NCBI RefSeq assembly: GCF_000737535.1
Contig: NZ_CP006269.1
Location: forward strand, 124,001-188,000
Source: Synechococcus sp. KORDI-100
Lineage (GTDB): Bacteria > Cyanobacteriota > Cyanobacteriia > PCC-6307 > Cyanobiaceae
Reading direction: 5' to 3'
Length of the DNA: 64,000 bases
The translations under genes were made by a program, and so were the position numbers. The notes beneath the pieces are model-generated. The model ran no database searches and was not told the DNA's origin. It worked only from the letters and a program-made list of their open reading frames with translations. This document shows positions 1 to 64,000 of the stretch, in pieces. How positions within the stretch are numbered: the first letter of the stretch is position 1; every line of letters starts with the position of its first letter.

Positions 1-1134
1 GTGCATGCCAACCAGCACAAAAGAAGCGGCCCACCAGGCCCGATCCATCGGGCCGCGTTTGAGCATGCCCCGTCGCAGGGCGATCACCAAAAGGACAAGC
101 ACCAGCCCCACCACCAGAACGGCGACGGGCCACCCATGGCTGACACCAAGCTCGATCGGAAGGTTGTGGGAGTGGCCGTGCCACCTCCGCTGAGCATGGA
201 TCGGATACAGAACACTGAAGGCCGCCGCTCCCCACCCAAACCAGGGACGCTGGCTGATCAGTTGCAGACCGAAACGCCATTGAGCCAGGCGGGTAAGGCT
301 GTCATTGGACTGTCCCTCCAGGAGACGCTGTCGCAAGCTGGCCGGCAGGAGGGCTTCAGCCCACTGCTGGATCGCTGCAGGCACCCCGGGCAACACGGCC
401 AGCAACAGCGGTGCCGAGAGCAGAAGAAACAGGGGAAACAGCCACCACCACTGGGCGGGTCCGAGCACCCAAGGCACGGCGAGTGGCAGGGCCGCCATGG
501 CGTTCCTGGAACGGGTGAGCACGACTGCCGCGACGATCGCCGCAGCCAGCAGGAATGCCAGAGCACGACACCAAAGGGGATCGCGTCGGGCCAACACCGC
601 CGCCAGAGCAAACGACCACACCACGGCCAACCAGGCCCCGGCGATGTTGGCGTAATCAAACAGACCGGATAAGCGACCTTCCGGCTGCCCACCTGGAGCG
701 AGAAACCAGATGATTCCGCCCCCGAACAACTGCCAGGGCCCCGTCCAGCCAAGCTGCATCTGGCCAAAGCCTGTGATCAGCACCGGCACTGTGCCCGCCA
801 GCAGGCATCGGGCCGCCCGCTGACGGCGCGAGGCTGTAAGCAGGAAGGGACGAAACGCCCAGAAGCCCCAGAAAAACGGAATCCAGTTGGCGAGTCCGGC
901 CCAGGCCAGACCCGCATCGTCGGCCAGGATTGCGCCGATCAGCATCAGAACGGCTGCCAGCAGCAAGGGACGCATCCAGGGGTCGTTCAGGGGAACCTCG
1001 GCCCGATTGCGACTGCCGGCAACACAGCTGACAAACAGGCAAACGCCTGCCAGCAAAGCGCTCGACGGCAACAGAAACAGACCGAACTGAAAAGCCAGCC
1101 AACCCGGTGATTTGATGCTGAACACACCTCTCAC
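1..1134 (-). CDS. O-antigen ligase-like polytopic membrane protein, partial (3' end outside window)
   Basis: An open frame on the minus strand runs off the left edge without a stop. It gives about 378 residues of hydrophobic, Trp/Leu/Ala-rich protein with many membrane segments. Near the visible C-terminal part is a large loop with WFGWGAAAF and then HGHSHNLPIELGVSHGW, the pattern of the Wzy_C/O-antigen ligase (WaaL) family, preceded by TRSRNAMAALP at the end of a membrane helix. The family joins or polymerises lipid-linked glycans at the periplasmic face of the inner membrane; the substrate cannot be told. The start is either GTG at 1134, overlapping the purU stop as GTGA, or GTG at 1125. 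It lies directly downstream of purU, so co-transcription is possible. Confidence 0.75.
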   Translation of the reverse strand, partial: MRGVFSIKSPGWLAFQFGLFLLPSSALLAGVCLFVSCVAGSRNRAEVPLNDPWMRPLLLAAVLMLIGAILADDAGLAWAGLANWIPFFWGFWAFRPFLLTASRRQRAARCLLAGTVPVLITGFGQMQLGWTGPWQLFGGGIIWFLAPGGQPEGRLSGLFDYANIAGAWLAVVWSFALAAVLARRDPLWCRALAFLLAAAIVAAVVLTRSRNAMAALPLAVPWVLGPAQWWWLFPLFLLLSAPLLLAVLPGVPAAIQQWAEALLPASLRQRLLEGQSNDSLTRLAQWRFGLQLISQRPWFGWGAAAFSVLYPIHAQRRWHGHSHNLPIELGVSHGWPVAVLVVGLVLVLLVIALRRGMLKRGPMDRAWWAASFVLVGMH

Positions 1135-1985
1135 GCGAAGACCGCTGTACGTCCGCGGTAAACGATCACCTGCCGCTGAAGATGCAACCGCAGCGCGCGT
1201 GCCAGAGCCATGCGCTCGGTATCGCGCCCCTTACGAATCAGATCCGCCACCTCATCGCGGTGACTGACGGGAACGGTGGTCTGCTCGATGATCGGGCCGT
1301 CGTCCAACTCCTCCGTCACATAGTGCGCCGTGGCCCCGATGAGCTTGACGCCGCGATCCCAGGCCCGCTGGTAGGGCTGAGCCCCTTTGAAAGCAGGCAA
1401 AAACGAATGGTGGATATTGATCACATCAGGAAATCGGGCCAGGAAATCAGCGCTCAACACCTGCATGTATTTCGCCAAAACCGCCAACTCAATCTGGTTG
1501 TCCTCCAACAAGCCGAGAATGCGCTTCTCCACCTCAGGCTTGTTCTCCTTGCTGGAGGGAATGCAAACAAAACGGACGCCAAACCCCGCACAGAGAGACT
1601 CAAGATCCGGGTGATTGGCAATCACCAGAGGCACCTTCATCGGCAGCTCACCGCTCTGCACACGCCAGAGCAGATCCACCAGACAATGGCTCTGCTTGCT
1701 CGCGAAAATGGCGACCTTCGGCCAGGCATCCGAAAAATGCAGCTGTGCCTGACCAGAGAGTCGCTCGGCGAGTGCCTGTGCCGCTGCAGGCAGAGCCTGG
1801 CGAGGGATCCCGAATCCCTCCAGCTCCCATTCGATCCGGCTGAGAAACACGCCGGCGCCGGCATCGGTGTGGTGGTCGGCATGGCGGATGTTGCCACCAT
1901 TGGCTGCCACCCAGCCGGCAAGCTCACTCACCAGTCCAGGACGATCCGCACAGATCAGCTGCAGGATCACGGTCGCTGCCGTCAC
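1131..1985 (-). CDS. purU: Formyltetrahydrofolate deformylase
   Basis: PurU hydrolyses 10-formyltetrahydrofolate to formate and tetrahydrofolate, balancing one-carbon pools and supplying formate to PurT. The product from GTG at 1985 is 284 residues, the usual family length. It opens with an ACT domain (LICADRPGLVSELAG, then a second ligand-type loop) and continues into a formyltransferase domain. There NIHHSFLPAFKGAQPY and, later, ATAHYV and LDDGPIIEQ carry the catalytic Asn-His-Asp set. The same frame is open about 98 codons further upstream, but that extension is low quality and lies antisense to psbQ, so I reject it. purT, the formate-using partner, is about 11 kb away. Confidence 0.93.
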   Translation of the reverse strand: MTAATVILQLICADRPGLVSELAGWVAANGGNIRHADHHTDAGAGVFLSRIEWELEGFGIPRQALPAAAQALAERLSGQAQLHFSDAWPKVAIFASKQSHCLVDLLWRVQSGELPMKVPLVIANHPDLESLCAGFGVRFVCIPSSKENKPEVEKRILGLLEDNQIELAVLAKYMQVLSADFLARFPDVINIHHSFLPAFKGAQPYQRAWDRGVKLIGATAHYVTEELDDGPIIEQTTVPVSHRDEVADLIRKGRDTERMALARALRLHLQRQVIVYRGRTAVFA

Positions 1986-2057
1986 GGAAACGCTTTGAAA
2001 AGCTGATTCTCCCGTGGCGAAGGGGCTGGTTAAAGTCCTTGAATTCTTGTATTTCCC

Positions 2058-2507
2058 ATGCTGAACGCCCTGCGCCGATTCGCTGCGTTCTGCCTCTGCA
2101 TCGCCCTTTCCCTGGGACTCCTCGCACCGGCAGCAAGCCATGCGGACACCGTCAAACCTGAAGACATGGCCGTGATCCGTCGCCAGGCGGAAGCCTTCAT
2201 GAGCGCCGAAGAACGTCTTCCTGAACTGGCCACGTTGGTGAGCGACGAGAACTGGACATTCACACGCAACCTCATCCACGGCCCGATGCAGGAAGTGGGG
2301 AGAGAGATGCTCTACATCAACCAGCGGTTGAGTCGATCAGAGCGAAAACAGGCGGACAAGCTGGCCCGATCCCTCAAGGCGGCGCTCGCTGAACTGGATG
2401 AGGCATCCAGGCTTCAGGATCCAGCCCGGATGCAGCGGGCTTACAGCGCTGTGGCGGCGGGCTTCGATGCCTACGCCGATGTCATACCCGCCGAGGCGCT
2501 GAGCTGA
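2058..2507 (+). CDS. psbQ: Photosystem II extrinsic protein PsbQ (CyanoQ)
   Basis: A 149-residue protein with an N-terminal export signal (hydrophobic CLCIALSLGLLAPAASHA, probable cleavage after SHA near residue 29). It is followed by an all-helical acidic/basic body with GPMQEVGREMLYINQRL, typical of the PsbQ four-helix bundle. PsbQ sits on the lumenal side of photosystem II and stabilises the oxygen-evolving complex. Studied cyanobacterial PsbQ proteins are usually lipoproteins with a Cys at the cleavage site. None is seen here; the two Cys lie inside the hydrophobic core. It is divergent from purU, and its stop overlaps the frame of the next gene. Confidence 0.85.
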   Translation: MLNALRRFAAFCLCIALSLGLLAPAASHADTVKPEDMAVIRRQAEAFMSAEERLPELATLVSDENWTFTRNLIHGPMQEVGREMLYINQRLSRSERKQADKLARSLKAALAELDEASRLQDPARMQRAYSAVAAGFDAYADVIPAEALS

Positions 2508-3598
2508 AACGGTCGATCGCCGTCGTCGGTGCCGGCGTCGTTGGCGCCGGAACGGCCTGGCATCTTGCCGACTGCGGCCATTCCGTGTGTCTCTATGACC
2601 CCAGGCTCGCTGTTGCAGTCGATTCAGGCCCCAACACAACGGAACGAAACGGGAGCAGCGCCTCTCTGGGGGTGCTCATGGGGAACGTCTACCGACGCCA
2701 CAGTGGCCGCGGCTGGCGGCTGCGCCAGCGAAGCATGGCCCTGTGGCCGCAATGGATCAAGGCCATGCAGAGATTTGAACCGGCACTGCAGCTGGACAGC
2801 CCCCTGATCCAGCTGGCCGATGACGACGACGGCCTGAAGCGCATGCAGACCCTGGCGGAGCGTCGCCAGGGCCTTGGCCTGCAACTGGTTCCAGCAATGG
2901 ATAAACCCGTGGCTTGCATCGGTGGACTGTGCTCTGAACGGGATGGGCGCCTCGAACCATTGGTCCTGCAACGGGCCCTCCGTCTCGCCATGGCCAGGGT
3001 TTCGGTCCGGAAACACCCCAGCAAGGTCCTCAACCTGAGACGAACCGGAACGAACCGTTGTCCGCGCTGGGGCGTCGAAACCGATCGGGAGGATTGCAGG
3101 GACTACGAAGCCGTCGTGATCTGCACAGCTCTTAACAGCGAGGCGTTGCTCGCTCCGTTGGGCCACCAACGAGCCATGACACCGGTGCTTGGTCAGGTGA
3201 TCGATCTTGAACTCAAGGATGGGCCTGCGGACTGGACCGACTGGCCGGCGGTGCTCAGCCTTCAAGGCTTCAACCTCGTTCCACAACAACCTGGACGTCT
3301 GCTGCTTGGAGCCACGTTGGAGCCAGGAGATCAAGCCCAACCGAGGTGCCTTGAGTTGATGCGAAGTCAGCTTGGTTCAACGCTGCCATGGCTCAGGACG
3401 GCAACCCCGATCGAACAGTGGTCGGGCCTGCGGGCGCGGCCCGTCGATCGGCCCGCACCACTGCTTGAGCAACTTGAACCCGGTCTGCTTCTGGCGTCTG
3501 GCCACTACCGCAATGGTGTGTTGTTGGCACCAGCCACCGCGGAATGGGTGGAGACAACATTGACTGATGAACCAGCAGGGTCGTTATCCATTTCTTAA
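2504..3598 (+). CDS. FAD-dependent oxidoreductase, DAO/glycine oxidase-like
   Basis: The frame begins with a complete Rossmann dinucleotide fold, IAVVGAGVVGAGTAWHL (GxGxxG), and continues through a D-amino acid oxidase-like body to SGHYRNGVLLAPATA, the typical C-terminal FAD-contact motif of ThiO/DAO enzymes. Such enzymes oxidise amines or amino acids to imino acids; the substrate is unknown. No ATG, GTG or TTG precedes the Rossmann fold in frame. The first is GTG at 2585, which would delete the FAD-binding loop. The plausible start is CTG at 2504, overlapping the psbQ stop as CTGA, about 364 residues. Confidence is high for the family and moderate for the start. Confidence 0.8.
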   Translation: MKRSIAVVGAGVVGAGTAWHLADCGHSVCLYDPRLAVAVDSGPNTTERNGSSASLGVLMGNVYRRHSGRGWRLRQRSMALWPQWIKAMQRFEPALQLDSPLIQLADDDDGLKRMQTLAERRQGLGLQLVPAMDKPVACIGGLCSERDGRLEPLVLQRALRLAMARVSVRKHPSKVLNLRRTGTNRCPRWGVETDREDCRDYEAVVICTALNSEALLAPLGHQRAMTPVLGQVIDLELKDGPADWTDWPAVLSLQGFNLVPQQPGRLLLGATLEPGDQAQPRCLELMRSQLGSTLPWLRTATPIEQWSGLRARPVDRPAPLLEQLEPGLLLASGHYRNGVLLAPATAEWVETTLTDEPAGSLSIS

Positions 3599-3602
3599 CC
3601 AC
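3584..3602 (+). promoter_or_regulatory. Pho-box-like direct repeat upstream of pstS
   Basis: Two 8-base units, TTATCCAT and TTAACCAC, lie 11 bases apart (start to start) and overlap the stop codon of the upstream oxidoreductase gene. This spacing and the TTAACC core match the cyanobacterial PhoB/SphR box, a tandem CTTAACCT-like element. A -10-like CATAAG follows about 16 bases downstream, before pstS. Induction by phosphate starvation is inferred. Confidence 0.5.
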
Positions 3603-3658
3603 ATCGAGAAATGGCTCACATAAGGTCTCTTGGTTGATGTTCACCACGAGCCAAAAGT

Positions 3659-4654
3659 ATGCGTCGTTTCAAGATCCATCAGGCCCTGACGACCATCGCT
3701 GCTGTCTCGACGAGTGTGACCCTTGTCTCCTGTGGAGGTGGCAGTGAGCAGGACAGTGGTGCACTCAACGCTGCCGGCGCATCCTTTCCAGCTGCGATCT
3801 ACCAGCGCTGGTTTCAGGAGTTGGCTCCCGAAGGTGTCAGCGTCAATTACCAGTCGGTGGGCTCCGGCGCCGGCGTCCGTCAGTTCACAGCCGGAACCGT
3901 TGATTTCGGCGCATCCGATAAGCCGATGAAGGCCGAAGCCATCGCCGAGGTGAGTCGCGGAGTCGTGCAAATCCCGATGACCGCTGGTGCGATCGCCGTG
4001 GCTTACAACAATCTCGACTGCGATCTATCACTCACCCAAAAACAACTGGCAGGCATTTTTCTCGGACAGATTAAGAACTACAGCGAACTCGGCTGTACCG
4101 ACAAGGCGATCAACGTGGTTCACCGTTCCGATGGCTCCGGAACCACCTACAACTTCACGAAACATCTGGAAGCCATCAGCCCTGAGTGGAAGAAGGATGT
4201 TGGTGCAGACAAGTCAGTGAAGTGGCCAACCGGCGTTGGAGCAAAAGGCAACGAAGGTGTGTCCGCCCAGCTGAATCAGATCGATGGAGGCATCGGCTAT
4301 TTGGAACTGGCCTACGTGAAGGGTGATCTGCAGGCCGCTGCATTGCAGAACGCATCCGATGAACAGGTGAAGCCCACCAATGCCACTGCCAGCGAAGCTC
4401 TGGGTTCCATTGACCTGGGCCCCGATCTGATCGGAGGCAATCCGAATCCGGAAGGGGGCTATCCGATCGTCACCTTCACCTGGGTGCTGGCCTACAAAGC
4501 AGGCAACGGTGGCAAGACGGCCGCCCTGAAGAAAACCTTTGAGTTCATGCTCTCCGACACGGCTCAAAGCCAGGCCCCCGAGCTTGGTTATGTGAGTCTT
4601 CCGGCAGAAGTCGTTGAAAAATCCCTTGCTGCCATGCAAACGATCAGTGATTGA
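3659..4654 (+). CDS. pstS: Phosphate ABC transporter substrate-binding lipoprotein
   Basis: PstS captures phosphate in the periplasm for the PstCAB importer. The 331-residue product has a lipoprotein signal ending LVSC (Cys25). The mature part starts with AAGASFPAAIYQRWF and carries YQSVGSGAGVRQF and VVHRSDGSGTTYNFT, the phosphate-binding loops of the family. No pstC, pstA or pstB lies nearby, so this is a stand-alone copy, as is common in marine picocyanobacteria that carry several pstS genes. The Pho-box-like repeat upstream supports control by phosphate supply. It converges on dnaK. Confidence 0.95.
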   Translation: MRRFKIHQALTTIAAVSTSVTLVSCGGGSEQDSGALNAAGASFPAAIYQRWFQELAPEGVSVNYQSVGSGAGVRQFTAGTVDFGASDKPMKAEAIAEVSRGVVQIPMTAGAIAVAYNNLDCDLSLTQKQLAGIFLGQIKNYSELGCTDKAINVVHRSDGSGTTYNFTKHLEAISPEWKKDVGADKSVKWPTGVGAKGNEGVSAQLNQIDGGIGYLELAYVKGDLQAAALQNASDEQVKPTNATASEALGSIDLGPDLIGGNPNPEGGYPIVTFTWVLAYKAGNGGKTAALKKTFEFMLSDTAQSQAPELGYVSLPAEVVEKSLAAMQTISD

Positions 4655-4689
4655 TCACTGGTCTGAGGTCACTGCCTAGTCTGATGCAA

Positions 4690-4707
4690 CACCCTGACTT
4701 CAGGGTG
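4690..4707 (+). terminator. Possible hairpin terminator after pstS
   Basis: CACCCTGA and TCAGGGTG form a perfect 8-base stem with a 2-base spacer, 36 bases after the pstS stop. No T-run follows directly, so function as an intrinsic terminator is uncertain. Confidence 0.35.
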
Positions 4708-4724
4708 CAGACCGTCGGGACATC

Positions 4725-4747
4725 AAAAAAGGGGCCCAAGGGGCCCC
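4725..4747 (-). terminator. Intrinsic terminator of dnaK
   Basis: Read on the minus strand, a GGGGCC/GGCCCC stem with a 5-base loop is followed immediately by six T residues, 40 bases downstream of the dnaK stop. This is a classical rho-independent terminator. Confidence 0.85.
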
Positions 4748-4786
4748 GATTCATCAGCTGACATCGACAGATGCCGATCCAGGCGA

Positions 4787-6706
<1,920 letters not shown>

Positions 6707-6822
6707 CGGTGCCCACCTCCTGAAAATGCGGTTCTGAACCACGTCATCTTCATCAGCAGAGCCCTTGACAGGCGAGGTGTGGTTCCCGAACAGGCAGGCT
6801 GGATGGGCGATCCGGCGCGAGA

Positions 6823-7692
6823 ATGATCAACGGTGGAACAGCTCTGCTGGGACTGCTCGGTGATCCGGTGCGGCATTCCCTCTCGCCTGTGATGCAGAAC
6901 GCTGCTCTGCAGACGATGGGGTTGAACTGGTCCTATGTGCCCCTGCCCTGTGTGAGCGGGAATCTGGCGGCGGTCCTGCAGGGACTGCACGCTGTCGGCT
7001 GTCGGGGCCTGAATGTCACCATTCCCCACAAGCAAAATGCGGCCAGCCACTGCAGCGAGCTCAGCCCATTGGCGAAACGTCTCGGCGCCGTGAACACTCT
7101 GAGTCCCCTCGACTCGGGACGGTGGCGTGGGAGCAACACGGATGTCGAGGGATTCCTGGCTCCCCTAAAAGAACGGGGGGAGTGGCAGGCTCGACGAGCA
7201 CTGGTCATCGGCAACGGAGGATCGGCACGGGCGGTCGTGGCGGGGTTGCAGACCCTGGCTCTTCAATCGTTGACGGTGGTCGGCAGACGCAGGGAAGCGC
7301 TCTCAAGCTTCATCTCGGAACTCTCCTTGCAGCAAGCTCCCGTTCGTGGATGCCTGATTGACGATCCATCGCTCCCGGAAGAGATCAGAGCCAGCGATCT
7401 GGTGGTCAACACCACACCTGTCGGGATGGCTGAACACGACGGCGCCGATGGCGTCCCCCTTGGTCTGGCGACGTGGAACAACCTGCCGGAGGGCATCACG
7501 CTGTATGACCTCATCTACACACCACGACCGACGCCCTGGCTGGCGATGGGGCTGGAGCGGGGTTTTCACTGCATCGACGGCCTCGAGATGCTCGTGCAGC
7601 AGGGAGCCGCTTCCTTGAGGATTTGGAGTGGTCACCAGGATGTGCCGGTCGATGTGATGCGTTTGGAAGCCCTGAAGGTTCTGAAGGCCTAG
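6823..7692 (+). CDS. aroE: Shikimate dehydrogenase
   Basis: AroE reduces 3-dehydroshikimate to shikimate with NADPH in aromatic amino acid synthesis. The 289 residues include the shikimate-binding [11 protein letters not shown], the catalytic-Lys motif NVTIPHKQ, a Rossmann loop [28 protein letters not shown] and the C-terminal [10 protein letters not shown]. Length and motif order are normal. It is divergent from dnaK with about 116 bases between starts, and probably co-transcribed with the Tic20-like gene 25 bases downstream. Confidence 0.96.
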
Positions 7693-7717
7693 CGTCAGCA
7701 CAGCTCTTTTTGGTGTC

Positions 7718-8191
7718 GTGGAGATTCCTACCTGGCAGCGACTGGTCGCCCCACTGATGTATCTGCTGCCCTGGAGCGATGCCATCCAATTCAGCGGACC
7801 CCTGTTTCAGCAATATCCCTGGATGGCGTGGTTAGAGCTACCGGCCCTTCCCCTCGTTCTGCTCGAAAGCAGCGTCCCCTTCGGATTTGGCGGGCTGCTG
7901 CTGTTTTTCGTGCTTTTTCTGGCGGTGGTGCGCAACCCTTCCGTGCCCTATTTCCTGCGCTTCAACACGCTCCAGGCCTTGCTGACGGACATCATCCTGG
8001 TCGTGCTGGGGTTCGCCTTCACGATCCTTCTGCAACCTCTGGGGGGCAGCGGCCTGCTGATCCGAACGCTCTCCAGCACCGTCGTCATCGCCACCCTGGC
8101 GATCCTCGTGTTCGCTCTGGTGGAGTGCCTGCAGGGACACGAACCAGACCTGCCGGGGATCAGTCAGGCCACACGCATGCAGCTGTACTGA
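7718..8191 (+). CDS. Tic20 family membrane protein
   Basis: A 157-residue protein from a GTG start with about four hydrophobic segments and the family traits LMYLLPWSDAI near the N-terminus and PYFLRFNTLQALL in the middle. It resembles cyanobacterial relatives of chloroplast Tic20, the inner-envelope import component; the bacterial role is not established. It follows aroE closely and precedes rpsF by 80 bases. Confidence 0.8.
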   Translation: MEIPTWQRLVAPLMYLLPWSDAIQFSGPLFQQYPWMAWLELPALPLVLLESSVPFGFGGLLLFFVLFLAVVRNPSVPYFLRFNTLQALLTDIILVVLGFAFTILLQPLGGSGLLIRTLSSTVVIATLAILVFALVECLQGHEPDLPGISQATRMQLY

Positions 8192-8271
8192 AAAGGGACA
8201 GACCAGCCAGGGGATAGGGTGTTGGATTCGTCGCTCACCCAGTGAGCCTGAAGCCCCCGTCGGAGCAGTCC

Positions 8272-8646
8272 ATGACGCACGATCCCTACTACGAGACCAT
8301 GTACATCCTTCGTCCGGATATTCCGGAGGAGGAAGTCGAAAGCCACCTCACCAAATACCGCGATGTCCTCGTTGAGGCAGGTGCTGAGGTGCTGGACAAC
8401 CAGATGCGCGGAAAACGGCGTCTGGCCTACCCAATCAACAAGCACAAGGAAGGGATCTACGTCCAGCTGAGCCACAACGGCGACGGACAGCACGTCGGCG
8501 TCCTCGAAAAAACGATGCGGCTCAGTGAGGACGTGATCCGCTACCTCACTGTCAAACAGGAAGGCCCTCTGCCTGCTCCACGGGTGGTGCCGGGCAGCGA
8601 ACCTGCACAGCAACCACAGGAAGCTGCTGCAGGTTCAGCCTCCTGA
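8272..8646 (+). CDS. rpsF: 30S ribosomal protein S6
   Basis: The product from ATG at 8272 is 124 residues. It starts [15 protein letters not shown], continues with [18 protein letters not shown], and ends in a low-complexity Pro/Gln/Ala tail. S6 binds 16S rRNA in the small-subunit platform. GGAG lies about 8 bases before this ATG; the ten codons open upstream lack support. The Ala/Gln-rich tail after residue 100 is longer than in enteric S6, as is usual in cyanobacteria. Confidence 0.95.
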
Positions 8647-8704
8647 TCGAACGCTTCAACGGAACCTGGTTGTGTGCTGGATGGGCGGGCGATAGCGTCC
8701 GTTC

Positions 8705-9043
8705 ATGGATTCCCTCGACCCCTTCCATCAGGCACCGCAACCCGATTGGATGAAAGAGTCCAATCAGGGTTGCGACGTTGAAGGCTTGAAAAGCAGGATT
8801 GAGGACCTTGAAGACCAGGTGAGGTCCTACGAGGCACTGCTGGAAGACCTGCCCGATCTGTTCGAGCGGAAGTTCCAGCAGCGTCTTGAGCCACTGCTCG
8901 AGCGATACCGGTTGCTTGCTGAACAATCGGCTGATCCTCAGGCCTGCAAACCGCCGATGGTGACCGGGGGCCCAACCAATGTGGTGCGCTTACCGATACC
9001 GAACATTCCAGCACTGCTGCGCCGGCGACAACGCTCAGCTTGA
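8705..9043 (+). CDS. Conserved hypothetical coiled-coil protein
   Basis: A 112-residue soluble protein. Residues about 25-75 form a heptad-like acidic coiled coil ([20 protein letters not shown] and onward), followed by a Pro-rich stretch and a basic end RRRQRSA. No domain is recognised. It probably follows rpsF in the same direction. Its last 9 bases overlap the end of argG tail to tail. Codon use looks like that of its neighbours. Confidence 0.65.
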
Positions 9044-10246
9044 CGTGCGCTTGTTGGCGGCCCAGAGACGTGTCGGCAGACCCCAGACGTAGATAAAACC
9101 CTCTGCAGCACGATGATCGAACTGATCGTCACTGCCATAGGACGCCATCGACGGAACGTAGAGGCTGCTCTCGGACGAGCCGCGGCCGATCACGGTCGCA
9201 TTGCCCTTCTGCAGACGAAGCCGCACAACGCCGTTGACGTGTTGCTGCGTGCGATCCATGAAGCCATCCAGCGCATCCTTCAGAGGACCAAACCAAAGCC
9301 CCTGATAAACGAGATCGGCCCATTGCATCTCAAGCTGGCGTTTGCTGCGCAGCACATCGGCTGCCAGCGTCAGACTCTCCAATTCCTGATGGGCCTGGAT
9401 CAGGAGCAGCAGCCCTGGAGTTTCGTAGATCTCGCGGGATTTGATGCCAACGACCCGGTTCTCGATCATGTCGAGACGCCCGATGCCATGGATTCCAGCG
9501 AGACGATTGGCTTCGCGGATCATCGCAACCGGATTCAGAGGCTGCCCATTGATGGCCACGGGATTGCCCGCTTCAAAATGAACGTCAATCTCCTCCGGTT
9601 GATCAGGTGCCTGATCAACGGAGGCGGTCATGGCAAACACCTCTTCAGGAGGAGCCACCATGGGATCTTCCAGCGGACCGGCCTCGATACTGCGTCCGAG
9701 CAAGTTGAGATCGATGGAATAAGGCGATTTCTTGCTCACAGGAGCAGGAATCCCACAACGCTCGCCATAGGCAATCGTCTCCTCCCGACTCATGCCCCAC
9801 TCGCGGGCGGGAGTTAACACCTTCAGGTCCGGTGCCAACGCGGCGATCGCTACGTCAAAACGGACCTGGTCGTTGCCCTTGCCCGTACAGCCATGGGCAA
9901 CGGCATCCGCACCCATCTCCTGTGCCACCTCAACCAGTCGCCGGGCAATCAAGGGACGCGCCAGGGCCGTGGACAGGGGATAGCGACCCTCGTATAAAGC
10001 ATTCGCACGGATCGCGGGGAAGGCGAATTCCTCGATGAACGGCTGAATCAAGTCGCCCACAAGAGACTGACTCGCTCCTGCATCCAGAGCCTTCTGACGA
10101 ATCGGCTCCAGTTCATCGCCCTGACCAAGATCCGCCGCAAAGGTGATCACCTCCTGCACGCCCCACTCCTGCATCAGATAAGGGATGCAGACGCTGGTAT
10201 CCACTCCGCCGGAATAGGCAAGCACTACTTTTTTGGCGCGGCCCAT
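9035..10246 (-). CDS. argG: Argininosuccinate synthase
   Basis: ArgG joins citrulline and aspartate with ATP, the penultimate step of arginine synthesis; ArgH of the last step is at 41.6 kb. The 403 residues open with the PP-loop [16 protein letters not shown] and include [10 protein letters not shown], the [13 protein letters not shown] citrulline-binding region and [14 protein letters not shown]. Length is normal. Its ATG shares one base with the stop of the upstream 70-residue membrane protein (TGATG), implying coupling. Confidence 0.97.
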
Positions 10247-10458
10247 CAGAGGGACTCCTGTTCACAGTCGACTGATTCTCCCTTCCCGGGGACCAGCAGC
10301 CAGAGACTCAGAATGAGGGCCGGAGCAGAGACGAACAGCAGCACCAGCGGCAGCGGAGCGCTGAGAGGATCCGGATGCAACGAGCCCCAGCGACGGAGAC
10401 CGAAACTGACCACCAGGGCCGAACCCCAGGTTCCGACCATCGTGACAACCTTCTTCAA
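10246..10458 (-). CDS. Small two-helix membrane protein, hypothetical
   Basis: Seventy residues, start [19 protein letters not shown], with two hydrophobic segments (about residues 5-20 and 34-56) separated by a polar loop and an acidic tail [11 protein letters not shown]. No known family is recognised. Its stop overlaps the argG start by one base, so it likely heads an operon with argG. It is divergent from the DUF3134 gene. Confidence 0.6.
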
Positions 10459-10509
10459 GAGGGAAGGGCAAGCGTCGTCTATGTTGAAGGATTGATGGCC
10501 TGCAGCGGC

Positions 10510-10761
10510 ATGAGCGCACTCGACAGCATCAACCCTTCCCTGACCCGTTACGGGCGCAAGGATCCGGCGCCGGTGCTTCCGCTGCGAGAGGAACCTGACC
10601 TCCTCAGCTGGCTGGAAAGCAGCGGTCGACTGGTGGCTGATGAAGAATCCGGATCACCTGAAGTGAGCACGGTCGAAGAAGAGGAACTCTCGGCTCTGAT
10701 GGGCGAAAAAGAGGATTACAACAACGCCGACGAGCAGAACGAGGAGCAGTGGGAAGACTGA
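10510..10761 (+). CDS. DUF3134 family protein
   Basis: An 83-residue protein starting MSALDSINPSLTRYGRKDPA with VLPLREEPDLLSWLESSGRL, which I recognise as the DUF3134 core found in cyanobacteria, followed by a strongly acidic tail (EEEELSALMGEKEDY, then Asn/Glu-rich). Function unknown. ATG at 10495, five codons upstream in frame, is an alternative start. No membrane segment. Confidence 0.75.
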   Translation: MSALDSINPSLTRYGRKDPAPVLPLREEPDLLSWLESSGRLVADEESGSPEVSTVEEEELSALMGEKEDYNNADEQNEEQWED

Positions 10762-10833
10762 TTCGCTGCCTGAACATCAGGTTGGTGGAGGCAGGTCAGC
10801 TCACGTAAGGTCCCAGCGTCAGATCCGTCGTTT

Positions 10834-11955
10834 GTGAACGATTCAGCCCGTTCCCCCTCACCGAGCCGGCCCATGCCGTGGTGGGAGAACGGATCGCTCA
10901 GTGCAGCTCTGCTGATCCTGCTGGTGATCGGCAGCAGCTTCGCGTCTGACAAGTGGATCCCCAATGCGCAGCTGAGCCTGCCGCTGCTGATCGCGACCTT
11001 GCTGGCCTTCCTCACAGCAGCCGTGGGGATCCCTCGGTTGAGGGCCTTGAAAATGGGTCAGGTGATCCGGGAGGAGGGACCACAAGGCCATCGAAACAAA
11101 GCCGGGACCCCAACGATGGGGGGACTGCTCATCGTCCCTGTTGGAACCATCATCGGCAGCCTCGTGAGTGTGAGCGGCAGCGCCGGACAGCAGCTGCTGG
11201 CGATTGCCACCGTGACCCTGGCTTACATGGTGATCGGCGGATTCGACGACTGGCAAAGTCTGACGAAACAGACGAACACCGGCCTGACTCCGCGCGGAAA
11301 GCTGCTGTTGCAAGCCCTGGCAGCCGTGCTCTTTCTGGCGGTGGCTGCCTGGCAGGGATGGATCAGTGATCAGGTCTCGCTGCCCTTCGGAATCAGCCTG
11401 TCGCTGGGATTAATGATCTGGCCCCTTGGCTTGTTCGTGTTCCTGGCCGAAAGCAACGCCACCAACCTCACCGACGGACTCGATGGTCTGGCCAGCGGCT
11501 GTGGTGCCCTCGTCTTCGCAGGCATGGCGATCCAACTGATGCTCCGTGGTCACTCCGGCGATCCGGCCATCGCCGGTTTCTGCATGGCCATGGCTGGGGC
11601 CTGGCTCGGTTTCCTCATGCACAACCGCAATCCGGCCCGTGCCTTCATGGGGGATACCGGTTCATTGGCCATGGGAGCAGCACTCAGTGCTGTCGCACTC
11701 CTCTCGGACAGCCTCTGGCCCCTGCTTTTGATGGGAGGGGTGTTCCTGGCGGAATCTCTTTCAGTGATTGTCCAGGTCTGGGTGTTCAAAGCCACCAAAG
11801 ACGTCGACGGACAAGGCCGGCGTGTCTTTCGAATGGCACCGTTGCATCACCACTTCGAATTGGGAGGCACCAGCGAGCGCACGGTGGTGCCATGCTTTTG
11901 GCTGGCCACGCTCGGCATGGTGATTCTTGGCCTTGTGCTTCGACCAATCGGCTGA
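10834..11955 (+). CDS. mraY: Phospho-N-acetylmuramoyl-pentapeptide-transferase
   Basis: MraY transfers phospho-MurNAc-pentapeptide to undecaprenyl phosphate, making lipid I at the cytoplasmic membrane. The 373-residue protein from a GTG start has about ten membrane segments. Its motifs are [32 protein letters not shown] with catalytic Asp residues, [11 protein letters not shown] and MAPLHHHFE. Length fits the cyanobacterial family. It is not in a dcw cluster; murB and murC are 43 kb away. Confidence 0.97.
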
Positions 11956-11959
11956 CCTG

Positions 11960-12208
11960 ATGACGTACTTCACCTGGAGAGAACAGGGTCTCACCGGCGA
12001 CTGCGCCAGCCTTGAGGCCATGGCGGCACGCTTCGAGGAATCCGCCAGCCTGATGCGGCGGATGGCCGACGAAGGTTTTGTCCTGTCCCGAAAAGGAAGC
12101 GAACAACGCATCACGCATCCAGATGCTGCTGTTTTCAAAGCATGGGGATTTGTCAGTGAAGAATCCCCAGTGCGACAACTCACATTGATGCCCGACCTCG
12201 ACGATTAA
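11960..12208 (+). CDS. Conserved hypothetical protein, 82 aa
   Basis: From ATG at 11960, 4 bases after the mraY stop, an 82-residue soluble protein starts MTYFTWREQGLTGDCASLEA, carries a helical Arg/Met/Glu-rich middle and ends acidic (LTLMPDLDD). It resembles small cyanobacterial proteins of unknown function. The tight spacing suggests co-transcription with mraY. Confidence 0.65.
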   Translation: MTYFTWREQGLTGDCASLEAMAARFEESASLMRRMADEGFVLSRKGSEQRITHPDAAVFKAWGFVSEESPVRQLTLMPDLDD

Positions 12209-12370
12209 ATGGAGAAATTGCTCTCAACCACGGCCGATCTTCTATCGGCAGCTGCCTCCAACCCAGACCGAGTTCTGCGCTGGGGACTGATTTATTTCGG
12301 GATATCCTCAGTAGGTTTCATCGGGGTCTGGCTGATTGGTGAAATATGGAGCCAGAACAACAATAACTAA
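12209..12370 (+). CDS. Small single-span membrane protein, hypothetical (53 aa)
   Basis: ATG directly follows the TAA of the preceding gene with no gap. The 53-residue product starts MEKLLSTTADLLSAAASNP, has one membrane segment of about 21 residues (LIYFGISSVGFIGVWLIG) and ends in a polar Asn tail. It is too short for length-based gene finding, but the coupled start and the clean membrane helix support it. Base use is more AT-rich than in mraY, marking the edge of the AT-richer islet. Function unknown. Confidence 0.5.
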   Translation: MEKLLSTTADLLSAAASNPDRVLRWGLIYFGISSVGFIGVWLIGEIWSQNNNN

Positions 12371-12373
12371 AGG

Positions 12374-12934
12374 TTAAATCTGTCCATAATCCATGAGGAA
12401 GTGAGCAGCAACATGATTCGTGCTTGTGATCGTTGTTAAAAGTGTTACTCCTGGCACGTAATACGACATAGGGGTCGCCTCGGCCTCCCAGGAATCCACA
12501 AAGAAGTTCGTTGAGTGAAGGGTGTCCTGATAATCAGGCCAATCAGCAGAAGTTACCACTTCTATATAATATTTTTGATTCTTTTTCTTGGTATTTTTAA
12601 TTGTAACCGCATGGTTGTGCCATTCACCATTCTCCTGATAACTGGAGATCACTCCTCTGGCAGATCGTTGACGTCGTAGTGTTTATTGAAATTCTTAGCA
12701 AGTTTCTCCAGGTTCATGGACCCGAAAAACGATCGGATCGATCTGAAAAAGTGATGATGTCTGTGCTGTCTTCAGGGTCGAAAACAAAAGCCTTGGTATT
12801 ACCCTTCTTAATTTCACAGCAGCACCTGAAGCATCGAAACTAAATATCCAAGAATATTGTGTTGTGCTGTCTGGAATGTATGAGGTTGTTGTTTCTGTTG
12901 TGGTGGGATCCGATGAACCAGTCTACTCAGACAT
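12374..12934 (-). pseudogene. Remains of one broken gene in an AT-richer islet
   Basis: The longest intact piece is 92 codons (12374-12652), reading VISSYQENGEWHNHAV and ending HVAAHFLMDYGQI. Upstream on the same strand, protein-like pieces continue in other frames. MSE is followed by a TAG at 12923, then Thr-rich sequence and SYIPDSTTQYSWIFSFDAS. A frame change leads to TKAFVFDPEDSTDIITF. Another leads to MNLEKLAKNFNKHYDV, ending NDLPEE and TGA, which overlaps the GTG of the last piece as GTGA. Joined, they give about 185 residues, so one stop and about three frameshifts seem to have broken a gene. An alternative is two small overlapping genes (22 and 92 codons). No family recognised. Confidence 0.5.
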
Positions 12935-13080
12935 GATGGAATGAACGCCGTTCTTCAGTGATAACTCATCGGATTGATCACGGCAACATTCAAATGAATC
13001 GTTGTGGTGATCAGTGATCGATTGCCAACGGTCCTACCAGTGCTCTGATTGATTGGTGTGACCTGCAACCGAAGCCGGTC

Positions 13081-14247
13081 ATGAGCCTCTTTCCTCGCAC
13101 CGTGATGCTTCTGGGAAGTGGAGAACTGGGTAAGGAGGTTGTGATCGCAGCCCAACGACTTGGATGCAGGGTGATCGCCTGTGATCGCTATGGCGGTGCT
13201 CCAGCCATGCAAGTCGCTGATCAGGCGGAGGTCCTGCCCATGACCGATGCCCAGGCTCTTCTGGAGGTTGTACAGCGCCACCGTCCCGATGTGGTGATCC
13301 CTGAAATTGAGGCCCTCGCTGTCAATGCCCTCACGCAATTGGAAAAGGAGGGCATCACGATCATTCCCACCGCCAACGCCACGGCTGTGACGATGAACCG
13401 TGATCGAATCCGTGATCTGGCGGCAGGAGAGCTTGGGTTGCGGACGGCTCGCTTCGCCTACGCCAGCAGCGCTGAACAGCTCGCCCAGGCAGCAGGACCC
13501 CTGGGCTGGCCAGTGGTGGTGAAACCGGTGATGAGTTCGTCAGGCAAAGGTCAAAGCGTCGTCGAAGGCCCGGAGGGACTGGCACAAGCCTGGTCAAAGG
13601 CCATGGATGGTGCCCGCGGCATCTCCACACGCGTGATCGTGGAGGAATTTCTACGGTTCAATCTTGAAATCACGCTACTAACCGTGCGTCAGCACAGTGG
13701 TGAGACCCTGTTTTGCGCACCCATCGGCCACGAGCAGGAACGGGGCGATTACCAGAACAGTTGGCAACCAGCCGACCTGACTGCCCAGCAACTCCGGCAG
13801 GCTCAGACCATGGCCCGCACCGTGACGGACCATCTCGGTGGGGTTGGTCTGTTTGGGGTGGAATTTTTTCTCTGCGGTGAGGAGGTGATCTTTTCAGAAC
13901 TGTCGCCGCGTCCCCATGACACCGGCCTGGTGACGCTGATCAGCCAGAACCTGAGTGAATTCGAGCTGCATTTGCGGGCTGTTTTAAATCTGCCAATCCC
14001 ACAGCTGCGGACTGCAGAAGCTGCAGCCAGTCGGGTGATTCTTGCCGAAGAGACTCTGGAATGCGTGAACTACGAGGGCGTGGGTGATGCCCTTGCAGAA
14101 GCTGACACCCAGGTTCTGCTCTTCGGCAAGCCGACTGCCAGACCCGGCCGTCGCATGGGTGTGGCCCTTGCCCGCGCTGAATCGATGGCTGACGCCCGCT
14201 CAAAAGCGGACCGTGCAGCGGCATGCATCAAGGTGTGCGGGAACTGA
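13081..14247 (+). CDS. purT: Formate-dependent phosphoribosylglycinamide formyltransferase
   Basis: PurT makes formyl-GAR from GAR, formate and ATP, the third step of purine synthesis. The 388-residue ATP-grasp protein starts MSLFPRTVMLLGSGELGKEV. It has VVKPVMSSSGKGQSV (ATP-grasp loop), VIVEEFLRFNLEITLLTVR, FGVEFFLCGEEVIFSELSPRPHDTG and the C-terminal GKPTARPGRRMGVALA. The formate is probably provided by PurU. The preceding 146 bases (12935-13080) hold no gene I can support and presumably include its promoter. The end overlaps the sucrose-phosphate synthase gene by 20 bases, tail to tail. Confidence 0.97.
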   Translation: MSLFPRTVMLLGSGELGKEVVIAAQRLGCRVIACDRYGGAPAMQVADQAEVLPMTDAQALLEVVQRHRPDVVIPEIEALAVNALTQLEKEGITIIPTANATAVTMNRDRIRDLAAGELGLRTARFAYASSAEQLAQAAGPLGWPVVVKPVMSSSGKGQSVVEGPEGLAQAWSKAMDGARGISTRVIVEEFLRFNLEITLLTVRQHSGETLFCAPIGHEQERGDYQNSWQPADLTAQQLRQAQTMARTVTDHLGGVGLFGVEFFLCGEEVIFSELSPRPHDTGLVTLISQNLSEFELHLRAVLNLPIPQLRTAEAAASRVILAEETLECVNYEGVGDALAEADTQVLLFGKPTARPGRRMGVALARAESMADARSKADRAAACIKVCGN

Positions 14248-15658
14248 CGAGAGACCGCTGGTGCCTGGGCCGACCAACGGACGCCGGCAAAGCAGCAGTG
14301 TTGTGAGAAGAGTCACGATGTTGATGCTGCTGGAGAAGATCCAGATAGCGATCAACATGGGCATCCCAGCTGAAGTGACGGCTGACGGAGTTCAACCCGT
14401 TCTCACTCCATCGGGTCCAGCGGTCTGAATCAGACAAAGCCTGCTCAAGGGTTGTCTGAAGATCGACGGGATCGGTCACATCAACAAGACGGCCGTTGTT
14501 GCAACGGGAGTGAATATCGCGAGGCCCGCCATCATCCGTGGCCACCATTGGCAATCCGCAGGCCGCGGCCTCCAACAGAGTGAGTCCGAACGGTTCCGTC
14601 AGAGCCGGATTGACAAAAATGCCGCGGTGATGGGCTGCCCAGCGGTAAAGCGCTGGAACCTGATCACGCCGATGGCGTTTCGGGAACGCCACCGTTCCAT
14701 ACAGGTCGTAGCGGTCGACAAGCTTGAAAATCTGTTGAAACACCTTGCGCTGCTGCGCTTCCTGCCGCTCAGGATCATCACGACAGCCGAGGATGAGCAC
14801 CAGATTGTGATGCTCTCGAAGCTTCGTTGAACGTCCAAAGGCTTCAACAAGCGCGGGAATGTTCTTGCGGCGGACAGCTCTCGAAATCGCCAGCAGTGGA
14901 GGTTTTTCAGGATTTCTGAGGAACGGAGCTAACAACGTCTCGACGCCTGCACGCTCGTCAGCTGATCCACCGGCGTGAAAACGGGTCGCATCCACACCAG
15001 GAGGAACGATCTCGGCAGCACCTCGGTCGTAATGGCCATAGCAGGCATATTGATGATCAGCTTCCTGTCTCGTGCTGGTAATCACCAGATCAGCCTGGGC
15101 CAGAGCCAGCTCCTCAGCCTTGATGCGCGAGCTCATCGCGTAGGTCTGTTCGATCTGCTGCAGATCGAGCCCCGCTGCCAACAGTCGTCGTCGCTTCTCG
15201 CGTCCAAGGGAATGACCCGTGAAAACCAGCGGAATCCCAAGACGTCGACTGACCATCGCCCCGACGAAGCCGGCATCGGCGTAATGGGCATGCAACCAAT
15301 CGACCGCTTGACCCGGGCGGCGCAGATGCTGCACCAGGCGATCGGCCAGCTCCTCAAGATGCGGCCAGAGCAACTCCTTGCGGAGATAGCCCTCAGGGCC
15401 GCAGGCAAATCGCAGAATGCGTGCCCCCGGGACAATCAGCTCCTGGGAGCGGCCATAGTCCTCCGCAACGTTGGGATCCTGAACCAGACGCGTCGCAACA
15501 TCGATCTGATCAACCTCGGGCCGTTTGGCCAGGCTGCGCACCAGATCCATCACGTACAGCGTCTGACCCCCGGTATCAGCATCTCGACCTAGTTCCAGAT
15601 CCCTGGGCCGCAGAAGCCCATGCAGATTCAGGTGTAACAGCCGGATGCCCATACGCAT
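14228..15658 (-). CDS. sps: Sucrose-phosphate synthase, glycosyltransferase domain only
   Basis: GT4 glycosyltransferase that makes sucrose-6-phosphate from a nucleotide-glucose and fructose-6-phosphate, for the compatible solute sucrose. Residues near the start carry DADTGGQTLYVMDL; the middle has VFTGHSLGREKRR and IVPPGVDATRFH; the donor site NPALTEPFGLTLLEAAACGLP shows the EX7E motif. The product is about 476 residues. Many marine Synechococcus enzymes are about 710 residues, with a C-terminal sucrose-phosphatase-like domain; here the protein ends about 25 residues after SWDAHVDRYLDLL, in basic low-complexity sequence. ATG at 15652 is an alternative start. Confidence 0.85.
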   Translation of the reverse strand: MRMGIRLLHLNLHGLLRPRDLELGRDADTGGQTLYVMDLVRSLAKRPEVDQIDVATRLVQDPNVAEDYGRSQELIVPGARILRFACGPEGYLRKELLWPHLEELADRLVQHLRRPGQAVDWLHAHYADAGFVGAMVSRRLGIPLVFTGHSLGREKRRRLLAAGLDLQQIEQTYAMSSRIKAEELALAQADLVITSTRQEADHQYACYGHYDRGAAEIVPPGVDATRFHAGGSADERAGVETLLAPFLRNPEKPPLLAISRAVRRKNIPALVEAFGRSTKLREHHNLVLILGCRDDPERQEAQQRKVFQQIFKLVDRYDLYGTVAFPKRHRRDQVPALYRWAAHHRGIFVNPALTEPFGLTLLEAAACGLPMVATDDGGPRDIHSRCNNGRLVDVTDPVDLQTTLEQALSDSDRWTRWSENGLNSVSRHFSWDAHVDRYLDLLQQHQHRDSSHNTAALPASVGRPRHQRSLVSSRTP

Positions 15659-15674
15659 GACCTGCCAAACAACG

Positions 15675-15690
15675 GAAGGCAAAAGCCTTC
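15675..15690 (-). promoter_or_regulatory. Hairpin in the leader of sps
   Basis: GAAGGC and GCCTTC form a perfect 6-base stem with a 4-base loop, 16 bases before the sps start codon on the minus strand, in an AT-rich leader. It may influence translation or mRNA stability; no riboswitch class is recognised. The rest of 15691-15862 shows no supported gene. Confidence 0.3.
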
Positions 15691-15862
15691 AAAATTTTGT
15701 TTAGGGTCGAAAGCGGGCCTTAAATGTAAAAAAAATATTAGACATCTATGGAATCGAGGAATGAATTTCGCCAGAATCCTTGTTCAGACAACGAATCTGA
15801 AGGAAAGCCTCAAGCGACTAGTCGAACATTGGCGCGACCGAATTTGTAACTGATTTGAAATA

Positions 15863-17374
15863 TCAAAGCTGATCACTGATGTCAATTAAAGGCATCGTTT
15901 GAGTGCCCCAGCCGCCTGTGCTGTACCGCAATGAACCGAGTTGTCCAGAACCCTTGACATCCAACTGTTCATTAACCCAGGCCACAATCAACGGCCCCAC
16001 CGTGGCGGGTTGTTCCTCATCGCGGAAACTGCGCAGACCGAAGTGATCCGCGCCCTCCACCAGCACAAGACGATGGCCGTCCCGGACTGCACCGGACGTT
16101 CGCATCGGAGCGATCGCCTCAGGACCAGAAGGAACCACCCAGTCTCTGGTTCCGCTGACGAGCAGCACCTTGGCGCTGAGACGGGACGAACTACCGGGAT
16201 CGAACAGAAGCCGCAGCGGTGGACTGACCGCCACCACAGCTTTGACGCGGGAATCGGTGATTGCCGCCTGCCAGATTCCAGACAACCAGCTGCATTGCAG
16301 CACCCAGCTGATGTTCCGCTCGGTGTCTGAAAGATCACCGCAGCGGGACGACAACTTGCTCTCCACTGGAGCGCCACCAGCCAGCTGCAGACTGGTGGTG
16401 GCACCCCAGGAGTGGCCGATCACGGCCACCGATCGCGTCTCCAGTGAACGGTCTGACAGCAGCTCTCCAGACGCGACAGCATCAAGAAGTGCCGAGACAT
16501 CGCGAGGCCGCTGACGAAGTTCCTCCGGGCCCGGTGGTGGGCGATCGCCAGCCAGCATCGCCCGCTGCTGCGCGAAGTCACTGCCTGGATGGTCCGGCAT
16601 CAGGACGGTGTATCCCGCGGCCGCGAGTAACTCAGCCCAGCCTTCGAACGATTCCGGGTCATCCCAGAGTCCATGGGAAATGATGACGAGACGACCGTTA
16701 GCGGTACTTTTCGGTACGAGCGACAGCACCCTCAGCGCTTCGGTGCGATGCGGAACCGGCAGCGTCAGCTCCGATCGGATCCAGCCCTGACGAGGCTTGC
16801 TCTGAGCTGCCCTGCTTGTTGGGGCGGCAGGACCCGCCTTGGCCAGAGCCACACCCTCCTGCATGTTGGTCATCAGGCGATTCGCCATGGTCGCCAACTG
16901 GGAGAGATCAACGGAGGCCTCCTGCCCCGGCATCTCCCGCAGAAATCCCAGCACGTTGGCTTGTCCATTGCGCTCCGCACGAATCAGTGCGTCCGTGAGA
17001 GTCCTGCCATCGGCAGGAAGATCGACCCCCTCAAGCTTCACGAAAGAGGCTGCCGCAAGCAGAGCCTGCTCCAGGAGCGGCTGACCGGATGAGCCCTCAA
17101 GAAAGAGGCGGGTTTCCGCTGGCAGAGGCGCCAAAAAAATCGTTTCCAGCAGCGAGAGAAGCTGGCCTCCGCTGGCACTCTGCAGATCCTCAAGATCAGG
17201 GCTGGAGCGGATCAGCTGCGCGGCACTGTCCACCTCGCCGAGATTGATGGTGATGCTTGTTTCCAGAAACGGCATCGTCAGAACCAACCGCTCGAGCGCA
17301 ACAGCAGGTGCACCCAGCAACGTGAGAGAAAGGCTGCTGAACAGGGCAGCCCAGTAGGAACGGGAACGAACCAT
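15863..17374 (-). CDS. Alpha/beta hydrolase with N-terminal DUF1400 domain
   Basis: A 503-residue protein with a signal peptide (LFSSLSLTLLGAPAVA), a DUF1400 domain at about residues 25-160 and a hydrolase domain from about residue 200. Its features are VIISHGLWDDPESF (oxyanion region), PDHPGSDF, the nucleophile elbow VIGHSWGATTS and a late His in VEGADHFGLR. Probably an exported lipase- or esterase-like enzyme. The ATG overlaps the uvrA stop by one base (TGATG), so it is translationally coupled to uvrA, an odd partner. A second DUF1400 protein is at 24039. Confidence 0.85.
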   Translation of the reverse strand: MVRSRSYWAALFSSLSLTLLGAPAVALERLVLTMPFLETSITINLGEVDSAAQLIRSSPDLEDLQSASGGQLLSLLETIFLAPLPAETRLFLEGSSGQPLLEQALLAAASFVKLEGVDLPADGRTLTDALIRAERNGQANVLGFLREMPGQEASVDLSQLATMANRLMTNMQEGVALAKAGPAAPTSRAAQSKPRQGWIRSELTLPVPHRTEALRVLSLVPKSTANGRLVIISHGLWDDPESFEGWAELLAAAGYTVLMPDHPGSDFAQQRAMLAGDRPPPGPEELRQRPRDVSALLDAVASGELLSDRSLETRSVAVIGHSWGATTSLQLAGGAPVESKLSSRCGDLSDTERNISWVLQCSWLSGIWQAAITDSRVKAVVAVSPPLRLLFDPGSSSRLSAKVLLVSGTRDWVVPSGPEAIAPMRTSGAVRDGHRLVLVEGADHFGLRSFRDEEQPATVGPLIVAWVNEQLDVKGSGQLGSLRYSTGGWGTQTMPLIDISDQL

Positions 17375-20346
17375 CAGGCGGCGATTGAAGGAATCTCGGG
17401 TGGATGCTGCTCCAACACGCGGCGGAGATACCGGCCTGTATGACTGGTCGGATGCTGGGCGACCTCCTCCGGTGTGCCCGTCGCCAGAACCTCTCCGCCC
17501 CGATCACCGCCTTCCGGACCGAGATCAATGATCCAGTCGGAACAACGAATCACATCGAGATTGTGCTCGATGCAGATGATGGAATTTCCCTTGTCAACCA
17601 ACCGCTGCATCACCTCCATCAGCTTGTGCACGTCGTAGAAGCTCAGACCGGTGGTGGGTTCGTCGATCAGATACAGCGTCTTTCCGGTGGCGCGACGCGA
17701 CAGTTCCGTCGCGAGCTTCACCCTCTGGGCTTCACCACCTGACAGGGTCGGCGCCGGCTGACCGAGCTTGACGTAACCCAGGCCCACATCCACCAGCGTG
17801 CGCAGACGATCTGCTGCCTGAGGAATCGCATCGAACACCTCAGCGGCCTGCTCCACCGTCATCTGGAGCACATCCGCAATGGTGTAACCCTTGTATTTCA
17901 CCTGCAGGGTTTCGCGGTTGAACCGGGCGCCCTTGCAGACGTCGCACTGGACGTAGACATCGGGAAGAAAATTCATTTCGATCACATTCACGCCCTGCCC
18001 TCGACAGGACTCACAGCGCCCGCCTTTGACGTTGAAGCTGAACTGGCCAACCTGATACCCACGTGCCTTGGCTTCAACAGTGGCCGCAAACACCTGACGG
18101 ATCGGATCGAAGGCTCCGGTGTAGGTGGCCGGGTTTGATCGAGGCGTACGACCGATCGGGCTCTGGTCGATCACGATTACCTTGTCGACGGATTTGAGGC
18201 CGCGCAGCTCCCCAAGACCGTTCGGAAACGGAACTTTCAGTCCCAGGCCGTTTTCAAGAGCAGGATGCAGCAGCTCATTCACGAGGGTGCTCTTGCCGCT
18301 GCCGCTGACGCCGGTCACCGCAACGAGGCGACCCAGCGGAAATTCGACGCTCAGATTGCGAAGGTTGTTGCGATTGCAGTCGATCAACTGCAGTTTGCGG
18401 GTGGTGGTGTTGCGCCGTTCCGCCGGGGTGGGAATCGAGCGGCGACCACTGAGGTAGGCACCCGTGAGGGAGGCCTCACTCGACAGCAGATCGTCCACCG
18501 ACCCCTCCGCGACGATGTGACCGCCATGAACACCAGCACCTGGACCGATGTCGACAAGGTGATCGGCGGCCCGGATCGTGTCTTCGTCATGCTCGACGAC
18601 CACAAGCGTGTTTCCCAGATCTCTCAGGCGCATCAGAGTGCTCAGCAGGCGATCGTTGTCGCGTTGGTGCAGGCCGATGCTGGGTTCATCAAGAACGTAG
18701 AGAACCCCTGTGAGACCAGCACCAATCTGAGTCGCCAGTCGGATCCTCTGAGCTTCACCCCCTGACAGCGTCATCGCCGGACGGTCAAGACTGAGATAGT
18801 CGAGGCCGACATCCAGGAGAAAGCGAAGGCGCAGGCGAATTTCCCTGAGAACCAGATCTCCGATCTGCATCTGTCGAGAACTGAGCTGAGGTTCCTCTCC
18901 CTCAAACGCTCCAACCCCCATGAGGCGTTCAATCCGTTCAAGGGTTTCGGACACACTGACCGCCGTCAGTTCTGTGATCCGGTAGGGACCGACGCGCACT
19001 GCCAGTGCTTCCGGTCGCAGTCTCTGGCCGTCGCAGGCTTCACAGGGCACCAGCTCGAGATACTTCTCGAGCTTCTGGCGGATCGCCTCACCACTGGCAT
19101 CCCTGAGCTGCCGTTCGAGGATCGGCAGGATTCCCTCAAACGGGCGGGTGTATCCGCCTTTGCCTTTTCTGTAGCGACTGTCCGCCTGGATCAGGATCGG
19201 CTCGCGGCTGCCATGGAGAAGAACATCCCGCTGCTCATCGGTGAGCTCGTTCCATGGGGTTTTGATTTCAAAGCCGAAAGCCTCTCCCACGGAATAAAGA
19301 AGGGAGAAGTAATAGCTGTTGTCCTTGTCGCTCCAGGGAGCCACAGCGGCATACACAGGCTGGGAGGGATCGGGGATGACCCGTTCCTTGGTAAATCGAC
19401 GCAGATGTCCGATTCCATGACAGGCCTGGCAGGCGCCGTAGGGACTGTTGAACGAAAACAGACGGGGAGACAACTCCTCCATCACAGCGCCGTGCTCCGG
19501 GCAGGCGAAGTTCTCGGAATACAGACGCTCGCGATCAATGCCCTCCGGCAGCTCCTCGCCTGTTTTGGGAACCACCTCCACAAGCGCCAGACCGTCCCCG
19601 CGTTTCAAGGCCGTTCGCAGCGAGTCGGTCAGTCGTTCCTGGATTCCCTCACGGGACACCAGACGATCCACAACCACTTCAATGTTGTGAATGTGGTTCT
19701 TATCGAGCTCGATGTTGTCCGACAGTTCACGCACATCCCCGTTGATCCGCACGCGAGCGAAACCCTCCGCCGCCAGTCCACTGATCAATTTGCTGTGGGT
19801 TCCCTTCTTGCCTCGCACCACAGGTGAGAGCAACTGGTAACGCGTTCCCTCGGGAAGCAACAGGATCTGATCGACCATCTCGTCGATGCTCTGGGGCTTG
19901 ATCGAGCGATCGCACTTGGGGCAGTGGGGCTCTCCTGCACGTCCGAACAGAAGGCGGAGATAGTCCTGTATTTCGGTGACTGTCCCGACCGTGGAGCGGG
20001 GGTTGTGACTCGTGGATTTCTGATCGATTGAAATCGCCGGGGAGAGGCCATCGATCGCATCGACATCCGGCTTGTCCACCTGGCCGAGGAACTGGCGGGC
20101 ATAGGCCGACAGACTTTCGACGTAGCGGCGTTGTCCCTCGGCAAAGATCGTGTCGAAGGCCAGGGAACTCTTGCCGCTGCCGCTGACCCCTGTGAACACC
20201 ACCATCCTGTTGCGGGGGATGGTGACGTCGACGTCCTTGAGGTTGTGCTGACGCGCCCCTCGTACACGGATCACATCATCCGAATCACTGCCGCTGACCT
20301 GGATCGGAACCGGACGATCAGCGAAATTGGCAGCAACTCGCCCCAT
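17374..20346 (-). CDS. uvrA: Excinuclease ABC subunit A
   Basis: UvrA is the damage-recognition ATPase of nucleotide excision repair. The 990-residue protein has two ABC modules: VFTGVSGSGKSSLAFDT with the first zinc module (CPKC, and later CPEHGAV with CQACHGIG), and AVTGVSGSGKSTLVNE with the second zinc module (CESCRGQG, CDVCKGARF). Signature motifs are TLSGGEAQRIRLATQIG and TLSGGEAQRVKLATEL. The tail after residue 960 ends in PEIPSIAA. The start MGRVAANF adds about 25 residues before the conserved VRGARQHNLK, common in cyanobacteria. Confidence 0.98.
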   Translation of the reverse strand: MGRVAANFADRPVPIQVSGSDSDDVIRVRGARQHNLKDVDVTIPRNRMVVFTGVSGSGKSSLAFDTIFAEGQRRYVESLSAYARQFLGQVDKPDVDAIDGLSPAISIDQKSTSHNPRSTVGTVTEIQDYLRLLFGRAGEPHCPKCDRSIKPQSIDEMVDQILLLPEGTRYQLLSPVVRGKKGTHSKLISGLAAEGFARVRINGDVRELSDNIELDKNHIHNIEVVVDRLVSREGIQERLTDSLRTALKRGDGLALVEVVPKTGEELPEGIDRERLYSENFACPEHGAVMEELSPRLFSFNSPYGACQACHGIGHLRRFTKERVIPDPSQPVYAAVAPWSDKDNSYYFSLLYSVGEAFGFEIKTPWNELTDEQRDVLLHGSREPILIQADSRYRKGKGGYTRPFEGILPILERQLRDASGEAIRQKLEKYLELVPCEACDGQRLRPEALAVRVGPYRITELTAVSVSETLERIERLMGVGAFEGEEPQLSSRQMQIGDLVLREIRLRLRFLLDVGLDYLSLDRPAMTLSGGEAQRIRLATQIGAGLTGVLYVLDEPSIGLHQRDNDRLLSTLMRLRDLGNTLVVVEHDEDTIRAADHLVDIGPGAGVHGGHIVAEGSVDDLLSSEASLTGAYLSGRRSIPTPAERRNTTTRKLQLIDCNRNNLRNLSVEFPLGRLVAVTGVSGSGKSTLVNELLHPALENGLGLKVPFPNGLGELRGLKSVDKVIVIDQSPIGRTPRSNPATYTGAFDPIRQVFAATVEAKARGYQVGQFSFNVKGGRCESCRGQGVNVIEMNFLPDVYVQCDVCKGARFNRETLQVKYKGYTIADVLQMTVEQAAEVFDAIPQAADRLRTLVDVGLGYVKLGQPAPTLSGGEAQRVKLATELSRRATGKTLYLIDEPTTGLSFYDVHKLMEVMQRLVDKGNSIICIEHNLDVIRCSDWIIDLGPEGGDRGGEVLATGTPEEVAQHPTSHTGRYLRRVLEQHPPEIPSIAA

Positions 20347-20391
20347 GACGCCTCGGTCGAAAGCGCTGAATCTTAAGAAGAACCTCCAAGC

Positions 20392-22074
20392 TCAGGCCGC
20401 TTTTCGTTCCAAAAGACTGGCTGCATACGCATCTGCCTGGTCGCCACCTGCGAGCTCCGCCAGCTCCTGGCGTCGTTGCTGAGTGTCCCGCAGTCGGGAC
20501 ACTCGCGAACGGGTCATGCCATCGCTGACGTGCTTGCTGACGCGGAAATGGTGCTCAGCCCTGGCAGCCACGAGCGGTTGATGGGTCACGCAGAACACCT
20601 GTCGGTGGCGGGCCATCGAATGCAGAAGATCACCGATGGCGTCGCTGATCCGACCGCTGACGCCGGTGTCGATTTCGTCGAACAGAAGCGTTCCGGATCC
20701 ATCAACGGACGCCAGTGTTGTCTTGAGAGCCAGCAGAAAGCGGGACATCTCACCTCCGGATGCAACCTCAGCCAGAGGTGCCAGAGGTTGGCCGGGATTG
20801 GCTGAAAACAGAAAGGTCACCTGATCCGATCCATGCTCAGCAGGCTCTGCAGCGGAGAGCCGAACCTCAAAGCGCAGATGCTGCAAGCCCATGGGACGCA
20901 ACAGATCCATCAACGATGACTCCATCCGACGAGCGGTCCGAAGACGGGCCTTGTGCAGTCGTTGATGGATGGCATCACGACCCGAACGGGCATCGAGCTC
21001 TCGTTGACGAAGGACTGAGAGATCGGCTGCAGGGCCAGTTCCGGACAACTGGTCGCGCAAGGCATCACGCCGTTCGATCAAGCCGGGCAGATCGAGACCA
21101 TGACGACGCTGCAGCCGCTTGAGGGTGGCGAGACGATCCTGCAACCGATCCAGACGCTCCGGATCGCTCTCGAGGGTCATCCCGTACTGATTAAGAGCGC
21201 GCAACAGGCTCTCGACAGCGACCTCGAGATCGAGAACCTGATCGCGAAGCGGTGCCAGTGATCCATCCATCTGCACCATGGACTGGAGCTCATGAATGGA
21301 TGCGGTCAGATGGTCGGTGAGGGACGGGACCTGATCCTCTCCATCCCGAACGCGGGAAAACAACGCAGCCAGACCGTCCTGAAGTCTCACGCCATGAACC
21401 AGGCGATCCTGCTCCTGCTCAAGCATCTGCTGCTCGCCAGGGTCATCCAGATCAGCCTGTTCAAGTTGATCCAGCAGGTCCTGAAGGTCCTGTCGCTGCT
21501 GAATCAGCTGATCGGCCTCGGTCTGAAAACGGCGAAGTTCGGACGCAGCATCATGCCAGATCGACCAGGCTTCGCGAGCCTGAATCAACTCCTGTTCGAA
21601 CGCTGCACCTCCGAGTTGATCAAGCCAGCCACGCTGCTGACCAGGACTGGACAGCTGCTGCGTCTGACCCTGAACCGTGAGATCGATCAACAGCGGACGC
21701 AGCTCCAACAGCTGCTGCCGGTTCACGGCCGTGCCGTTGAGACGACAACGACTTGAGTAACGGCTGTCCTGGCTCCGCCACTCGCGGCTGAGCAGAAGGT
21801 CCTCGTCATCGATGTCGAAACCAGCCACCGCCAACCAGTTCTGAACAGCTGGCGTCAGGACGAAACAGGCTTCGATCCTGGCCCGATCACAACCACTCTG
21901 AATCAGGCGGACACCAGCGGCGCCCTGAGCTCCACCAAGAACTGCATCGAGGGCATCGAGAAGAATCGATTTGCCGGCACCTGTCTCGCCGGTGAGCACC
22001 GTGAAACCAGCCTCAAACTGCAGTTCAAGGCTGTCGATCAAAGCAATGTTCTGCAGCTGCAGACCGGTGAGCAC
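20392..22074 (-). CDS. recN: DNA repair protein RecN
   Basis: RecN is an SMC-like ATPase in recombinational double-strand break repair. From GTG at 22074 the protein is 560 residues, the usual length. It starts VLTGLQLQNIALIDS, has the Walker A FTVLTGETGAGKSILLDAL, long coiled-coil arms, and VASGGEMSRFLLALK with LLFDEIDTGVSG near the end. The frame stays open 26 codons upstream, but those codons are not conserved-looking and overlap the divergent kinase promoter. Its end lies 45 bases before uvrA. Confidence 0.95.
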   Translation of the reverse strand: MLTGLQLQNIALIDSLELQFEAGFTVLTGETGAGKSILLDALDAVLGGAQGAAGVRLIQSGCDRARIEACFVLTPAVQNWLAVAGFDIDDEDLLLSREWRSQDSRYSSRCRLNGTAVNRQQLLELRPLLIDLTVQGQTQQLSSPGQQRGWLDQLGGAAFEQELIQAREAWSIWHDAASELRRFQTEADQLIQQRQDLQDLLDQLEQADLDDPGEQQMLEQEQDRLVHGVRLQDGLAALFSRVRDGEDQVPSLTDHLTASIHELQSMVQMDGSLAPLRDQVLDLEVAVESLLRALNQYGMTLESDPERLDRLQDRLATLKRLQRRHGLDLPGLIERRDALRDQLSGTGPAADLSVLRQRELDARSGRDAIHQRLHKARLRTARRMESSLMDLLRPMGLQHLRFEVRLSAAEPAEHGSDQVTFLFSANPGQPLAPLAEVASGGEMSRFLLALKTTLASVDGSGTLLFDEIDTGVSGRISDAIGDLLHSMARHRQVFCVTHQPLVAARAEHHFRVSKHVSDGMTRSRVSRLRDTQQRRQELAELAGGDQADAYAASLLERKAA

Positions 22075-22154
22075 AGGACAAAGCAGTGGTCGACTTGACC
22101 GTAGCGGCGGTTCACTTCGTTTAGAAGGGGTGGCAATCACGGAACCCCACACCG

Positions 22155-24014
22155 ATGAACGAGGAGCTCGGGGATTTCATCGAAGCCGCAGGGTTGCTCA
22201 CCTATGACCCCGCCGCCATCACCCGGATCTATGCCGGGCACCCCCAGCGCCTGATCCGACGCCTCTGGCAAACGCTGGTGCCGATTGGCCTCTTCCTGTT
22301 GGGTGTCGGCTTCGACTGGCTTCTTGGACTGCTGAAGAACCCAGACCGATCCCGAGCCAGAGCCAGAGAGTGCGCTGAACTGCTTGTGGACCTTGGTCCG
22401 GCCTTCATCAAGGCTGGACAGGCGCTGTCAACCCGCCCGGACATCGTGCCCCCCGTCCTGCTTGAGGAGCTCGCGCAGCTCCAGGACCAGCTACCAGGTT
22501 TCGAGAGTGATCTGGCCATGGCCTGCATCGAGGAGGACCTCGGCGCCCCGGTGGACGACCTGTTTGAGGAACTGGAACGCGAACCGATTTCAGCGGCATC
22601 GCTTGGGCAGGTTCACCGGGGGGTTCTCAAAAACGGCCAGAGGGTGGCTGTGAAGGTGCAGCGACCCGGACTACGGGAGCAGATCACGCTGGATCTGTAC
22701 ATCGTCCGCAACATCGCCGCCTGGCTCAACAGCAACATCGGTCTGATCAGAAGCGATCTGGTCGCCCTGATTGATGAGCTCGGCAAACGGGTGTTCGAGG
22801 AGATGGACTATCTCAACGAAGCCGCCAATGCCGAACGCTTCAGGCAACTTCATCGCCACAACCCAAGGATTGCCGTCCCAACGATTCACAGGGAGGTCAC
22901 CAGTCGACGGGTCCTGACGATGGAGTGGATCGATGGCGTGAAGCTCACCAACCTTCAGGCCGTCCGAGAGCTGGGGATCGACCCTGACGACATGGTTCAG
23001 GTCGGCGTGAACTGCAGCCTGCAGCAACTGCTGGAGCATGGTTTCTTCCACGCTGATCCCCACCCTGGAAACCTGTTGGCCATCGCCGACGGTCGTCTCT
23101 GCTATCTCGATTTCGGGATGATGAGCGAAGTGACGCGGGAGTCGCGAACAGGCCTGATCCAGGCGGTGGTTCATCTGGTGAACCGCAATTTCGGAAAACT
23201 CTCAAAGGATTTCGTCACCCTTGGTTTTCTGGCTGAGGACGTGAACCTTGAACCGATCGTGCCGGCCTTCGAACAGGTCTTCAGCCAGGCGCTGGACGTC
23301 GGTGTGAACCGAATGGATTTCAAGGCCGTGACCGACGACATGTCCGGCGTGATGTACAAATTCCCCTTCCGAGTTCCTCCCTATTACGCCCTGATCATTC
23401 GATCCCTGGTGACCCTGGAGGGAATTGCTCTCAGCGTGGATCCCGACTTCAAGATCCTGGGAGCGGCCTATCCCTATTTCGCCAGGCGTCTGATGGAGGA
23501 CCCAGACCCGCAGTTGCGACAGAGCCTCAAGGAAATGCTGTTCGACGGAGATGCCTTCCGCTGGACCCGTCTGGAAAACCTGGTGTCATCGGCTGCCAGC
23601 GAAGCGCAACTCGACCTGAACACACTCCTGGATCAGCTGCTGGATTTCCTGTTCTCAGCCAATGGCGGCCTGCTTCGCGATCAGCTTGTGGAAACCACTG
23701 TGGAACGTCTGGATGCCATCGGCTGGTCCACGATGCAACGTCTCGGTCGACGACTGCCGAAGCGCCTGCTGCCTGCTGCAATCGCGGATCCCGGTATCGC
23801 ATCAGCGGATCCCATGCTTCAGTTCGAGCCGATTCGTCAGTTGATTGAGGTGCTTCAGTCGCTTCCGGGATTCAGTCCAGATCTGCTGATGCGACGGTTG
23901 CCTCGCGTGATGAATGATCCAGCCTCACGTCACATGGGGGTGAAAGTTGCTCAAGGTCTGGCCGAGCGCGGTGTTGTCCGTCTCGTCAAGGTTGCAGCAG
24001 GTGTTCAGCCCTAG
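22155..24014 (+). CDS. ABC1 kinase family protein (AarF/UbiB-like)
   Basis: A 619-residue atypical kinase. Motifs are KAGQALSTRPDIVPP (the KxGQ loop of the family), SAASLGQVHRG (Ala-rich nucleotide loop), VAVKVQRPG, HADPHPGNLLAI (catalytic) and YLDFGMMSE (metal-binding). A hydrophobic segment near the N-terminus (about residues 38-55) suggests membrane contact. Family members affect quinone synthesis and, in plastids, plastoglobule lipids; the exact target is unknown. It is divergent from recN with starts about 80 bases apart, followed by a DUF1400 gene. Confidence 0.92.
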   Translation: MNEELGDFIEAAGLLTYDPAAITRIYAGHPQRLIRRLWQTLVPIGLFLLGVGFDWLLGLLKNPDRSRARARECAELLVDLGPAFIKAGQALSTRPDIVPPVLLEELAQLQDQLPGFESDLAMACIEEDLGAPVDDLFEELEREPISAASLGQVHRGVLKNGQRVAVKVQRPGLREQITLDLYIVRNIAAWLNSNIGLIRSDLVALIDELGKRVFEEMDYLNEAANAERFRQLHRHNPRIAVPTIHREVTSRRVLTMEWIDGVKLTNLQAVRELGIDPDDMVQVGVNCSLQQLLEHGFFHADPHPGNLLAIADGRLCYLDFGMMSEVTRESRTGLIQAVVHLVNRNFGKLSKDFVTLGFLAEDVNLEPIVPAFEQVFSQALDVGVNRMDFKAVTDDMSGVMYKFPFRVPPYYALIIRSLVTLEGIALSVDPDFKILGAAYPYFARRLMEDPDPQLRQSLKEMLFDGDAFRWTRLENLVSSAASEAQLDLNTLLDQLLDFLFSANGGLLRDQLVETTVERLDAIGWSTMQRLGRRLPKRLLPAAIADPGIASADPMLQFEPIRQLIEVLQSLPGFSPDLLMRRLPRVMNDPASRHMGVKVAQGLAERGVVRLVKVAAGVQP

Positions 24015-24038
24015 ATTTTGACCAATTTTCTCTGAACA

Positions 24039-24629
24039 ATGTTTCAACGCCGACGTCACCGGACCACTGCCATGGCCCTGGCGGCCGGCATTGGGATCGC
24101 CAGCCAGGTCTGTTGCACCCCCCCGGTTCAAGCCGCGAAGGATGTCGCTCTTGTCAGCGGAGCGTTCCGACGGTCGATTCCGGTGAAGGAGATCGAACAT
24201 CTCGCCGAGACCGGCGAGCCGATCGGCCTTCTGAAAAATCTTCTGAGCCTCTCCGGTCAGGATCCGGCGGAGGTTGCCAAATTGCTCAATCAGAAGATCG
24301 ATCTACCCCTGGTTCTGACCAGCCGTCTGGTGAGCACACGCATCGGGGACGCGATCATCAAACGCGTGGCCAAGATCATCTATCCGATCTACACACCACA
24401 GGCCTCCGTCAGCGTTCCGGCGATCCGCGCAGGGGTGGTCAATGGACTGCAGCTTGAAGAGGGTGGCCTGACGGCCGTCTCCTTCCTCAAGGCCTATCCG
24501 AATGACGTGATGGCAGTGAATCTTCCGGCCCTGTTCGCAGTGATCGAGAAAGCTCAGTCGATCGCTGGCCTGGTGAAGTTCTTCTCGGACTCCCCGCTCG
24601 ACGGGCTCAAGGATGGCTCAAAACCCTGA
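24039..24629 (+). CDS. Stand-alone DUF1400 exported protein
   Basis: A 196-residue protein with a signal peptide (MALAAGIGIASQVCCTPPVQA) and a single DUF1400-like domain with VKEIEHLAETGEPIG and LVLTSRLVSTRIGDAII. There is no hydrolase domain, unlike the gene at 15863. It lies 24 bases after the ABC1 kinase and 39 before thrC, all in one direction. Whether it binds a lipid or assists an enzyme is unknown. Confidence 0.75.
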   Translation: MFQRRRHRTTAMALAAGIGIASQVCCTPPVQAAKDVALVSGAFRRSIPVKEIEHLAETGEPIGLLKNLLSLSGQDPAEVAKLLNQKIDLPLVLTSRLVSTRIGDAIIKRVAKIIYPIYTPQASVSVPAIRAGVVNGLQLEEGGLTAVSFLKAYPNDVMAVNLPALFAVIEKAQSIAGLVKFFSDSPLDGLKDGSKP

Positions 24630-24668
24630 CGCCTAGATTCCGGCAGACCCTCCTGACAGGTCGCAGTC

Positions 24669-25769
24669 GTGTTTGAAAACCTTCGTCGCCGTTTCGCAGC
24701 CACCCCGGTGATGCAGGACTGGCCGGGCCTGATCGAGGCCTACCGAAGCTGGCTTCCGGTCACGAGCACCACCCCGGTCATCACCTTGCGAGAGGGAGCG
24801 ACACCGCTCATCCCTGTGCCATCGATCGCTGAACGGATCGGCAGAGGGGTATCGGTTTTTGTGAAATACGACGGTCTGAATCCCACCGGATCCTTCAAGG
24901 ACCGGGGGATGACGATGGCCATCAGCAAAGCCAAGGAAACCGGCTGTGAAGCGGTGATCTGCGCCAGCACGGGCAACACCAGTGCAGCCGCCGCGGCCTA
25001 TGCACGCCGCGGCGGCATGCGGGCCTTTGTGCTGATCCCTGATGGCTACGTCGCCCAGGGGAAGCTGGCACAGGCCCTCGTTTACGGCGCTGAAGTTCTG
25101 GCAATCCGAGGGAACTTCGACCGCGCGCTCGACATCGTTCAGGAGGCGGCGAAGACCTACCCGGTGACCCTGGTGAATTCAGTGAATCCGTTCCGCCTGC
25201 AGGGCCAGAAGACAGCAGCTTTCGAAATTGTGGACGCACTGGGAGAAGCCCCTGACTGGCTCTGCATTCCGATGGGGAATGCTGGCAACATCACGGCCTA
25301 CTGGATGGGCTTTGGGGAGTACCAAAAAGCTGGTCACAGCCGCAGACTGCCCAGGATGATGGGATTCCAGGCCAGCGGTTCAGCTCCTCTGGTCAAGGGA
25401 CAGACGATCACCGACCCGGAAACGATTGCGACAGCGATCCGCATTGGCAATCCGGTGAACCGTGAGAAGGCACTCGCCGCGCGACAGGCCAGCAACGGAG
25501 CATTCCTGGATGTCACCGATGGAGAGATCATTGATGCCTACAAGCTTCTCGGAGGCCAGGAAGGCATCTTCTGCGAACCGGCGAGCGCCGCATCCGTTGC
25601 CGGTCTGTTGAAACGGAAGGACGAGGTTCCCCAGGAGGCAACTGTGGTGTGCGTTCTCACCGGAAACGGGCTCAAGGACCCCGATTGCGCCATCAAAAAC
25701 AACGACGCAGCGTTCCATACGGATCTGGATCCGGATCTCGGGACCGTGGCCAAGGTGATGGGTTTTTGA
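24669..25769 (+). CDS. thrC: Threonine synthase
   Basis: ThrC converts O-phosphohomoserine to threonine with PLP. The 366 residues from a GTG start include NPTGSFKDRGMTMAI (PLP Lys in SFKDRG), ASTGNTSAAAAAYA, the PLP-phosphate loop PMGNAGNITAYWMG and VCVLTGNGLKDPD. It is the shorter bacterial type. It ends at the edge of the gene-free interval before dnaN; GGGTTTTT over its last codons pairs with AAAAACCC 12 bases on, a weak possible transcript end. Confidence 0.96.
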   Translation: MFENLRRRFAATPVMQDWPGLIEAYRSWLPVTSTTPVITLREGATPLIPVPSIAERIGRGVSVFVKYDGLNPTGSFKDRGMTMAISKAKETGCEAVICASTGNTSAAAAAYARRGGMRAFVLIPDGYVAQGKLAQALVYGAEVLAIRGNFDRALDIVQEAAKTYPVTLVNSVNPFRLQGQKTAAFEIVDALGEAPDWLCIPMGNAGNITAYWMGFGEYQKAGHSRRLPRMMGFQASGSAPLVKGQTITDPETIATAIRIGNPVNREKALAARQASNGAFLDVTDGEIIDAYKLLGGQEGIFCEPASAASVAGLLKRKDEVPQEATVVCVLTGNGLKDPDCAIKNNDAAFHTDLDPDLGTVAKVMGF

Positions 25770-26161
25770 ATCAGAGCGAAAAAACCCGGAGACAGTCGGC
25801 AAACAGCCTGAGGAGAACCGGGCACAACCACGCCCCGGCGCTGTGGAAAGTCCACCCGGACCAATCCACTTGGAAGCGACAGAGGATTTCACAGCTGGTG
25901 GAAAAGGGGAATTCAGAACACTTCCGCACAACCAGGCTGAGATTCTCCACGCTGCTCTGCCGCCAGGACCTCAGTCACTGACTGACGGATCTGCCCCTTT
26001 TCCCCTTTTCCACCGTCCCTTCTACAACGGTTGTTCTTCTAATTCTTTTTTGAAGACAAAGAACAAAACAGCCGAACGTGATCCATTGAAGGCATTGGCA
26101 TTGCGTTCAGCGCATCCCTGTGAAACGGTGGAGCACCCGAACAGCTCCAGCCCCCAGCACG
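25770..26161. other. Candidate chromosome replication origin (oriC)
   Basis: A 392-base interval without genes, between thrC and dnaN, where marine picocyanobacterial genome numbering usually begins. DnaA-box-like 9-mers (cyanobacterial consensus TTTTCCACA) are seen at 26006-26014 (TTTTCCACC), inverted at 25897-25905 (same 9-mer), and inverted at 25842-25850 (CTTTCCACA). An AT-rich stretch at about 26031-26070 contains TTGTTCTT and its inverted copy 20 bases on, a possible unwinding element. The promoter of dnaN should also lie here. No RNA gene is seen. Confidence 0.65.
25897..26014. repeat. Perfect 15-base inverted repeat, arms 88 bases apart, in the origin candidate
   Basis: The arm at 25897-25911 (GGTGGAAAAGGGGAA) and the arm at 26000-26014 are exact reverse complements. 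Each outer end is a DnaA-box-like TTTTCCACC in opposite orientation. Chance identity over 15 bases at this distance is unlikely. Confidence 0.8.
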
Positions 26162-27328
26162 ATGAAAGTGGTCTGCTCCCAGGCGGAACTCAATGCAGCG
26201 CTGCAGCTCGTCAGCCGTGCCGTCGCGACACGCCCGACCCATCCCGTGCTGGCCAATGTTCTTCTGACCGCCGATGCTGGCACCGGACGCGTGAGCCTGA
26301 CCGGTTTTGATTTGAGTCTGGGGATTCAGACCTCACTGGCTGCCGAGGTGGAAAGCAGCGGTGCCATCACCCTTCCCGCCCGTCTGCTCGGCGAGATTGT
26401 CAACCGTTTGTCGAGCGATTCACCGATCACCCTCGCCACAGAGGAGTCCGGGGAACAGATTCAGCTCAACAGTCTCAGCGGCAGCTATCAGATGCGAGGC
26501 ATGCCTGCAGACGATTACCCCGAATTGCCGATGGTGGAAAGCGGCAGAACGTTGAAGCTTCAAGCCTCCGTTCTTGTGGAGGCTCTCAGGGGAACGTTGT
26601 TTGCCAGCAGTGGTGATGAGGCAAAGCAGCTCCTCACCGGTGTGCACCTGCAATTCCGTCAGCAGGCCCTCGAAGCAGCCGCCACGGATGGCCATCGCCT
26701 GGCTGTGCTGGAAGTGGACAACGTCCTTCAGGATCAGAGCGAGCCTTCCGTCAACCCTGACAGCGACGAGGAAGCCTTTGCCGTCACCTTGCCGGCCCGC
26801 TCCCTGCGCGAGGTGGAGCGAATGATGGCGGGATGGCGTTCCGGCGAGCCGGTGAGTCTGTTCTGTGATCGCGGTCAGGTGGTTTTTCTGGCTTCTGATC
26901 AGATGGTCACCAGTCGCACCCTGGAAGGCACCTATCCGAATTACCGCCAGCTGATTCCTGATGGTTTCAGCCGCAGCCTCGGCCTGGATCGTCGGGCCCT
27001 GATCGCCGCGCTTGAAAGGATCGCTGTGTTGGCTGATCAGCACAACAATGTCGTCAAGTTCATGACCGAGCCGGACAAGGGCATGGTCCAAATCAGTGCC
27101 GATGCTCAGGATGTCGGCAGCGGTTCGGAATCTCTGCCCGCCAATCTCAGCGGTGAAGCCTTGCAGATTGCCTTCAACGTCAGATATCTGCTCGATGGTC
27201 TGAAGGCCATGGCTGTGGACCGGGTGGTTCTCCATTGCAATGCGCCGACGACGCCTGCTGTGCTGAAGCCAGAGGAGGCTGCCGATGGGTTCACCTACCT
27301 GGTGATGCCGGTTCAGATCCGTTCCTGA
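26162..27328 (+). CDS. dnaN: DNA polymerase III beta subunit (sliding clamp)
   Basis: DnaN is the ring-shaped processivity clamp of the replicase. From ATG at 26162 the protein is 388 residues, starting MKVVCSQAELNAALQLVSRA. Family landmarks are HPVLANVLLTAD, LPARLLGEIVNRL, AATDGHRLAVLEV, EGTYPNYRQLIP and the C-terminal YLVMPVQIR. The 14 codons open upstream are not part of the fold. It is the first gene after the origin candidate and leads dnaN-PRC-purL-purF. Confidence 0.97.
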   Translation: MKVVCSQAELNAALQLVSRAVATRPTHPVLANVLLTADAGTGRVSLTGFDLSLGIQTSLAAEVESSGAITLPARLLGEIVNRLSSDSPITLATEESGEQIQLNSLSGSYQMRGMPADDYPELPMVESGRTLKLQASVLVEALRGTLFASSGDEAKQLLTGVHLQFRQQALEAAATDGHRLAVLEVDNVLQDQSEPSVNPDSDEEAFAVTLPARSLREVERMMAGWRSGEPVSLFCDRGQVVFLASDQMVTSRTLEGTYPNYRQLIPDGFSRSLGLDRRALIAALERIAVLADQHNNVVKFMTEPDKGMVQISADAQDVGSGSESLPANLSGEALQIAFNVRYLLDGLKAMAVDRVVLHCNAPTTPAVLKPEEAADGFTYLVMPVQIRS

Positions 27329-27329
27329 T

Positions 27330-28070
27330 GTGAATTTGCCGGATCAGCTGCTGCTCAGTGATCTGCTGCATCACACCGTGCGTTGTGATCTCGGCCTCGA
27401 TCATGGTCCCGGGGTCCAAGCTTGGATGCATCCACCGGTTCATCGCCTGCTCGGCTGGGTCAGTCGCCCGTCGGCTCTGCGCATGTCTCGGGAGGTGTGG
27501 CGTCTCGATCAGTGTTGTGGCTTGACGGATCAGCAGATCTTCGTTCGTGGAGAGCCAGCTCTGACCAATCAGGTGACCCTAGAGCGTCTGCCCACCCTGA
27601 TTGATGCCGATGTGCTCGATCGACATGGAGAACGCCTGGGAGGTCTGGTGGATCTTGTGTTCGAGCCCTCCTCCGGTGTGATCCAGCACTACCTGCTGTC
27701 CCGTAGTGATCCACGTCTGCCTGGCAGTTCACGGTGGCGTCTGACACCTGATCGCATCGTTGATCAGCAGCCCGGTGTCGTGTTGACCGGCCTGATCAGT
27801 CTGGAGGATCTGCCCCTGTCTCGAGCCAGTGTCAGACAGGATTTGCTGCAGCGGACCCAGCGCTGGAGAGACCAACTGCGTCAGATGGGTGATCGCGCTG
27901 GTGATCGCCTCGAAGGTTGGTTGGAAGAGCCGCCATGGCAGGAGGCCGATCAGCAGAAGCGCCAACCTACGCAGAGCCGTATGGACCATGATCCTCTTGA
28001 CGACTGGGATGACACCACCTGGCCGGCATCTCGTTCATCACGACATAGGGACGACGATCCCTGGGTCTGA
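27330..28070 (+). CDS. PRC-barrel domain protein
   Basis: A 246-residue soluble protein from GTG, one base after the dnaN stop. Two PRC-barrel-like stretches are seen: near residues 70-110 (QVTLERLPTLIDADVLDRHG and GGLVDLVFEP) and around 120-150. A charged, low-complexity tail rich in Asp, Gln and Arg ends DDDPWV. PRC-barrels occur in RNA-processing and photosynthetic proteins; the role here is unknown. Its position between dnaN and purL is as in marine Synechococcus. Confidence 0.75.
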   Translation: MNLPDQLLLSDLLHHTVRCDLGLDHGPGVQAWMHPPVHRLLGWVSRPSALRMSREVWRLDQCCGLTDQQIFVRGEPALTNQVTLERLPTLIDADVLDRHGERLGGLVDLVFEPSSGVIQHYLLSRSDPRLPGSSRWRLTPDRIVDQQPGVVLTGLISLEDLPLSRASVRQDLLQRTQRWRDQLRQMGDRAGDRLEGWLEEPPWQEADQQKRQPTQSRMDHDPLDDWDDTTWPASRSSRHRDDDPWV

Positions 28071-28085
28071 ATCCAGGGGGCATGG

Positions 28086-30437
28086 TTGTCGGCAACACTG
28101 GATGAAGGTGTGGTTTCAGTCTTGGTCTCCCTCTCCGATTCCCCTGGATATGACCATGTGGCAGCCCTCAGGCAGGAAGGTCTGAAGCCGCGGGATTGGG
28201 ATGAGATCTGTCGGCGTCTTGGACGGGCTCCGAATCGCGTCGAACTGGGAATGTTTGGCGTGATGTGGTCTGAACACTGCTGCTATCGAAATTCCAGGCC
28301 TTTGTTGCGGGGCTTTCCCACAACCGGACGGCGCATTCTGGTGGGGCCTGGGGAAAATGCCGGCGTGGTGGATCTCGGTGGTGGCCACCGCCTGGCGTTC
28401 AAGATTGAAAGCCACAACCACCCCTCGGCGGTTGAGCCGTTTCAGGGCGCTGCCACGGGTGTTGGAGGAATTCTGCGGGACATCTTCACCATGGGGGCAA
28501 GGCCGATTGCGTTGCTCAACGCCCTGCGTTTCGGTCCTCTAGAGGATTCGCTCAATGTGAGTTTGATGGAGGGGGTGGTGGCCGGCATCGCCCATTACGG
28601 CAATTGCGTTGGGGTGCCAACGGTTGGTGGCGAGGTGGTCTTTGACCCGTCCTATTCCGGCAATCCTTTGGTCAATGCCATGGCTCTGGGGCTGATGGAG
28701 ACCGAGCAGATCGTTCGTTCCGGCGCTGCAGGCCTGTCCAATCCCGTCGTCTACGTCGGCAGCACCACCGGACGGGATGGCATGGGGGGAGCCAGTTTTG
28801 CCAGCGCTGAACTCAGTGCTGATTCCCTGGATGATCGACCTGCCGTTCAGGTTGGTGACCCTTTCCTCGAGAAAGGTCTGATCGAGGCCTGTCTGGAGGC
28901 TTTCGGCACCGGTGACGTGGTGGCGGCTCAGGACATGGGTGCCGCAGGTCTCACCTGCAGTTGTTCAGAGATGGCAGCGAAGGGCGGGATCGGCATTGAG
29001 TTGGATCTGGATCGGGTACCAGCCAGAGAGCAGGGAATGACTCCGTATGAGTTTCTGCTGTCTGAATCCCAGGAACGCATGTTGTTCGTGGTGAAGGCTG
29101 GTCGTGAGGATCGATTGATGGAGCGTTTCCGGCGATGGGGCCTTCAGGCCGCCGTCGTCGGTCGGGTCCTTGAGGAGCCACTGGTGAGGGTGCTGCACAA
29201 CGGTGTTGTGGCCGCCGAGGTGCCCGCCACCGCTCTGGCGGACGACACGCCGATCGAACAACACGCCCTCCTGGATCAGCCTCCGGAGGATGTTCAGGCA
29301 CTCTGGCGCTGGCGGGAGGAGGAGGAGCCCGACGTCCGCGATCCTTCAGATCTGCTGATGCGCTTGCTGGACGACCCCACCATTGCCAGCAAACGCTGGA
29401 TCTATCGCCAGTACGACCAGCAGGTTCTGGCCAACACGGTGATGTCGTCCGGTGCTGGGGACGCAGCTGTTGTCCGCCTGCGTTCCCAGAACTCCATGGA
29501 GGATGAGATCCGTGGCGTGGCGGCCACAGTCGACTGCCCGAACCGCTGGGTTGCTCTCGATCCCGAGCGAGGCGCCATGGCTGCAGTGGCCGAGGCCGCC
29601 CGCAATCTCAGTTGCGTGGGCGCCGAGCCATTGGCGATCACGGACAATCTGAATTTTCCGTCTCCTGAGACGGGGCGGGGTTACTGGCAGCTTGCGATGG
29701 CCTGTCGCGGTATCGCCGAGGCGTGTCGCGTGTTGGAAACCCCTGTGACCGGCGGCAATGTCTCGCTGTACAACGAGACCAGAGCGGACGATGGAACGGT
29801 TCAACCCATTCACCCCACGCCCGTGATCGGCATGGTGGGTCTGGTGGAGGACATCACCAGGATTGTCGGGCTTCGCTGGCGTCAGTCCGGAGATGCCGTT
29901 GTCCTGCTCGGAGTGCCTCTTGATGATCAGGGAGATCCACGGTTGGGGATGGCAGGCAGCAGCTACCAGCAGCTGATCTCCGGCTGTCTGGCCGGGCGTC
30001 CCCCACTGGTGGATCTTGATCTCGAACAAGCTGTTCAGAGCCTGCTGCGCGAGGGGATCCATACCGGAGTGCTGGCGTCGTCTCACGACAGCAGCGACGG
30101 CGGACTGGCCGTGGCGCTCGCCGAGTGCTGCATCACGTCCGGTCTGGGTGTGGAACTGTCCGTCCAGGATCAGCCGATGCGCCTCGATCGAGCCCTGTTT
30201 GGTGAAGGGGGTGCCCGTGTTGTGGTGTCGGTGAAGTCGGAACGAATGGACCTTTGGCAGAGCCTGATCCAGCGTCATCCGGATGTTCCCGTCACTGCGC
30301 TTGGGCGTGTGGTCGAGCAACCCGTCCTGCAATTCGACCTTGCCGGACAACGGGTTCTGGAGCGACGTGTTCAGGACCTGCAGCAGGTTCACGAAGAGGC
30401 TTTGCCACGACGTCTCAAGCGTGATGCAGAATCTTGA
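28086..30437 (+). CDS. purL: Phosphoribosylformylglycinamidine synthase subunit PurL
   Basis: PurL, with PurS and PurQ, converts formyl-GAR to formylglycinamidine ribotide using ATP and ammonia from glutamine. The 783-residue small-type PurL has [59 protein letters not shown] and [16 protein letters not shown]. The marked start is TTG at 28086; homologues vary in the first 25 residues, so GTG codons shortly downstream are possible. The end overlaps purF by 14 bases. Confidence 0.97.
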
Positions 30438-31923
30438 TGCCGATCTGAAGTCGAGGCGCCCCGTGCAGCTGCTTGAGACCGAGCGTCCCGATCGTATGGA
30501 GGAGGCCTGCGGCGTTTTCGCCGTTCTCGCCGCTGAGCAACCCGTCGCCAACCTTGCCTATTTCGGCCTGTATGCCCTGCAGCATCGTGGCCAAGAATCT
30601 GCTGGCATTGCGGTGTTCAACCAGGGCAACGTCCGCCTTCACAAGGACATGGGCCTGGTGAGTCAGGTGTTTGATCAGGACGTGCTGGCCCGCATGCCAG
30701 GCGACCTTGCGATCGGCCACAACCGTTATTCGACGACGGGCAGCAGTCGCGTCTGCAATGCCCAGCCCGTGGTTTTGATGACCCGACTCGGAGCCTTCGC
30801 CCTGGCTCACAACGGCAACCTCGTGAACGCTGCCGAACTTCGCAAAGCTGTTGATGATGGTCAGGTGGAATTCACGTCCACCACGGATTCAGAACTGATC
30901 GCGTTCGCTGTTCAACAGGCCGTTGAGCGGGGCCTGGACTGGTCAGATGCGATTCGTGCTGCGCTTGAGCTCTGCAAGGGTGCTTTCAGCCTGGTGATCG
31001 GCACCCCCGAGGGTTTGTTTGCAGTCAGGGATGGTCATGGCATCCGACCGTTGGTGTTCGGGCGCTTGGGTGATCCCGAAGCAGGACACTGGGTTGTGAG
31101 TAGCGAGAGCTGTGGACTGGAGATCATCGGCGCCCATTACGTCGATGACGTGCGTCCCGGTGAACTGGTCCTGTTCCGAGAGGGCAGTCAGGAGCCGACC
31201 CGACTGAGCTGGAGCGAGGAGCCCAATCGACTGTGCGTTTTCGAGATGATTTATTTCTCGCGTCCGGACAGTCGCTTTTTCGGAGAATCTCTCTACAGCT
31301 ATCGCCAGAGAATTGGTCAGACCCTCGCCAGGGAATCCGCCGTCGACGCCGATCTGGTGATTGGTGTTCCCGATTCAGGCATACCGGCTGCGATCGGTTT
31401 TTCTCAGGTCAGTGGCATTCCCTATGCCGATGGGTTGATCAAGAACCGCTACGTGGGTCGCACCTTCATTCAGCCGACACAGGCGATGCGAGAAGCCGGA
31501 ATTCGCGTCAAGCTCAACCCGCTTCCGGATGTTCTCGCTGGTCAGAGGATTGTGGTGATTGATGACTCCATCGTTCGTGGAACAACGAGCCGCAAACTCG
31601 TGGTGGCTCTGCGGGAAGCCGGAGCCACGGAAGTGCACATGCGGATCAGTTCACCACCGGTCACCCATCCCTGCTTCTACGGAATCGACACCGACACGCA
31701 GGATCAGCTGATCGCCGCCCGTCTGACGCTTGAGGAGATCGAAGAACAGCTCAAGGTGGATTCACTCGCTTACCTCAGCAAGGAGGGAATGGTGGCAGCA
31801 GCGAAAGCGGACTCCGGTCACTTCTGCACGGCTTGTTTTGATGGCGACTACCCGATTCCGATGGATCAGGAGGTTCTCTCCAGCAAGTTGATGCTGGAAC
31901 CTGCAGGCATTGCTGCCGGATAG
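30424..31923 (+). CDS. purF: Amidophosphoribosyltransferase
   Basis: PurF makes phosphoribosylamine from PRPP and glutamine, the first step of purine synthesis. From ATG at 30424 the protein is 499 residues. A short propeptide precedes CGVFAVLA, whose Cys becomes the N-terminal nucleophile. Other marks are [12 protein letters not shown], the PRPP-binding loop [16 protein letters not shown], and Cys residues in the C-terminal half (for example [11 protein letters not shown]) that fit the Fe-S type. Translation is probably coupled to purL. Confidence 0.97.
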
Positions 31924-31926
31924 GGG

Positions 31927-34422
31927 TCAGCTAACTGTCTTGTCCTGCACAAGGGGAACCAGGTGGGTGAGGGTTTCACCGGACCCAAGAACCAGCTGTG
32001 TCGAACTGGTTTCACCCGGTTTGCAGCATGGATAGTCGTTCGCATCCAATCGCCCGTGGCGTTTCTGGCTGGTGATCAGCCCGATCAGACCAGCTCCGCT
32101 GCAGATGGCCTGAACCTTGTCGTTCTTTCCCTCCAGTTGCACGGCAACCTCGCCGAGGTCTCCCCGCTGGCAGCGTCGCAGCTGAGAAGCATCGATGCGA
32201 CTGATTCGACCTTGAACCGTGGCCACAAGGATTGTCTGGGTCGACATCAGACTGACTGCACCCGCCAACTGCTCTCCGGGGAACAGCCGCATCGTCATGG
32301 GTCCCTGAGCCAGGCGTCCCATCAGCGGTAAACAGTCCTCCTGAACCGGAAGTTTGATGACCCGGCCGATGTCGCTCACAAGAGCTAGATCCGAAGCGTT
32401 TCGGCAGATCACGGCGGCGCGCAGACTGATTCCGTCCTTGAGCTTCACCACACTGGTGGCCCGTCCGGAGAGATCCAGGACTTCGCTGAGGGGAAGCCGT
32501 TTGAATCGTCCGTCGCTGCTCAGCAGACCGAGACTGAGTTCGGAGCAGTCTCCCTGAGGCAGAGGTTCGATTCCGATCACAGGATCTCCCTCAAGACCAG
32601 TCGGCAGGAAACGTTCGAGCATGCCCGGTTGTTGACCGGCAAATTCCCAGCGCACGGTTGCAACGCGGCCGCCAGCGCTGATCGCCAGCAACCGCGGAGG
32701 GGGTTCGATCGGCAGGATCAGTCTCGCCGGCGAAGGCTCATCACCAAGAGGGCTCGCTTCGTTGAGGTGGAGACGGCCAAGGACCTGGGGAGAGATCACC
32801 TTCACCTGACCATCGGCCTGAATCAGGAGACGAGCATCCGCCGGCAGCGCTGCGAGGGCCTGTTGCCTCAGCAGTTCCGTATTGGGTCGCTGGCTGGCGG
32901 CCCGTTCCGCCATCAATTCATCGCCCCCTTCCACCAGCCGTGTGCGTCTCGCTGTCGCAAAGCGTTTCTTCAGTCCCTTCAGCTCATTCACGAGCGCATC
33001 GAGAAGCTGATCCCTGTTCTCCAGAAGCAGTTTCAGGCGCTCCCGTTCCTGACGCAGATCCTCCAGTTCCTTGCGAAGGCTCTCCTGCTCCAGTCCGGTG
33101 AGACGTCGCAAAGGCATCGCCAGCACAGCATCAGCCTGACGTTCCGACAGATCCAGACGCACCATCAGGCTGGCTCTAGCTGACGCAGCATCGGCTGCCT
33201 CCTGGATCATGCTGATCACGTCCTGCAGGTTGTTCAGCGCGGTGATCAGGCCAGATACCACTTCGAGTCGGTCTTCCGTCTTGCGCAGCGCGTAGCTGGT
33301 GCGTCGGATCAGGGTCAGTTCCCGGTAATCGAGAAACGTCTGAAGCAGCTGGCGCAGGGAGAGCTGCTGGGGTTGGCCATTGACGAGAGCCAGGAGGATG
33401 GCTCCGAAGTTGCTCTGCAGGGCCGTGCGTCGTTGCAGGTCTGCGAGCACTTTTTCCGGGTTTCCGTCTCTGCGCAGTTCCACCACCACGCGCATCCCTT
33501 CGCGGTCGCTTTCGTCGCGGATGTCTGCGATGCCGCCGATTTTTCCGTCGTTGACGAGTTCGGCCAGTTTTTCAATCCAACCGGCCTTGCTCAATTGGTA
33601 TGGGAGTTCCGTGATCACCACAGCGTTGCGCTTATGGCGTCCCTTGCCGGGTTGCACTTCCTCGATGTGAGCCACACCCCGCATCGGGATGCTGCCGCGG
33701 CCGCGCAGGTAGGTATCCCGAAGGCCACTGCTCAGCAGGACCTCTCCTCCAGTCGGAAAATCAGGTCCCGGGATCAGCTCAAGCAGCCGCTCGTCGCTGA
33801 GCGCGGGCTTGCGAATCAGGGCGATCAGCCCATCCACCACCTCACCGAGATTGTGAGGGGGGATGCTGGTGGCCATGCCAACGGCGATGCCTGAACATCC
33901 GTTGAGCAGCAGGAAGGGAAGCTGCGCCGGCAGCACCGTGGGTTCCTGTTGGGAACCATCAAAGTTCGGTGCGAAATCAACGGTGTCGTCGCCGATTTCT
34001 TCGAGAAGTGCCTGATGGGCGATTGGAGCCAGACGCGTTTCGGTGTATCGCATGGCGGCCGGCGGATCGTCGTCGACCGAGCCGAAGTTGCCGTGTCCAT
34101 CCAGCAGAGGGTGACGGCTGGAGAAGGTCTGAACCAACCGCACCAGTGCGTCGTAGACAGCCTGATCGCCATGGGGGTGGTACTTGCCCAGAACATCACC
34201 GACGACGCGGGCGCACTTGCGGTAGGGGCGATCGGGTGTGAGTCCGAGCTCCTGCATTGCATACAGGATCCTGCGTTGAACAGGTTTCAACCCATCGCGG
34301 GCATCCGGAAGTGCCCGACCCACGATCACGCTCATGGCGTACTCGAGGTAGGAGCGCTGCATCTCCTGATGCAGGGCGATCGGTTGGACGCGCTCCTCAG
34401 CCATTCCGTCCGCTGAATTCAT
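31927..34422 (-). CDS. Type IIA DNA topoisomerase subunit A (GyrA/ParC-like)
   Basis: An 831-residue breakage-reunion subunit. It has [13 protein letters not shown], the [16 protein letters not shown] region, and [10 protein letters not shown] with the catalytic Tyr, followed by a coiled coil and a six-bladed beta-pinwheel C-terminus. Where gyrases carry the QRRGGKG box, the best I see is CQRGDLGE, a poor match. The protein may therefore act as a topoisomerase IV-like subunit or a divergent gyrase. The gene faces purF tail to tail with 3 bases between. The start may be ATG 34422 or 34404. Confidence 0.92.
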
Positions 34423-34449
34423 TGCGGAAGGCGCTCAGCCTACCGATGG

Positions 34450-35343
34450 TCAGGAGCGTTTTTTCCATGTGGCATTCGCTCTGGCTCGTTCGACGGTGTC
34501 TTCCATCTCCTCATCGGCGAGGAGCTGGGCGGCGGCGGCGCGGATCCTGGTTCCCCACAACTGTTCCTCCTGGTGGGGATCCAGCACGTAATTCGGTTCC
34601 TTGGCCAGGGCGTTCTTCGCCAGACGGAGAGCTTCGTTTCGATGGCGATCCTCTCGATACAGCGCAGCAGCCAGTGCCAGCATCGGTTCAGGATTGTTCT
34701 CAATGCTCAGAACCTGGCGCCAGCGCCGGATCGCCTCCTCCCGATTGCCCAGCTGGTAAAGCACCAAGGCCTGGTTGTTCAGGGCTTCCCAGAAATCCGG
34801 TTTGAGTGCTGTGGCTTTTTCAAAAGCCTGCAGGGCCATCTTCAGTTCTGCCTGCATGATCCGCGCGTTGCCCAGATCGAAGTAGGCGCCGGAATTGTTC
34901 GAGTCGAGTTGCAAGCCTCGATTCAGCAGGCTGATCGCTTCGTCCGGACGATCGGATCGCAGGGCGATGGCAGCTTCTGCAAACCACAGTCCGGCTTTGT
35001 CTGGATTAAGGCTTTTTGCCTTCGCCAATGACACGCTGGCAGCATCGAGCTGTTCACTGCGAAGCTGGGCTTCTGCCAGCACCGACCAGAGCCGTTCATC
35101 GTCGGGTTGCAGCCGAACGGCCAGGGCTGCGAGTTGGGCTGCTTCCCGCGGTTGCCCGAGCTGCAGCAGTTGGGCTGCGGTGCGTCCGATGCCGAGCGAT
35201 GAACCCTTCAGTTCCTCTTCGGATGGCAGGTAGACGTAGGGAACCAGGGCTTGAGCGGGCAGGCTCCAGCCCATCAGGCCGAGGCCGAGAAGCGTTGCAG
35301 CCAGTCGTCCGAACGCTGATTGACTGTTACGCCGTTGCGCCAT
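34450..35343 (-). CDS. Exported tetratricopeptide-repeat protein
   Basis: From ATG at 35343, 297 residues starting MAQRRNSQSAFGRL with a signal peptide ending PAQALV. TPR units cover about residues 60-230, for example LWFAEAAIALRSDRPDEAIS, AYFDLGNARIMQAELKMAL and ALNNQALVLYQLGNREEAI. Probably a periplasmic or lumenal scaffold for protein contacts. It lies between queG (16 bases upstream) and the topoisomerase gene (27 bases downstream), all leftward. Confidence 0.85.
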   Translation of the reverse strand: MAQRRNSQSAFGRLAATLLGLGLMGWSLPAQALVPYVYLPSEEELKGSSLGIGRTAAQLLQLGQPREAAQLAALAVRLQPDDERLWSVLAEAQLRSEQLDAASVSLAKAKSLNPDKAGLWFAEAAIALRSDRPDEAISLLNRGLQLDSNNSGAYFDLGNARIMQAELKMALQAFEKATALKPDFWEALNNQALVLYQLGNREEAIRRWRQVLSIENNPEPMLALAAALYREDRHRNEALRLAKNALAKEPNYVLDPHQEEQLWGTRIRAAAAQLLADEEMEDTVERARANATWKKRS

Positions 35344-35359
35344 GGGTGCCAGACAGTTG

Positions 35360-36325
35360 TCAAAGAGTAGGGGGCTGATCCGTCCGTGCTGCTTTTGCAT
35401 TTCTCCGCCACATCCAGGGCTTGATCCGTCTCAGCGCTGAACTGCGCAGTCGTTGATCCCAAGTTTCGTCGTCCCAGCTGAGGGCTTGCTGTTGGGTCAG
35501 CTGCAGCAGCCAGGGTCTCGGTTGCAGATCGGGCTCCGTTGTCTGCGGCAGGCTGCGGTGATTCCACGGACAGACGTCCTGGCAGATGTCACAGCCTGCG
35601 ACCCAGGGTCCAAGGGCATTCTCGATCTCCTGCGGCAGCTGAGGGTTGCGGTTTTCGATCGTGTGATACGCCAGACAGCGGGAGGCATCCACCACGAACG
35701 GTTCCCGGATCGCTTCGGTGGGGCAGGCCTGCATGCAGGCCGTGCAGCGCCCGCAGAGACTGCGAGCCGGTTCATCCGCCTGCAGCCGCTCCGTGATCAG
35801 CAGATGTCCCAGCACCATCCACGAGCCCCGGGTGCTGTTGATCAGATTGCTGTGTTTGCCAATCCATCCCAGTCCTGCTTCCTCGGCCCAGGCTTTGTCG
35901 AGCAGCGGCGCCGAGTCGACGCAGACCCGCCAGCGGACGTCGGGGCATTGTTCGGACAGCCAGCGTCCAATCCGTCGCAGACGTTGATCAACGACACGGT
36001 GGTAATCGCGACCCCAGGCGTAACGGGCGATCTTGAGGTGTCCGGGCTGGGTTTGCTGATCGACGTAGTAATTGAGGCCAACGGCCAGCACGCTTCTGGC
36101 TCCATCGAGAAGTTGCGCGGCATCCAGGCGTCGTGGGGCGGCCATCCAGGCCATGTCCGCTGCGTGGCCTTGGTTCAACCAGCGTTGCAAGGCTTCGGTG
36201 CGCATCTGCAGCCGACCGCTCCCCGGCAGATTCGCGATTCCCACCGGCTCAAAACCCTCCCGCCGCGCACGGTCTTTCAGAGCGGCGCTCAGGTTCTGCA
36301 AGGAGCTTGGTTCAGCGTCGGCCAT
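35360..36325 (-). CDS. queG: Epoxyqueuosine reductase
   Basis: QueG is a cobalamin and [4Fe-4S] enzyme that reduces epoxyqueuosine to queuosine in tRNA. From ATG at 36325 it has 321 residues. It shows ARYAWGRDYHRVVDQRLRR, DSAPLLDKAWAEEAGLGWIGKH, and two ferredoxin-type motifs, CGRCTACMQACPT and CDICQDVCPWN, plus CLAYHTIENR. The much longer open frame upstream is antisense to the HpsJ gene and rejected; ATG at 36355 (MPKKRP) is a possible longer start. Confidence 0.94.
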   Translation of the reverse strand: MADAEPSSLQNLSAALKDRARREGFEPVGIANLPGSGRLQMRTEALQRWLNQGHAADMAWMAAPRRLDAAQLLDGARSVLAVGLNYYVDQQTQPGHLKIARYAWGRDYHRVVDQRLRRIGRWLSEQCPDVRWRVCVDSAPLLDKAWAEEAGLGWIGKHSNLINSTRGSWMVLGHLLITERLQADEPARSLCGRCTACMQACPTEAIREPFVVDASRCLAYHTIENRNPQLPQEIENALGPWVAGCDICQDVCPWNHRSLPQTTEPDLQPRPWLLQLTQQQALSWDDETWDQRLRSSALRRIKPWMWRRNAKAARTDQPPTL

Positions 36326-36385
36326 CGACCGTAAAGTTGGGCGCTTTTTTGGCATCTTCACGTGACCGCAACCGATACGGGACGC

Positions 36386-37024
36386 ATGGCAAACGGACGT
36401 TTGGCTCCGGTGCTCCGCTGGCTCGGCCTCACCATGGTGGTGGTACTTCTGCTTCAGATGGCCGCCGTGCTCACGGGGATTGACTGGAGCGATGAAACCC
36501 GACGCCCGCAGGTGATCGGACCACTGGTGGCGATTGCGCCCATGGGCTTCATGGGGCTTCTGATCGCTCTGATCGGTTCCCGCTTGGATCTCCCGGAGCA
36601 GCGGGCGACGCCACTGCGTTGGATCGTTTGTGTGCTGTCTGCGGTTCTTGCGATCGGCATGTTGGCGGCTGTCCCCCTGTCTCTCTCCTCTGATGGATCG
36701 GAGGGTCCTGCAGCACAGCGGATCGACCAGGGCCGCAAAGCCCTTGAAGAAGCTCGAACCATCCGTGAGGACGACAAACAGGTTGCGGCGATCGGGGAGC
36801 AACTGGCTGAGGCCGGTCAGCTCGCGGCGGATGCCACAGCCGAAGACAAAAAACGTGCTGCAGAGCAGATGATCGATCTGCAGATCACTCAGATGGATGA
36901 GCAGCTCAAATCGCTGGAGACCCAGCAGAGTCGGGCTGACAACCAGCGTCTGATCGGCGGGACAGGAAGTGCTGTGGTGCTGGCGATTGCCTTCGTTCTG
37001 CTCGCCCTTTGCGCCGTTCTCTGA
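36386..37024 (+). CDS. HpsJ-like membrane protein
   Basis: A 212-residue protein with three hydrophobic segments in the N-terminal half (about residues 10-30, 45-65, 80-100), a long charged coiled coil (about 110-185, rich in Ala, Glu, Gln) and a C-terminal membrane segment. This layout matches the HpsJ family, named for polysaccharide secretion in filamentous cyanobacteria; the role in a unicell is unknown. GTG at 36362 would add eight residues. Divergent from queG. Confidence 0.7.
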   Translation: MANGRLAPVLRWLGLTMVVVLLLQMAAVLTGIDWSDETRRPQVIGPLVAIAPMGFMGLLIALIGSRLDLPEQRATPLRWIVCVLSAVLAIGMLAAVPLSLSSDGSEGPAAQRIDQGRKALEEARTIREDDKQVAAIGEQLAEAGQLAADATAEDKKRAAEQMIDLQITQMDEQLKSLETQQSRADNQRLIGGTGSAVVLAIAFVLLALCAVL

Positions 37025-37087
37025 CCTTTCGGCACCGGGTGCTGGTTAGGTTGGTTCCAATCTTCCGACTCAGGGCTCAGAAGCTCC

Positions 37088-37822
37088 TTGGTCCAGTCCA
37101 CTCCCAGACCTGATCTGCCGCTGACGGCGAGGCTTCAGCAGGATCTCAAGAACGATCTGATCGCAGGCTTGCTGGTGGTGATTCCACTGGCAACCACGAT
37201 CTGGCTGTCGACCATCGTCAGTCGGTTCGTTCTGGCGTTTCTGACGTCGATCCCCAAGCAGTTCAATCCATTCATCACCCTGAATCCTCTGCTTCAGGAT
37301 CTGATCAACCTGGCTTTGGGGCTGACGGTTCCGCTGATGGGGATCCTTCTGATCGGGTTGATGGCTCGCAACATCGTCGGACGCTGGTTGCTGGAGTTCG
37401 GCGAAGGCACGTTGAGTCGGATTCCCCTTGCCGGGTCGGTTTACAAAACCCTCAAGCAGTTGCTGGAGACCGTTCTGCGCGACAACACCAGTCGATTCAG
37501 ACGCGTCGTGCTTGTGGAATATCCCCGGGAAGGTCTGTTCAGCGTTGGTTTTGTCACCGGTCAGGTGGGTCCCTCCCTGCAATCCGATCTCAACGACCCC
37601 CTCCTCAGCGTGTTCATTCCGACAGCACCAAACCCAACGACCGGTTGGTACACCTTGGTTCCGGAGCAGTCCGTCAGGGAACTCGATATTTCTGTTGAGG
37701 AAGCCTTCCGCACGATCATCTCCGCCGGCATCGTCAATCCCGATGAACGGGAGGCGCCGGTGAATCGCAGCTTCTCCAGCCTGATCGCCCAGCTGCGTTC
37801 CTCCGTCTCCTCAACAACCTGA
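37088..37822 (+). CDS. DUF502 family membrane protein
   Basis: A 244-residue protein from TTG with two strong membrane segments (LIAGLLVVIPLATTIWLS and LALGLTVPLMGILLIGLMA). The DUF502 core follows: SRIPLAGSVYKTLKQLLETV, VVLVEYPREGLFSVGFVTG and PTTGWYTLVPEQSV. Relatives in plants (LIKE COV) are linked to trafficking; the bacterial role is unknown. It ends 4 bases before nusB, in one run of genes. Confidence 0.85.
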   Translation: MVQSTPRPDLPLTARLQQDLKNDLIAGLLVVIPLATTIWLSTIVSRFVLAFLTSIPKQFNPFITLNPLLQDLINLALGLTVPLMGILLIGLMARNIVGRWLLEFGEGTLSRIPLAGSVYKTLKQLLETVLRDNTSRFRRVVLVEYPREGLFSVGFVTGQVGPSLQSDLNDPLLSVFIPTAPNPTTGWYTLVPEQSVRELDISVEEAFRTIISAGIVNPDEREAPVNRSFSSLIAQLRSSVSSTT

Positions 37823-37826
37823 CCCG

Positions 37827-38462
37827 ATGCAATCCAGATCGTTGTCCCGTGAGCTGGCGTTGTTGCTCCTCGGCCAGGTGACTGACCAGAGCAAACCAGC
37901 TGACCGGCATCCAACGATGGAGAACCTGCTTCAAAAAGCTCTCGACAGCCTGATGCAGCACTGGCGGGAATCACTGGATGGCAGCGCCGCTGAACTTGAG
38001 CAAGCGCAGCAGGCTCTTCTGGATAGTGAACTTGAGGAGGGTGGTGGATCAACCCTCGAAACGGCCCGGTCCCATCTGCGTGCATCCCTGAGTGCTTCGG
38101 AACAGGTCCTCAATGGTCTCTCCGCCAGCATGGAGTTGCCCCGGTTGCTTCTGCTGGGTGATCAAGATCAGATCCGCCGTTCCGCTCTGAAGCGGGTGCA
38201 ACTGGTTCTGGAACAACGATCCAGCATTGATACGCGCCTCGACTCGGTGATGGAGGGATGGCGTTTCTCCCGATTGCCGCGGATCGACCGAGACATCCTG
38301 CGACTGGCTGTGGTCGATTTGATCGATCTGTCCATACCGGCACCGGTCGCGTTCAATGAGGCGGTGGAACTTGCCAATCGCTACAGCGATGAGCAGGGAC
38401 GTCGCATGATCAATGGCGTCCTCAGACGTTTCCACGACGCTGCAGCGATCTCTCCGGCCTGA
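37827..38462 (+). CDS. nusB: Transcription antitermination factor NusB
   Basis: NusB pairs with S10 (NusE) on boxA RNA to support antitermination of rRNA operons. The 211 residues include a start MQSRSLSRELALLLLGQV, a long variable insertion at about residues 25-95, and the conserved RIDRDILRLAVVDLI, PVAFNEAVELANRYSDE and MINGVLRRF. It is longer than the enterobacterial form, typical of cyanobacteria. The stop overlaps ftsY by one base (TGATG). Confidence 0.93.
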   Translation: MQSRSLSRELALLLLGQVTDQSKPADRHPTMENLLQKALDSLMQHWRESLDGSAAELEQAQQALLDSELEEGGGSTLETARSHLRASLSASEQVLNGLSASMELPRLLLLGDQDQIRRSALKRVQLVLEQRSSIDTRLDSVMEGWRFSRLPRIDRDILRLAVVDLIDLSIPAPVAFNEAVELANRYSDEQGRRMINGVLRRFHDAAAISPA

Positions 38463-40102
38463 TGGTTTTCGATTGGTTTCAGCGCGGTTCGGATCAGCCA
38501 GGGGAACCGCAGCCCACACCTTCACCACAACCCAAATCGGAGACTCCAACGGATCCATCTCCGGAACCGGCATCTGAGCCTTCTCCCGAAACATCAACAG
38601 ACGCCGTCCCGACACCCACACCAAGTCCCTCGCCTGAGGATGAAGCCCTGGTCTGGGCTCGAGAGGCCTACGCCCGACTCAAGGCACAACAGCAAGCCGC
38701 GGCGTCCGCCCCTGTTCAGGAGCCTTCTCCTCAACCAGCTCCAGAAGCATCTTCGGAGCCTGAACCGACCCCCGAACCCACGCCTCCCCTGACCGATGTC
38801 GCTTCACCTGAGGCGTCTGCAGAACCTGCTGCGCTGACTTCAGAACCGACTTCAGAGCCTGAACCGAGTCCGGAAGCATCTTCGAAGCCTGAATCGACCC
38901 CTGAGCCCGGTCCGGAACCGACCCCGGAACCCACGGCGCCAGCCCTCTCCTTTCTGGAGCAGGCCGCGGCCCAGCGTCAGCTGCGCCAGCAGGAACAGGA
39001 GGCTCGTGCTGCGGAGTTACCACCGCCCACGCCAACGGTGGCTCCAGCCTCCACCTCAGCGGTTGACAAGTCGAACGAACCGACTCTCGGTGCTTTTGAT
39101 GAGGAGTTCACCTGGTCGGCAGAGGTTCTTGCAGCGCAGGGACGTCGTGCGGATCAGGTCTCGCTTGAGGAGATCGACTGGCTGAGCAGGCTCCGCCGTG
39201 GTCTCGAAAAGACCCGCCAGGGCTTCGTCACCGGTTTGCTTGAGAACCTTGGAGATGATCCGCTCACCCCTGAGGTTCTCGATGACCTGGAGACCTTGCT
39301 GCTGCGTGCAGATGCCGGTGTCCAGGCCACTGACCAGGTGCTGGATGCGCTGCGTCAGCGGATGAATCAGGAGGTGGTGGATCCCGCCGAAGGCATTCGT
39401 TTTCTCAAAGAACAGCTCCGTGGTCTTCTCGAGGAGCCGATCCGCAGCAGTGGAGTTGATCTGCTGGCGCCTGAACGCGGTCGTCTCAACATCTGGCTGA
39501 TGGTGGGCGTCAATGGCGTTGGTAAGACCACAACCCTCGGGAAGATCGCCAATCTGGCTGTCCGCAGTGGCTACTCAGCTCTCATCGCTGCCGCGGACAC
39601 CTTTCGGGCCGCGGCGGTTCAGCAATTGCAGGTCTGGGGAGATCGCAGCGATGTGACGGTGGTGTCCAACCCCAGCGACAACGCCGACCCGGCTGCTGTT
39701 GTCTTCGATGCCATCGGAGCTGCACGATCTCGGCAGGCTGACTTGCTCCTGGTTGACACAGCTGGCCGTCTGCAGACGAAGCACAACCTGATGGAGGAGC
39801 TTCAGAAGGTGCGCAAGATCATCGATCGGCTTGCTCCGGAGTCAAAGGTTGAATCCCTCCTTGTCCTGGATGCCAGTCAGGGACAGAACGGATTGAGGCA
39901 GGCCATGGCCTTCGCCAAGGCTGCAGGGCTCACAGGCGTTGTGATCACCAAACTCGACGGCACGGCTCGCGGTGGGGTTGCGCTGGCTGTGTCGTCGGAA
40001 GCTGGATTACCGATTCGATTCATCGGTGCTGGCGAGGGCATTCGCGACTTGCGCCCGTTCAACAGTTTTGAATTTGTGGAGGCTCTTCTGGCCGGACGCT
40101 GA
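38462..40102 (+). CDS. ftsY: Signal recognition particle receptor FtsY
   Basis: FtsY docks SRP-ribosome complexes at the membrane. The 546-residue protein has a long acidic Pro/Glu/Ser/Thr-rich N-terminus (about residues 10-165), then an NG domain. G motifs are VGVNGVGKTTTLGKIAN, AADTFRAAAVQQL, LLVDTAGRLQTKHNLM, VITKLDGTARGGVALAV and FIGAGEGIRDLRPFN. The acidic tail likely adapts the receptor to the membrane. Coupled to nusB by TGATG. Confidence 0.96.
   Translation: MVFDWFQRGSDQPGEPQPTPSPQPKSETPTDPSPEPASEPSPETSTDAVPTPTPSPSPEDEALVWAREAYARLKAQQQAAASAPVQEPSPQPAPEASSEPEPTPEPTPPLTDVASPEASAEPAALTSEPTSEPEPSPEASSKPESTPEPGPEPTPEPTAPALSFLEQAAAQRQLRQQEQEARAAELPPPTPTVAPASTSAVDKSNEPTLGAFDEEFTWSAEVLAAQGRRADQVSLEEIDWLSRLRRGLEKTRQGFVTGLLENLGDDPLTPEVLDDLETLLLRADAGVQATDQVLDALRQRMNQEVVDPAEGIRFLKEQLRGLLEEPIRSSGVDLLAPERGRLNIWLMVGVNGVGKTTTLGKIANLAVRSGYSALIAAADTFRAAAVQQLQVWGDRSDVTVVSNPSDNADPAAVVFDAIGAARSRQADLLLVDTAGRLQTKHNLMEELQKVRKIIDRLAPESKVESLLVLDASQGQNGLRQAMAFAKAAGLTGVVITKLDGTARGGVALAVSSEAGLPIRFIGAGEGIRDLRPFNSFEFVEALLAGR
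38520..38940 (+). repeat. Pro/Glu-rich degenerate repeats in ftsY
   Basis: The coding sequence repeats short units for Glu-Pro with Ser or Thr (for example EPSPEAS, EPTPEPT), with related 18-30 base DNA units such as GAACCGACTTCAGAGCCTG. Such tracts often vary in length between strains. Confidence 0.6.
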
Positions 40103-40152
40103 GCGCTCGCGCCAAGGCGTTGCTACTTTGCGACTCCCGCGGTGGCCATGCC

Positions 40153-41565
40153 GTGAGCAGCAAGCCACCCCGTCGACATCCGTCCACACCCCTGCGCAGC
40201 GCGAATCCAACGCCGCAGGCGATGGCATCATTGCGCCAGCTGTTCGACAGTCTCAGCCGTGAACAGCGGCGAAATCAAGACCTCTTGGTGTCCCTCGGCT
40301 TCGCCTTGAGGAGCTTCACCAACCTGCATCGCTTCCTGGAATTGGTTCCGGTGGTTGCGTCTCGGTTGCTCACGGTGGATGGAGCACTGCTTGTGCCGTT
40401 TCAGGCCGACGGCAGGCTCTGGCGGGATCAGTTGCAGGCTGTTCCCGCCGATGACTGTCAGGAGCTGCTGCGCCGACTGGCCGGTTTCGAGCCTGGTCAC
40501 GCTGCTGGTTTCGGCACCGAGGAGAGTCAGCTGCTCGACATGGATCGGCTGGTTCAGCGTCTGTTTCCGAGGGCTGGCATGTTTGCCACCTCCGTTGTCT
40601 CCCGAGGACGTCCTAGAGGGCGGTTGTACGTCTTTGATCTTGCAGGGGAACTGGTCTGGACCGATGTGCATCGCCGCCATGCCCAGCTTGTGGCTGATCT
40701 GGCCGGGGTCGCGATCGAAAACGATCAGATGCTCCAGGAAGCCCGTCGCCATGAACGGGTTGATCGACAGCTGAGCATCGGTGCGGAAATTCAGGCTCAG
40801 CTTCTGCCGGACCGCTGTCCGGTGATTGAAGGGGTTGAACTGGCGGCCCGTTGCAGGCCTGCTTTTCAGGTTGGCGGCGATTACTACGACTTCATTCCAA
40901 CCCGTCCGGAATTGATGGGCCGACGACGTGAGCGAGGCCGCTGGGCTCTGGTGATGGGGGATGTGATGGGCAAGGGGGTGCCAGCCGGTTTGCTGATGAC
41001 GATGTTGCGCGGAATGCTGCGCGCTGAGGTGCTGAGCGGTCTCCCGCCGGATCGCATCCTCCACGACCTGAACCAGTTGGCGCAGGAGGACCTGGCTCAG
41101 TCCCATCGGTTCGTGACGTTGTTCTATTCAGATTTCGATCCGCGCACCCGGTTGCTCCGTTATGCCAATGCTGCTCACAACCCACCGCTGCTCTGGCGTT
41201 CTGAACGGCGCAGCATCAGTCGTTTGGATGCCGCCGGACTCCTGATCGGATTGCAGCCAGAAGCGGATTACAGCAGTGGCGAGGTTCGTTTGGAGCCCGG
41301 GGATGTGCTGCTTTATTACACCGACGGAGTGACCGAAGCTCCTGGAATCACAGGTGATCGATTCGATGAGGCCCGCTTGATCCGGTCGTTGGAGAGTGCC
41401 TGCCGCAGTGGTGAAGGATCCCAGGGCATTCTCAACACCCTGTTCGAGCGGTTGGATCGCTTTGTCGGTTCTGATCGTCAGCTGGAGGACGATGCCTCGA
41501 TGGTGGTGCTGAAGGTGCCGGAGGCGGTCACGCTGCCGAGTGTGAGTCTGCGATCCACGCCCTGA
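40153..41565 (+). CDS. RsbU/SpoIIE-type PP2C phosphatase with N-terminal sensor domain
   Basis: A 470-residue protein from GTG at 40153, with GGTGG just upstream. Residues about 45-215 form a GAF-like sensor domain. A linker then leads to a SpoIIE phosphatase domain with GGDYYDFIPT, VMGDVMGKGVPAGLLMTMLRG, YYTDGVTEAP and EDDASMVVLK, all metal-binding Asp motifs intact. Such enzymes dephosphorylate anti-sigma antagonists in partner switching; no partner is encoded nearby. It lies between ftsY and argH in one direction. Confidence 0.88.
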   Translation: MSSKPPRRHPSTPLRSANPTPQAMASLRQLFDSLSREQRRNQDLLVSLGFALRSFTNLHRFLELVPVVASRLLTVDGALLVPFQADGRLWRDQLQAVPADDCQELLRRLAGFEPGHAAGFGTEESQLLDMDRLVQRLFPRAGMFATSVVSRGRPRGRLYVFDLAGELVWTDVHRRHAQLVADLAGVAIENDQMLQEARRHERVDRQLSIGAEIQAQLLPDRCPVIEGVELAARCRPAFQVGGDYYDFIPTRPELMGRRRERGRWALVMGDVMGKGVPAGLLMTMLRGMLRAEVLSGLPPDRILHDLNQLAQEDLAQSHRFVTLFYSDFDPRTRLLRYANAAHNPPLLWRSERRSISRLDAAGLLIGLQPEADYSSGEVRLEPGDVLLYYTDGVTEAPGITGDRFDEARLIRSLESACRSGEGSQGILNTLFERLDRFVGSDRQLEDDASMVVLKVPEAVTLPSVSLRSTP

Positions 41566-41592
41566 CAAGCTGTTGCCACAGGCTTGTGGGTG

Positions 41593-43005
41593 ATGGCTGG
41601 CGGCGTTACGGGAGGCTCAGATGGAACCTGGAGTGATCGGTTCGAGCAGGGACTTCATCCGTTCATCGAGCGCTTCAACGCATCGATCGGCTTTGACATT
41701 GAGCTGCTGCAGGACGATCTCGATGGATCAATCGCCCATGCCCGCATGCTGGCGGGCTGTGGAGTCATCACAGCTGTGGAGGCCGAGCAGATCGTCGGCG
41801 GCCTGGAGATGATCCGCGCTGAAGCGGCCAGTGGCGTTTTTCAGCCGGGCCTGGCCGATGAGGATGTCCATTTTGCTGTTGAACGCCGTTTGATCGCCTT
41901 GCTGGGTCCGATCGGTAAAAAGCTGCACACCGGTCGCAGTCGCAATGATCAGGTCGGGACCGATCTCCGTCTCTGGCTTCGTCGACGTCTCGATGAACTC
42001 GATCCTGATCTGAGCAGATTGCAGACAGCCCTGTGGCGGCAGGCGGATCGCCATCGCAGCACCTTGATTCCCGGCTACACCCACCTGCAGCGGGCCCAGC
42101 CGCTCTGCCTGGCTCACCATCTGCTGGCCTACATCGAGATGCTGCAGCGAGATCGTGATCGTCTTGGGGATGTACGCAAACGGGTGAACATCTGCCCTCT
42201 CGGTGCCGCAGCTCTGGCGGGCACGCCCGTCCCGATTGACAGACGCAGGACAGCCAGGGACCTTGGTTTTGATGCTCCTTATGCGAACAGTCTCGATGCG
42301 GTGAGCGACCGCGATTTCTGTGTTGAGTTCACAGCTGCAGCGTCCCTTGTCATGGCCCATCTCAGTCGGCTGGCTGAAGAGGTGATTGTCTGGGCGTCAG
42401 AGGAGTTCGGGTTTGTAGGGCTCAGCGATCGTTGCGCCACGGGGAGCAGCTTGATGCCCCAGAAGAAAAATCCCGATGTGCCGGAACTCGTTCGAGGAAA
42501 GTGCGGCCGGGTGTTCGGTCATCTCCAGAGCCTGCTCACGATGATCAAGGGTCTTCCTCTCGCCTACAACAAGGATTTTCAGGAAGATAAGGAAGCGTTG
42601 TTCGATGCCATGCGCACGACGCGGGACTGTGTTGAAGCGATGGCCATCCTGTTTGAGGAGGGACTGACGTTCCGGCCGAAGCGGCTGGAGCAGGCGGTGG
42701 AACAGGATTTCTCCAATGCCACAGATGTGGCTGATTACCTCGTGGCGAAGGGGGTTCCCTTTCGTGAGGCCTACCAGCTGGTTGGTTCCGTGGTTCGTCA
42801 TTGCCTGGAGCGCTCTTGCCTGTTGAGGGATCTCAGCCTTGAGGAGTGGAAGCAGCTCCACCCGGCCTTCGAGGCTGATCTGCATGACGCCCTTGTCCCT
42901 CGCGCCGTTGTGGCGGCTCGTCTCAGTGAAGGGGGCACCGCTTTCGAGCGTGTGGATGAACAGCTGTCAGCCTGGTCGGCTCGACTCGGTCTCGGCATCG
43001 AATGA
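41593..43005 (+). CDS. argH: Argininosuccinate lyase
   Basis: ArgH splits argininosuccinate to arginine and fumarate. From ATG at 41593 it has 470 residues. Marks of the fumarase/aspartase superfamily are [29 protein letters not shown], the signature loop [20 protein letters not shown] and [12 protein letters not shown]. Length is normal. argG is 31 kb to the left. Confidence 0.97.
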
Positions 43006-43081
43006 TCGACCGGGATGACCCGGTTGCGTAAACGGGTCTACGCTGAAATTGCCAGAGGTACGTGCTTCTCCTTCGAAGTCC

Positions 43082-43123
43082 AGGACCCATGGCGATGTTC
43101 CAGGTCCCTCCGGTCCTTTTTTT
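43082..43123 (+). terminator. Possible intrinsic terminator or attenuator between argH and the RNA-binding protein
   Basis: AGGACC (43082-43087) and GGTCCT (43112-43117) can pair over a 24-base loop, and seven T residues (43117-43123) begin at the last base of the stem. It could end argH transcripts or act in the leader of the RNA-binding protein gene, whose start is 21 bases on. The large loop makes this tentative. Confidence 0.35.
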
Positions 43124-43143
43124 CGTACCCAGTCCACTTAAAA

Positions 43144-43719
43144 GTGAGCATTTTCGTCGGCAATCTCCCCTTCCGCGCTGAGCAGGAGGACGTGATCGAG
43201 CTATTTGCCCAGTTCGGTGAAGTTGTGAACTGTGCCCTTCCCCTTGAGCGGGACACAGGTCGCAAACGTGGTTTTGCGTTCATTGAAATGTCCGATGAGT
43301 CGGTCGAGTCGGCGGCGATTGAGGCTCTCCAGGGTGCCGAGCTGATGGGTCGTCCTCTGCGGATCAACAAGGCAGAGCCGCGGGGCAGTGCCCCCCGTCG
43401 TGGAGGCGGCGGCTACGGCGGCGGCGGCAGTGGTGGATATGGCGGCGGCGGTGGCGGTGGATATGGCGGTGGTGGTGGTGGCTACCGAGGTGGTGGCGGC
43501 GGCTACGGCGGCGGTGGCGGTGGATATGGCGGTGGAGGCGGTCAGGATGGCGAACGACGCTCAGGAGCCCGCGGCTGGGAGGATCGCAGTTACGGGGCTC
43601 GCGATAACCGCGACAGCAGTGGCGATGGGGGTTATGACGACGGACGCAGCCGCCGGCGTCGGGGCTCGTCGACCGCAGGAGGAGATGATTATTCCGGATA
43701 CGGCGGCGCTGAGGGTTGA
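43144..43719 (+). CDS. Glycine-rich RNA-binding protein (RRM)
   Basis: A 191-residue protein from GTG at 43144. One RRM domain occupies residues 1-80, with RNP2 IFVGNL and RNP1 RGFAFIEM. A long Gly/Tyr tail follows, then an Arg/Asp/Ser-rich end. This is the cyanobacterial Rbp type, often cold- or stress-induced and, in some species, tied to mRNA placement near thylakoids. The 43 codons open upstream (with FFS before the start) are leader sequence. The leader holds a hairpin and T-run. Confidence 0.9.
   Translation: MSIFVGNLPFRAEQEDVIELFAQFGEVVNCALPLERDTGRKRGFAFIEMSDESVESAAIEALQGAELMGRPLRINKAEPRGSAPRRGGGGYGGGGSGGYGGGGGGGYGGGGGGYRGGGGGYGGGGGGYGGGGGQDGERRSGARGWEDRSYGARDNRDSSGDGGYDDGRSRRRRGSSTAGGDDYSGYGGAEG
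43402..43542 (+). repeat. Glycine-codon low-complexity repeat in the RRM gene
   Basis: About 140 bases made almost only of GGC/GGT codons with spaced TAC or TAT codons, coding for GGGGYGGGG-type units. Prone to length change by slippage. Confidence 0.8.
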
Positions 43720-43726
43720 ACTGGTC

Positions 43727-44731
43727 TTAAAGGCCGGCGTCGCTGAGTTGCTGGCCAGCTGTTTCCAGAACTTCAAGCCCAGCATTCCGACGCTGGGCGT
43801 TCAGACCCAGCTCCCTCCGCCAGTGCCGGGCGCCGGGAACCCCTTCAACCAGTTGCACGAGATGGCGGCATAGATCCCATAGACGTCCGCCGCGGCTCAG
43901 GTGCACTTCAGCGTGGGACTGAAGACCTTTCACCACATCAGACGCCTTGATCGTTCTTGGCATGGCACCGAAGACAACGGCGTCGATGCTCTGCCATCTC
44001 AGGGGATGGGCGTAAGCAGCGCGACCCACCATGGCGCCGTCACAGTGCTGCAATGCCTTCAGACAGTCCTCTGGCGATTCGAGGCCTCCGTTGAGCTCGA
44101 TCAGCAGGTGAGGGCGACGGTGCTTCAACGCTGTCACGCGCTCGTGCTGCAGTGGTGGGATGGTTCTGTTCTGTTTGGGATCAAGTCCCTCCAGCCAGGC
44201 TTTGCGGGCGTGAATGGCAAAACGGCTTGCTCCTGCTGAAGCCACCCGATCCACAAAGGCCGTGAGCAGGGCATCACTGTCGAGATCATCGATGCCAATC
44301 CTGTGCTTCACGGTGACGGGACGATCAGTGGCTGCGCACATCGCTTCCACGCAGCGGGCCACAAGATCGGGCTCCGCCATCAGACAGGCCCCGAAGTTGC
44401 CAGCCAGAACCTTCTGGCTTGGGCAACCAATATTCAAGTTGATCTCGTCATAACCCCAGTCCGTTGCAAGTCGCGCTGCTTCGGCGAGCAGGGCCGGATC
44501 GTCGCCACCGATCTGCAGGGCGATGGGATGTTCGATGGGATCAAAATCCAGGAGTCGATGCCTTCTGTTGCTGTGATGCAGTGCCTGGGCCACCACCATT
44601 TCCGAGTACAGGAGCGCATGCCGACTGATCTGGCGCATCAGCACGCGGAAATGGCGATCCGTGCAGTCGAGCATCGGCGCCACGCTGAAGCGGTAGGCGC
44701 TCATCAGCTGATGGGGCTCGACGGAGTTCAT
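43727..44731 (-). CDS. dusA: tRNA-dihydrouridine synthase A
   Basis: DusA reduces uridine 20/20a in tRNA D-loops using FMN and NADPH. The 334 residues carry FSVAPMLDCTDRHFR, LQIGGDDPALLAEAA, EINLNIGCPSQKVLAGNFGA with the active-site Cys-proximal loop, VTVKHRIGIDD, FAIHARKAWLEGL and IELNGGL. The start is ATG 44731 or 44704 (MSAYRF). It converges with the RRM gene with 7 bases between stops. Confidence 0.93.
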   Translation of the reverse strand: MNSVEPHQLMSAYRFSVAPMLDCTDRHFRVLMRQISRHALLYSEMVVAQALHHSNRRHRLLDFDPIEHPIALQIGGDDPALLAEAARLATDWGYDEINLNIGCPSQKVLAGNFGACLMAEPDLVARCVEAMCAATDRPVTVKHRIGIDDLDSDALLTAFVDRVASAGASRFAIHARKAWLEGLDPKQNRTIPPLQHERVTALKHRRPHLLIELNGGLESPEDCLKALQHCDGAMVGRAAYAHPLRWQSIDAVVFGAMPRTIKASDVVKGLQSHAEVHLSRGGRLWDLCRHLVQLVEGVPGARHWRRELGLNAQRRNAGLEVLETAGQQLSDAGL

Positions 44732-44800
44732 CGACCCATGCTGCCTGTCGGTTGTTCTCCAGTCCGTTTAGAACCGGACGGATGACGTTGTTTCGCATCG

Positions 44801-45295
44801 ATGAATCAGATCGCTGCTGCTTTTTCTCGACGAACGCTGCTCATCGCTGCTTTGACCGGTCCTTTCTGGAGACTCAAGCCTGTTTTGGCAGCATCCAAAG
44901 CAGCTGAACCTGACTGGGACCTGAGTCAGGAGGCCTGGCGTCAGCGACTGTCTCCGGATGCTTACAGGGTGTTGCGTGAGGAGGCTACGGAGCGACCGTT
45001 CACCAGTCCGCTGAACAACGAGAAGCGCCATGGGATCTATCACTGCGCTGGTTGCGATCTTCCCCTGTTCTCGTCGCAGGCCAAGTTCGACAGCGGAACG
45101 GGTTGGCCTAGCTTCTGGCAGCCTTTGTCTCAGGCCGTCGCAACGAAAGTAGATTTCAAATTGATCATCCCCCGCACGGAATATCACTGCCGGCGCTGTG
45201 GAGGCCATCAGGGCCACGTGTTCAATGACGGACCCAGACCGACGGGCAAGCGTTACTGCAACAACGGTGTTGCCCTCCGCTTCCAGCCCGCTTGA
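44801..45295 (+). CDS. msrB: Peptide-methionine (R)-S-oxide reductase with twin-Arg signal
   Basis: MsrB repairs methionine-R-sulfoxide in proteins. The 164 residues start with SRRTLLIAALTG, a Tat-like export signal, so the enzyme probably acts in the periplasm or lumen. The catalytic domain has zinc Cys pairs (CAGCDLPLF, CRRCGG), FDSGTGWPSFW, GHVFNDGP and the active-site RYCNNGVALRF. It overlaps the next gene by 29 bases. Confidence 0.94.
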   Translation: MNQIAAAFSRRTLLIAALTGPFWRLKPVLAASKAAEPDWDLSQEAWRQRLSPDAYRVLREEATERPFTSPLNNEKRHGIYHCAGCDLPLFSSQAKFDSGTGWPSFWQPLSQAVATKVDFKLIIPRTEYHCRRCGGHQGHVFNDGPRPTGKRYCNNGVALRFQPA

Positions 45296-46514
45296 TCTGA
45301 TCGTTGTTGGCGGTGGTCCTGCCGGATATATGGCAGCGATCACCGCAGCTGAGCGGGGAGTTCGGCAGGTGCTGGTGTTGGAAGGAACGCCTGAGCCATT
45401 GCAGAAAGTGCGCATCAGCGGCGGCGGTCGCTGCAACGTGACCCACGCCTGCTGGGACCCCCGTGAACTGGCTGGCCATTACCCCCGCGGCAGCCGACCC
45501 CTGCGTGGTCCCTTCAGTCGCTTCGCCTGCGGGGATGCCGTCTCTTGGTTTGATGAGCATGGGCTCACGTTGGTGGAGGAACCCGATGGACGGATGTTTC
45601 CACAGCAGAACCGCTCCGAGGCTGTGATCCAGTGTTTGCACGGCGCAGCAAGGGCGGCGGGTGTTCAGCTGCGCACGAAGACGATGGTTCAGCAGGTGTG
45701 TTTTCATCCCGACGGTGGTTTTCTGATCGAGGGCCGCGGCCTCGATCCGTTGCATTCGCGTTGCCTGATGCTGGCCACAGGGGGCCATCCCAGCGGCCGG
45801 AAACTGGCGGAAGCCCTCGGTCACCAGCTGGTGCCGCCAGTGCCATCGCTGTTTAGTCTCACCCTGCAGGCTCCTGCCCTGACGGCCTGCAGCGGCATCG
45901 CCATCGATGATGTGGGCCTAGATCTGAAGCTGGGCAACCAGCGCTTTCGTCAGACCGGGCGGGTACTGATCACCCACCGCGGTCTGAGTGGTCCGGCCAC
46001 GCTGCGCCTCTCAGCTTTTGCCGCCAGGGCCCTGCATCAAACTCGTTACCAGGGTGAACTGACGCTGGACTGGAGTGCGGGGTTGGGTCGGTTGGGGGTG
46101 ACCCAGCGCTTGCAGCAGTGGCGGCAAGGGCAGGCCCGGCGAACGCTTTCAGCAGCCAAGCCCTTCGAGCATCTGCCAAGGCGGTTGTGGCAAGCCTTTC
46201 TTGCCATGGCTGGGGTGGAGACAGAGCGCCGTTGGGCTGATCTGCCGATGAAGGCGGAGCGTCAGTTGGTGGAGTTGCTTTGCGCGCAACGTTTGTCAGT
46301 CAAGGGGCGTGGGCCCTTCGGGGAGGAGTTTGTCACCGCCGGTGGTGTCGATCTGGGAGAGGTGAACCTGGCCACGATGGAAAGCCGTCGTTGTCCGGGT
46401 CTGTACCTGGCCGGTGAATTGCTGGACGTGGACGGGGTGACCGGAGGTTTCAACTTTCAGGCCTGCTGGAGTGGCGGCTGGCTGGCGGGTAAGGCAATTG
46501 CAGCGAACTATTGA
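45267..46514 (+). CDS. HI0933/BaiN-family flavoprotein, NAD(P)/FAD-dependent oxidoreductase
   Basis: A 415-residue protein from GTG at 45267. N-terminal LIVVGGGPAGYMAAI binds FAD; then KVRISGGGRCNVTHAC, a family hallmark, LMLATGGHPSG, VLITHRGLSGPATLRLSA and, at the C-terminus, FVTAGGVDLGEVNLATMESR and LLDVDGVTGGFNFQ. Family members reduce double bonds or have unknown activity. The frame is open 23 codons further upstream inside msrB. The end overlaps pilC by 7 bases, tail to tail. Confidence 0.9.
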   Translation: MLPSASSPLDLIVVGGGPAGYMAAITAAERGVRQVLVLEGTPEPLQKVRISGGGRCNVTHACWDPRELAGHYPRGSRPLRGPFSRFACGDAVSWFDEHGLTLVEEPDGRMFPQQNRSEAVIQCLHGAARAAGVQLRTKTMVQQVCFHPDGGFLIEGRGLDPLHSRCLMLATGGHPSGRKLAEALGHQLVPPVPSLFSLTLQAPALTACSGIAIDDVGLDLKLGNQRFRQTGRVLITHRGLSGPATLRLSAFAARALHQTRYQGELTLDWSAGLGRLGVTQRLQQWRQGQARRTLSAAKPFEHLPRRLWQAFLAMAGVETERRWADLPMKAERQLVELLCAQRLSVKGRGPFGEEFVTAGGVDLGEVNLATMESRRCPGLYLAGELLDVDGVTGGFNFQACWSGGWLAGKAIAANY

Positions 46515-47767
46515 ATCTGATCGAAGATTGTGAACATCGGCAGATACATCGCGAGAAGAATTGAACCGACAATCCCTCCCACAACCACAATCATGGCGGG
46601 TTCCAGCATCGAGGTCAGCGCTTTCACCATGGCGCTCACTTCATCTTCGTAGAAGTCGGCAACCTTGCTCAACATCTTGTCCATTTCTCCAGTTTCTTCT
46701 CCAATTGCCAGCATGTTGAGTGCCATGTCCGGCAGAACCTTCTGGCGAATCAGTGCCGTGCTCAGCAACACTCCCTCCTGCACCATGGTTCGAGAGGCAA
46801 TGATGGCGTCTGAGATGATCGTGTTTCCAGCTGTCTGACTGGAAATTTCCAGAGACATCAGAATTGGTACACCGGCTCTTGTGAGTGAGCTGAAGATGCG
46901 ACAGAACTGCGCTGTCGCTGTCATCATGATCAGGTTGCCGAAGAGGGGCAATTTGAGGACGAGGCGATCAACGTTGCGGCGACCCTTGTAAGTGCTGTAG
47001 TAGCGACTGAAGAGCCATATGGTGACCAAGATCACGCCGACGATGTAGAGAGCGGTCGTCGAACGAAGTAACTTGCTTAGGTCGACAAGCAGCTGTGTAA
47101 AGGCTGGCAGTTCTGCTCCAAGATCCTCAAAGATTCCAGCAAATGTTGGAATCAAAAAGATTGTCATTCCCAGAAAGACCAGGATTGCAATCACGAGAAC
47201 GGCGACGGGATATCCAAGCGCGCCTTTGATTTGATTTTGCAACTTTGCGTTGTCTTCCAACAACTTCGCCAGTCGCTTGAGAGATTCGTCAAGTACACCA
47301 CCCGCTTCTCCCGCTTCCACCATGGCCACACTCAGCTGATCAAAAACCTTTGGCCACTGGCGTATGGCGGCGCCAACTGAGACGCCTTCGTTCACATCGA
47401 GGCTCACTTTGGTGAGCGCTCGTTTGAACATCGGTAGTTTCTGTTGTGTTGCCATCAGATCCAGGCTGCGCACGATCGGCACCCCGGCATCGACGAGTGC
47501 TGCGAGCTTGCTCGCAAAAACAGCCTTCTCCTTGACCCCCGGTGGTTTCTCGAAGGCGCGTCCAAGGTCAAACGACAGCAGGGACCGTTGTTCTTCCTTG
47601 CTGTCGTTGCCGGAGCCTTTTTTGCCGGTATCTGCGGCTTTCAGTTCAATGGCCTTGATGCCCCGCCGCCGCAGCAAGCGTTTGGCTTCCACCAGATCCG
47701 CAGCCTTCAGCGTGAGGTTGCGAGGCTGGCCCGTGGAGCTGTTGTAGGTGGCGACGAACGAGGCCAT
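46508..47767 (-). CDS. pilC: Type IV pilus inner-membrane platform protein PilC
   Basis: PilC anchors the pilus motor in the inner membrane. The 419-residue protein has two GspF domains (for example AVFASKLAALVDAGVPIVRSL, then the second copy with FCRIFSSLTRAGVPILMSLE), three or more membrane segments, and EAGEAGGVLDESLKRLA and IGEETGEMDKMLSKVADFYE. It is last in pilB-pilT-pilC, 19 bases after pilT. Confidence 0.96.
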   Translation of the reverse strand: MASFVATYNSSTGQPRNLTLKAADLVEAKRLLRRRGIKAIELKAADTGKKGSGNDSKEEQRSLLSFDLGRAFEKPPGVKEKAVFASKLAALVDAGVPIVRSLDLMATQQKLPMFKRALTKVSLDVNEGVSVGAAIRQWPKVFDQLSVAMVEAGEAGGVLDESLKRLAKLLEDNAKLQNQIKGALGYPVAVLVIAILVFLGMTIFLIPTFAGIFEDLGAELPAFTQLLVDLSKLLRSTTALYIVGVILVTIWLFSRYYSTYKGRRNVDRLVLKLPLFGNLIMMTATAQFCRIFSSLTRAGVPILMSLEISSQTAGNTIISDAIIASRTMVQEGVLLSTALIRQKVLPDMALNMLAIGEETGEMDKMLSKVADFYEDEVSAMVKALTSMLEPAMIVVVGGIVGSILLAMYLPMFTIFDQIQ

Positions 47768-47786
47768 CGTTTAATCCGCAGCGTGT

Positions 47787-48863
47787 TCAGTCATCACTGA
47801 TCAGCCGTTCCAGTTCGCCGGGTTTGCTGGCTTTGGCAAGCCCTTCCGAGCGAGTGATGTCCCCTGCCGTCACAAGATCGGCCAGGGCTTTTTCCAGGGT
47901 CTGCATGCCCAGTTCTCCACCGGTCTGAATCTGTGAGTAGAGCTGCGCTGTTTTGCCTTCACGGATCAGGTTCGCCGTTGCGGCGGTGTTGATCAGGATC
48001 TCCTGAGCCATCACTCGGCCGAATTGTCCCGGTTTGGGGTTGTGACGTCGGCAAAGTGTCTGGGAGAAGACGGCGACAAGACTTCCCGAGAGCTGGACTC
48101 GAATCTGGGTTTGCTGGGCGGGTGGAAACACATCCACCATGCGGTCGACCGTCTGAGCAGCGGAACTGGTGTGCAACGTGCCGAAGACCAGGTGGCCTGT
48201 CTCGGCAGCGCTGATCGCCAGTTGAATCGTCTCGAGATCTCGCATTTCTCCCACCAGAATCACGTCAGGGTCTTCGCGCAACGCGGCACGCAGAGCGTTT
48301 CCAAAGCTGCGGGTGTCTTCGTTCAGCTGTCGCTGGTGCACCAGGCTTTTGTCGCTCTTGTAGACGAATTCGATTGGATCCTCGATGGTGAGGATGTGTT
48401 CCGAACGGGTGTGATTGATGTGATCCAGCAGTGCAGCCAGGGTGGTTGTCTTGCCTGATCCGGTCGGTCCAGTCACCAGAACGAGTCCCCGGGGTCGTTT
48501 GCTGGTCTCCATCACCACAGGGGGCAGATTCAGCAATTCGGCGCTTGGAATATTGCTGCCCAGAGCTCTCAGGCAGGCGGCATAGCTGCCCTTCTGCCGG
48601 TAGACGTTCACGCGGAAACGGGCGACCCCTTTCAGGCCGTAGGCGCAATCCAGCTCCCACGTCTGCTCAAGTGTTTTGCGCTGACCGTTGTTGAGCATCG
48701 AGAAGATCAGCCGGTTGCAGGCCTCTTCCGTGAGTGGATCCTCCGTCATCGGTCGGAGTTCTCCGCTGAAGCGTCCGTAAGGGGGTTGTCCCGCCGCGAG
48801 ATGCAGATCGCTGCCGCCGCCTCCGACAAGCTGCTCCATCAGATCTTCGATCATCAGCTCCAC
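47787..48863 (-). CDS. pilT: Type IV pilus retraction ATPase PilT
   Basis: PilT powers pilus retraction. The 358 residues contain SDLHLAAGQPP, Walker A VTGPTGSGKTTTLAALL, the Asp box ILTIEDPIEFVY, Walker B DPDVILVGEMRD, the His box GHLVFGTLHTSSA and a C-terminal NLIREGKTAQLYS that matches the retraction motif AIRNLIRE. All key residues are present. It lies 10 bases after pilB. Confidence 0.97.
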   Translation of the reverse strand: MELMIEDLMEQLVGGGGSDLHLAAGQPPYGRFSGELRPMTEDPLTEEACNRLIFSMLNNGQRKTLEQTWELDCAYGLKGVARFRVNVYRQKGSYAACLRALGSNIPSAELLNLPPVVMETSKRPRGLVLVTGPTGSGKTTTLAALLDHINHTRSEHILTIEDPIEFVYKSDKSLVHQRQLNEDTRSFGNALRAALREDPDVILVGEMRDLETIQLAISAAETGHLVFGTLHTSSAAQTVDRMVDVFPPAQQTQIRVQLSGSLVAVFSQTLCRRHNPKPGQFGRVMAQEILINTAATANLIREGKTAQLYSQIQTGGELGMQTLEKALADLVTAGDITRSEGLAKASKPGELERLISDD

Positions 48864-48873
48864 GACGGTCTCC

Positions 48874-50736
48874 TTACAGGCGTTCAGTCAGGCAGTAAGG
48901 GCATTCCAACCAGGACTCCTGGAGACCGGCACCACACCCCCTACAGGTCATTGTGCTGAGCGCGCGAGCTCTACGCTCGGATTCCAGCCCTGAATCCGTG
49001 AGGATCATCCGGCCAACCTCCTCGAGGGTGGTGTGTCCCTCGCGTACCAACTGAAGGCTGTAGCCCAGCAGGGTCACCATGCCCGACTCCAGGGCAAGCT
49101 GCCGAATCGTGTCGGTGGTTGCTCCCTTCGAGACCACGGTGGCGATCTCTTCATTCATGCGGAGGACTTCGTAGACCCCGACGCGACCCTTGTACCCGCT
49201 TCCCTGGCATTTCGGGCAGACCTTTTCGTTTCCGGCGTGATGGTGGGCTTTGTAGAAGGTCACCTTGGATTCGCTGCTCGCCATCAGTCCGAAACGTCCG
49301 AGTTCCTGTTCGTCCGGGTGGTAGGGAACCCGGCAGGCCGTGCAGACCCTTCTCATCAGACGCTGGGAAACGATGCCAATCAGTGCGGCAGACACCATGA
49401 ATGGCTCCACACCCATCTCATCGAGACGGGCGATCGTGCTGGGAGCGTCATTGGCGTGCAGGGTGCTGAGGACCAGGTGCCCCGTGAGTGCGGCTTCGAT
49501 CGCGGTTTTCGCAGTTTCCAGATCCCTGGTTTCCCCCACCAGCAACACGTCGGGGTCCTGCCGCATGAAGGCCCGCAGGGCCGTCGCGAAGTCGAAGCCC
49601 TTCTCGCGATTCACCTGACATTGGGTGATGCCCGGTAGGGTGTACTCGATCGGATCCTCCACCGTGGAGATGTTGATGCCGGGGTCGTTGCGCTCAGCCA
49701 GCAGGGAATACAGCGTCGTTGATTTTCCTGAGCCGGTCGGCCCTGTTACGAGGATCATTCCGAACGGCTTGGCTCCCAGGTCCCGAACAATGCTCAAGGT
49801 GTCGGGGTTGCTGATCAGCTTGTCGAGCCCCAGTTGCGTCGCGCTGCTGTCCAGCAGTCGCAGACAGACTTTTTCACCGAAGCGGCTTGGCAGGGTGTTG
49901 ACCCTGAAATCAATCACGCGCTCGCGATATCTGCGGCGGATCCGACCGTCCTGGGCCTGACGTCGTTCGGCGATGTCGAGGTCAGCCAGAATTTTGAAAC
50001 GCGACGTAACGGCAGGAATCAGACGACTGGGCAGCGGCTCGATGTACTGCTGCAGCACGCCGTCCTGTCGGTAGCGCAGTCGCAGACCTTTCTGCTGAGG
50101 TTCCACATGAATGTCGCTGGCGCTGACCGACATCGCCTGCAGCAGGATTCGGTCCACCAGGGTCACCACCGGTGATGCCTCGGCATCCCTCAGGCTTTCC
50201 TCGAGATCGACGGTGCTGCTGTTGATCTGTGCCTGCTCTTCCGGGTCTTCCTCCAGAACCCCTTCCGCGCTGAATTCCTCCAGATAGGAAGCGGCCGTCT
50301 CTTCAACGTCCTGGCTGGAGGATTCATTGGTTTCAGAGGTGCCCGCCGCATCGGCTGCGCTGGCTGCAGCGGATTGCGTTTCGCTGTTTGAAGCGGACTG
50401 GGAGTTGGTCCACGCCGCTTCCAGATCGCTCTGCAAGGCCGGCTGCAGAACAATCTCCCGATTGAGCTTGGAGAGGCGCGAAACGAGCTCCTCCCCCTGC
50501 GGGCCCTCCCAGTGACTCGGAACGGCGACGGCCAGGTGGTGCTCATCCAGGCTCACCGGAATGGCAGGGATCGCTTTCCAGCCATCCAGGTCCATGCCGT
50601 TGTCCAGGCCTGTCGCGAGGGAGAGTCCCTTGTTCAGCTCATCAGGGGAGAGAACATGACGACGCAGCAGCAGCTCCAGTTCAAGCCGCTGCTGTGCTGC
50701 ATCAACGGCATCGGGAATAGGCCTTGACAGGGTCAC
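48874..50736 (-). CDS. pilB: Type IV pilus extension ATPase PilB
   Basis: PilB drives pilus assembly. The 620 residues comprise a T2SSE N-domain, a Ser/Ala/Glu-rich linker (about 110-170), then ATPase motifs VTGPTGSGKSTTLYSL, STVEDPIEYTLPGI, QDPDVLLVGETRD and HLVLSTLHANDAPST. The tetracysteine zinc site (CTACRVPYHP, CPKCQGSGYKGR) follows. After the usual end comes a second CxxC pair, CRGCG and CPYC, like a zinc ribbon. It heads the leftward pil run and is divergent from grpE. Confidence 0.95.
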   Translation of the reverse strand: MTLSRPIPDAVDAAQQRLELELLLRRHVLSPDELNKGLSLATGLDNGMDLDGWKAIPAIPVSLDEHHLAVAVPSHWEGPQGEELVSRLSKLNREIVLQPALQSDLEAAWTNSQSASNSETQSAAASAADAAGTSETNESSSQDVEETAASYLEEFSAEGVLEEDPEEQAQINSSTVDLEESLRDAEASPVVTLVDRILLQAMSVSASDIHVEPQQKGLRLRYRQDGVLQQYIEPLPSRLIPAVTSRFKILADLDIAERRQAQDGRIRRRYRERVIDFRVNTLPSRFGEKVCLRLLDSSATQLGLDKLISNPDTLSIVRDLGAKPFGMILVTGPTGSGKSTTLYSLLAERNDPGINISTVEDPIEYTLPGITQCQVNREKGFDFATALRAFMRQDPDVLLVGETRDLETAKTAIEAALTGHLVLSTLHANDAPSTIARLDEMGVEPFMVSAALIGIVSQRLMRRVCTACRVPYHPDEQELGRFGLMASSESKVTFYKAHHHAGNEKVCPKCQGSGYKGRVGVYEVLRMNEEIATVVSKGATTDTIRQLALESGMVTLLGYSLQLVREGHTTLEEVGRMILTDSGLESERRARALSTMTCRGCGAGLQESWLECPYCLTERL

Positions 50737-50832
50737 CGTGGGTGGTTGAAGCAGAGGTGCGGGCTTCCGCAGCTTGTGTGAGGAGAGCGTTGCCCTTCAA
50801 CATGTCTAGGCACCAAACCCTGACCGGTCAGC

Positions 50833-51513
50833 ATGAGTGGCGAAGCCCCCACCCCTGAGCAGGAGCAGAGCGTGGAACACAACGAGGCTGCGGCAGCTCC
50901 TGAGGCTGAGGCGACGAACATCGACTCCGTCAGTGAGGCCTCAGGCGTTCGTGATGTCACAGCTGCCGATCCCAGTCAGCGCCTTGAACAGCTTGAGCAG
51001 GAGCTGCGGAAACTGACCCAGGAACACGAGACGCTGCAATCCCAGTACATGCGCATTGCGGCCGATTTCGACAACTTCCGCAAACGTCAAAGTCGGGATC
51101 AGGACGACCTGCGTCAGCAGCTGGTCTGCTCCACACTCAGCGAGATCCTGCCGGTTGTCGACAATTTTGAGCGGGCTCGTCAGCAGCTGAATCCCGTGGG
51201 TGAAGAGGCTCTGGCCCTCCATCGCAGCTATCAGGGTCTGTACAAACAACTGGTGGAGGTTCTGAAGCAACAGGGGGTCGCCCGGATGGAGGTGGTTGGT
51301 CAGGATTTCGATCCAACCCTCCATGAAGCCGTGTTGCGGGAGGAGAGTCACGACCATCACGAAGATGTGGTGATGGAGGAGCTGCAGCGGGGTTATCACC
51401 TCAACGGCAGGGTGCTGCGTCACGCCATGGTGAAAGTGTCAATGGGACCGGGACCGTCATCCGAGGGTTCTGATTCTGTGGATGCTGATCAGCCCCAGGC
51501 TCAGGAGGGTTGA
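50833..51513 (+). CDS. grpE: GrpE nucleotide exchange factor
   Basis: GrpE releases ADP from DnaK. The 226-residue protein has an acidic, disordered N-terminus, a long coiled coil ([20 protein letters not shown]), the core [30 protein letters not shown], and the beta domain with [14 protein letters not shown] and [20 protein letters not shown]. Its stop overlaps the dnaJ ATG by one base (TGATG), with AGGAGGGT just before. Confidence 0.96.
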
Positions 51514-52640
51514 TGGCTAATTACTACGACCTCCTGGGCGTTTCCCGTGATGCTGATGCGGACACCCTGAAACGGGCCTATCGGCGCCTGGCTCGTCAGT
51601 ACCACCCGGACATCAACAAGGAACCTGGCGCTGAGGACCGTTTCAAGGAAATCGGTCGTGCCTATGAGGTGCTCAACGATCCCCAGACCCGGGCCCGTTA
51701 CGACCAGTTCGGAGAGGCTGGCCTCGGAGGTGCGGCCGGTGCCCCCGACATGGGTGACATGGGGGGATTCGCTGATCTCTTTGAAACGTTTTTCAGCGGT
51801 TTCGGTGGAGCTGCCGGCGGCGGTCGTCCACGACGGCGTGGACCGCAGCAGGGAGACGATCTCCGCTACGACCTCACCATCAGTTTCGAGCAGGCGGTCT
51901 TCGGCGAGGAGCAGGAGATCAAGATTCCCCATCTGGAGACCTGTGAAACCTGCGGCGGCAGTGGCGCGAAACCCGGCAGCGGACCAACCACCTGCGGGAC
52001 GTGTGGCGGTGCCGGTCAGGTCCGCCGCGCCACGCGCACTCCATTTGGCAGCTTCACCCAGGTGGCGGAATGTCCGAACTGCAATGGCACCGGTCAGGTG
52101 ATTGCCGATCCCTGTGGAGCCTGTGGCGGTCAGGGGGTGCACCAGGTGCGCAAGAAACTGCGCATCAACATTCCTGCAGGTGTTGACACCGGGACCCGTC
52201 TCAGGGTTTCCGGAGAAGGCAATGCCGGTCCCAGGGGTGGTCCCTCCGGTGATCTCTATGTGTTTCTCACCGTCAAACCCCATCCGCGGCTGCAGCGCGA
52301 TGGCCTCAACGTTCTCTCCGAAGTCAAGGTGAGTTACCTCCAGGCCATCCTCGGTGATTCGATTGAAGTCGATACGGTTGATGGATCCGCGGAACTTGAA
52401 CTTCCATCCGGGACGCAGCCTGGGGCGGTGCTCACCATGCCGAACAAGGGCATTCCAAAGCTCGGGAATCCCGTGGCTCGCGGCGATCAGAAAGTCACCG
52501 TGACGGTTCAGCTTCCAGGGCGGCTTTCCGATGCAGAGAGGGGATTGCTCGAGCAACTTGCCGGCCACCACTCCGCCCGAGGCAAACAGCACCATCACCA
52601 CAACAGCGGACTGTTTGCTCGCCTGTTCGGTCAGAAGTGA
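51513..52640 (+). CDS. dnaJ: Chaperone DnaJ (type I Hsp40)
   Basis: DnaJ delivers clients and triggers DnaK ATPase. The 375-residue protein has a J domain with the HPD motif (YHPDINKE), a Gly/Phe-rich segment, and four zinc-binding CxxCxGxG repeats ([32 protein letters not shown]). A client-binding C-terminal part and a His-rich tail follow. The complete zinc domain marks a canonical DnaJ. It overlaps both neighbours by one base. Confidence 0.97.
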
Positions 52641-52867
52641 TGGCCGTTCGTTCCCTGGACCTGCGCGGAACACCCTGTCCGGTGAACTTCATCCGCTGTC
52701 GTCTGGCCCTTGAATCGATGCAGTCCGGAGAGTGTCTGGACGTGCAGCTCGATCGAGGCGAACCTGAGGAGATGGTGATTCCGGGCCTGCGAGACGAGGG
52801 CCATCAGGTGGAGACCACCAACGTTCAACCGTCCTGGGTTGGCCTTACGGTCATCTGCGGAGGCTGA
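52640..52867 (+). CDS. TusA-like sulfurtransferase family protein
   Basis: A 75-residue protein starting [20 protein letters not shown], with the family CPxP-like motif altered to CPVNFIRC (Cys kept, second Pro replaced). It is followed by LESMQSGECLDVQLDRGEP and a C-terminal TVICGG. TusA proteins relay sulfur for tRNA thiolation or cofactors. Its ATG overlaps the dnaJ stop by one base. Confidence 0.85.
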   Translation: MAVRSLDLRGTPCPVNFIRCRLALESMQSGECLDVQLDRGEPEEMVIPGLRDEGHQVETTNVQPSWVGLTVICGG

Positions 52868-52873
52868 GGGTTC

Positions 52874-53773
52874 TTGTCTGCCCTGGCTGGCATGGTGGTG
52901 GCGCTGCAGGCGAACTATCTCGAGGTTGAGCTTGATGCAGCCCCGCAGGGAATTCCCAGCCGTTTGCTGTGCACACGCCGCACTCGACTGAATCACCGGG
53001 GTGCTGCCGTTCACGTTGGTGATCGCGTGCGTCTTGAGGCTGTTGATTCCCATCAGGCCCGTGCAGTCGTTGCGGGCGTTGAACCCCGCAACAGCTGGTT
53101 GTCCCGCCCGCCCGTGGCCAATGTCACCGCGGTGGTGGTGGCCCTGGCTGTGGACCAACCCAGCTTTGACCCTGATCAGGCCAGTCGCTTTCTGCTCACA
53201 GCGGAGCGCACCGGTCTGTCCGTCCAGCTCCTGCTCACCAAGTGCGATCTGATTGGTCCCGACCAGCGAGAGGAGTACAGGCAACGCCTGCGGGGATGGG
53301 GTTATGAACCGCTGCTGATCTCCAGTCAGACCGGTGAAGGCATCAGCTCCCTGAAAGAGCGATTGCTCACCACCTCTCTTTCGGTGTTCTGCGGTCCATC
53401 CGGGGTGGGCAAGAGCAGTGCCCTCAACAGCCTCATGCCGCAGCTGAGTCTTCGGGTCGCCGCAGTGTCGGGACGGCTCCAGCGAGGGCGTCACACCACG
53501 CGGCATGTCGAGCTGTTCCACCTTGTGCCTGGTGTTCGGGTGGCGGATACACCAGGTTTCAATCGTCCTGACCTGCCGGATGATCCCCATGAGCTGGCCC
53601 TCATGTTTCCCGAACTGCGTCAGCAGCTGCAGGAGTGGCCATGTCGCTTCCGCGACTGCCTCCATCGCGGCGAGCCAGGCTGTGGTGTTGAGACCGGCTG
53701 GGAGCGCTACGACATTTACCTCAGAACGCTTAATGCCCTTGCTGGAATTAGCCGCCCATCCCGGGGAGGTTGA
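52874..53773 (+). CDS. rsgA: Ribosome small-subunit biogenesis GTPase RsgA
   Basis: RsgA is a circularly permuted GTPase acting in late 30S assembly. The 299 residues show an OB-fold N-terminus, G4 LLTKCDL, then G1 [13 protein letters not shown] and G3 DTPGF, and a zinc knuckle [16 protein letters not shown]. The start is TTG at 52874, or ATG at 52892 (MVVALQAN). The end overlaps ebfC by 26 bases, tail to tail. Confidence 0.94.
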
Positions 53774-54089
53774 GATTCAGTCCACCCGTGAGTTCCTCCA
53801 TTCGCTCCTTCATCGTTGAAGTGGAGGCTTCATAGGCCGCTTGCAGGGCCTGAAGTGTCGCGGTCTCGCAGACCTCCTGGCCTTCGCTCAGCAGCGCAGG
53901 GTCGAGTCGAACGCGCAGTGGCTGTTGGTTGCCGGAAAGCCAGATGCTTGCACGGCCATCCTCGCTGCTGCCTTCAATCTCCATCCCATCCAATTCCTCC
54001 TGCAGTTTCTGAGCGTCCTGCTGGATCTGCTGGGCTTTGCGGAACGCTTCGGTGAGTTGTCCGAAATTGGGGAGTCCGAACCCTGCCAT
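53748..54089 (-). CDS. YbaB/EbfC nucleoid-associated protein
   Basis: A 113-residue DNA-binding protein starting [21 protein letters not shown], with a helical coil, the strand region [19 protein letters not shown] and a C-terminal Met/Gly tail. The family forms dimers that bind DNA broadly. It follows murB in the leftward run murC-murB-ebfC and ends inside the rsgA terminus. Confidence 0.88.
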
Positions 54090-54122
54090 GGTGCTGCTGA
54101 CGGAGCCGGCAGACTAAGCCGC

Positions 54123-55007
54123 TTACGTGAAGCCAAGGCGTTTCACTTCAGGATGCAGCGACAGATGGTGGTGCGACCTGACGCGCTCCTGCACCAGCTT
54201 GATCAGTCGGTCGATGTCATCTGCCGTTGCATCGCCGCTATTGACAATGAAGTTGGCGTGCAGCGTCGACACCTCCGCTCCACCGATTCGCGTGCCTTTC
54301 AGCCCGAGTTCCTCGATCAGGCGACCGGCCTTCAACGGTTCAGGATTGCGAAACACGCTGCCGCAGCTTGGTTGCGTGTAGGGCTGTGTGCTGGTCCTCT
54401 TGCTGAGATTTCCGCTTGTGATCCGACGCAATTGCTGAGGGTCGTGGCCTGGCTCCAGCTGGAATCGGGCGGACAGCACCAGCAGCGGTTCCTGCTGCAG
54501 GCGACTGTGGCGGTAGTCGAACTCAAGTTGTTCGCGCGTGAGTTCGAACGGCTCACCACCTCGAAGAGACACGACCTCCACGGAATCCAGCCATTCCTCG
54601 GTGCTGCCGCCCTGCGCTCCGGCATTCATCACGGCTGCTCCGCCGACTGTTCCAGGAATTCCCACAGCCCATGCCAAACCCTGCAGTCCGGATTGCGCAA
54701 CCTTGCGTGCCAGGGAAGGGATCGGCTCTCCGGCCAGAGCCTTCACAACCCCGGTGTTCGGATCCAGTTCGACCCCCTGGAGTCGACGCAGACAGATGGT
54801 CAGGCCGGCCAGTCCATTGTCATGGATCAGCAGATTGGAACCGGCTCCAATGACACGGCAGGGAAGCCCTTTCTCGTTTGCCCAGTTCAACCAGCCCGTG
54901 ACCTGATCGATGGTGGTGGGTTCAGCCAACCACTCGGCCGGGCCGCCGACTCTCCAGGTTGTGAATTCGGAGAGCGGAGCCTGGCAACGGGGCTGAAGCG
55001 GCGGCAT
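54123..55007 (-). CDS. murB: UDP-N-acetylenolpyruvoylglucosamine reductase
   Basis: MurB reduces UDP-GlcNAc-enolpyruvate to UDP-MurNAc. The 294 residues have [32 protein letters not shown] (FAD loop), [27 protein letters not shown], and [24 protein letters not shown] with the catalytic Ser in CGSVFRNP. It lacks the extra C-terminal domain of type I enzymes. It starts 5 bases after murC. Confidence 0.95.
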
Positions 55008-55012
55008 GGCGA

Positions 55013-56515
55013 TCAGACCGTGACCGCCGTGGAGGCGGGGTTGGATCGTTCGCTGCGCTCCAACCTTTGCCAGAGACTGTTGACGTCACCTGCACCCATG
55101 GCGAGGACAAGATCGTCAGCAAGACTTACGGTCTGAACCTGTTCGATCAGTTCATCCAAGGTGTCAGCAACCTGCAGTTGCAGCTCAGGTTTCAGCTGTC
55201 GAACCTGCTGGGCAAGAGCATGGCTGCTGACTCCCTCCAGGGGGGATTCTCCAGCGGAGTAAATCGGGGCGAGAAGCAGGACATCGCAGTTGAGGAGCGC
55301 TTCCGCGAACGCATCTAGAAATTCACTGGTTCGCGAGTAGCGATGAGGCTGAAAGACGGCGACCACACGTTGCGGTGCTGATGGAAGAGGACTACGGCCG
55401 CTTTTCACCATCAGTCCTGCCATGTCCAGGGTGGCCTTCACTTCACTTGGGTGATGGGCGTAGTCATCAACGATGTGGCGCCCCTTCCAGGTGCCTCGAT
55501 GGTCAAAACGACGACCGGGTGTCTGCAGCACTGCAAGGCACTGTCGCAGGGTCTCGAATGGAATCCCTTCCAGTCGGCAGGCGGCCAAGGCGGCGGTCGC
55601 ATTACTCAGGTTGTGAAGGCCTGGCATCGGCAACGTGAACTCGCCAACGGCCTCGCCATGTTCATGGAACGTTGCCAGGCAGCGATCGCCATCAAGCTGA
55701 TGGGGGATTGATGCGTAATCGACATCATCACTGCGCTTGACCGACCACCAGGCGTCGGCTTGAAAGTGTTCTCGCAGGATCGGATCATCGGCATTCGCTA
55801 GGAGCCGATCGCATCCTTTGCCGAAGCGTTGCAGGGTTGCGATGAGATCGTCGAGCCCGCTGTAGTGGTCGGTGTGATCCAGCTCCAGGTTGGTGATCAC
55901 ACCAAGGGACGGTTGAAATTTCACCAACGAGCCATCGGATTCATCGGCTTCGGCAATCAGGAGTCGTCCTTCTCCGCAATGTCCGTTGCTGCCCAGACAG
56001 GGGACGATGCCTCCAATAATGGCGGTCGGGTCCTCTCCAGCTGCATGAAGCAGTGTCGTGGTCAGGGTGCTGGTTGTCGTTTTTCCGTGACTTCCGGCAA
56101 CAGCAATGGACGGTTGCAGCGCGATCAGAGCGGCCAGAAGATCGGAGCGGTGCCAGATCTCCAGTCCGCTTCTGCGGGCTTCTCTGAGTTCAGGATTTGA
56201 CTCTGGAATGGCCGTACTGACCACAACGATCGGTGGCTTTCCGTCTTCATCAGCGAGCGTCCGGATGGTTGCAGTCGATTGCTCGGAAAAGACCCTGATG
56301 CCTTGATCTCTTAGTTGCTGGACCGTAGTGTTCTCCCGGGAGTCGGAACCGCTCACCGAATGGTTACGTTTGGCCAGGATCACGGCCAACGCCGACATTC
56401 CTATGCCGCCAACACCAATGAAATGAACGCGTTGGTGGGAACCGAGAGTACGTGACAAGGATCCCCGTCTGACGCCCGAAAGATAAGGCAGCTGTCCTGA
56501 TCCGTCCTGAGGCAC
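55013..56515 (-). CDS. murC: UDP-N-acetylmuramate--L-alanine ligase
   Basis: MurC adds L-Ala to UDP-MurNAc. The 500-residue frame has [37 protein letters not shown] (ATP loop), [13 protein letters not shown] and [17 protein letters not shown] at 56515 is the outermost start; TTG at 56458, preceded by GGGGA and just before the conserved region, is equally plausible. It is divergent from gap2 and forms an operon with murB. Confidence 0.95.
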
Positions 56516-56584
56516 TGGGACGGATTTGGCATTTCCGCCAAAAAGATCCCGAAGCCGCCGACGAGGAATTTTTGCTTATTTCTG

Positions 56585-56590
56585 TATGAT
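56585..56590 (+). promoter_or_regulatory. Probable -10 element of gap2
   Basis: TATGAT lies about 40 bases before the gap2 ATG in the murC-gap2 interval, in an AT-rich patch (GAATTTTTGCTTATTTC upstream). No strong -35 hexamer is seen at 17 bases. Confidence 0.4.
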
Positions 56591-56629
56591 CTGCGGCCAA
56601 AACCCCTAGACGGCAATCCCGTTTCTCTC

Positions 56630-57655
56630 ATGACCCTGCGCGTTGCGATCAATGGATTTGGCCGGATTGGTCGCAACGTGATGCGGGGTTGGATCAGCCG
56701 TGGCAACGACACCGGTCTCGAGATCGTGGGGATGAACTCCACATCCGACCCGAAGACCAGCGCTCACCTGCTGACCTACGACTCGATCCTGGGCAAACTC
56801 GATCCCAGCGTGCAGATCGAAACCACCGACGACACGATGGTGGTCAATGGCAAGGAAGTGAAATTCTTCGCCGATCGCAACCCCCTGAACTGCCCCTGGA
56901 AGGACTGGGGCGTGGATCTTGTCATCGAGTCCACGGGTGTGTTCAACACCGATGAGAAGGCCAGCAAGCACCTTGAAGCTGGTGCCAGCAAGGTGATTCT
57001 GACGGCCCCTGGCAAAGGCGTTGGTGTCGGAACCTTTGTCGTCGGCGTCAACGATGATCAGTATCGGCACGAGGATTGGAACATCCTGTCCAACGCCAGC
57101 TGCACCACCAACTGTCTGGCGCCGATTGTCAAGGTTCTCGATCAGAACTTCGGGATCGACTGGGGTCTGATGACCACCATTCACAGCTACACGGGTGACC
57201 AGCGGATCCTGGACAACAGCCACAGGGATCTCCGTCGCGCCCGTGCTGCTGCTCTCAACATGGTCCCGACGACCACCGGTGCAGCCAAGGCCGTCGCCCT
57301 GGTGTATCCCGAGGTGAAGGGCAAGCTCACGGGCTTCGCCATGCGGGTGCCGACTCCCAACGTATCCGCTGTCGACCTCACCTTCGGTCCTTCACGCGCC
57401 ACCAGCGTCGATGAAGTGAAGGCCGTGATCAAGGCTGCATCCGAAAACGGCATGAAGGGCATCATCAAGTACAGCGATCTCCCTCTGGTGTCCACTGATT
57501 ACGCCGGCACCAATGAATCCACCATCTTTGATGCGGACCTCACCTACTCCATGGGAGACAAGGCGGTGAAGATCCTTGCCTGGTACGACAACGAGTGGGG
57601 TTACAGCCAGCGCGTGGTGGATCTGGCTGAAGTGGTTGCCCGCAACTGGAAGTGA
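56630..57655 (+). CDS. gap2: Glyceraldehyde-3-phosphate dehydrogenase, Gap2 (Calvin-cycle type)
   Basis: Gap2 reduces 1,3-bisphosphoglycerate in carbon fixation, using NADPH or NADH. The 341 residues start [20 protein letters not shown] and include [20 protein letters not shown], the catalytic [32 protein letters not shown] and a C-terminal [15 protein letters not shown]. These features match plastid-type GapA/Gap2 rather than glycolytic Gap1. A strong terminator follows. Confidence 0.95.
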
Positions 57656-57679
57656 TCCTCTGCTCCTGCCCCTCCTCGA

Positions 57680-57703
57680 GCCCTCCTGTGTGGAGGGCTT
57701 TTT
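57680..57703 (+). terminator. Intrinsic terminator of gap2
   Basis: GCCCTCC and GGAGGGC form a perfect 7-base stem around the loop TGTGT, followed directly by five T residues, 24 bases after the gap2 stop. Confidence 0.92.
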
Positions 57704-57707
57704 CGTG

Positions 57708-58694
57708 TCAGGACATGCCGTAGTGCCTGAAACCCTGGCTGTCGATCAAGGACTGGTCATCACTCCATCGCACGCCACAGGAACCACGACAGATGGTTCC
57801 GATGCGCTGAGCCCCGGGAACGAGCTCGAGCCATGGGGTCACCCATGGCGGCGGCAGGCTCAGGACCAGTTCAAAATCCTCGCCACCGACCAGGCACCAC
57901 TGATCCCAGGGTGATCCCAGGGGCCAGTCCTTCGGCCTGGGCAGTTGATCGCGGTCCAGCACCGCTGCGCATCCACTGCTTCTGCACAGCCCTTCAATGG
58001 CGGCCAACAGGCCGTCGCTGCTGTCCGTTCCACCGGCTCGCCAGGGCAGATCGTTTGGTTTGCTACTCAGGAGCGCCTTCAAGGCATCGAAGCGAGGGAC
58101 GGGACGCCGGTGCTGCTGGACGGCCTGACGTCTGAGGCTCTCTGGAACCGATTGTGATTTCAGAGCTGGATCGTTCTGAAGCAGCGCAAGACCCAGTCGG
58201 CTGAGGCCATGCGGTCCACTGGTGAGCAGTGCGTCGCCCGGCCTGGCATCGCCGCGATGCAGTCGCAGAGACCCCAGGCGTCCCAGGGCGCTGACCGAGA
58301 GCAGTCGTTGTGCTCCATCGGAGCAGTCCCCGCCCAACAGCGCGCCGCCATGGCAGTGAAGGGCGTCGCTCATGCCTTGATAGACCCCTTGCACCCAGTC
58401 CCATGGCGTGCTCCCAGGGGCGACCAGTGCCACTGTGATGCCCTCGATGGCTTCGGCTCCGCTGGCGGCCAGGTCGGACAGATTGGCAGCCACGGCACGC
58501 CAGCCCACATCGCTTGGATCGGTTGTGGCATCACTGAAATGGATGCCGTCCACCAACACATCGGTGTTCACCAGGAGCGGCCTCGGGTCCTCGGCCAGGC
58601 AGGCCGTGTCGTCGTCGAGTTGACCGGCAGGGGCGAAGTGAGACAGCCGCCTCAGCAGCTCGGTTTCGCCGAGATCCGCCAGGGTCTCGTTCAT
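57708..58694 (-). CDS. thiL: Thiamine-phosphate kinase
   Basis: ThiL phosphorylates thiamine phosphate to thiamine diphosphate. The 328 residues show DDTACLAEDPRPLLVNTDVLV, DGIHFSDATTDPSDVGWRA, ANLSDLAASGAEAIEGI, LLGGDCSDG, DSSDGLLAAIEGLC and GGEDFELVLSLP. Normal length. Its ATG overlaps the cyclophilin stop as ATGA, so the two genes are coupled. Confidence 0.95.
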   Translation of the reverse strand: MNETLADLGETELLRRLSHFAPAGQLDDDTACLAEDPRPLLVNTDVLVDGIHFSDATTDPSDVGWRAVAANLSDLAASGAEAIEGITVALVAPGSTPWDWVQGVYQGMSDALHCHGGALLGGDCSDGAQRLLSVSALGRLGSLRLHRGDARPGDALLTSGPHGLSRLGLALLQNDPALKSQSVPESLRRQAVQQHRRPVPRFDALKALLSSKPNDLPWRAGGTDSSDGLLAAIEGLCRSSGCAAVLDRDQLPRPKDWPLGSPWDQWCLVGGEDFELVLSLPPPWVTPWLELVPGAQRIGTICRGSCGVRWSDDQSLIDSQGFRHYGMS

Positions 58695-59767
58695 GCGTGC
58701 GCTTTCAGTCCGTCCGCTCCCTCGATCACCTTGATGGATTCGATTCGATCATCAGTCGTGAGCTCCTCGAGCACATCGAAGCCGTCCACCACGTATCCGT
58801 AGGCGGCATTGCGGCCATCCACGAGGTTCAGTCCGGCCGGCGTCAGCTCGGCTTCGTAGAGGAACATGAAGAACTGGGAGGAGCCGTCATCGAGGGCATT
58901 GGCGGAATGGGCCCAGCCCAGTGTTCCCAGCGTCGCGAAAGGCAGGGTCGGCGTCGCCTTGAACAGACCGACGTCCTCGAAGGTTTCGTTGTAGATGGTG
59001 TCCTCTTCCTCAGGAACGCGAATTTCGAGGGGAACCCTGCGTTCCTGTTGTGTCTTCGGATCGACGTAACCCAGAGCAGGTCCTTCGGGGTCGCCGCTCT
59101 GCAACACGTAGAAGTCCTCGGCACGGATGAAGGGCAGCCCGTCATAGAAACCCTTGAGGGATAAATCCACAAAAGCTCCTGCGGTGAGCGGGGCGTTGTA
59201 GCCGTCAACCACGGCTGTGAGATCCCCTTGTGTTGTGCGGATCAGCAGGGTGGCCCGGCCCATCAACCGCGGCAGAGCATCGAACTCCTTCGGGATCGAC
59301 CGTTCAAAGTCGGCCGGCACCAGCAGTGCTTCGATGTCGCCGATTCGGCTGAGTGTGGTTCGCCGTGCCCGGATGAAGCCAGGTTTGTCGGAGCTGCTCA
59401 CCTGTTCCTTCAGATCCTCCAGGCCAGCGTCCACCTTGCTGAACAGGGCCTCTGCTTCCGACCGCAGCTCCTCTGGGATGGCCGCCAGGATCGCGCTTTG
59501 ACGTGTGCTCAGCAACGCTTCACTGCGGCTCACCGCCTTGCCGAGGGCACTCCAGCGTTTGGCGCGCAGGTCGTCGCTTGTTCTCTCGAGGCGGTGTTGC
59601 AGGTTGCGGATGTCGTCCTGCTCGAAGGGCAGGGCGTCCCGCAGGATCGCCGCTGGGTCCTTGACCGCATTGCCCTGAGGCAAACCGGCTCTCGCTGCCT
59701 GTGGAAAGGCCAGCAGAACGGTGGCGAGCAAGGCGATCAGACCACGTTTGAAATGCTGATGGGTCAA
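58691..59767 (-). CDS. Lumenal cyclophilin-type peptidyl-prolyl isomerase (CYP38/TLP40-like)
   Basis: A 358-residue protein from TTG at 59767, the only fitting start before the signal peptide ([18 protein letters not shown]). A helical domain spans about residues 30-160 (Leu/Arg-rich, [17 protein letters not shown]). A cyclophilin domain follows, with [55 protein letters not shown] and [16 protein letters not shown]. This layout matches thylakoid TLP40/CYP38, which supports photosystem II assembly. Divergent from efp. Confidence 0.88.
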
Positions 59768-59831
59768 GGGGAACCCCAGTGCTGACGGGACTTTGGCACA
59801 GCCGTATGATCCCCTGAGCCGTTCCGCCGGG

Positions 59832-60392
59832 ATGATCTCCAGCAACGACTTTCGCACCGGCACCACGATCGAGCTCGATGGTGCCGTCTGGCGAGTGGTC
59901 GAGTTTCTGCACGTCAAACCAGGGAAGGGTTCAGCCTTCGTGCGCACCAAGCTCAAGGCGGTCAAGACGGGCAACGTGGTGGAGAAGACATTCCGCGCCG
60001 GCGAGATGATTCCGCAGGCTCTGCTCGAGAAGTCCTCGCTTCAGCACACCTATATGGAGGGTGAGGACTACGTCTTCATGGATATGGGGACCTACGAGGA
60101 GACCCGTCTCAGTGCAGAACAGATCGGCGACAGCCGCAAATATCTCAAGGAAGGGATGGAGGTGAATGTCGTCTCCTGGAACGACAAGCCCCTTGAGGTG
60201 GAGCTGCCCAATTCCGTTGTTCTTGAGATCAAGGAAACGGATCCAGGTGTGAAAGGCGACACCGCAACAGGGGGAACCAAACCCGCCATTCTTGAAACCG
60301 GTGCCCAGGTGATGGTGCCCTTGTTTCTTTCAATCGGCGAGAAGATCAAGGTGGACACCCGGAATGACGCTTACCTCGGCCGAGAGAACTGA
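59832..60392 (+). CDS. efp: Elongation factor P
   Basis: EF-P helps ribosomes through Pro-rich stretches. From ATG at 59832 it has 186 residues. The loop [16 protein letters not shown] carries Lys at the modification site rather than Arg. It continues with [16 protein letters not shown] and the C-terminal signature ([13 protein letters not shown]-like). Ends 6 bases before accB, so the two are co-transcribed. Confidence 0.97.
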
Positions 60393-60398
60393 ATCCCC

Positions 60399-60875
60399 AT
60401 GCAGCTCGATCACGATCAATTGCACCGTCTGCTTGAGGTGCTCGCTGACAGCGACATTCAGGAGTTCCGCCTCGAAGGGGATGACTTCCGTCTGGAAGTG
60501 AGGCGCAATCTGCCGGCTCAGGCCGTGATGGCGCCTGTGATGTCTGCACCGTTGCCTGCAGCGGTGCAGGCACCGGCCGCCGATTCCGCTGCGGCGGGCA
60601 ACCCGCCCCCGGCCGCCACCGCCAGTCGCAGTGATCTGCTGGACATCACCGCTCCCATGGTCGGGACCTTTTATCGCGCGCCTGCTCCGGGGGAGGATCC
60701 TTTTGTGGAGGTCGGCAATCGCATCAACGTCGGTCAGACGGTTTGCATTCTTGAGGCGATGAAGCTGATGAATGAACTGGAGGCTGAAGTGAGTGGTGAA
60801 GTGGTCGAGATCCTCGTGGACAACGGCACACCCGTTGAATTCGGTCAGGTGTTGATGCGGGTACGCCCTGCCTGA
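60399..60875 (+). CDS. accB: Acetyl-CoA carboxylase biotin carboxyl carrier protein
   Basis: AccB carries biotin between carboxylase and transferase in malonyl-CoA synthesis. The 158 residues have an N-terminal helix-strand part, a Pro/Ala-rich linker (about 48-78) and the biotinyl domain with [20 protein letters not shown] and the biotinylation motif EAMKLMNE. Its last 31 bases overlap pdxA tail to tail. Confidence 0.96.
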
Positions 60876-61888
60876 TCCTTCGTCAGATCCCAGGCTGCCT
60901 GGATGGCGGCGATCATGCTGTCCGGCCGGGCGACACCCCGACCAGCGATGTCAAATCCCGTTCCATGGTCGGGAGACGTTCTCAGGAAGGGCAACTCCAG
61001 GGTTGTGTTCACGGCGGCATCGAAGGCCAGCAGCTTCACCGGGATCAGACCCTGGTCGTGATACAGGGCCAGAATTCCGTCGGGTGCTGACGCTTCCGGG
61101 CTTTTCCAGGCCTGGGCAGCGCCAAGCCAGCAGCTGTCCGGTGGTTGGGGGCCATCAACACGGATCTCCGGATGGTCGGAACGCCATGCCCTGAGCAGCG
61201 GCTCCAGCCAGCCGGATTCCTCCTGGCCCAGCTGTCCTGATTCACCAGCATGGGGATTGAGACCGGCGACGGCGAGATGGGGGCGGTGCTTGAACCGACG
61301 GCAGAAGGTCAGCAGCACCGACAGTTTGTGACGGATGAGCTCAGGGGTCAGCGACGTCGGCACTTGCTGCAACGGCAGATGCGTGGTGGCCAGCAGGGTG
61401 TTCAGTCGCCAACCCGTGTGGGGGGAAACGGCAGTGAACAGCATCGAACTGTGGGATTGTCCCGCCAGTTCGGTCAACCGTTCCGTCTGGCCTGGGTAGT
61501 GATGCCCCGCCGCATGCCAAAGGTGTTTCGCGATCGGTGCTGTTACCAGGGCCCGTGCACCGGGATCGCTGAGGCACTCCACAGCGCGTGTGAGCCAGTG
61601 AAACCCTGCAGCGCCGCTTCTCGCACTCGCGTCGCCCGCTTCGATCGGCCGTTCGATGGGTTGATCGTCGATCTGCAGCTGAGCTGGATCAGCAAGGTTC
61701 GTGCAGCCGAGGGACAGCAGCCGTTGATGAATGTTGATCAGGCTGCGGCGACATCCAACCAGCAGCGGTTGGAGTTGATCGGGGAGGGCATCAGAGCCCA
61801 GGGCTTTGAGAGTGACTTCCATGCCGATCCCCGCCGGATCACCAAGGGCAATCACCAGTCTTTGGGTAGCGTCAGGTGAGGCGGGCAT
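60845..61888 (-). CDS. pdxA: 4-hydroxythreonine-4-phosphate dehydrogenase
   Basis: PdxA oxidises 4-phosphohydroxy-threonine in pyridoxal phosphate synthesis. From ATG at 61888 the protein has 347 residues: [33 protein letters not shown] with [46 protein letters not shown] and [14 protein letters not shown] (metal His residues). The frame is open 17 codons upstream, in sequence that overlaps the next gene, so the inner start is preferred. Confidence 0.94.
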
Positions 61889-61892
61889 CGAT

Positions 61893-62078
61893 GTGCTGAG
61901 ACTGTTGCTGTTAGGGTTGCTGCTTGTGGGATTGGCCACGGGCGTCAGCAGACAGTGGCTGCTGATTGATCTGGATCGATTGCAGCAGGACCTCGGATTG
62001 CCAACGACCGATCAGGAGGGCTCCTCCGGGTTCAATCAATGGCTAATCGGGACTCCGAAGAAGTCCCAACCTGATTGA
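61893..62078 (+). CDS. Small membrane-anchored protein, hypothetical (61 aa)
   Basis: From GTG at 61893, five bases from the pdxA start on the other strand, a 61-residue product starts with one membrane segment (LRLLLLGLLLVGLATGV) and a soluble tail SRQWLLIDLDRLQQDLGLP. It resembles small conserved proteins of marine picocyanobacteria by layout only. The last 47 bases overlap the SDR gene antisense. Confidence 0.5.
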   Translation: MLRLLLLGLLLVGLATGVSRQWLLIDLDRLQQDLGLPTTDQEGSSGFNQWLIGTPKKSQPD

Positions 62079-62967
62079 CATCCTGTTGCCAGCAGTCCTG
62101 AAGACCGCTGCGGAAATCCGGGTGCAGCAGCTCGTAGCCAAGCTGCTGCCGCAGTAAATCGTTGCTCACCCGTCGATTTTCGCTCCAGAACGAGCGTGCC
62201 ATCGCACTCATTCCCTCACGGCTCTCGTTGAAGGATTCCTCGGCAGGGAGCGGGCACTCCAGCAGCGTTGCTGCGAAGCGCAGCAGGTCGCTGCTCGGCG
62301 CGGGGCAGTCATCGCAGATGTTCACGATGTCCGGACGCTGGCCAGCTTCGGCGCAGTGCATGAGATGCAGTGACGCGCCGGCGATGTCCTCGACATGAAC
62401 ACGGCAGAACACCTGTCCCGGCTTGTTGATCAGACGGGCGCGCCCCTGCAGCAATGTGTTGATGACGGACCGTCCGGGCCCGTAGATGCCCGGCAACCTC
62501 AGGATCTGAACGGGTAGTCCGGAATCCTGCCAGGCCCGTTCGCACTCCAGACGCCGGCGGCTGCGTTCCTGGCCGGGATTGGCCGTGTCCGACTCGCCGA
62601 CCCAGTGGCCGCCAGTGTCTCCGTAGACACCAGTGGTGGAGAGGTAGCCCGCCCAGCGCAGAGGCAGTTGCCGCAGCAGTGGCAGCAGCTGGTCCAGCAC
62701 GGGATCGCGGCCGTCCCTGGTTGGTGGGATGCAGCTGATCACATGGGTGATGTCAGGGATCTCATCGAGGTTTGGAGCCAATCCGGCGTCACTGTCAAAA
62801 CAGAGATCTCCTGGTCCTCGGTTGGGCTGCCGCCGTGTTCCCAGCACGGGAGTTCCAAGGCCTTGAAACAGCTGCGAGAGGGTTCCGCCGCTGTATCCCC
62901 GTCCGAGGATGAGCAGTCGAGAACCCGATGGCAGGGGTCGGCAGCGATTGACAAGTTCGCGAAGCAT
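62032..62967 (-). CDS. NAD-dependent epimerase/dehydratase-like (SDR) protein
   Basis: A 311-residue extended SDR-like protein. The nucleotide loop is LLILGRGYSGGTLSQLF (GxGxxG-like). Further motifs are HVISCIPPTRDGRD, GYLSTTGVYGDTGGHWVGE, LPVQILRLPGIYGPGRSV and CRVHVEDIAGASLHLMH. The usual YxxxK catalytic pair is not evident after TTGVYGD, as in the YeeZ-type group; the substrate is unknown. Confident on fold, not on function. Confidence 0.85.
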   Translation of the reverse strand: MLRELVNRCRPLPSGSRLLILGRGYSGGTLSQLFQGLGTPVLGTRRQPNRGPGDLCFDSDAGLAPNLDEIPDITHVISCIPPTRDGRDPVLDQLLPLLRQLPLRWAGYLSTTGVYGDTGGHWVGESDTANPGQERSRRRLECERAWQDSGLPVQILRLPGIYGPGRSVINTLLQGRARLINKPGQVFCRVHVEDIAGASLHLMHCAEAGQRPDIVNICDDCPAPSSDLLRFAATLLECPLPAEESFNESREGMSAMARSFWSENRRVSNDLLRQQLGYELLHPDFRSGLQDCWQQDVNQVGTSSESRLAID

Positions 62968-62975
62968 CAGTACAG

Positions 62976-63146
62976 ATGTATCAGTTGCTGTTGGCTGCCA
63001 TGTCGTCAGTCCTCTGTCGCGTCCATCCGATCATCGTCGCCGGTGCGCTGCTGGTGTCGGCCCTCTTCATGGCTCCTGAAGAGCCTGCTCAACAGGCGTC
63101 CATCTGCCAGCGACTCCACTCCGTCGATGCCTGTCGTGTCTGGTGA
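62976..63146 (+). CDS. Small single-span protein, hypothetical (56 aa)
   Basis: ATG at 62976, divergent from the SDR gene by 8 bases. The 56-residue product has one membrane segment (HPIIVAGALLVSALFMA) and a conserved-looking Cys-containing tail QASICQRLHSVDACRVW. The tail pattern with two Cys recalls small marine Synechococcus proteins; function unknown. It ends 13 bases before the HNH gene stop. Confidence 0.55.
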   Translation: MYQLLLAAMSSVLCRVHPIIVAGALLVSALFMAPEEPAQQASICQRLHSVDACRVW

Positions 63147-63159
63147 GCGGGGTCGCTGG

Positions 63160-63573
63160 TCAGGCTGCCTGGAAGCTCAGTCCTGAATCATCCGGTCGCT
63201 CCCTGTCACTGGCCAGGCGTGGCTTGTGGTCTGGCTCAGCCCATTGCAGCAGGCGCAGGGCGAGGCGCAGATCGCCGTCCATCCAGGCTCGAATGGCCAT
63301 CGCCCGGCGAGGGTCGTAGAACCGCTGTCTGCGATACCACTCGAACACGTCTGCATCGGATTTATGTCCGTTGCAGGAGAGGCAGGCCGGTACGCAGTTT
63401 TCGGTGACACTTAAACCACCACGACAACGCGGCAGAATATGATCAATAGATTCGGAAGGTTTGCCGCAATAGATGCAACTTTTTCCGGTGTATGTATGCA
63501 ATGATTGTCTCCATCGTCGAACACGTAATTTGGGGCAGAGTTCATCTAGAAAAACTGCGTCCCTGTTATGCAT
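63160..63573 (-). CDS. HNH endonuclease
   Basis: From ATG at 63573 a 137-residue protein: MHNRDAVFLDELCPKLRVR, then CIYCGKPSESIDHILPRCRGG, VTENCVPACLSCNGHKSD. The two CxxC pairs bind zinc and DHILP supplies the HNH active site. A basic helical C-terminus with a Trp-rich middle follows. ATG at 63594 would add seven residues. It is not within a recognisable phage or intron; stand-alone HNH genes of this type are common in marine cyanobacteria. Confidence 0.85.
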   Translation of the reverse strand: MHNRDAVFLDELCPKLRVRRWRQSLHTYTGKSCIYCGKPSESIDHILPRCRGGLSVTENCVPACLSCNGHKSDADVFEWYRRQRFYDPRRAMAIRAWMDGDLRLALRLLQWAEPDHKPRLASDRERPDDSGLSFQAA

Positions 63574-63782
63574 CCGAGGATCTCGGTTAAACAAAGTTTG
63601 CCGCGAAAGCTGATGGCGTCAATGTGTCGAGCGCTGCATTTTCAGACATGCTTGCTCTCAAAAATTGCTTTGTTGCAAGGAACTTGTCGAACGTCTGTGA
63701 GCCTTTAAGATTTTTGTTTGTGGGGTCGTTTGATTCGTCATTGACGTCCCACCGTTGCTACCTCGAGCTTTCACCCTCAGGC

Positions 63783-64000
63783 ATGGTCCGAGTGGTGAGT
63801 CCCTTTGATGCGGTGACGCAGGCGCAGCTGCGTCGGGTGAGGCCACGTGGGTGCTGGCGCGGCCAACGCAAGGGCTGGGAGTTTCCACTGGCCTCGATGC
63901 AGGCACTGCAGTCCGCCCTGGGCAAGCGTTTTCACATTCGAGACGACCTGAAGCAGTGGATGGCCTGGAGCCATCAACCGCTACCGCCTCTGCCTCCGCA
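63783..64000 (+). CDS. Probable SNF2-type helicase with HARP-like N-terminus, partial (3' end outside window)
   Basis: From ATG at 63783 the frame stays open to the window end (72 codons). RPRGCWRGQRKGWEFPLASM, LGKRFHIRDDLKQWMAW and HQPLPPLPP resemble the N-terminal part that precedes the SNF2 helicase core in cyanobacterial proteins; the helicase motifs are not in view. GTG and TTG codons upstream are also in frame. The stretch 63595-63782 shows no other gene and should contain its promoter. Confidence 0.5.
   Translation, partial: MVRVVSPFDAVTQAQLRRVRPRGCWRGQRKGWEFPLASMQALQSALGKRFHIRDDLKQWMAWSHQPLPPLPP

Follow-up and report, generated by a model that had tools for sequence, protein, structure and literature searches.

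The gap between thrC and dnaN in Synechococcus sp. KORDI-100 holds several sites that resemble DnaA boxes, placed in both orientations beside an AT-rich stretch (Table 1). It lies in a window of 64 kb, the whole stretch of DNA analysed here, which corresponds to bases 124001-188000 of one 2.789-Mb contig. The original prediction read the gap as an origin candidate framed by a perfect 15-base inverted repeat, and the letters, arms, 9-mers, 8-base pair and coordinates from which it started are all present in the sequence. Is this the place where copying of the chromosome begins? If so, which of the sites would do the work?

Table 1. Features of the thrC–dnaN region of KORDI-100, numbered from the first base of the window.
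Feature	Position	Strand	Remarks
thrC	24669..25769	+	366 aa; name from the original prediction and the gene order in PMC2836286
Predicted oriC (thrC–dnaN intergenic region)	25770..26161	.	392 bp; skew turn, gene order
Left-facing DnaA-box-like 9-mer	25842..25850	-	CTTTCCACA; one mismatch from TTTTCCACA
Left arm of perfect 15-bp inverted repeat	25897..25911	+	GGTGGAAAAGGGGAA; perfect in KORDI-100 only (31 genomes)
Outer 9-mer of left arm	25897..25905	-	TTTTCCACC; 8 of 9 bases of TTTTCCACA
Inner 9-mer of left tandem	25905..25913	-	AATTCCCCT; weak in KORDI-100
Putative BUS box 1	25997..26005	+	CTTTTCCCC; weak, four mismatches to TTTTCCACA (by eye)
Right arm of perfect 15-bp inverted repeat	26000..26014	+	TTCCCCTTTTCCACC; overlaps the BUS tandem boxes
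Putative BUS box 2	26006..26014	+	TTTTCCACC; one mismatch from TTTTCCACA
4-base spacer	26015..26018	+	GTCC; GGCC in 21 of 30 genus genomes
Putative DnaA-trios, conserved register	26019..26030	-	3'-GAA GAT GTT GCC-5'; box strand CTT CTA CAA CGG
Predicted AT-rich unwinding element	26031..26070	.	least stable 40 bp of about 1.5 kb 5' of dnaN
Weak left-facing box-like site	26119..26127	-	CGTTTCACA; three mismatches; CATTGC begins 20 bp before
dnaN	26162..27328	+	388 aa from ATG 26162; ORF list begins at GTG 26120

The position of the gap was judged from the strand asymmetry of the chromosome, using 55 sampled 10-kb stretches and two from the window, together about one fifth of its length. All four samples that precede 150 kb have a negative GC skew. 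Between 150001 and 1.60 Mb the skew is positive with five exceptions (the samples at 750, 800, 950 and 1350 kb are negative and that at 1000 kb is zero), and it turns negative again from 1.60 Mb to the end, save for slightly positive samples at 2400 and 2500 kb. Keto skew flips its sign at the same two places with no exceptions. Cumulative walks within the window reach their minima at or near the spacer: 25942 for T-A, 26439 for G-C and 26524 for keto. Sampled skew and window walks thus place a turning point at the thrC–dnaN spacer, as expected of an oriC; the original prediction had located its candidate here, and the missing turning point that it named as its own refutation did not materialise. 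This coincidence of gap and skew turn gives the word origin good support, and copying of the KORDI-100 chromosome very probably begins here. The gap also adjoins dnaN, which is what defines the dnaN type of cyanobacterial oriC, and dnaA lies far from it, at 1.995 Mb on the same contig. A thrC-like reading frame precedes dnaN in 81 of 82 regions from the family, the match in the 82nd (G116) falling below the score threshold. As an origin, that of KORDI-100 is genuine and ordinary in kind, with a predictable location; both the location and the module found in it belong to known kinds. Elsewhere on the chromosome, the samples at 250001-260000 (41% GC) and 300001-310000 (43%) are GC-poor against 49-64% in the others, and may be genomic islands. 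The record of a closed relative (G001) begins inside dnaN, the first 29 codons of the gene standing at the record's other end.

The sites inside the gap were followed through an alignment of 31 spacers, 30 from genomes of the genus (KORDI-100 included) and one from another genus of the family; four genus genomes in which dnaN is absent or partial (G011, G012, G013 and G016) stand outside it. The exact box TTTTCCACA is absent from the thrC–dnaN spacer of KORDI-100, where the closest sites are the one-mismatch copies at 25842, 25897 and 26006. How much weight can such 9-mers carry? Across the genome TTTTCCACC has 29 copies against 22 for the pattern read backwards, and exact TTTTCCACA has 16 against 14 in the control. 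With counts so close to control level a single 9-mer is weak evidence, and the case is carried by position, spacing and conservation. The site at 25842-25850 is an exact TTTTCCACA in 13 of the 31 aligned genomes and keeps within two mismatches in all 31. At 25897-25905 the distance from TTTTCCACA is one mismatch in two genomes and two to four in the other 29, and at 25905-25913 it is one mismatch in 24 of the 31. Box-like sites in both orientations, beside an AT-rich and easily melted stretch, are kept in the 31 aligned genomes, and to this extent the arrangement originally described stands. Two pairs of exact TTTTCCACA elsewhere were considered as alternative origins and rejected: the pair at 1939761/1940120 lies inside an ORF read as thrS, the pair at 1875680/1875968 upstream of a 629-aa ORF, and both are on the negative-skew arm. 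The two boxes of the latter pair (1875680-1875976) are 288 bp apart in opposite orientation, and the ORF that follows them reads, labelled by eye, like a Ca-binding, metalloprotease-like protein.

The two arms of the 15-bp repeat are exact reverse complements with 88 nt between them, and the original prediction saw in them a functional paired frame for DnaA, one in which (as in a cruciform) the symmetry itself would matter. The repeat is improbable by chance: among 5000 dinucleotide-shuffled versions of the spacer a single one contained a perfect repeat of at least 15 (0 of 100 in a smaller run), and the whole 64-kb window holds no second perfect 15-mer pair with starts up to 200 bp apart. The opposed box-like sites are kept as well, and the aligned arms agree at 6-13 of 15 positions in the other 30 genomes (6-15 with KORDI-100 counted), compared with 4.0 ± 1.8 for random spacer 15-mers. 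The perfect pair, however, occurs in one of the 31 aligned genomes, KORDI-100 alone. In its nearest genome (dnaN 96% identical) the longest perfect repeat of the spacer does not exceed 8 bp, and in the others it measures 8-12 bp. Moreover, the best left-hand site is the inner and not the outer 9-mer in 24 of the 31 genomes. Symmetry that is kept among relatives, the mark of a functional inverted repeat or cruciform, is thus not seen across these 31 genomes. The arms resemble each other because both are box pairs, and in the left arm of KORDI-100 the inner 9-mer is weak and the outer strong, which creates the perfect repeat. A frame or cruciform that depends on symmetry appears very improbable to us; the perfect 15-bp repeat is a single-genome by-product of two opposed tandem box pairs turning identical. 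The loss of the arms in close relatives, which the original prediction had offered as grounds for rejection, therefore came out divided: perfect arms are missing from the other 30 genomes, and DnaA-box-like sites remain at both places. The 8-base inverted pair within the AT-rich stretch (26031-26038, TTGTTCTT; 26059-26066, AAGAACAA), taken at the outset as part of the unwinding element, is likewise perfect in KORDI-100 only among the 31 genomes and finds no support in that role. In several relatives the melting element (26028-26074) is bordered, as seen by eye in the alignment, by CGGCTGTT and AACAGCCG; the left flank in KORDI-100 is CGGTTGTT, with one mismatch. Repeated binding sites in an origin can thus give rise, as a by-product, to a perfect inverted repeat that catches the eye.

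The arrangement around the right arm is of a kind known from the oriC of B. subtilis, where DnaA-boxes, a spacer and DnaA-trios together form the basal unwinding system, or BUS (PMC6669920, PMC10721633). Two co-oriented tandem boxes stand directly 5' of the putative trios in KORDI-100, the first of them weak; box 1 shifted by one base has two mismatches to TTTTCCACA and then overlaps box 2 by one base. The same order is found 5' of dnaN in most of 51 further genomes of the family and 10 genomes of other families: a box resembling TTTTCCAC and then one resembling TTTCCNCA come first, and after four bases there follow CTACTACTAC or a related sequence and AT-rich DNA. The 51 were used, at one or two per genus and with upstream DNA on the same contig, out of 184 family genomes with a dnaN match (201 searched), and the 10 come from 23 genomes of the same class. 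Judged from sequence, the conserved design, with its right-facing tandem box pair, 4-base spacer, trios and AT-rich stretch, is that of a BUS, to which boxes facing left are added upstream and a single weak box-like site of the same orientation downstream.

This homology was quantified with a matrix of 44 positions built from 48 training sites, none of them from the genus of KORDI-100; 14 of the 62 regions outside the genus yielded no training site. The sites were anchored by the expression CTAC.AC, which fixes several trio letters in them, so that the letters there are informative only in the 30 untrained genus genomes. Over both strands of the 64 kb, positions 25995-26038 score 27.0 bits and the next separate site -9.0. 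If the matrix is reduced to its box and spacer columns, these positions still come first by a small margin (13.9 against 11.8 bits), and if it is reduced to the trio columns they come second (9.5 against 10.0); the core stands out by combination and spacing. Scores exceed 20 bits in 88 of 92 regions (30 of 30 in the genus, 50 of 52 in the rest of the family, 8 of 10 in other families), those below being G116 (9.3), G080, G052 and G056. KORDI-100 itself has the lowest score within its genus. When 59 whole genomes were scanned with a tight IUPAC pattern modelled on the cores of the genus itself, 21 had a single hit each, in every case immediately 5' of dnaN; all 21 belong to the 34 genomes of the genus and none to the 25 others, and the reversed control gave 2 hits. 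A looser BUS pattern was rejected as a marker, since it matched 148 of 201 genomes and the controls alike and was therefore unspecific. Column conservation before dnaN, measured on the alignment in 14-base bins, peaks at 0.95 at 26008-26021 and lies at 0.44-0.58 in the variable parts.

How well do the trios of KORDI-100 itself conform? From 26019 the box strand reads CTT CTA CAA CGG TTG TTC, which is 3'-GAA GAT GTT GCC AAC AAG-5' on the opposite strand. In this conserved register two A-centred trios precede a third that is T-centred, the only T-centred trio among trios 1-4 of the 30 genus genomes. Three leading A-centred trios in the register set by the 4-base spacer, as a BUS would have, are thus absent from KORDI-100; no genome among the 30 of the genus has them, compared with 27 of 50 elsewhere in the family and all 8 from other families. 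For this reason the KORDI-100 core is classed as a BUS variant. The published search rule for BUS asks for a box with at most two mismatches, a spacer of up to 16 and at least three 3'-NAN-5' trios (PMC8287927), and KORDI-100 does contain such an arrangement: from the box at 26006, a spacer of 15 leads to seven A-centred trios. Further solutions are a spacer of 16 with three trios, and the box at 25842 on the minus strand, also with three. The working trios could accordingly lie in another register, in the T-rich tract. The A-only rule is satisfied somewhere in 30 of 31 spacers and in 111 of 620 shuffled ones; as shuffled spacers pass it so often, homology and not the rule carries the identification of the BUS. 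A register starting from CTA at 26022 with a 3-base insertion was also considered; the matrix selects the ungapped register from CTT at 26019, which is also the better fit.

The predicted unwinding element follows the trios directly. In 30 of 31 genomes (KORDI-100 included) the least stable 40 bp of the DNA before dnaN occupy the corresponding position; AT-rich G034 is the exception. At a length of 40 bp, the 64-kb window contains two sites of lower stability than this element. Depending on the length over which stability is computed, two to five places in the window melt more easily than the origin element, among them a locally GC-poor one at about 12290-12600. Beyond the element, a block with CATTGC and TGTGAAA (26099-26131), no more than 110 bp before dnaN, is present in 30 of 30 genus genomes. 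A pattern written after looking at the sequences, TTGC-gap-TRTGRAA with TTGC 9-20 bp ahead of a TGTGAAA/TGTGGAA-like site, matches 67 of the 81 BUS-containing regions of the family (37 of 51 from other genera of the family), 0 of 8 from other families and 0 of 1780 shuffles. The left-facing site in this block may be a DnaA box, a part of the dnaN promoter, or both. Could the conserved sites as a whole be a dnaN promoter or leader with autoregulatory DnaA boxes, and not (or not only) an origin? The constancy of this block so close to dnaN throughout the genus is what such a promoter would lead one to expect. The skew turn at the spacer argues the other way, as do the distance from core to dnaN, which is too variable for a promoter (121-210 bp in 80 scoring family genomes, 128-638 bp in the 8 scoring ones of other families), the fixed place of the melting element after the core, and the lack of any Rfam match over 24-28 kb at E values up to 1. 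We give this explanation next to no credence and retain the origin.

Is the protein that would act on this core still fit to do so? The dnaA gene of KORDI-100 is present and intact. Its trio-contacting residues are conserved: the equivalents of B. subtilis E183, N187, I190, I193, R202 and E228, through which trio bases are captured, are invariant in 28 of 28 cyanobacterial DnaAs, and the equivalent of N196 is D in 27 and K in one. The DnaA of S. elongatus unwinds its own BUS in vitro, for which boxes and trios are both required (PMC8287927). Nevertheless, conservation of a box cluster does not prove its use, as there are cyanobacteria whose replication is DnaA-independent (PMC7198777). Could replication start here without DnaA, as reported for Synechocystis PCC 6803, the boxes and trios being decaying relics and the weak trios of KORDI-100 part of that decay? 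The T-centred trio found in this one genome of the genus, the missing exact consensus box and the DnaA-independent replication of other cyanobacteria (PMC7198777) would all agree with it. The regular skew with its two turning points speaks against it, together with the core columns conserved at 0.95 and the intact DnaA. The first of these points has to be read with care: Nostoc 7120 shows a V-shaped skew profile and is DnaA-independent according to the abstract of the same study (PMC7198777), so such a profile is no strict sign of DnaA dependence. On balance we judge firing without DnaA to be highly improbable.

We are thus confident that the thrC–dnaN spacer is the chromosomal oriC of the KORDI-100 picocyanobacterium, most likely with a BUS as its working core at 25997-26070 and with auxiliary left-facing boxes. 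The observations beneath this model are the skew position, the homology of the core, the register fixed by the spacer, the conserved DnaA contacts and the melting element. By analogy with the work on B. subtilis and S. elongatus, DnaA would bind the two right-facing tandem boxes, and the oligomer would extend rightwards over the 4-base spacer onto the bottom strand, where it would capture two bases of each trinucleotide from 26019 onwards. This capture would open the AT-rich element for helicase loading. The left-facing sites at 25842-25850 and 25897-25913 and the weak one at 26119-26127 would be auxiliary, loading or looping more DnaA onto the core. A supply of DnaA by looping has been proposed for boxes of B. 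subtilis (PMC6669920), and its extension to the left-facing boxes here is speculative.

Which bases do the trios of the family prefer? In trios 1-4 of 88 genomes (352 cells, which are not independent) the first base is G in 348, and the middle position holds 244 A, 102 C, 4 G and 2 T. The leading G is found in 30 of 30 genus genomes for trios 1-3 and in 29 of 30 for trio 4, none of which entered the training. In the 24 regions below 40% GC (measured over 960 bases) all 72 middle bases of trios 1-3 are A, and the share of C is 46 of 93 at 55-60% GC and 19 of 54 at 60% GC or more. On a tree of thrC fragments from 80 genomes (rough, as 95-248 residues and a quick method were used) 40 changes of the middle base are needed, at least 35 of them between A and C and at most five with G or T. 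As yardsticks, the same change, to G on the box strand, makes up 108 of 291 departures (37%) at 21 T-majority fourfold sites of dnaN in the genus and 67 of 378 (18%) in 65 T-majority spacer columns outside the core. Compared with these, 35 of 40 gives p values of 6e-11 and 1e-21, respectively, with the qualification that cells were counted for the yardsticks and steps on a tree for the 40, neither being fully independent. In B. subtilis a C-centred trio keeps strand separation and allows faster growth than one centred on G or T, and Asn187 of DnaA reads the amino group of the middle base (PMC10721633); the natural A/C pattern of the family fits this rule.

We lean slightly towards the view that the family (Cyanobiaceae) has re-coded the trio, such that DnaA recognises the captured middle base by the amino group and accepts A and C alike, G and T being avoided, with the origins of GC-rich marine Synechococcus running on 3'-GAN and 3'-GCN. 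The code would then have drifted from 3'-GAT to a mix of 3'-GAN and 3'-GCN. The A-centred trios in other registers (30 of 31 spacers) speak against this reading, and KORDI-100, with its one T-centred trio, is an exception to the A/C pattern within its genus. The bias may alternatively stem from another constraint, or from context-dependent mutation favouring G on the box strand. In the passages covered from the DnaA-trio literature no natural C-centred trios were found described, though tables such as DoriC may list them; those seen here appear to be a new variant. Few phototrophs are as abundant as marine Synechococcus and Prochlorococcus. If the re-coding is real, a 3'-GAN/3'-GCN register is passed over by A-only searches. 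The drift from A to C is a natural experiment bearing on the B. subtilis rule. What deserves further work here is the family-wide variation of the trio code, and the alignment offers a testable map at base level, with the 18 bases of the loading boxes, the start of the trio register and the site of duplex opening.

How does this origin compare with those already known? Cyanobacterial origins of the dnaN type with TTTTCCACA boxes have been described for Cyanothece 51142, Anabaena 7120 and S. elongatus (PMC4674748), and KORDI-100 shares with them a box cluster and an AT-rich stretch beside dnaN; it differs in that the best boxes of its spacer fall one mismatch short of the exact sequence. The predicted origins of Prochlorococcus, which rested on skew, gene order and nearby boxes, were likewise placed by GC skew between threonine synthase and dnaN (PMC2836286), so that the two neighbouring genes and the means of location are the same. 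The GC-poor members of the family, the 24 regions that we take as Prochlorococcus-like, keep A throughout their 72 trio middles, whereas KORDI-100 and its genus do not. The BUS of B. subtilis and S. elongatus resembles the KORDI-100 core: both have a pair of boxes facing the same way, a short spacer, trinucleotides kept in register on the other strand and, beyond them, AT-rich DNA, and the residues of DnaA that contact the trios are kept. The differences are that the boxes of KORDI-100 are weak (CTTTTCCCC and TTTTCCACC), that box 2 of its relatives reads TTTTCCCCA in 13 of the 31 aligned genomes, and that the trios of the family are often centred on C instead of A.
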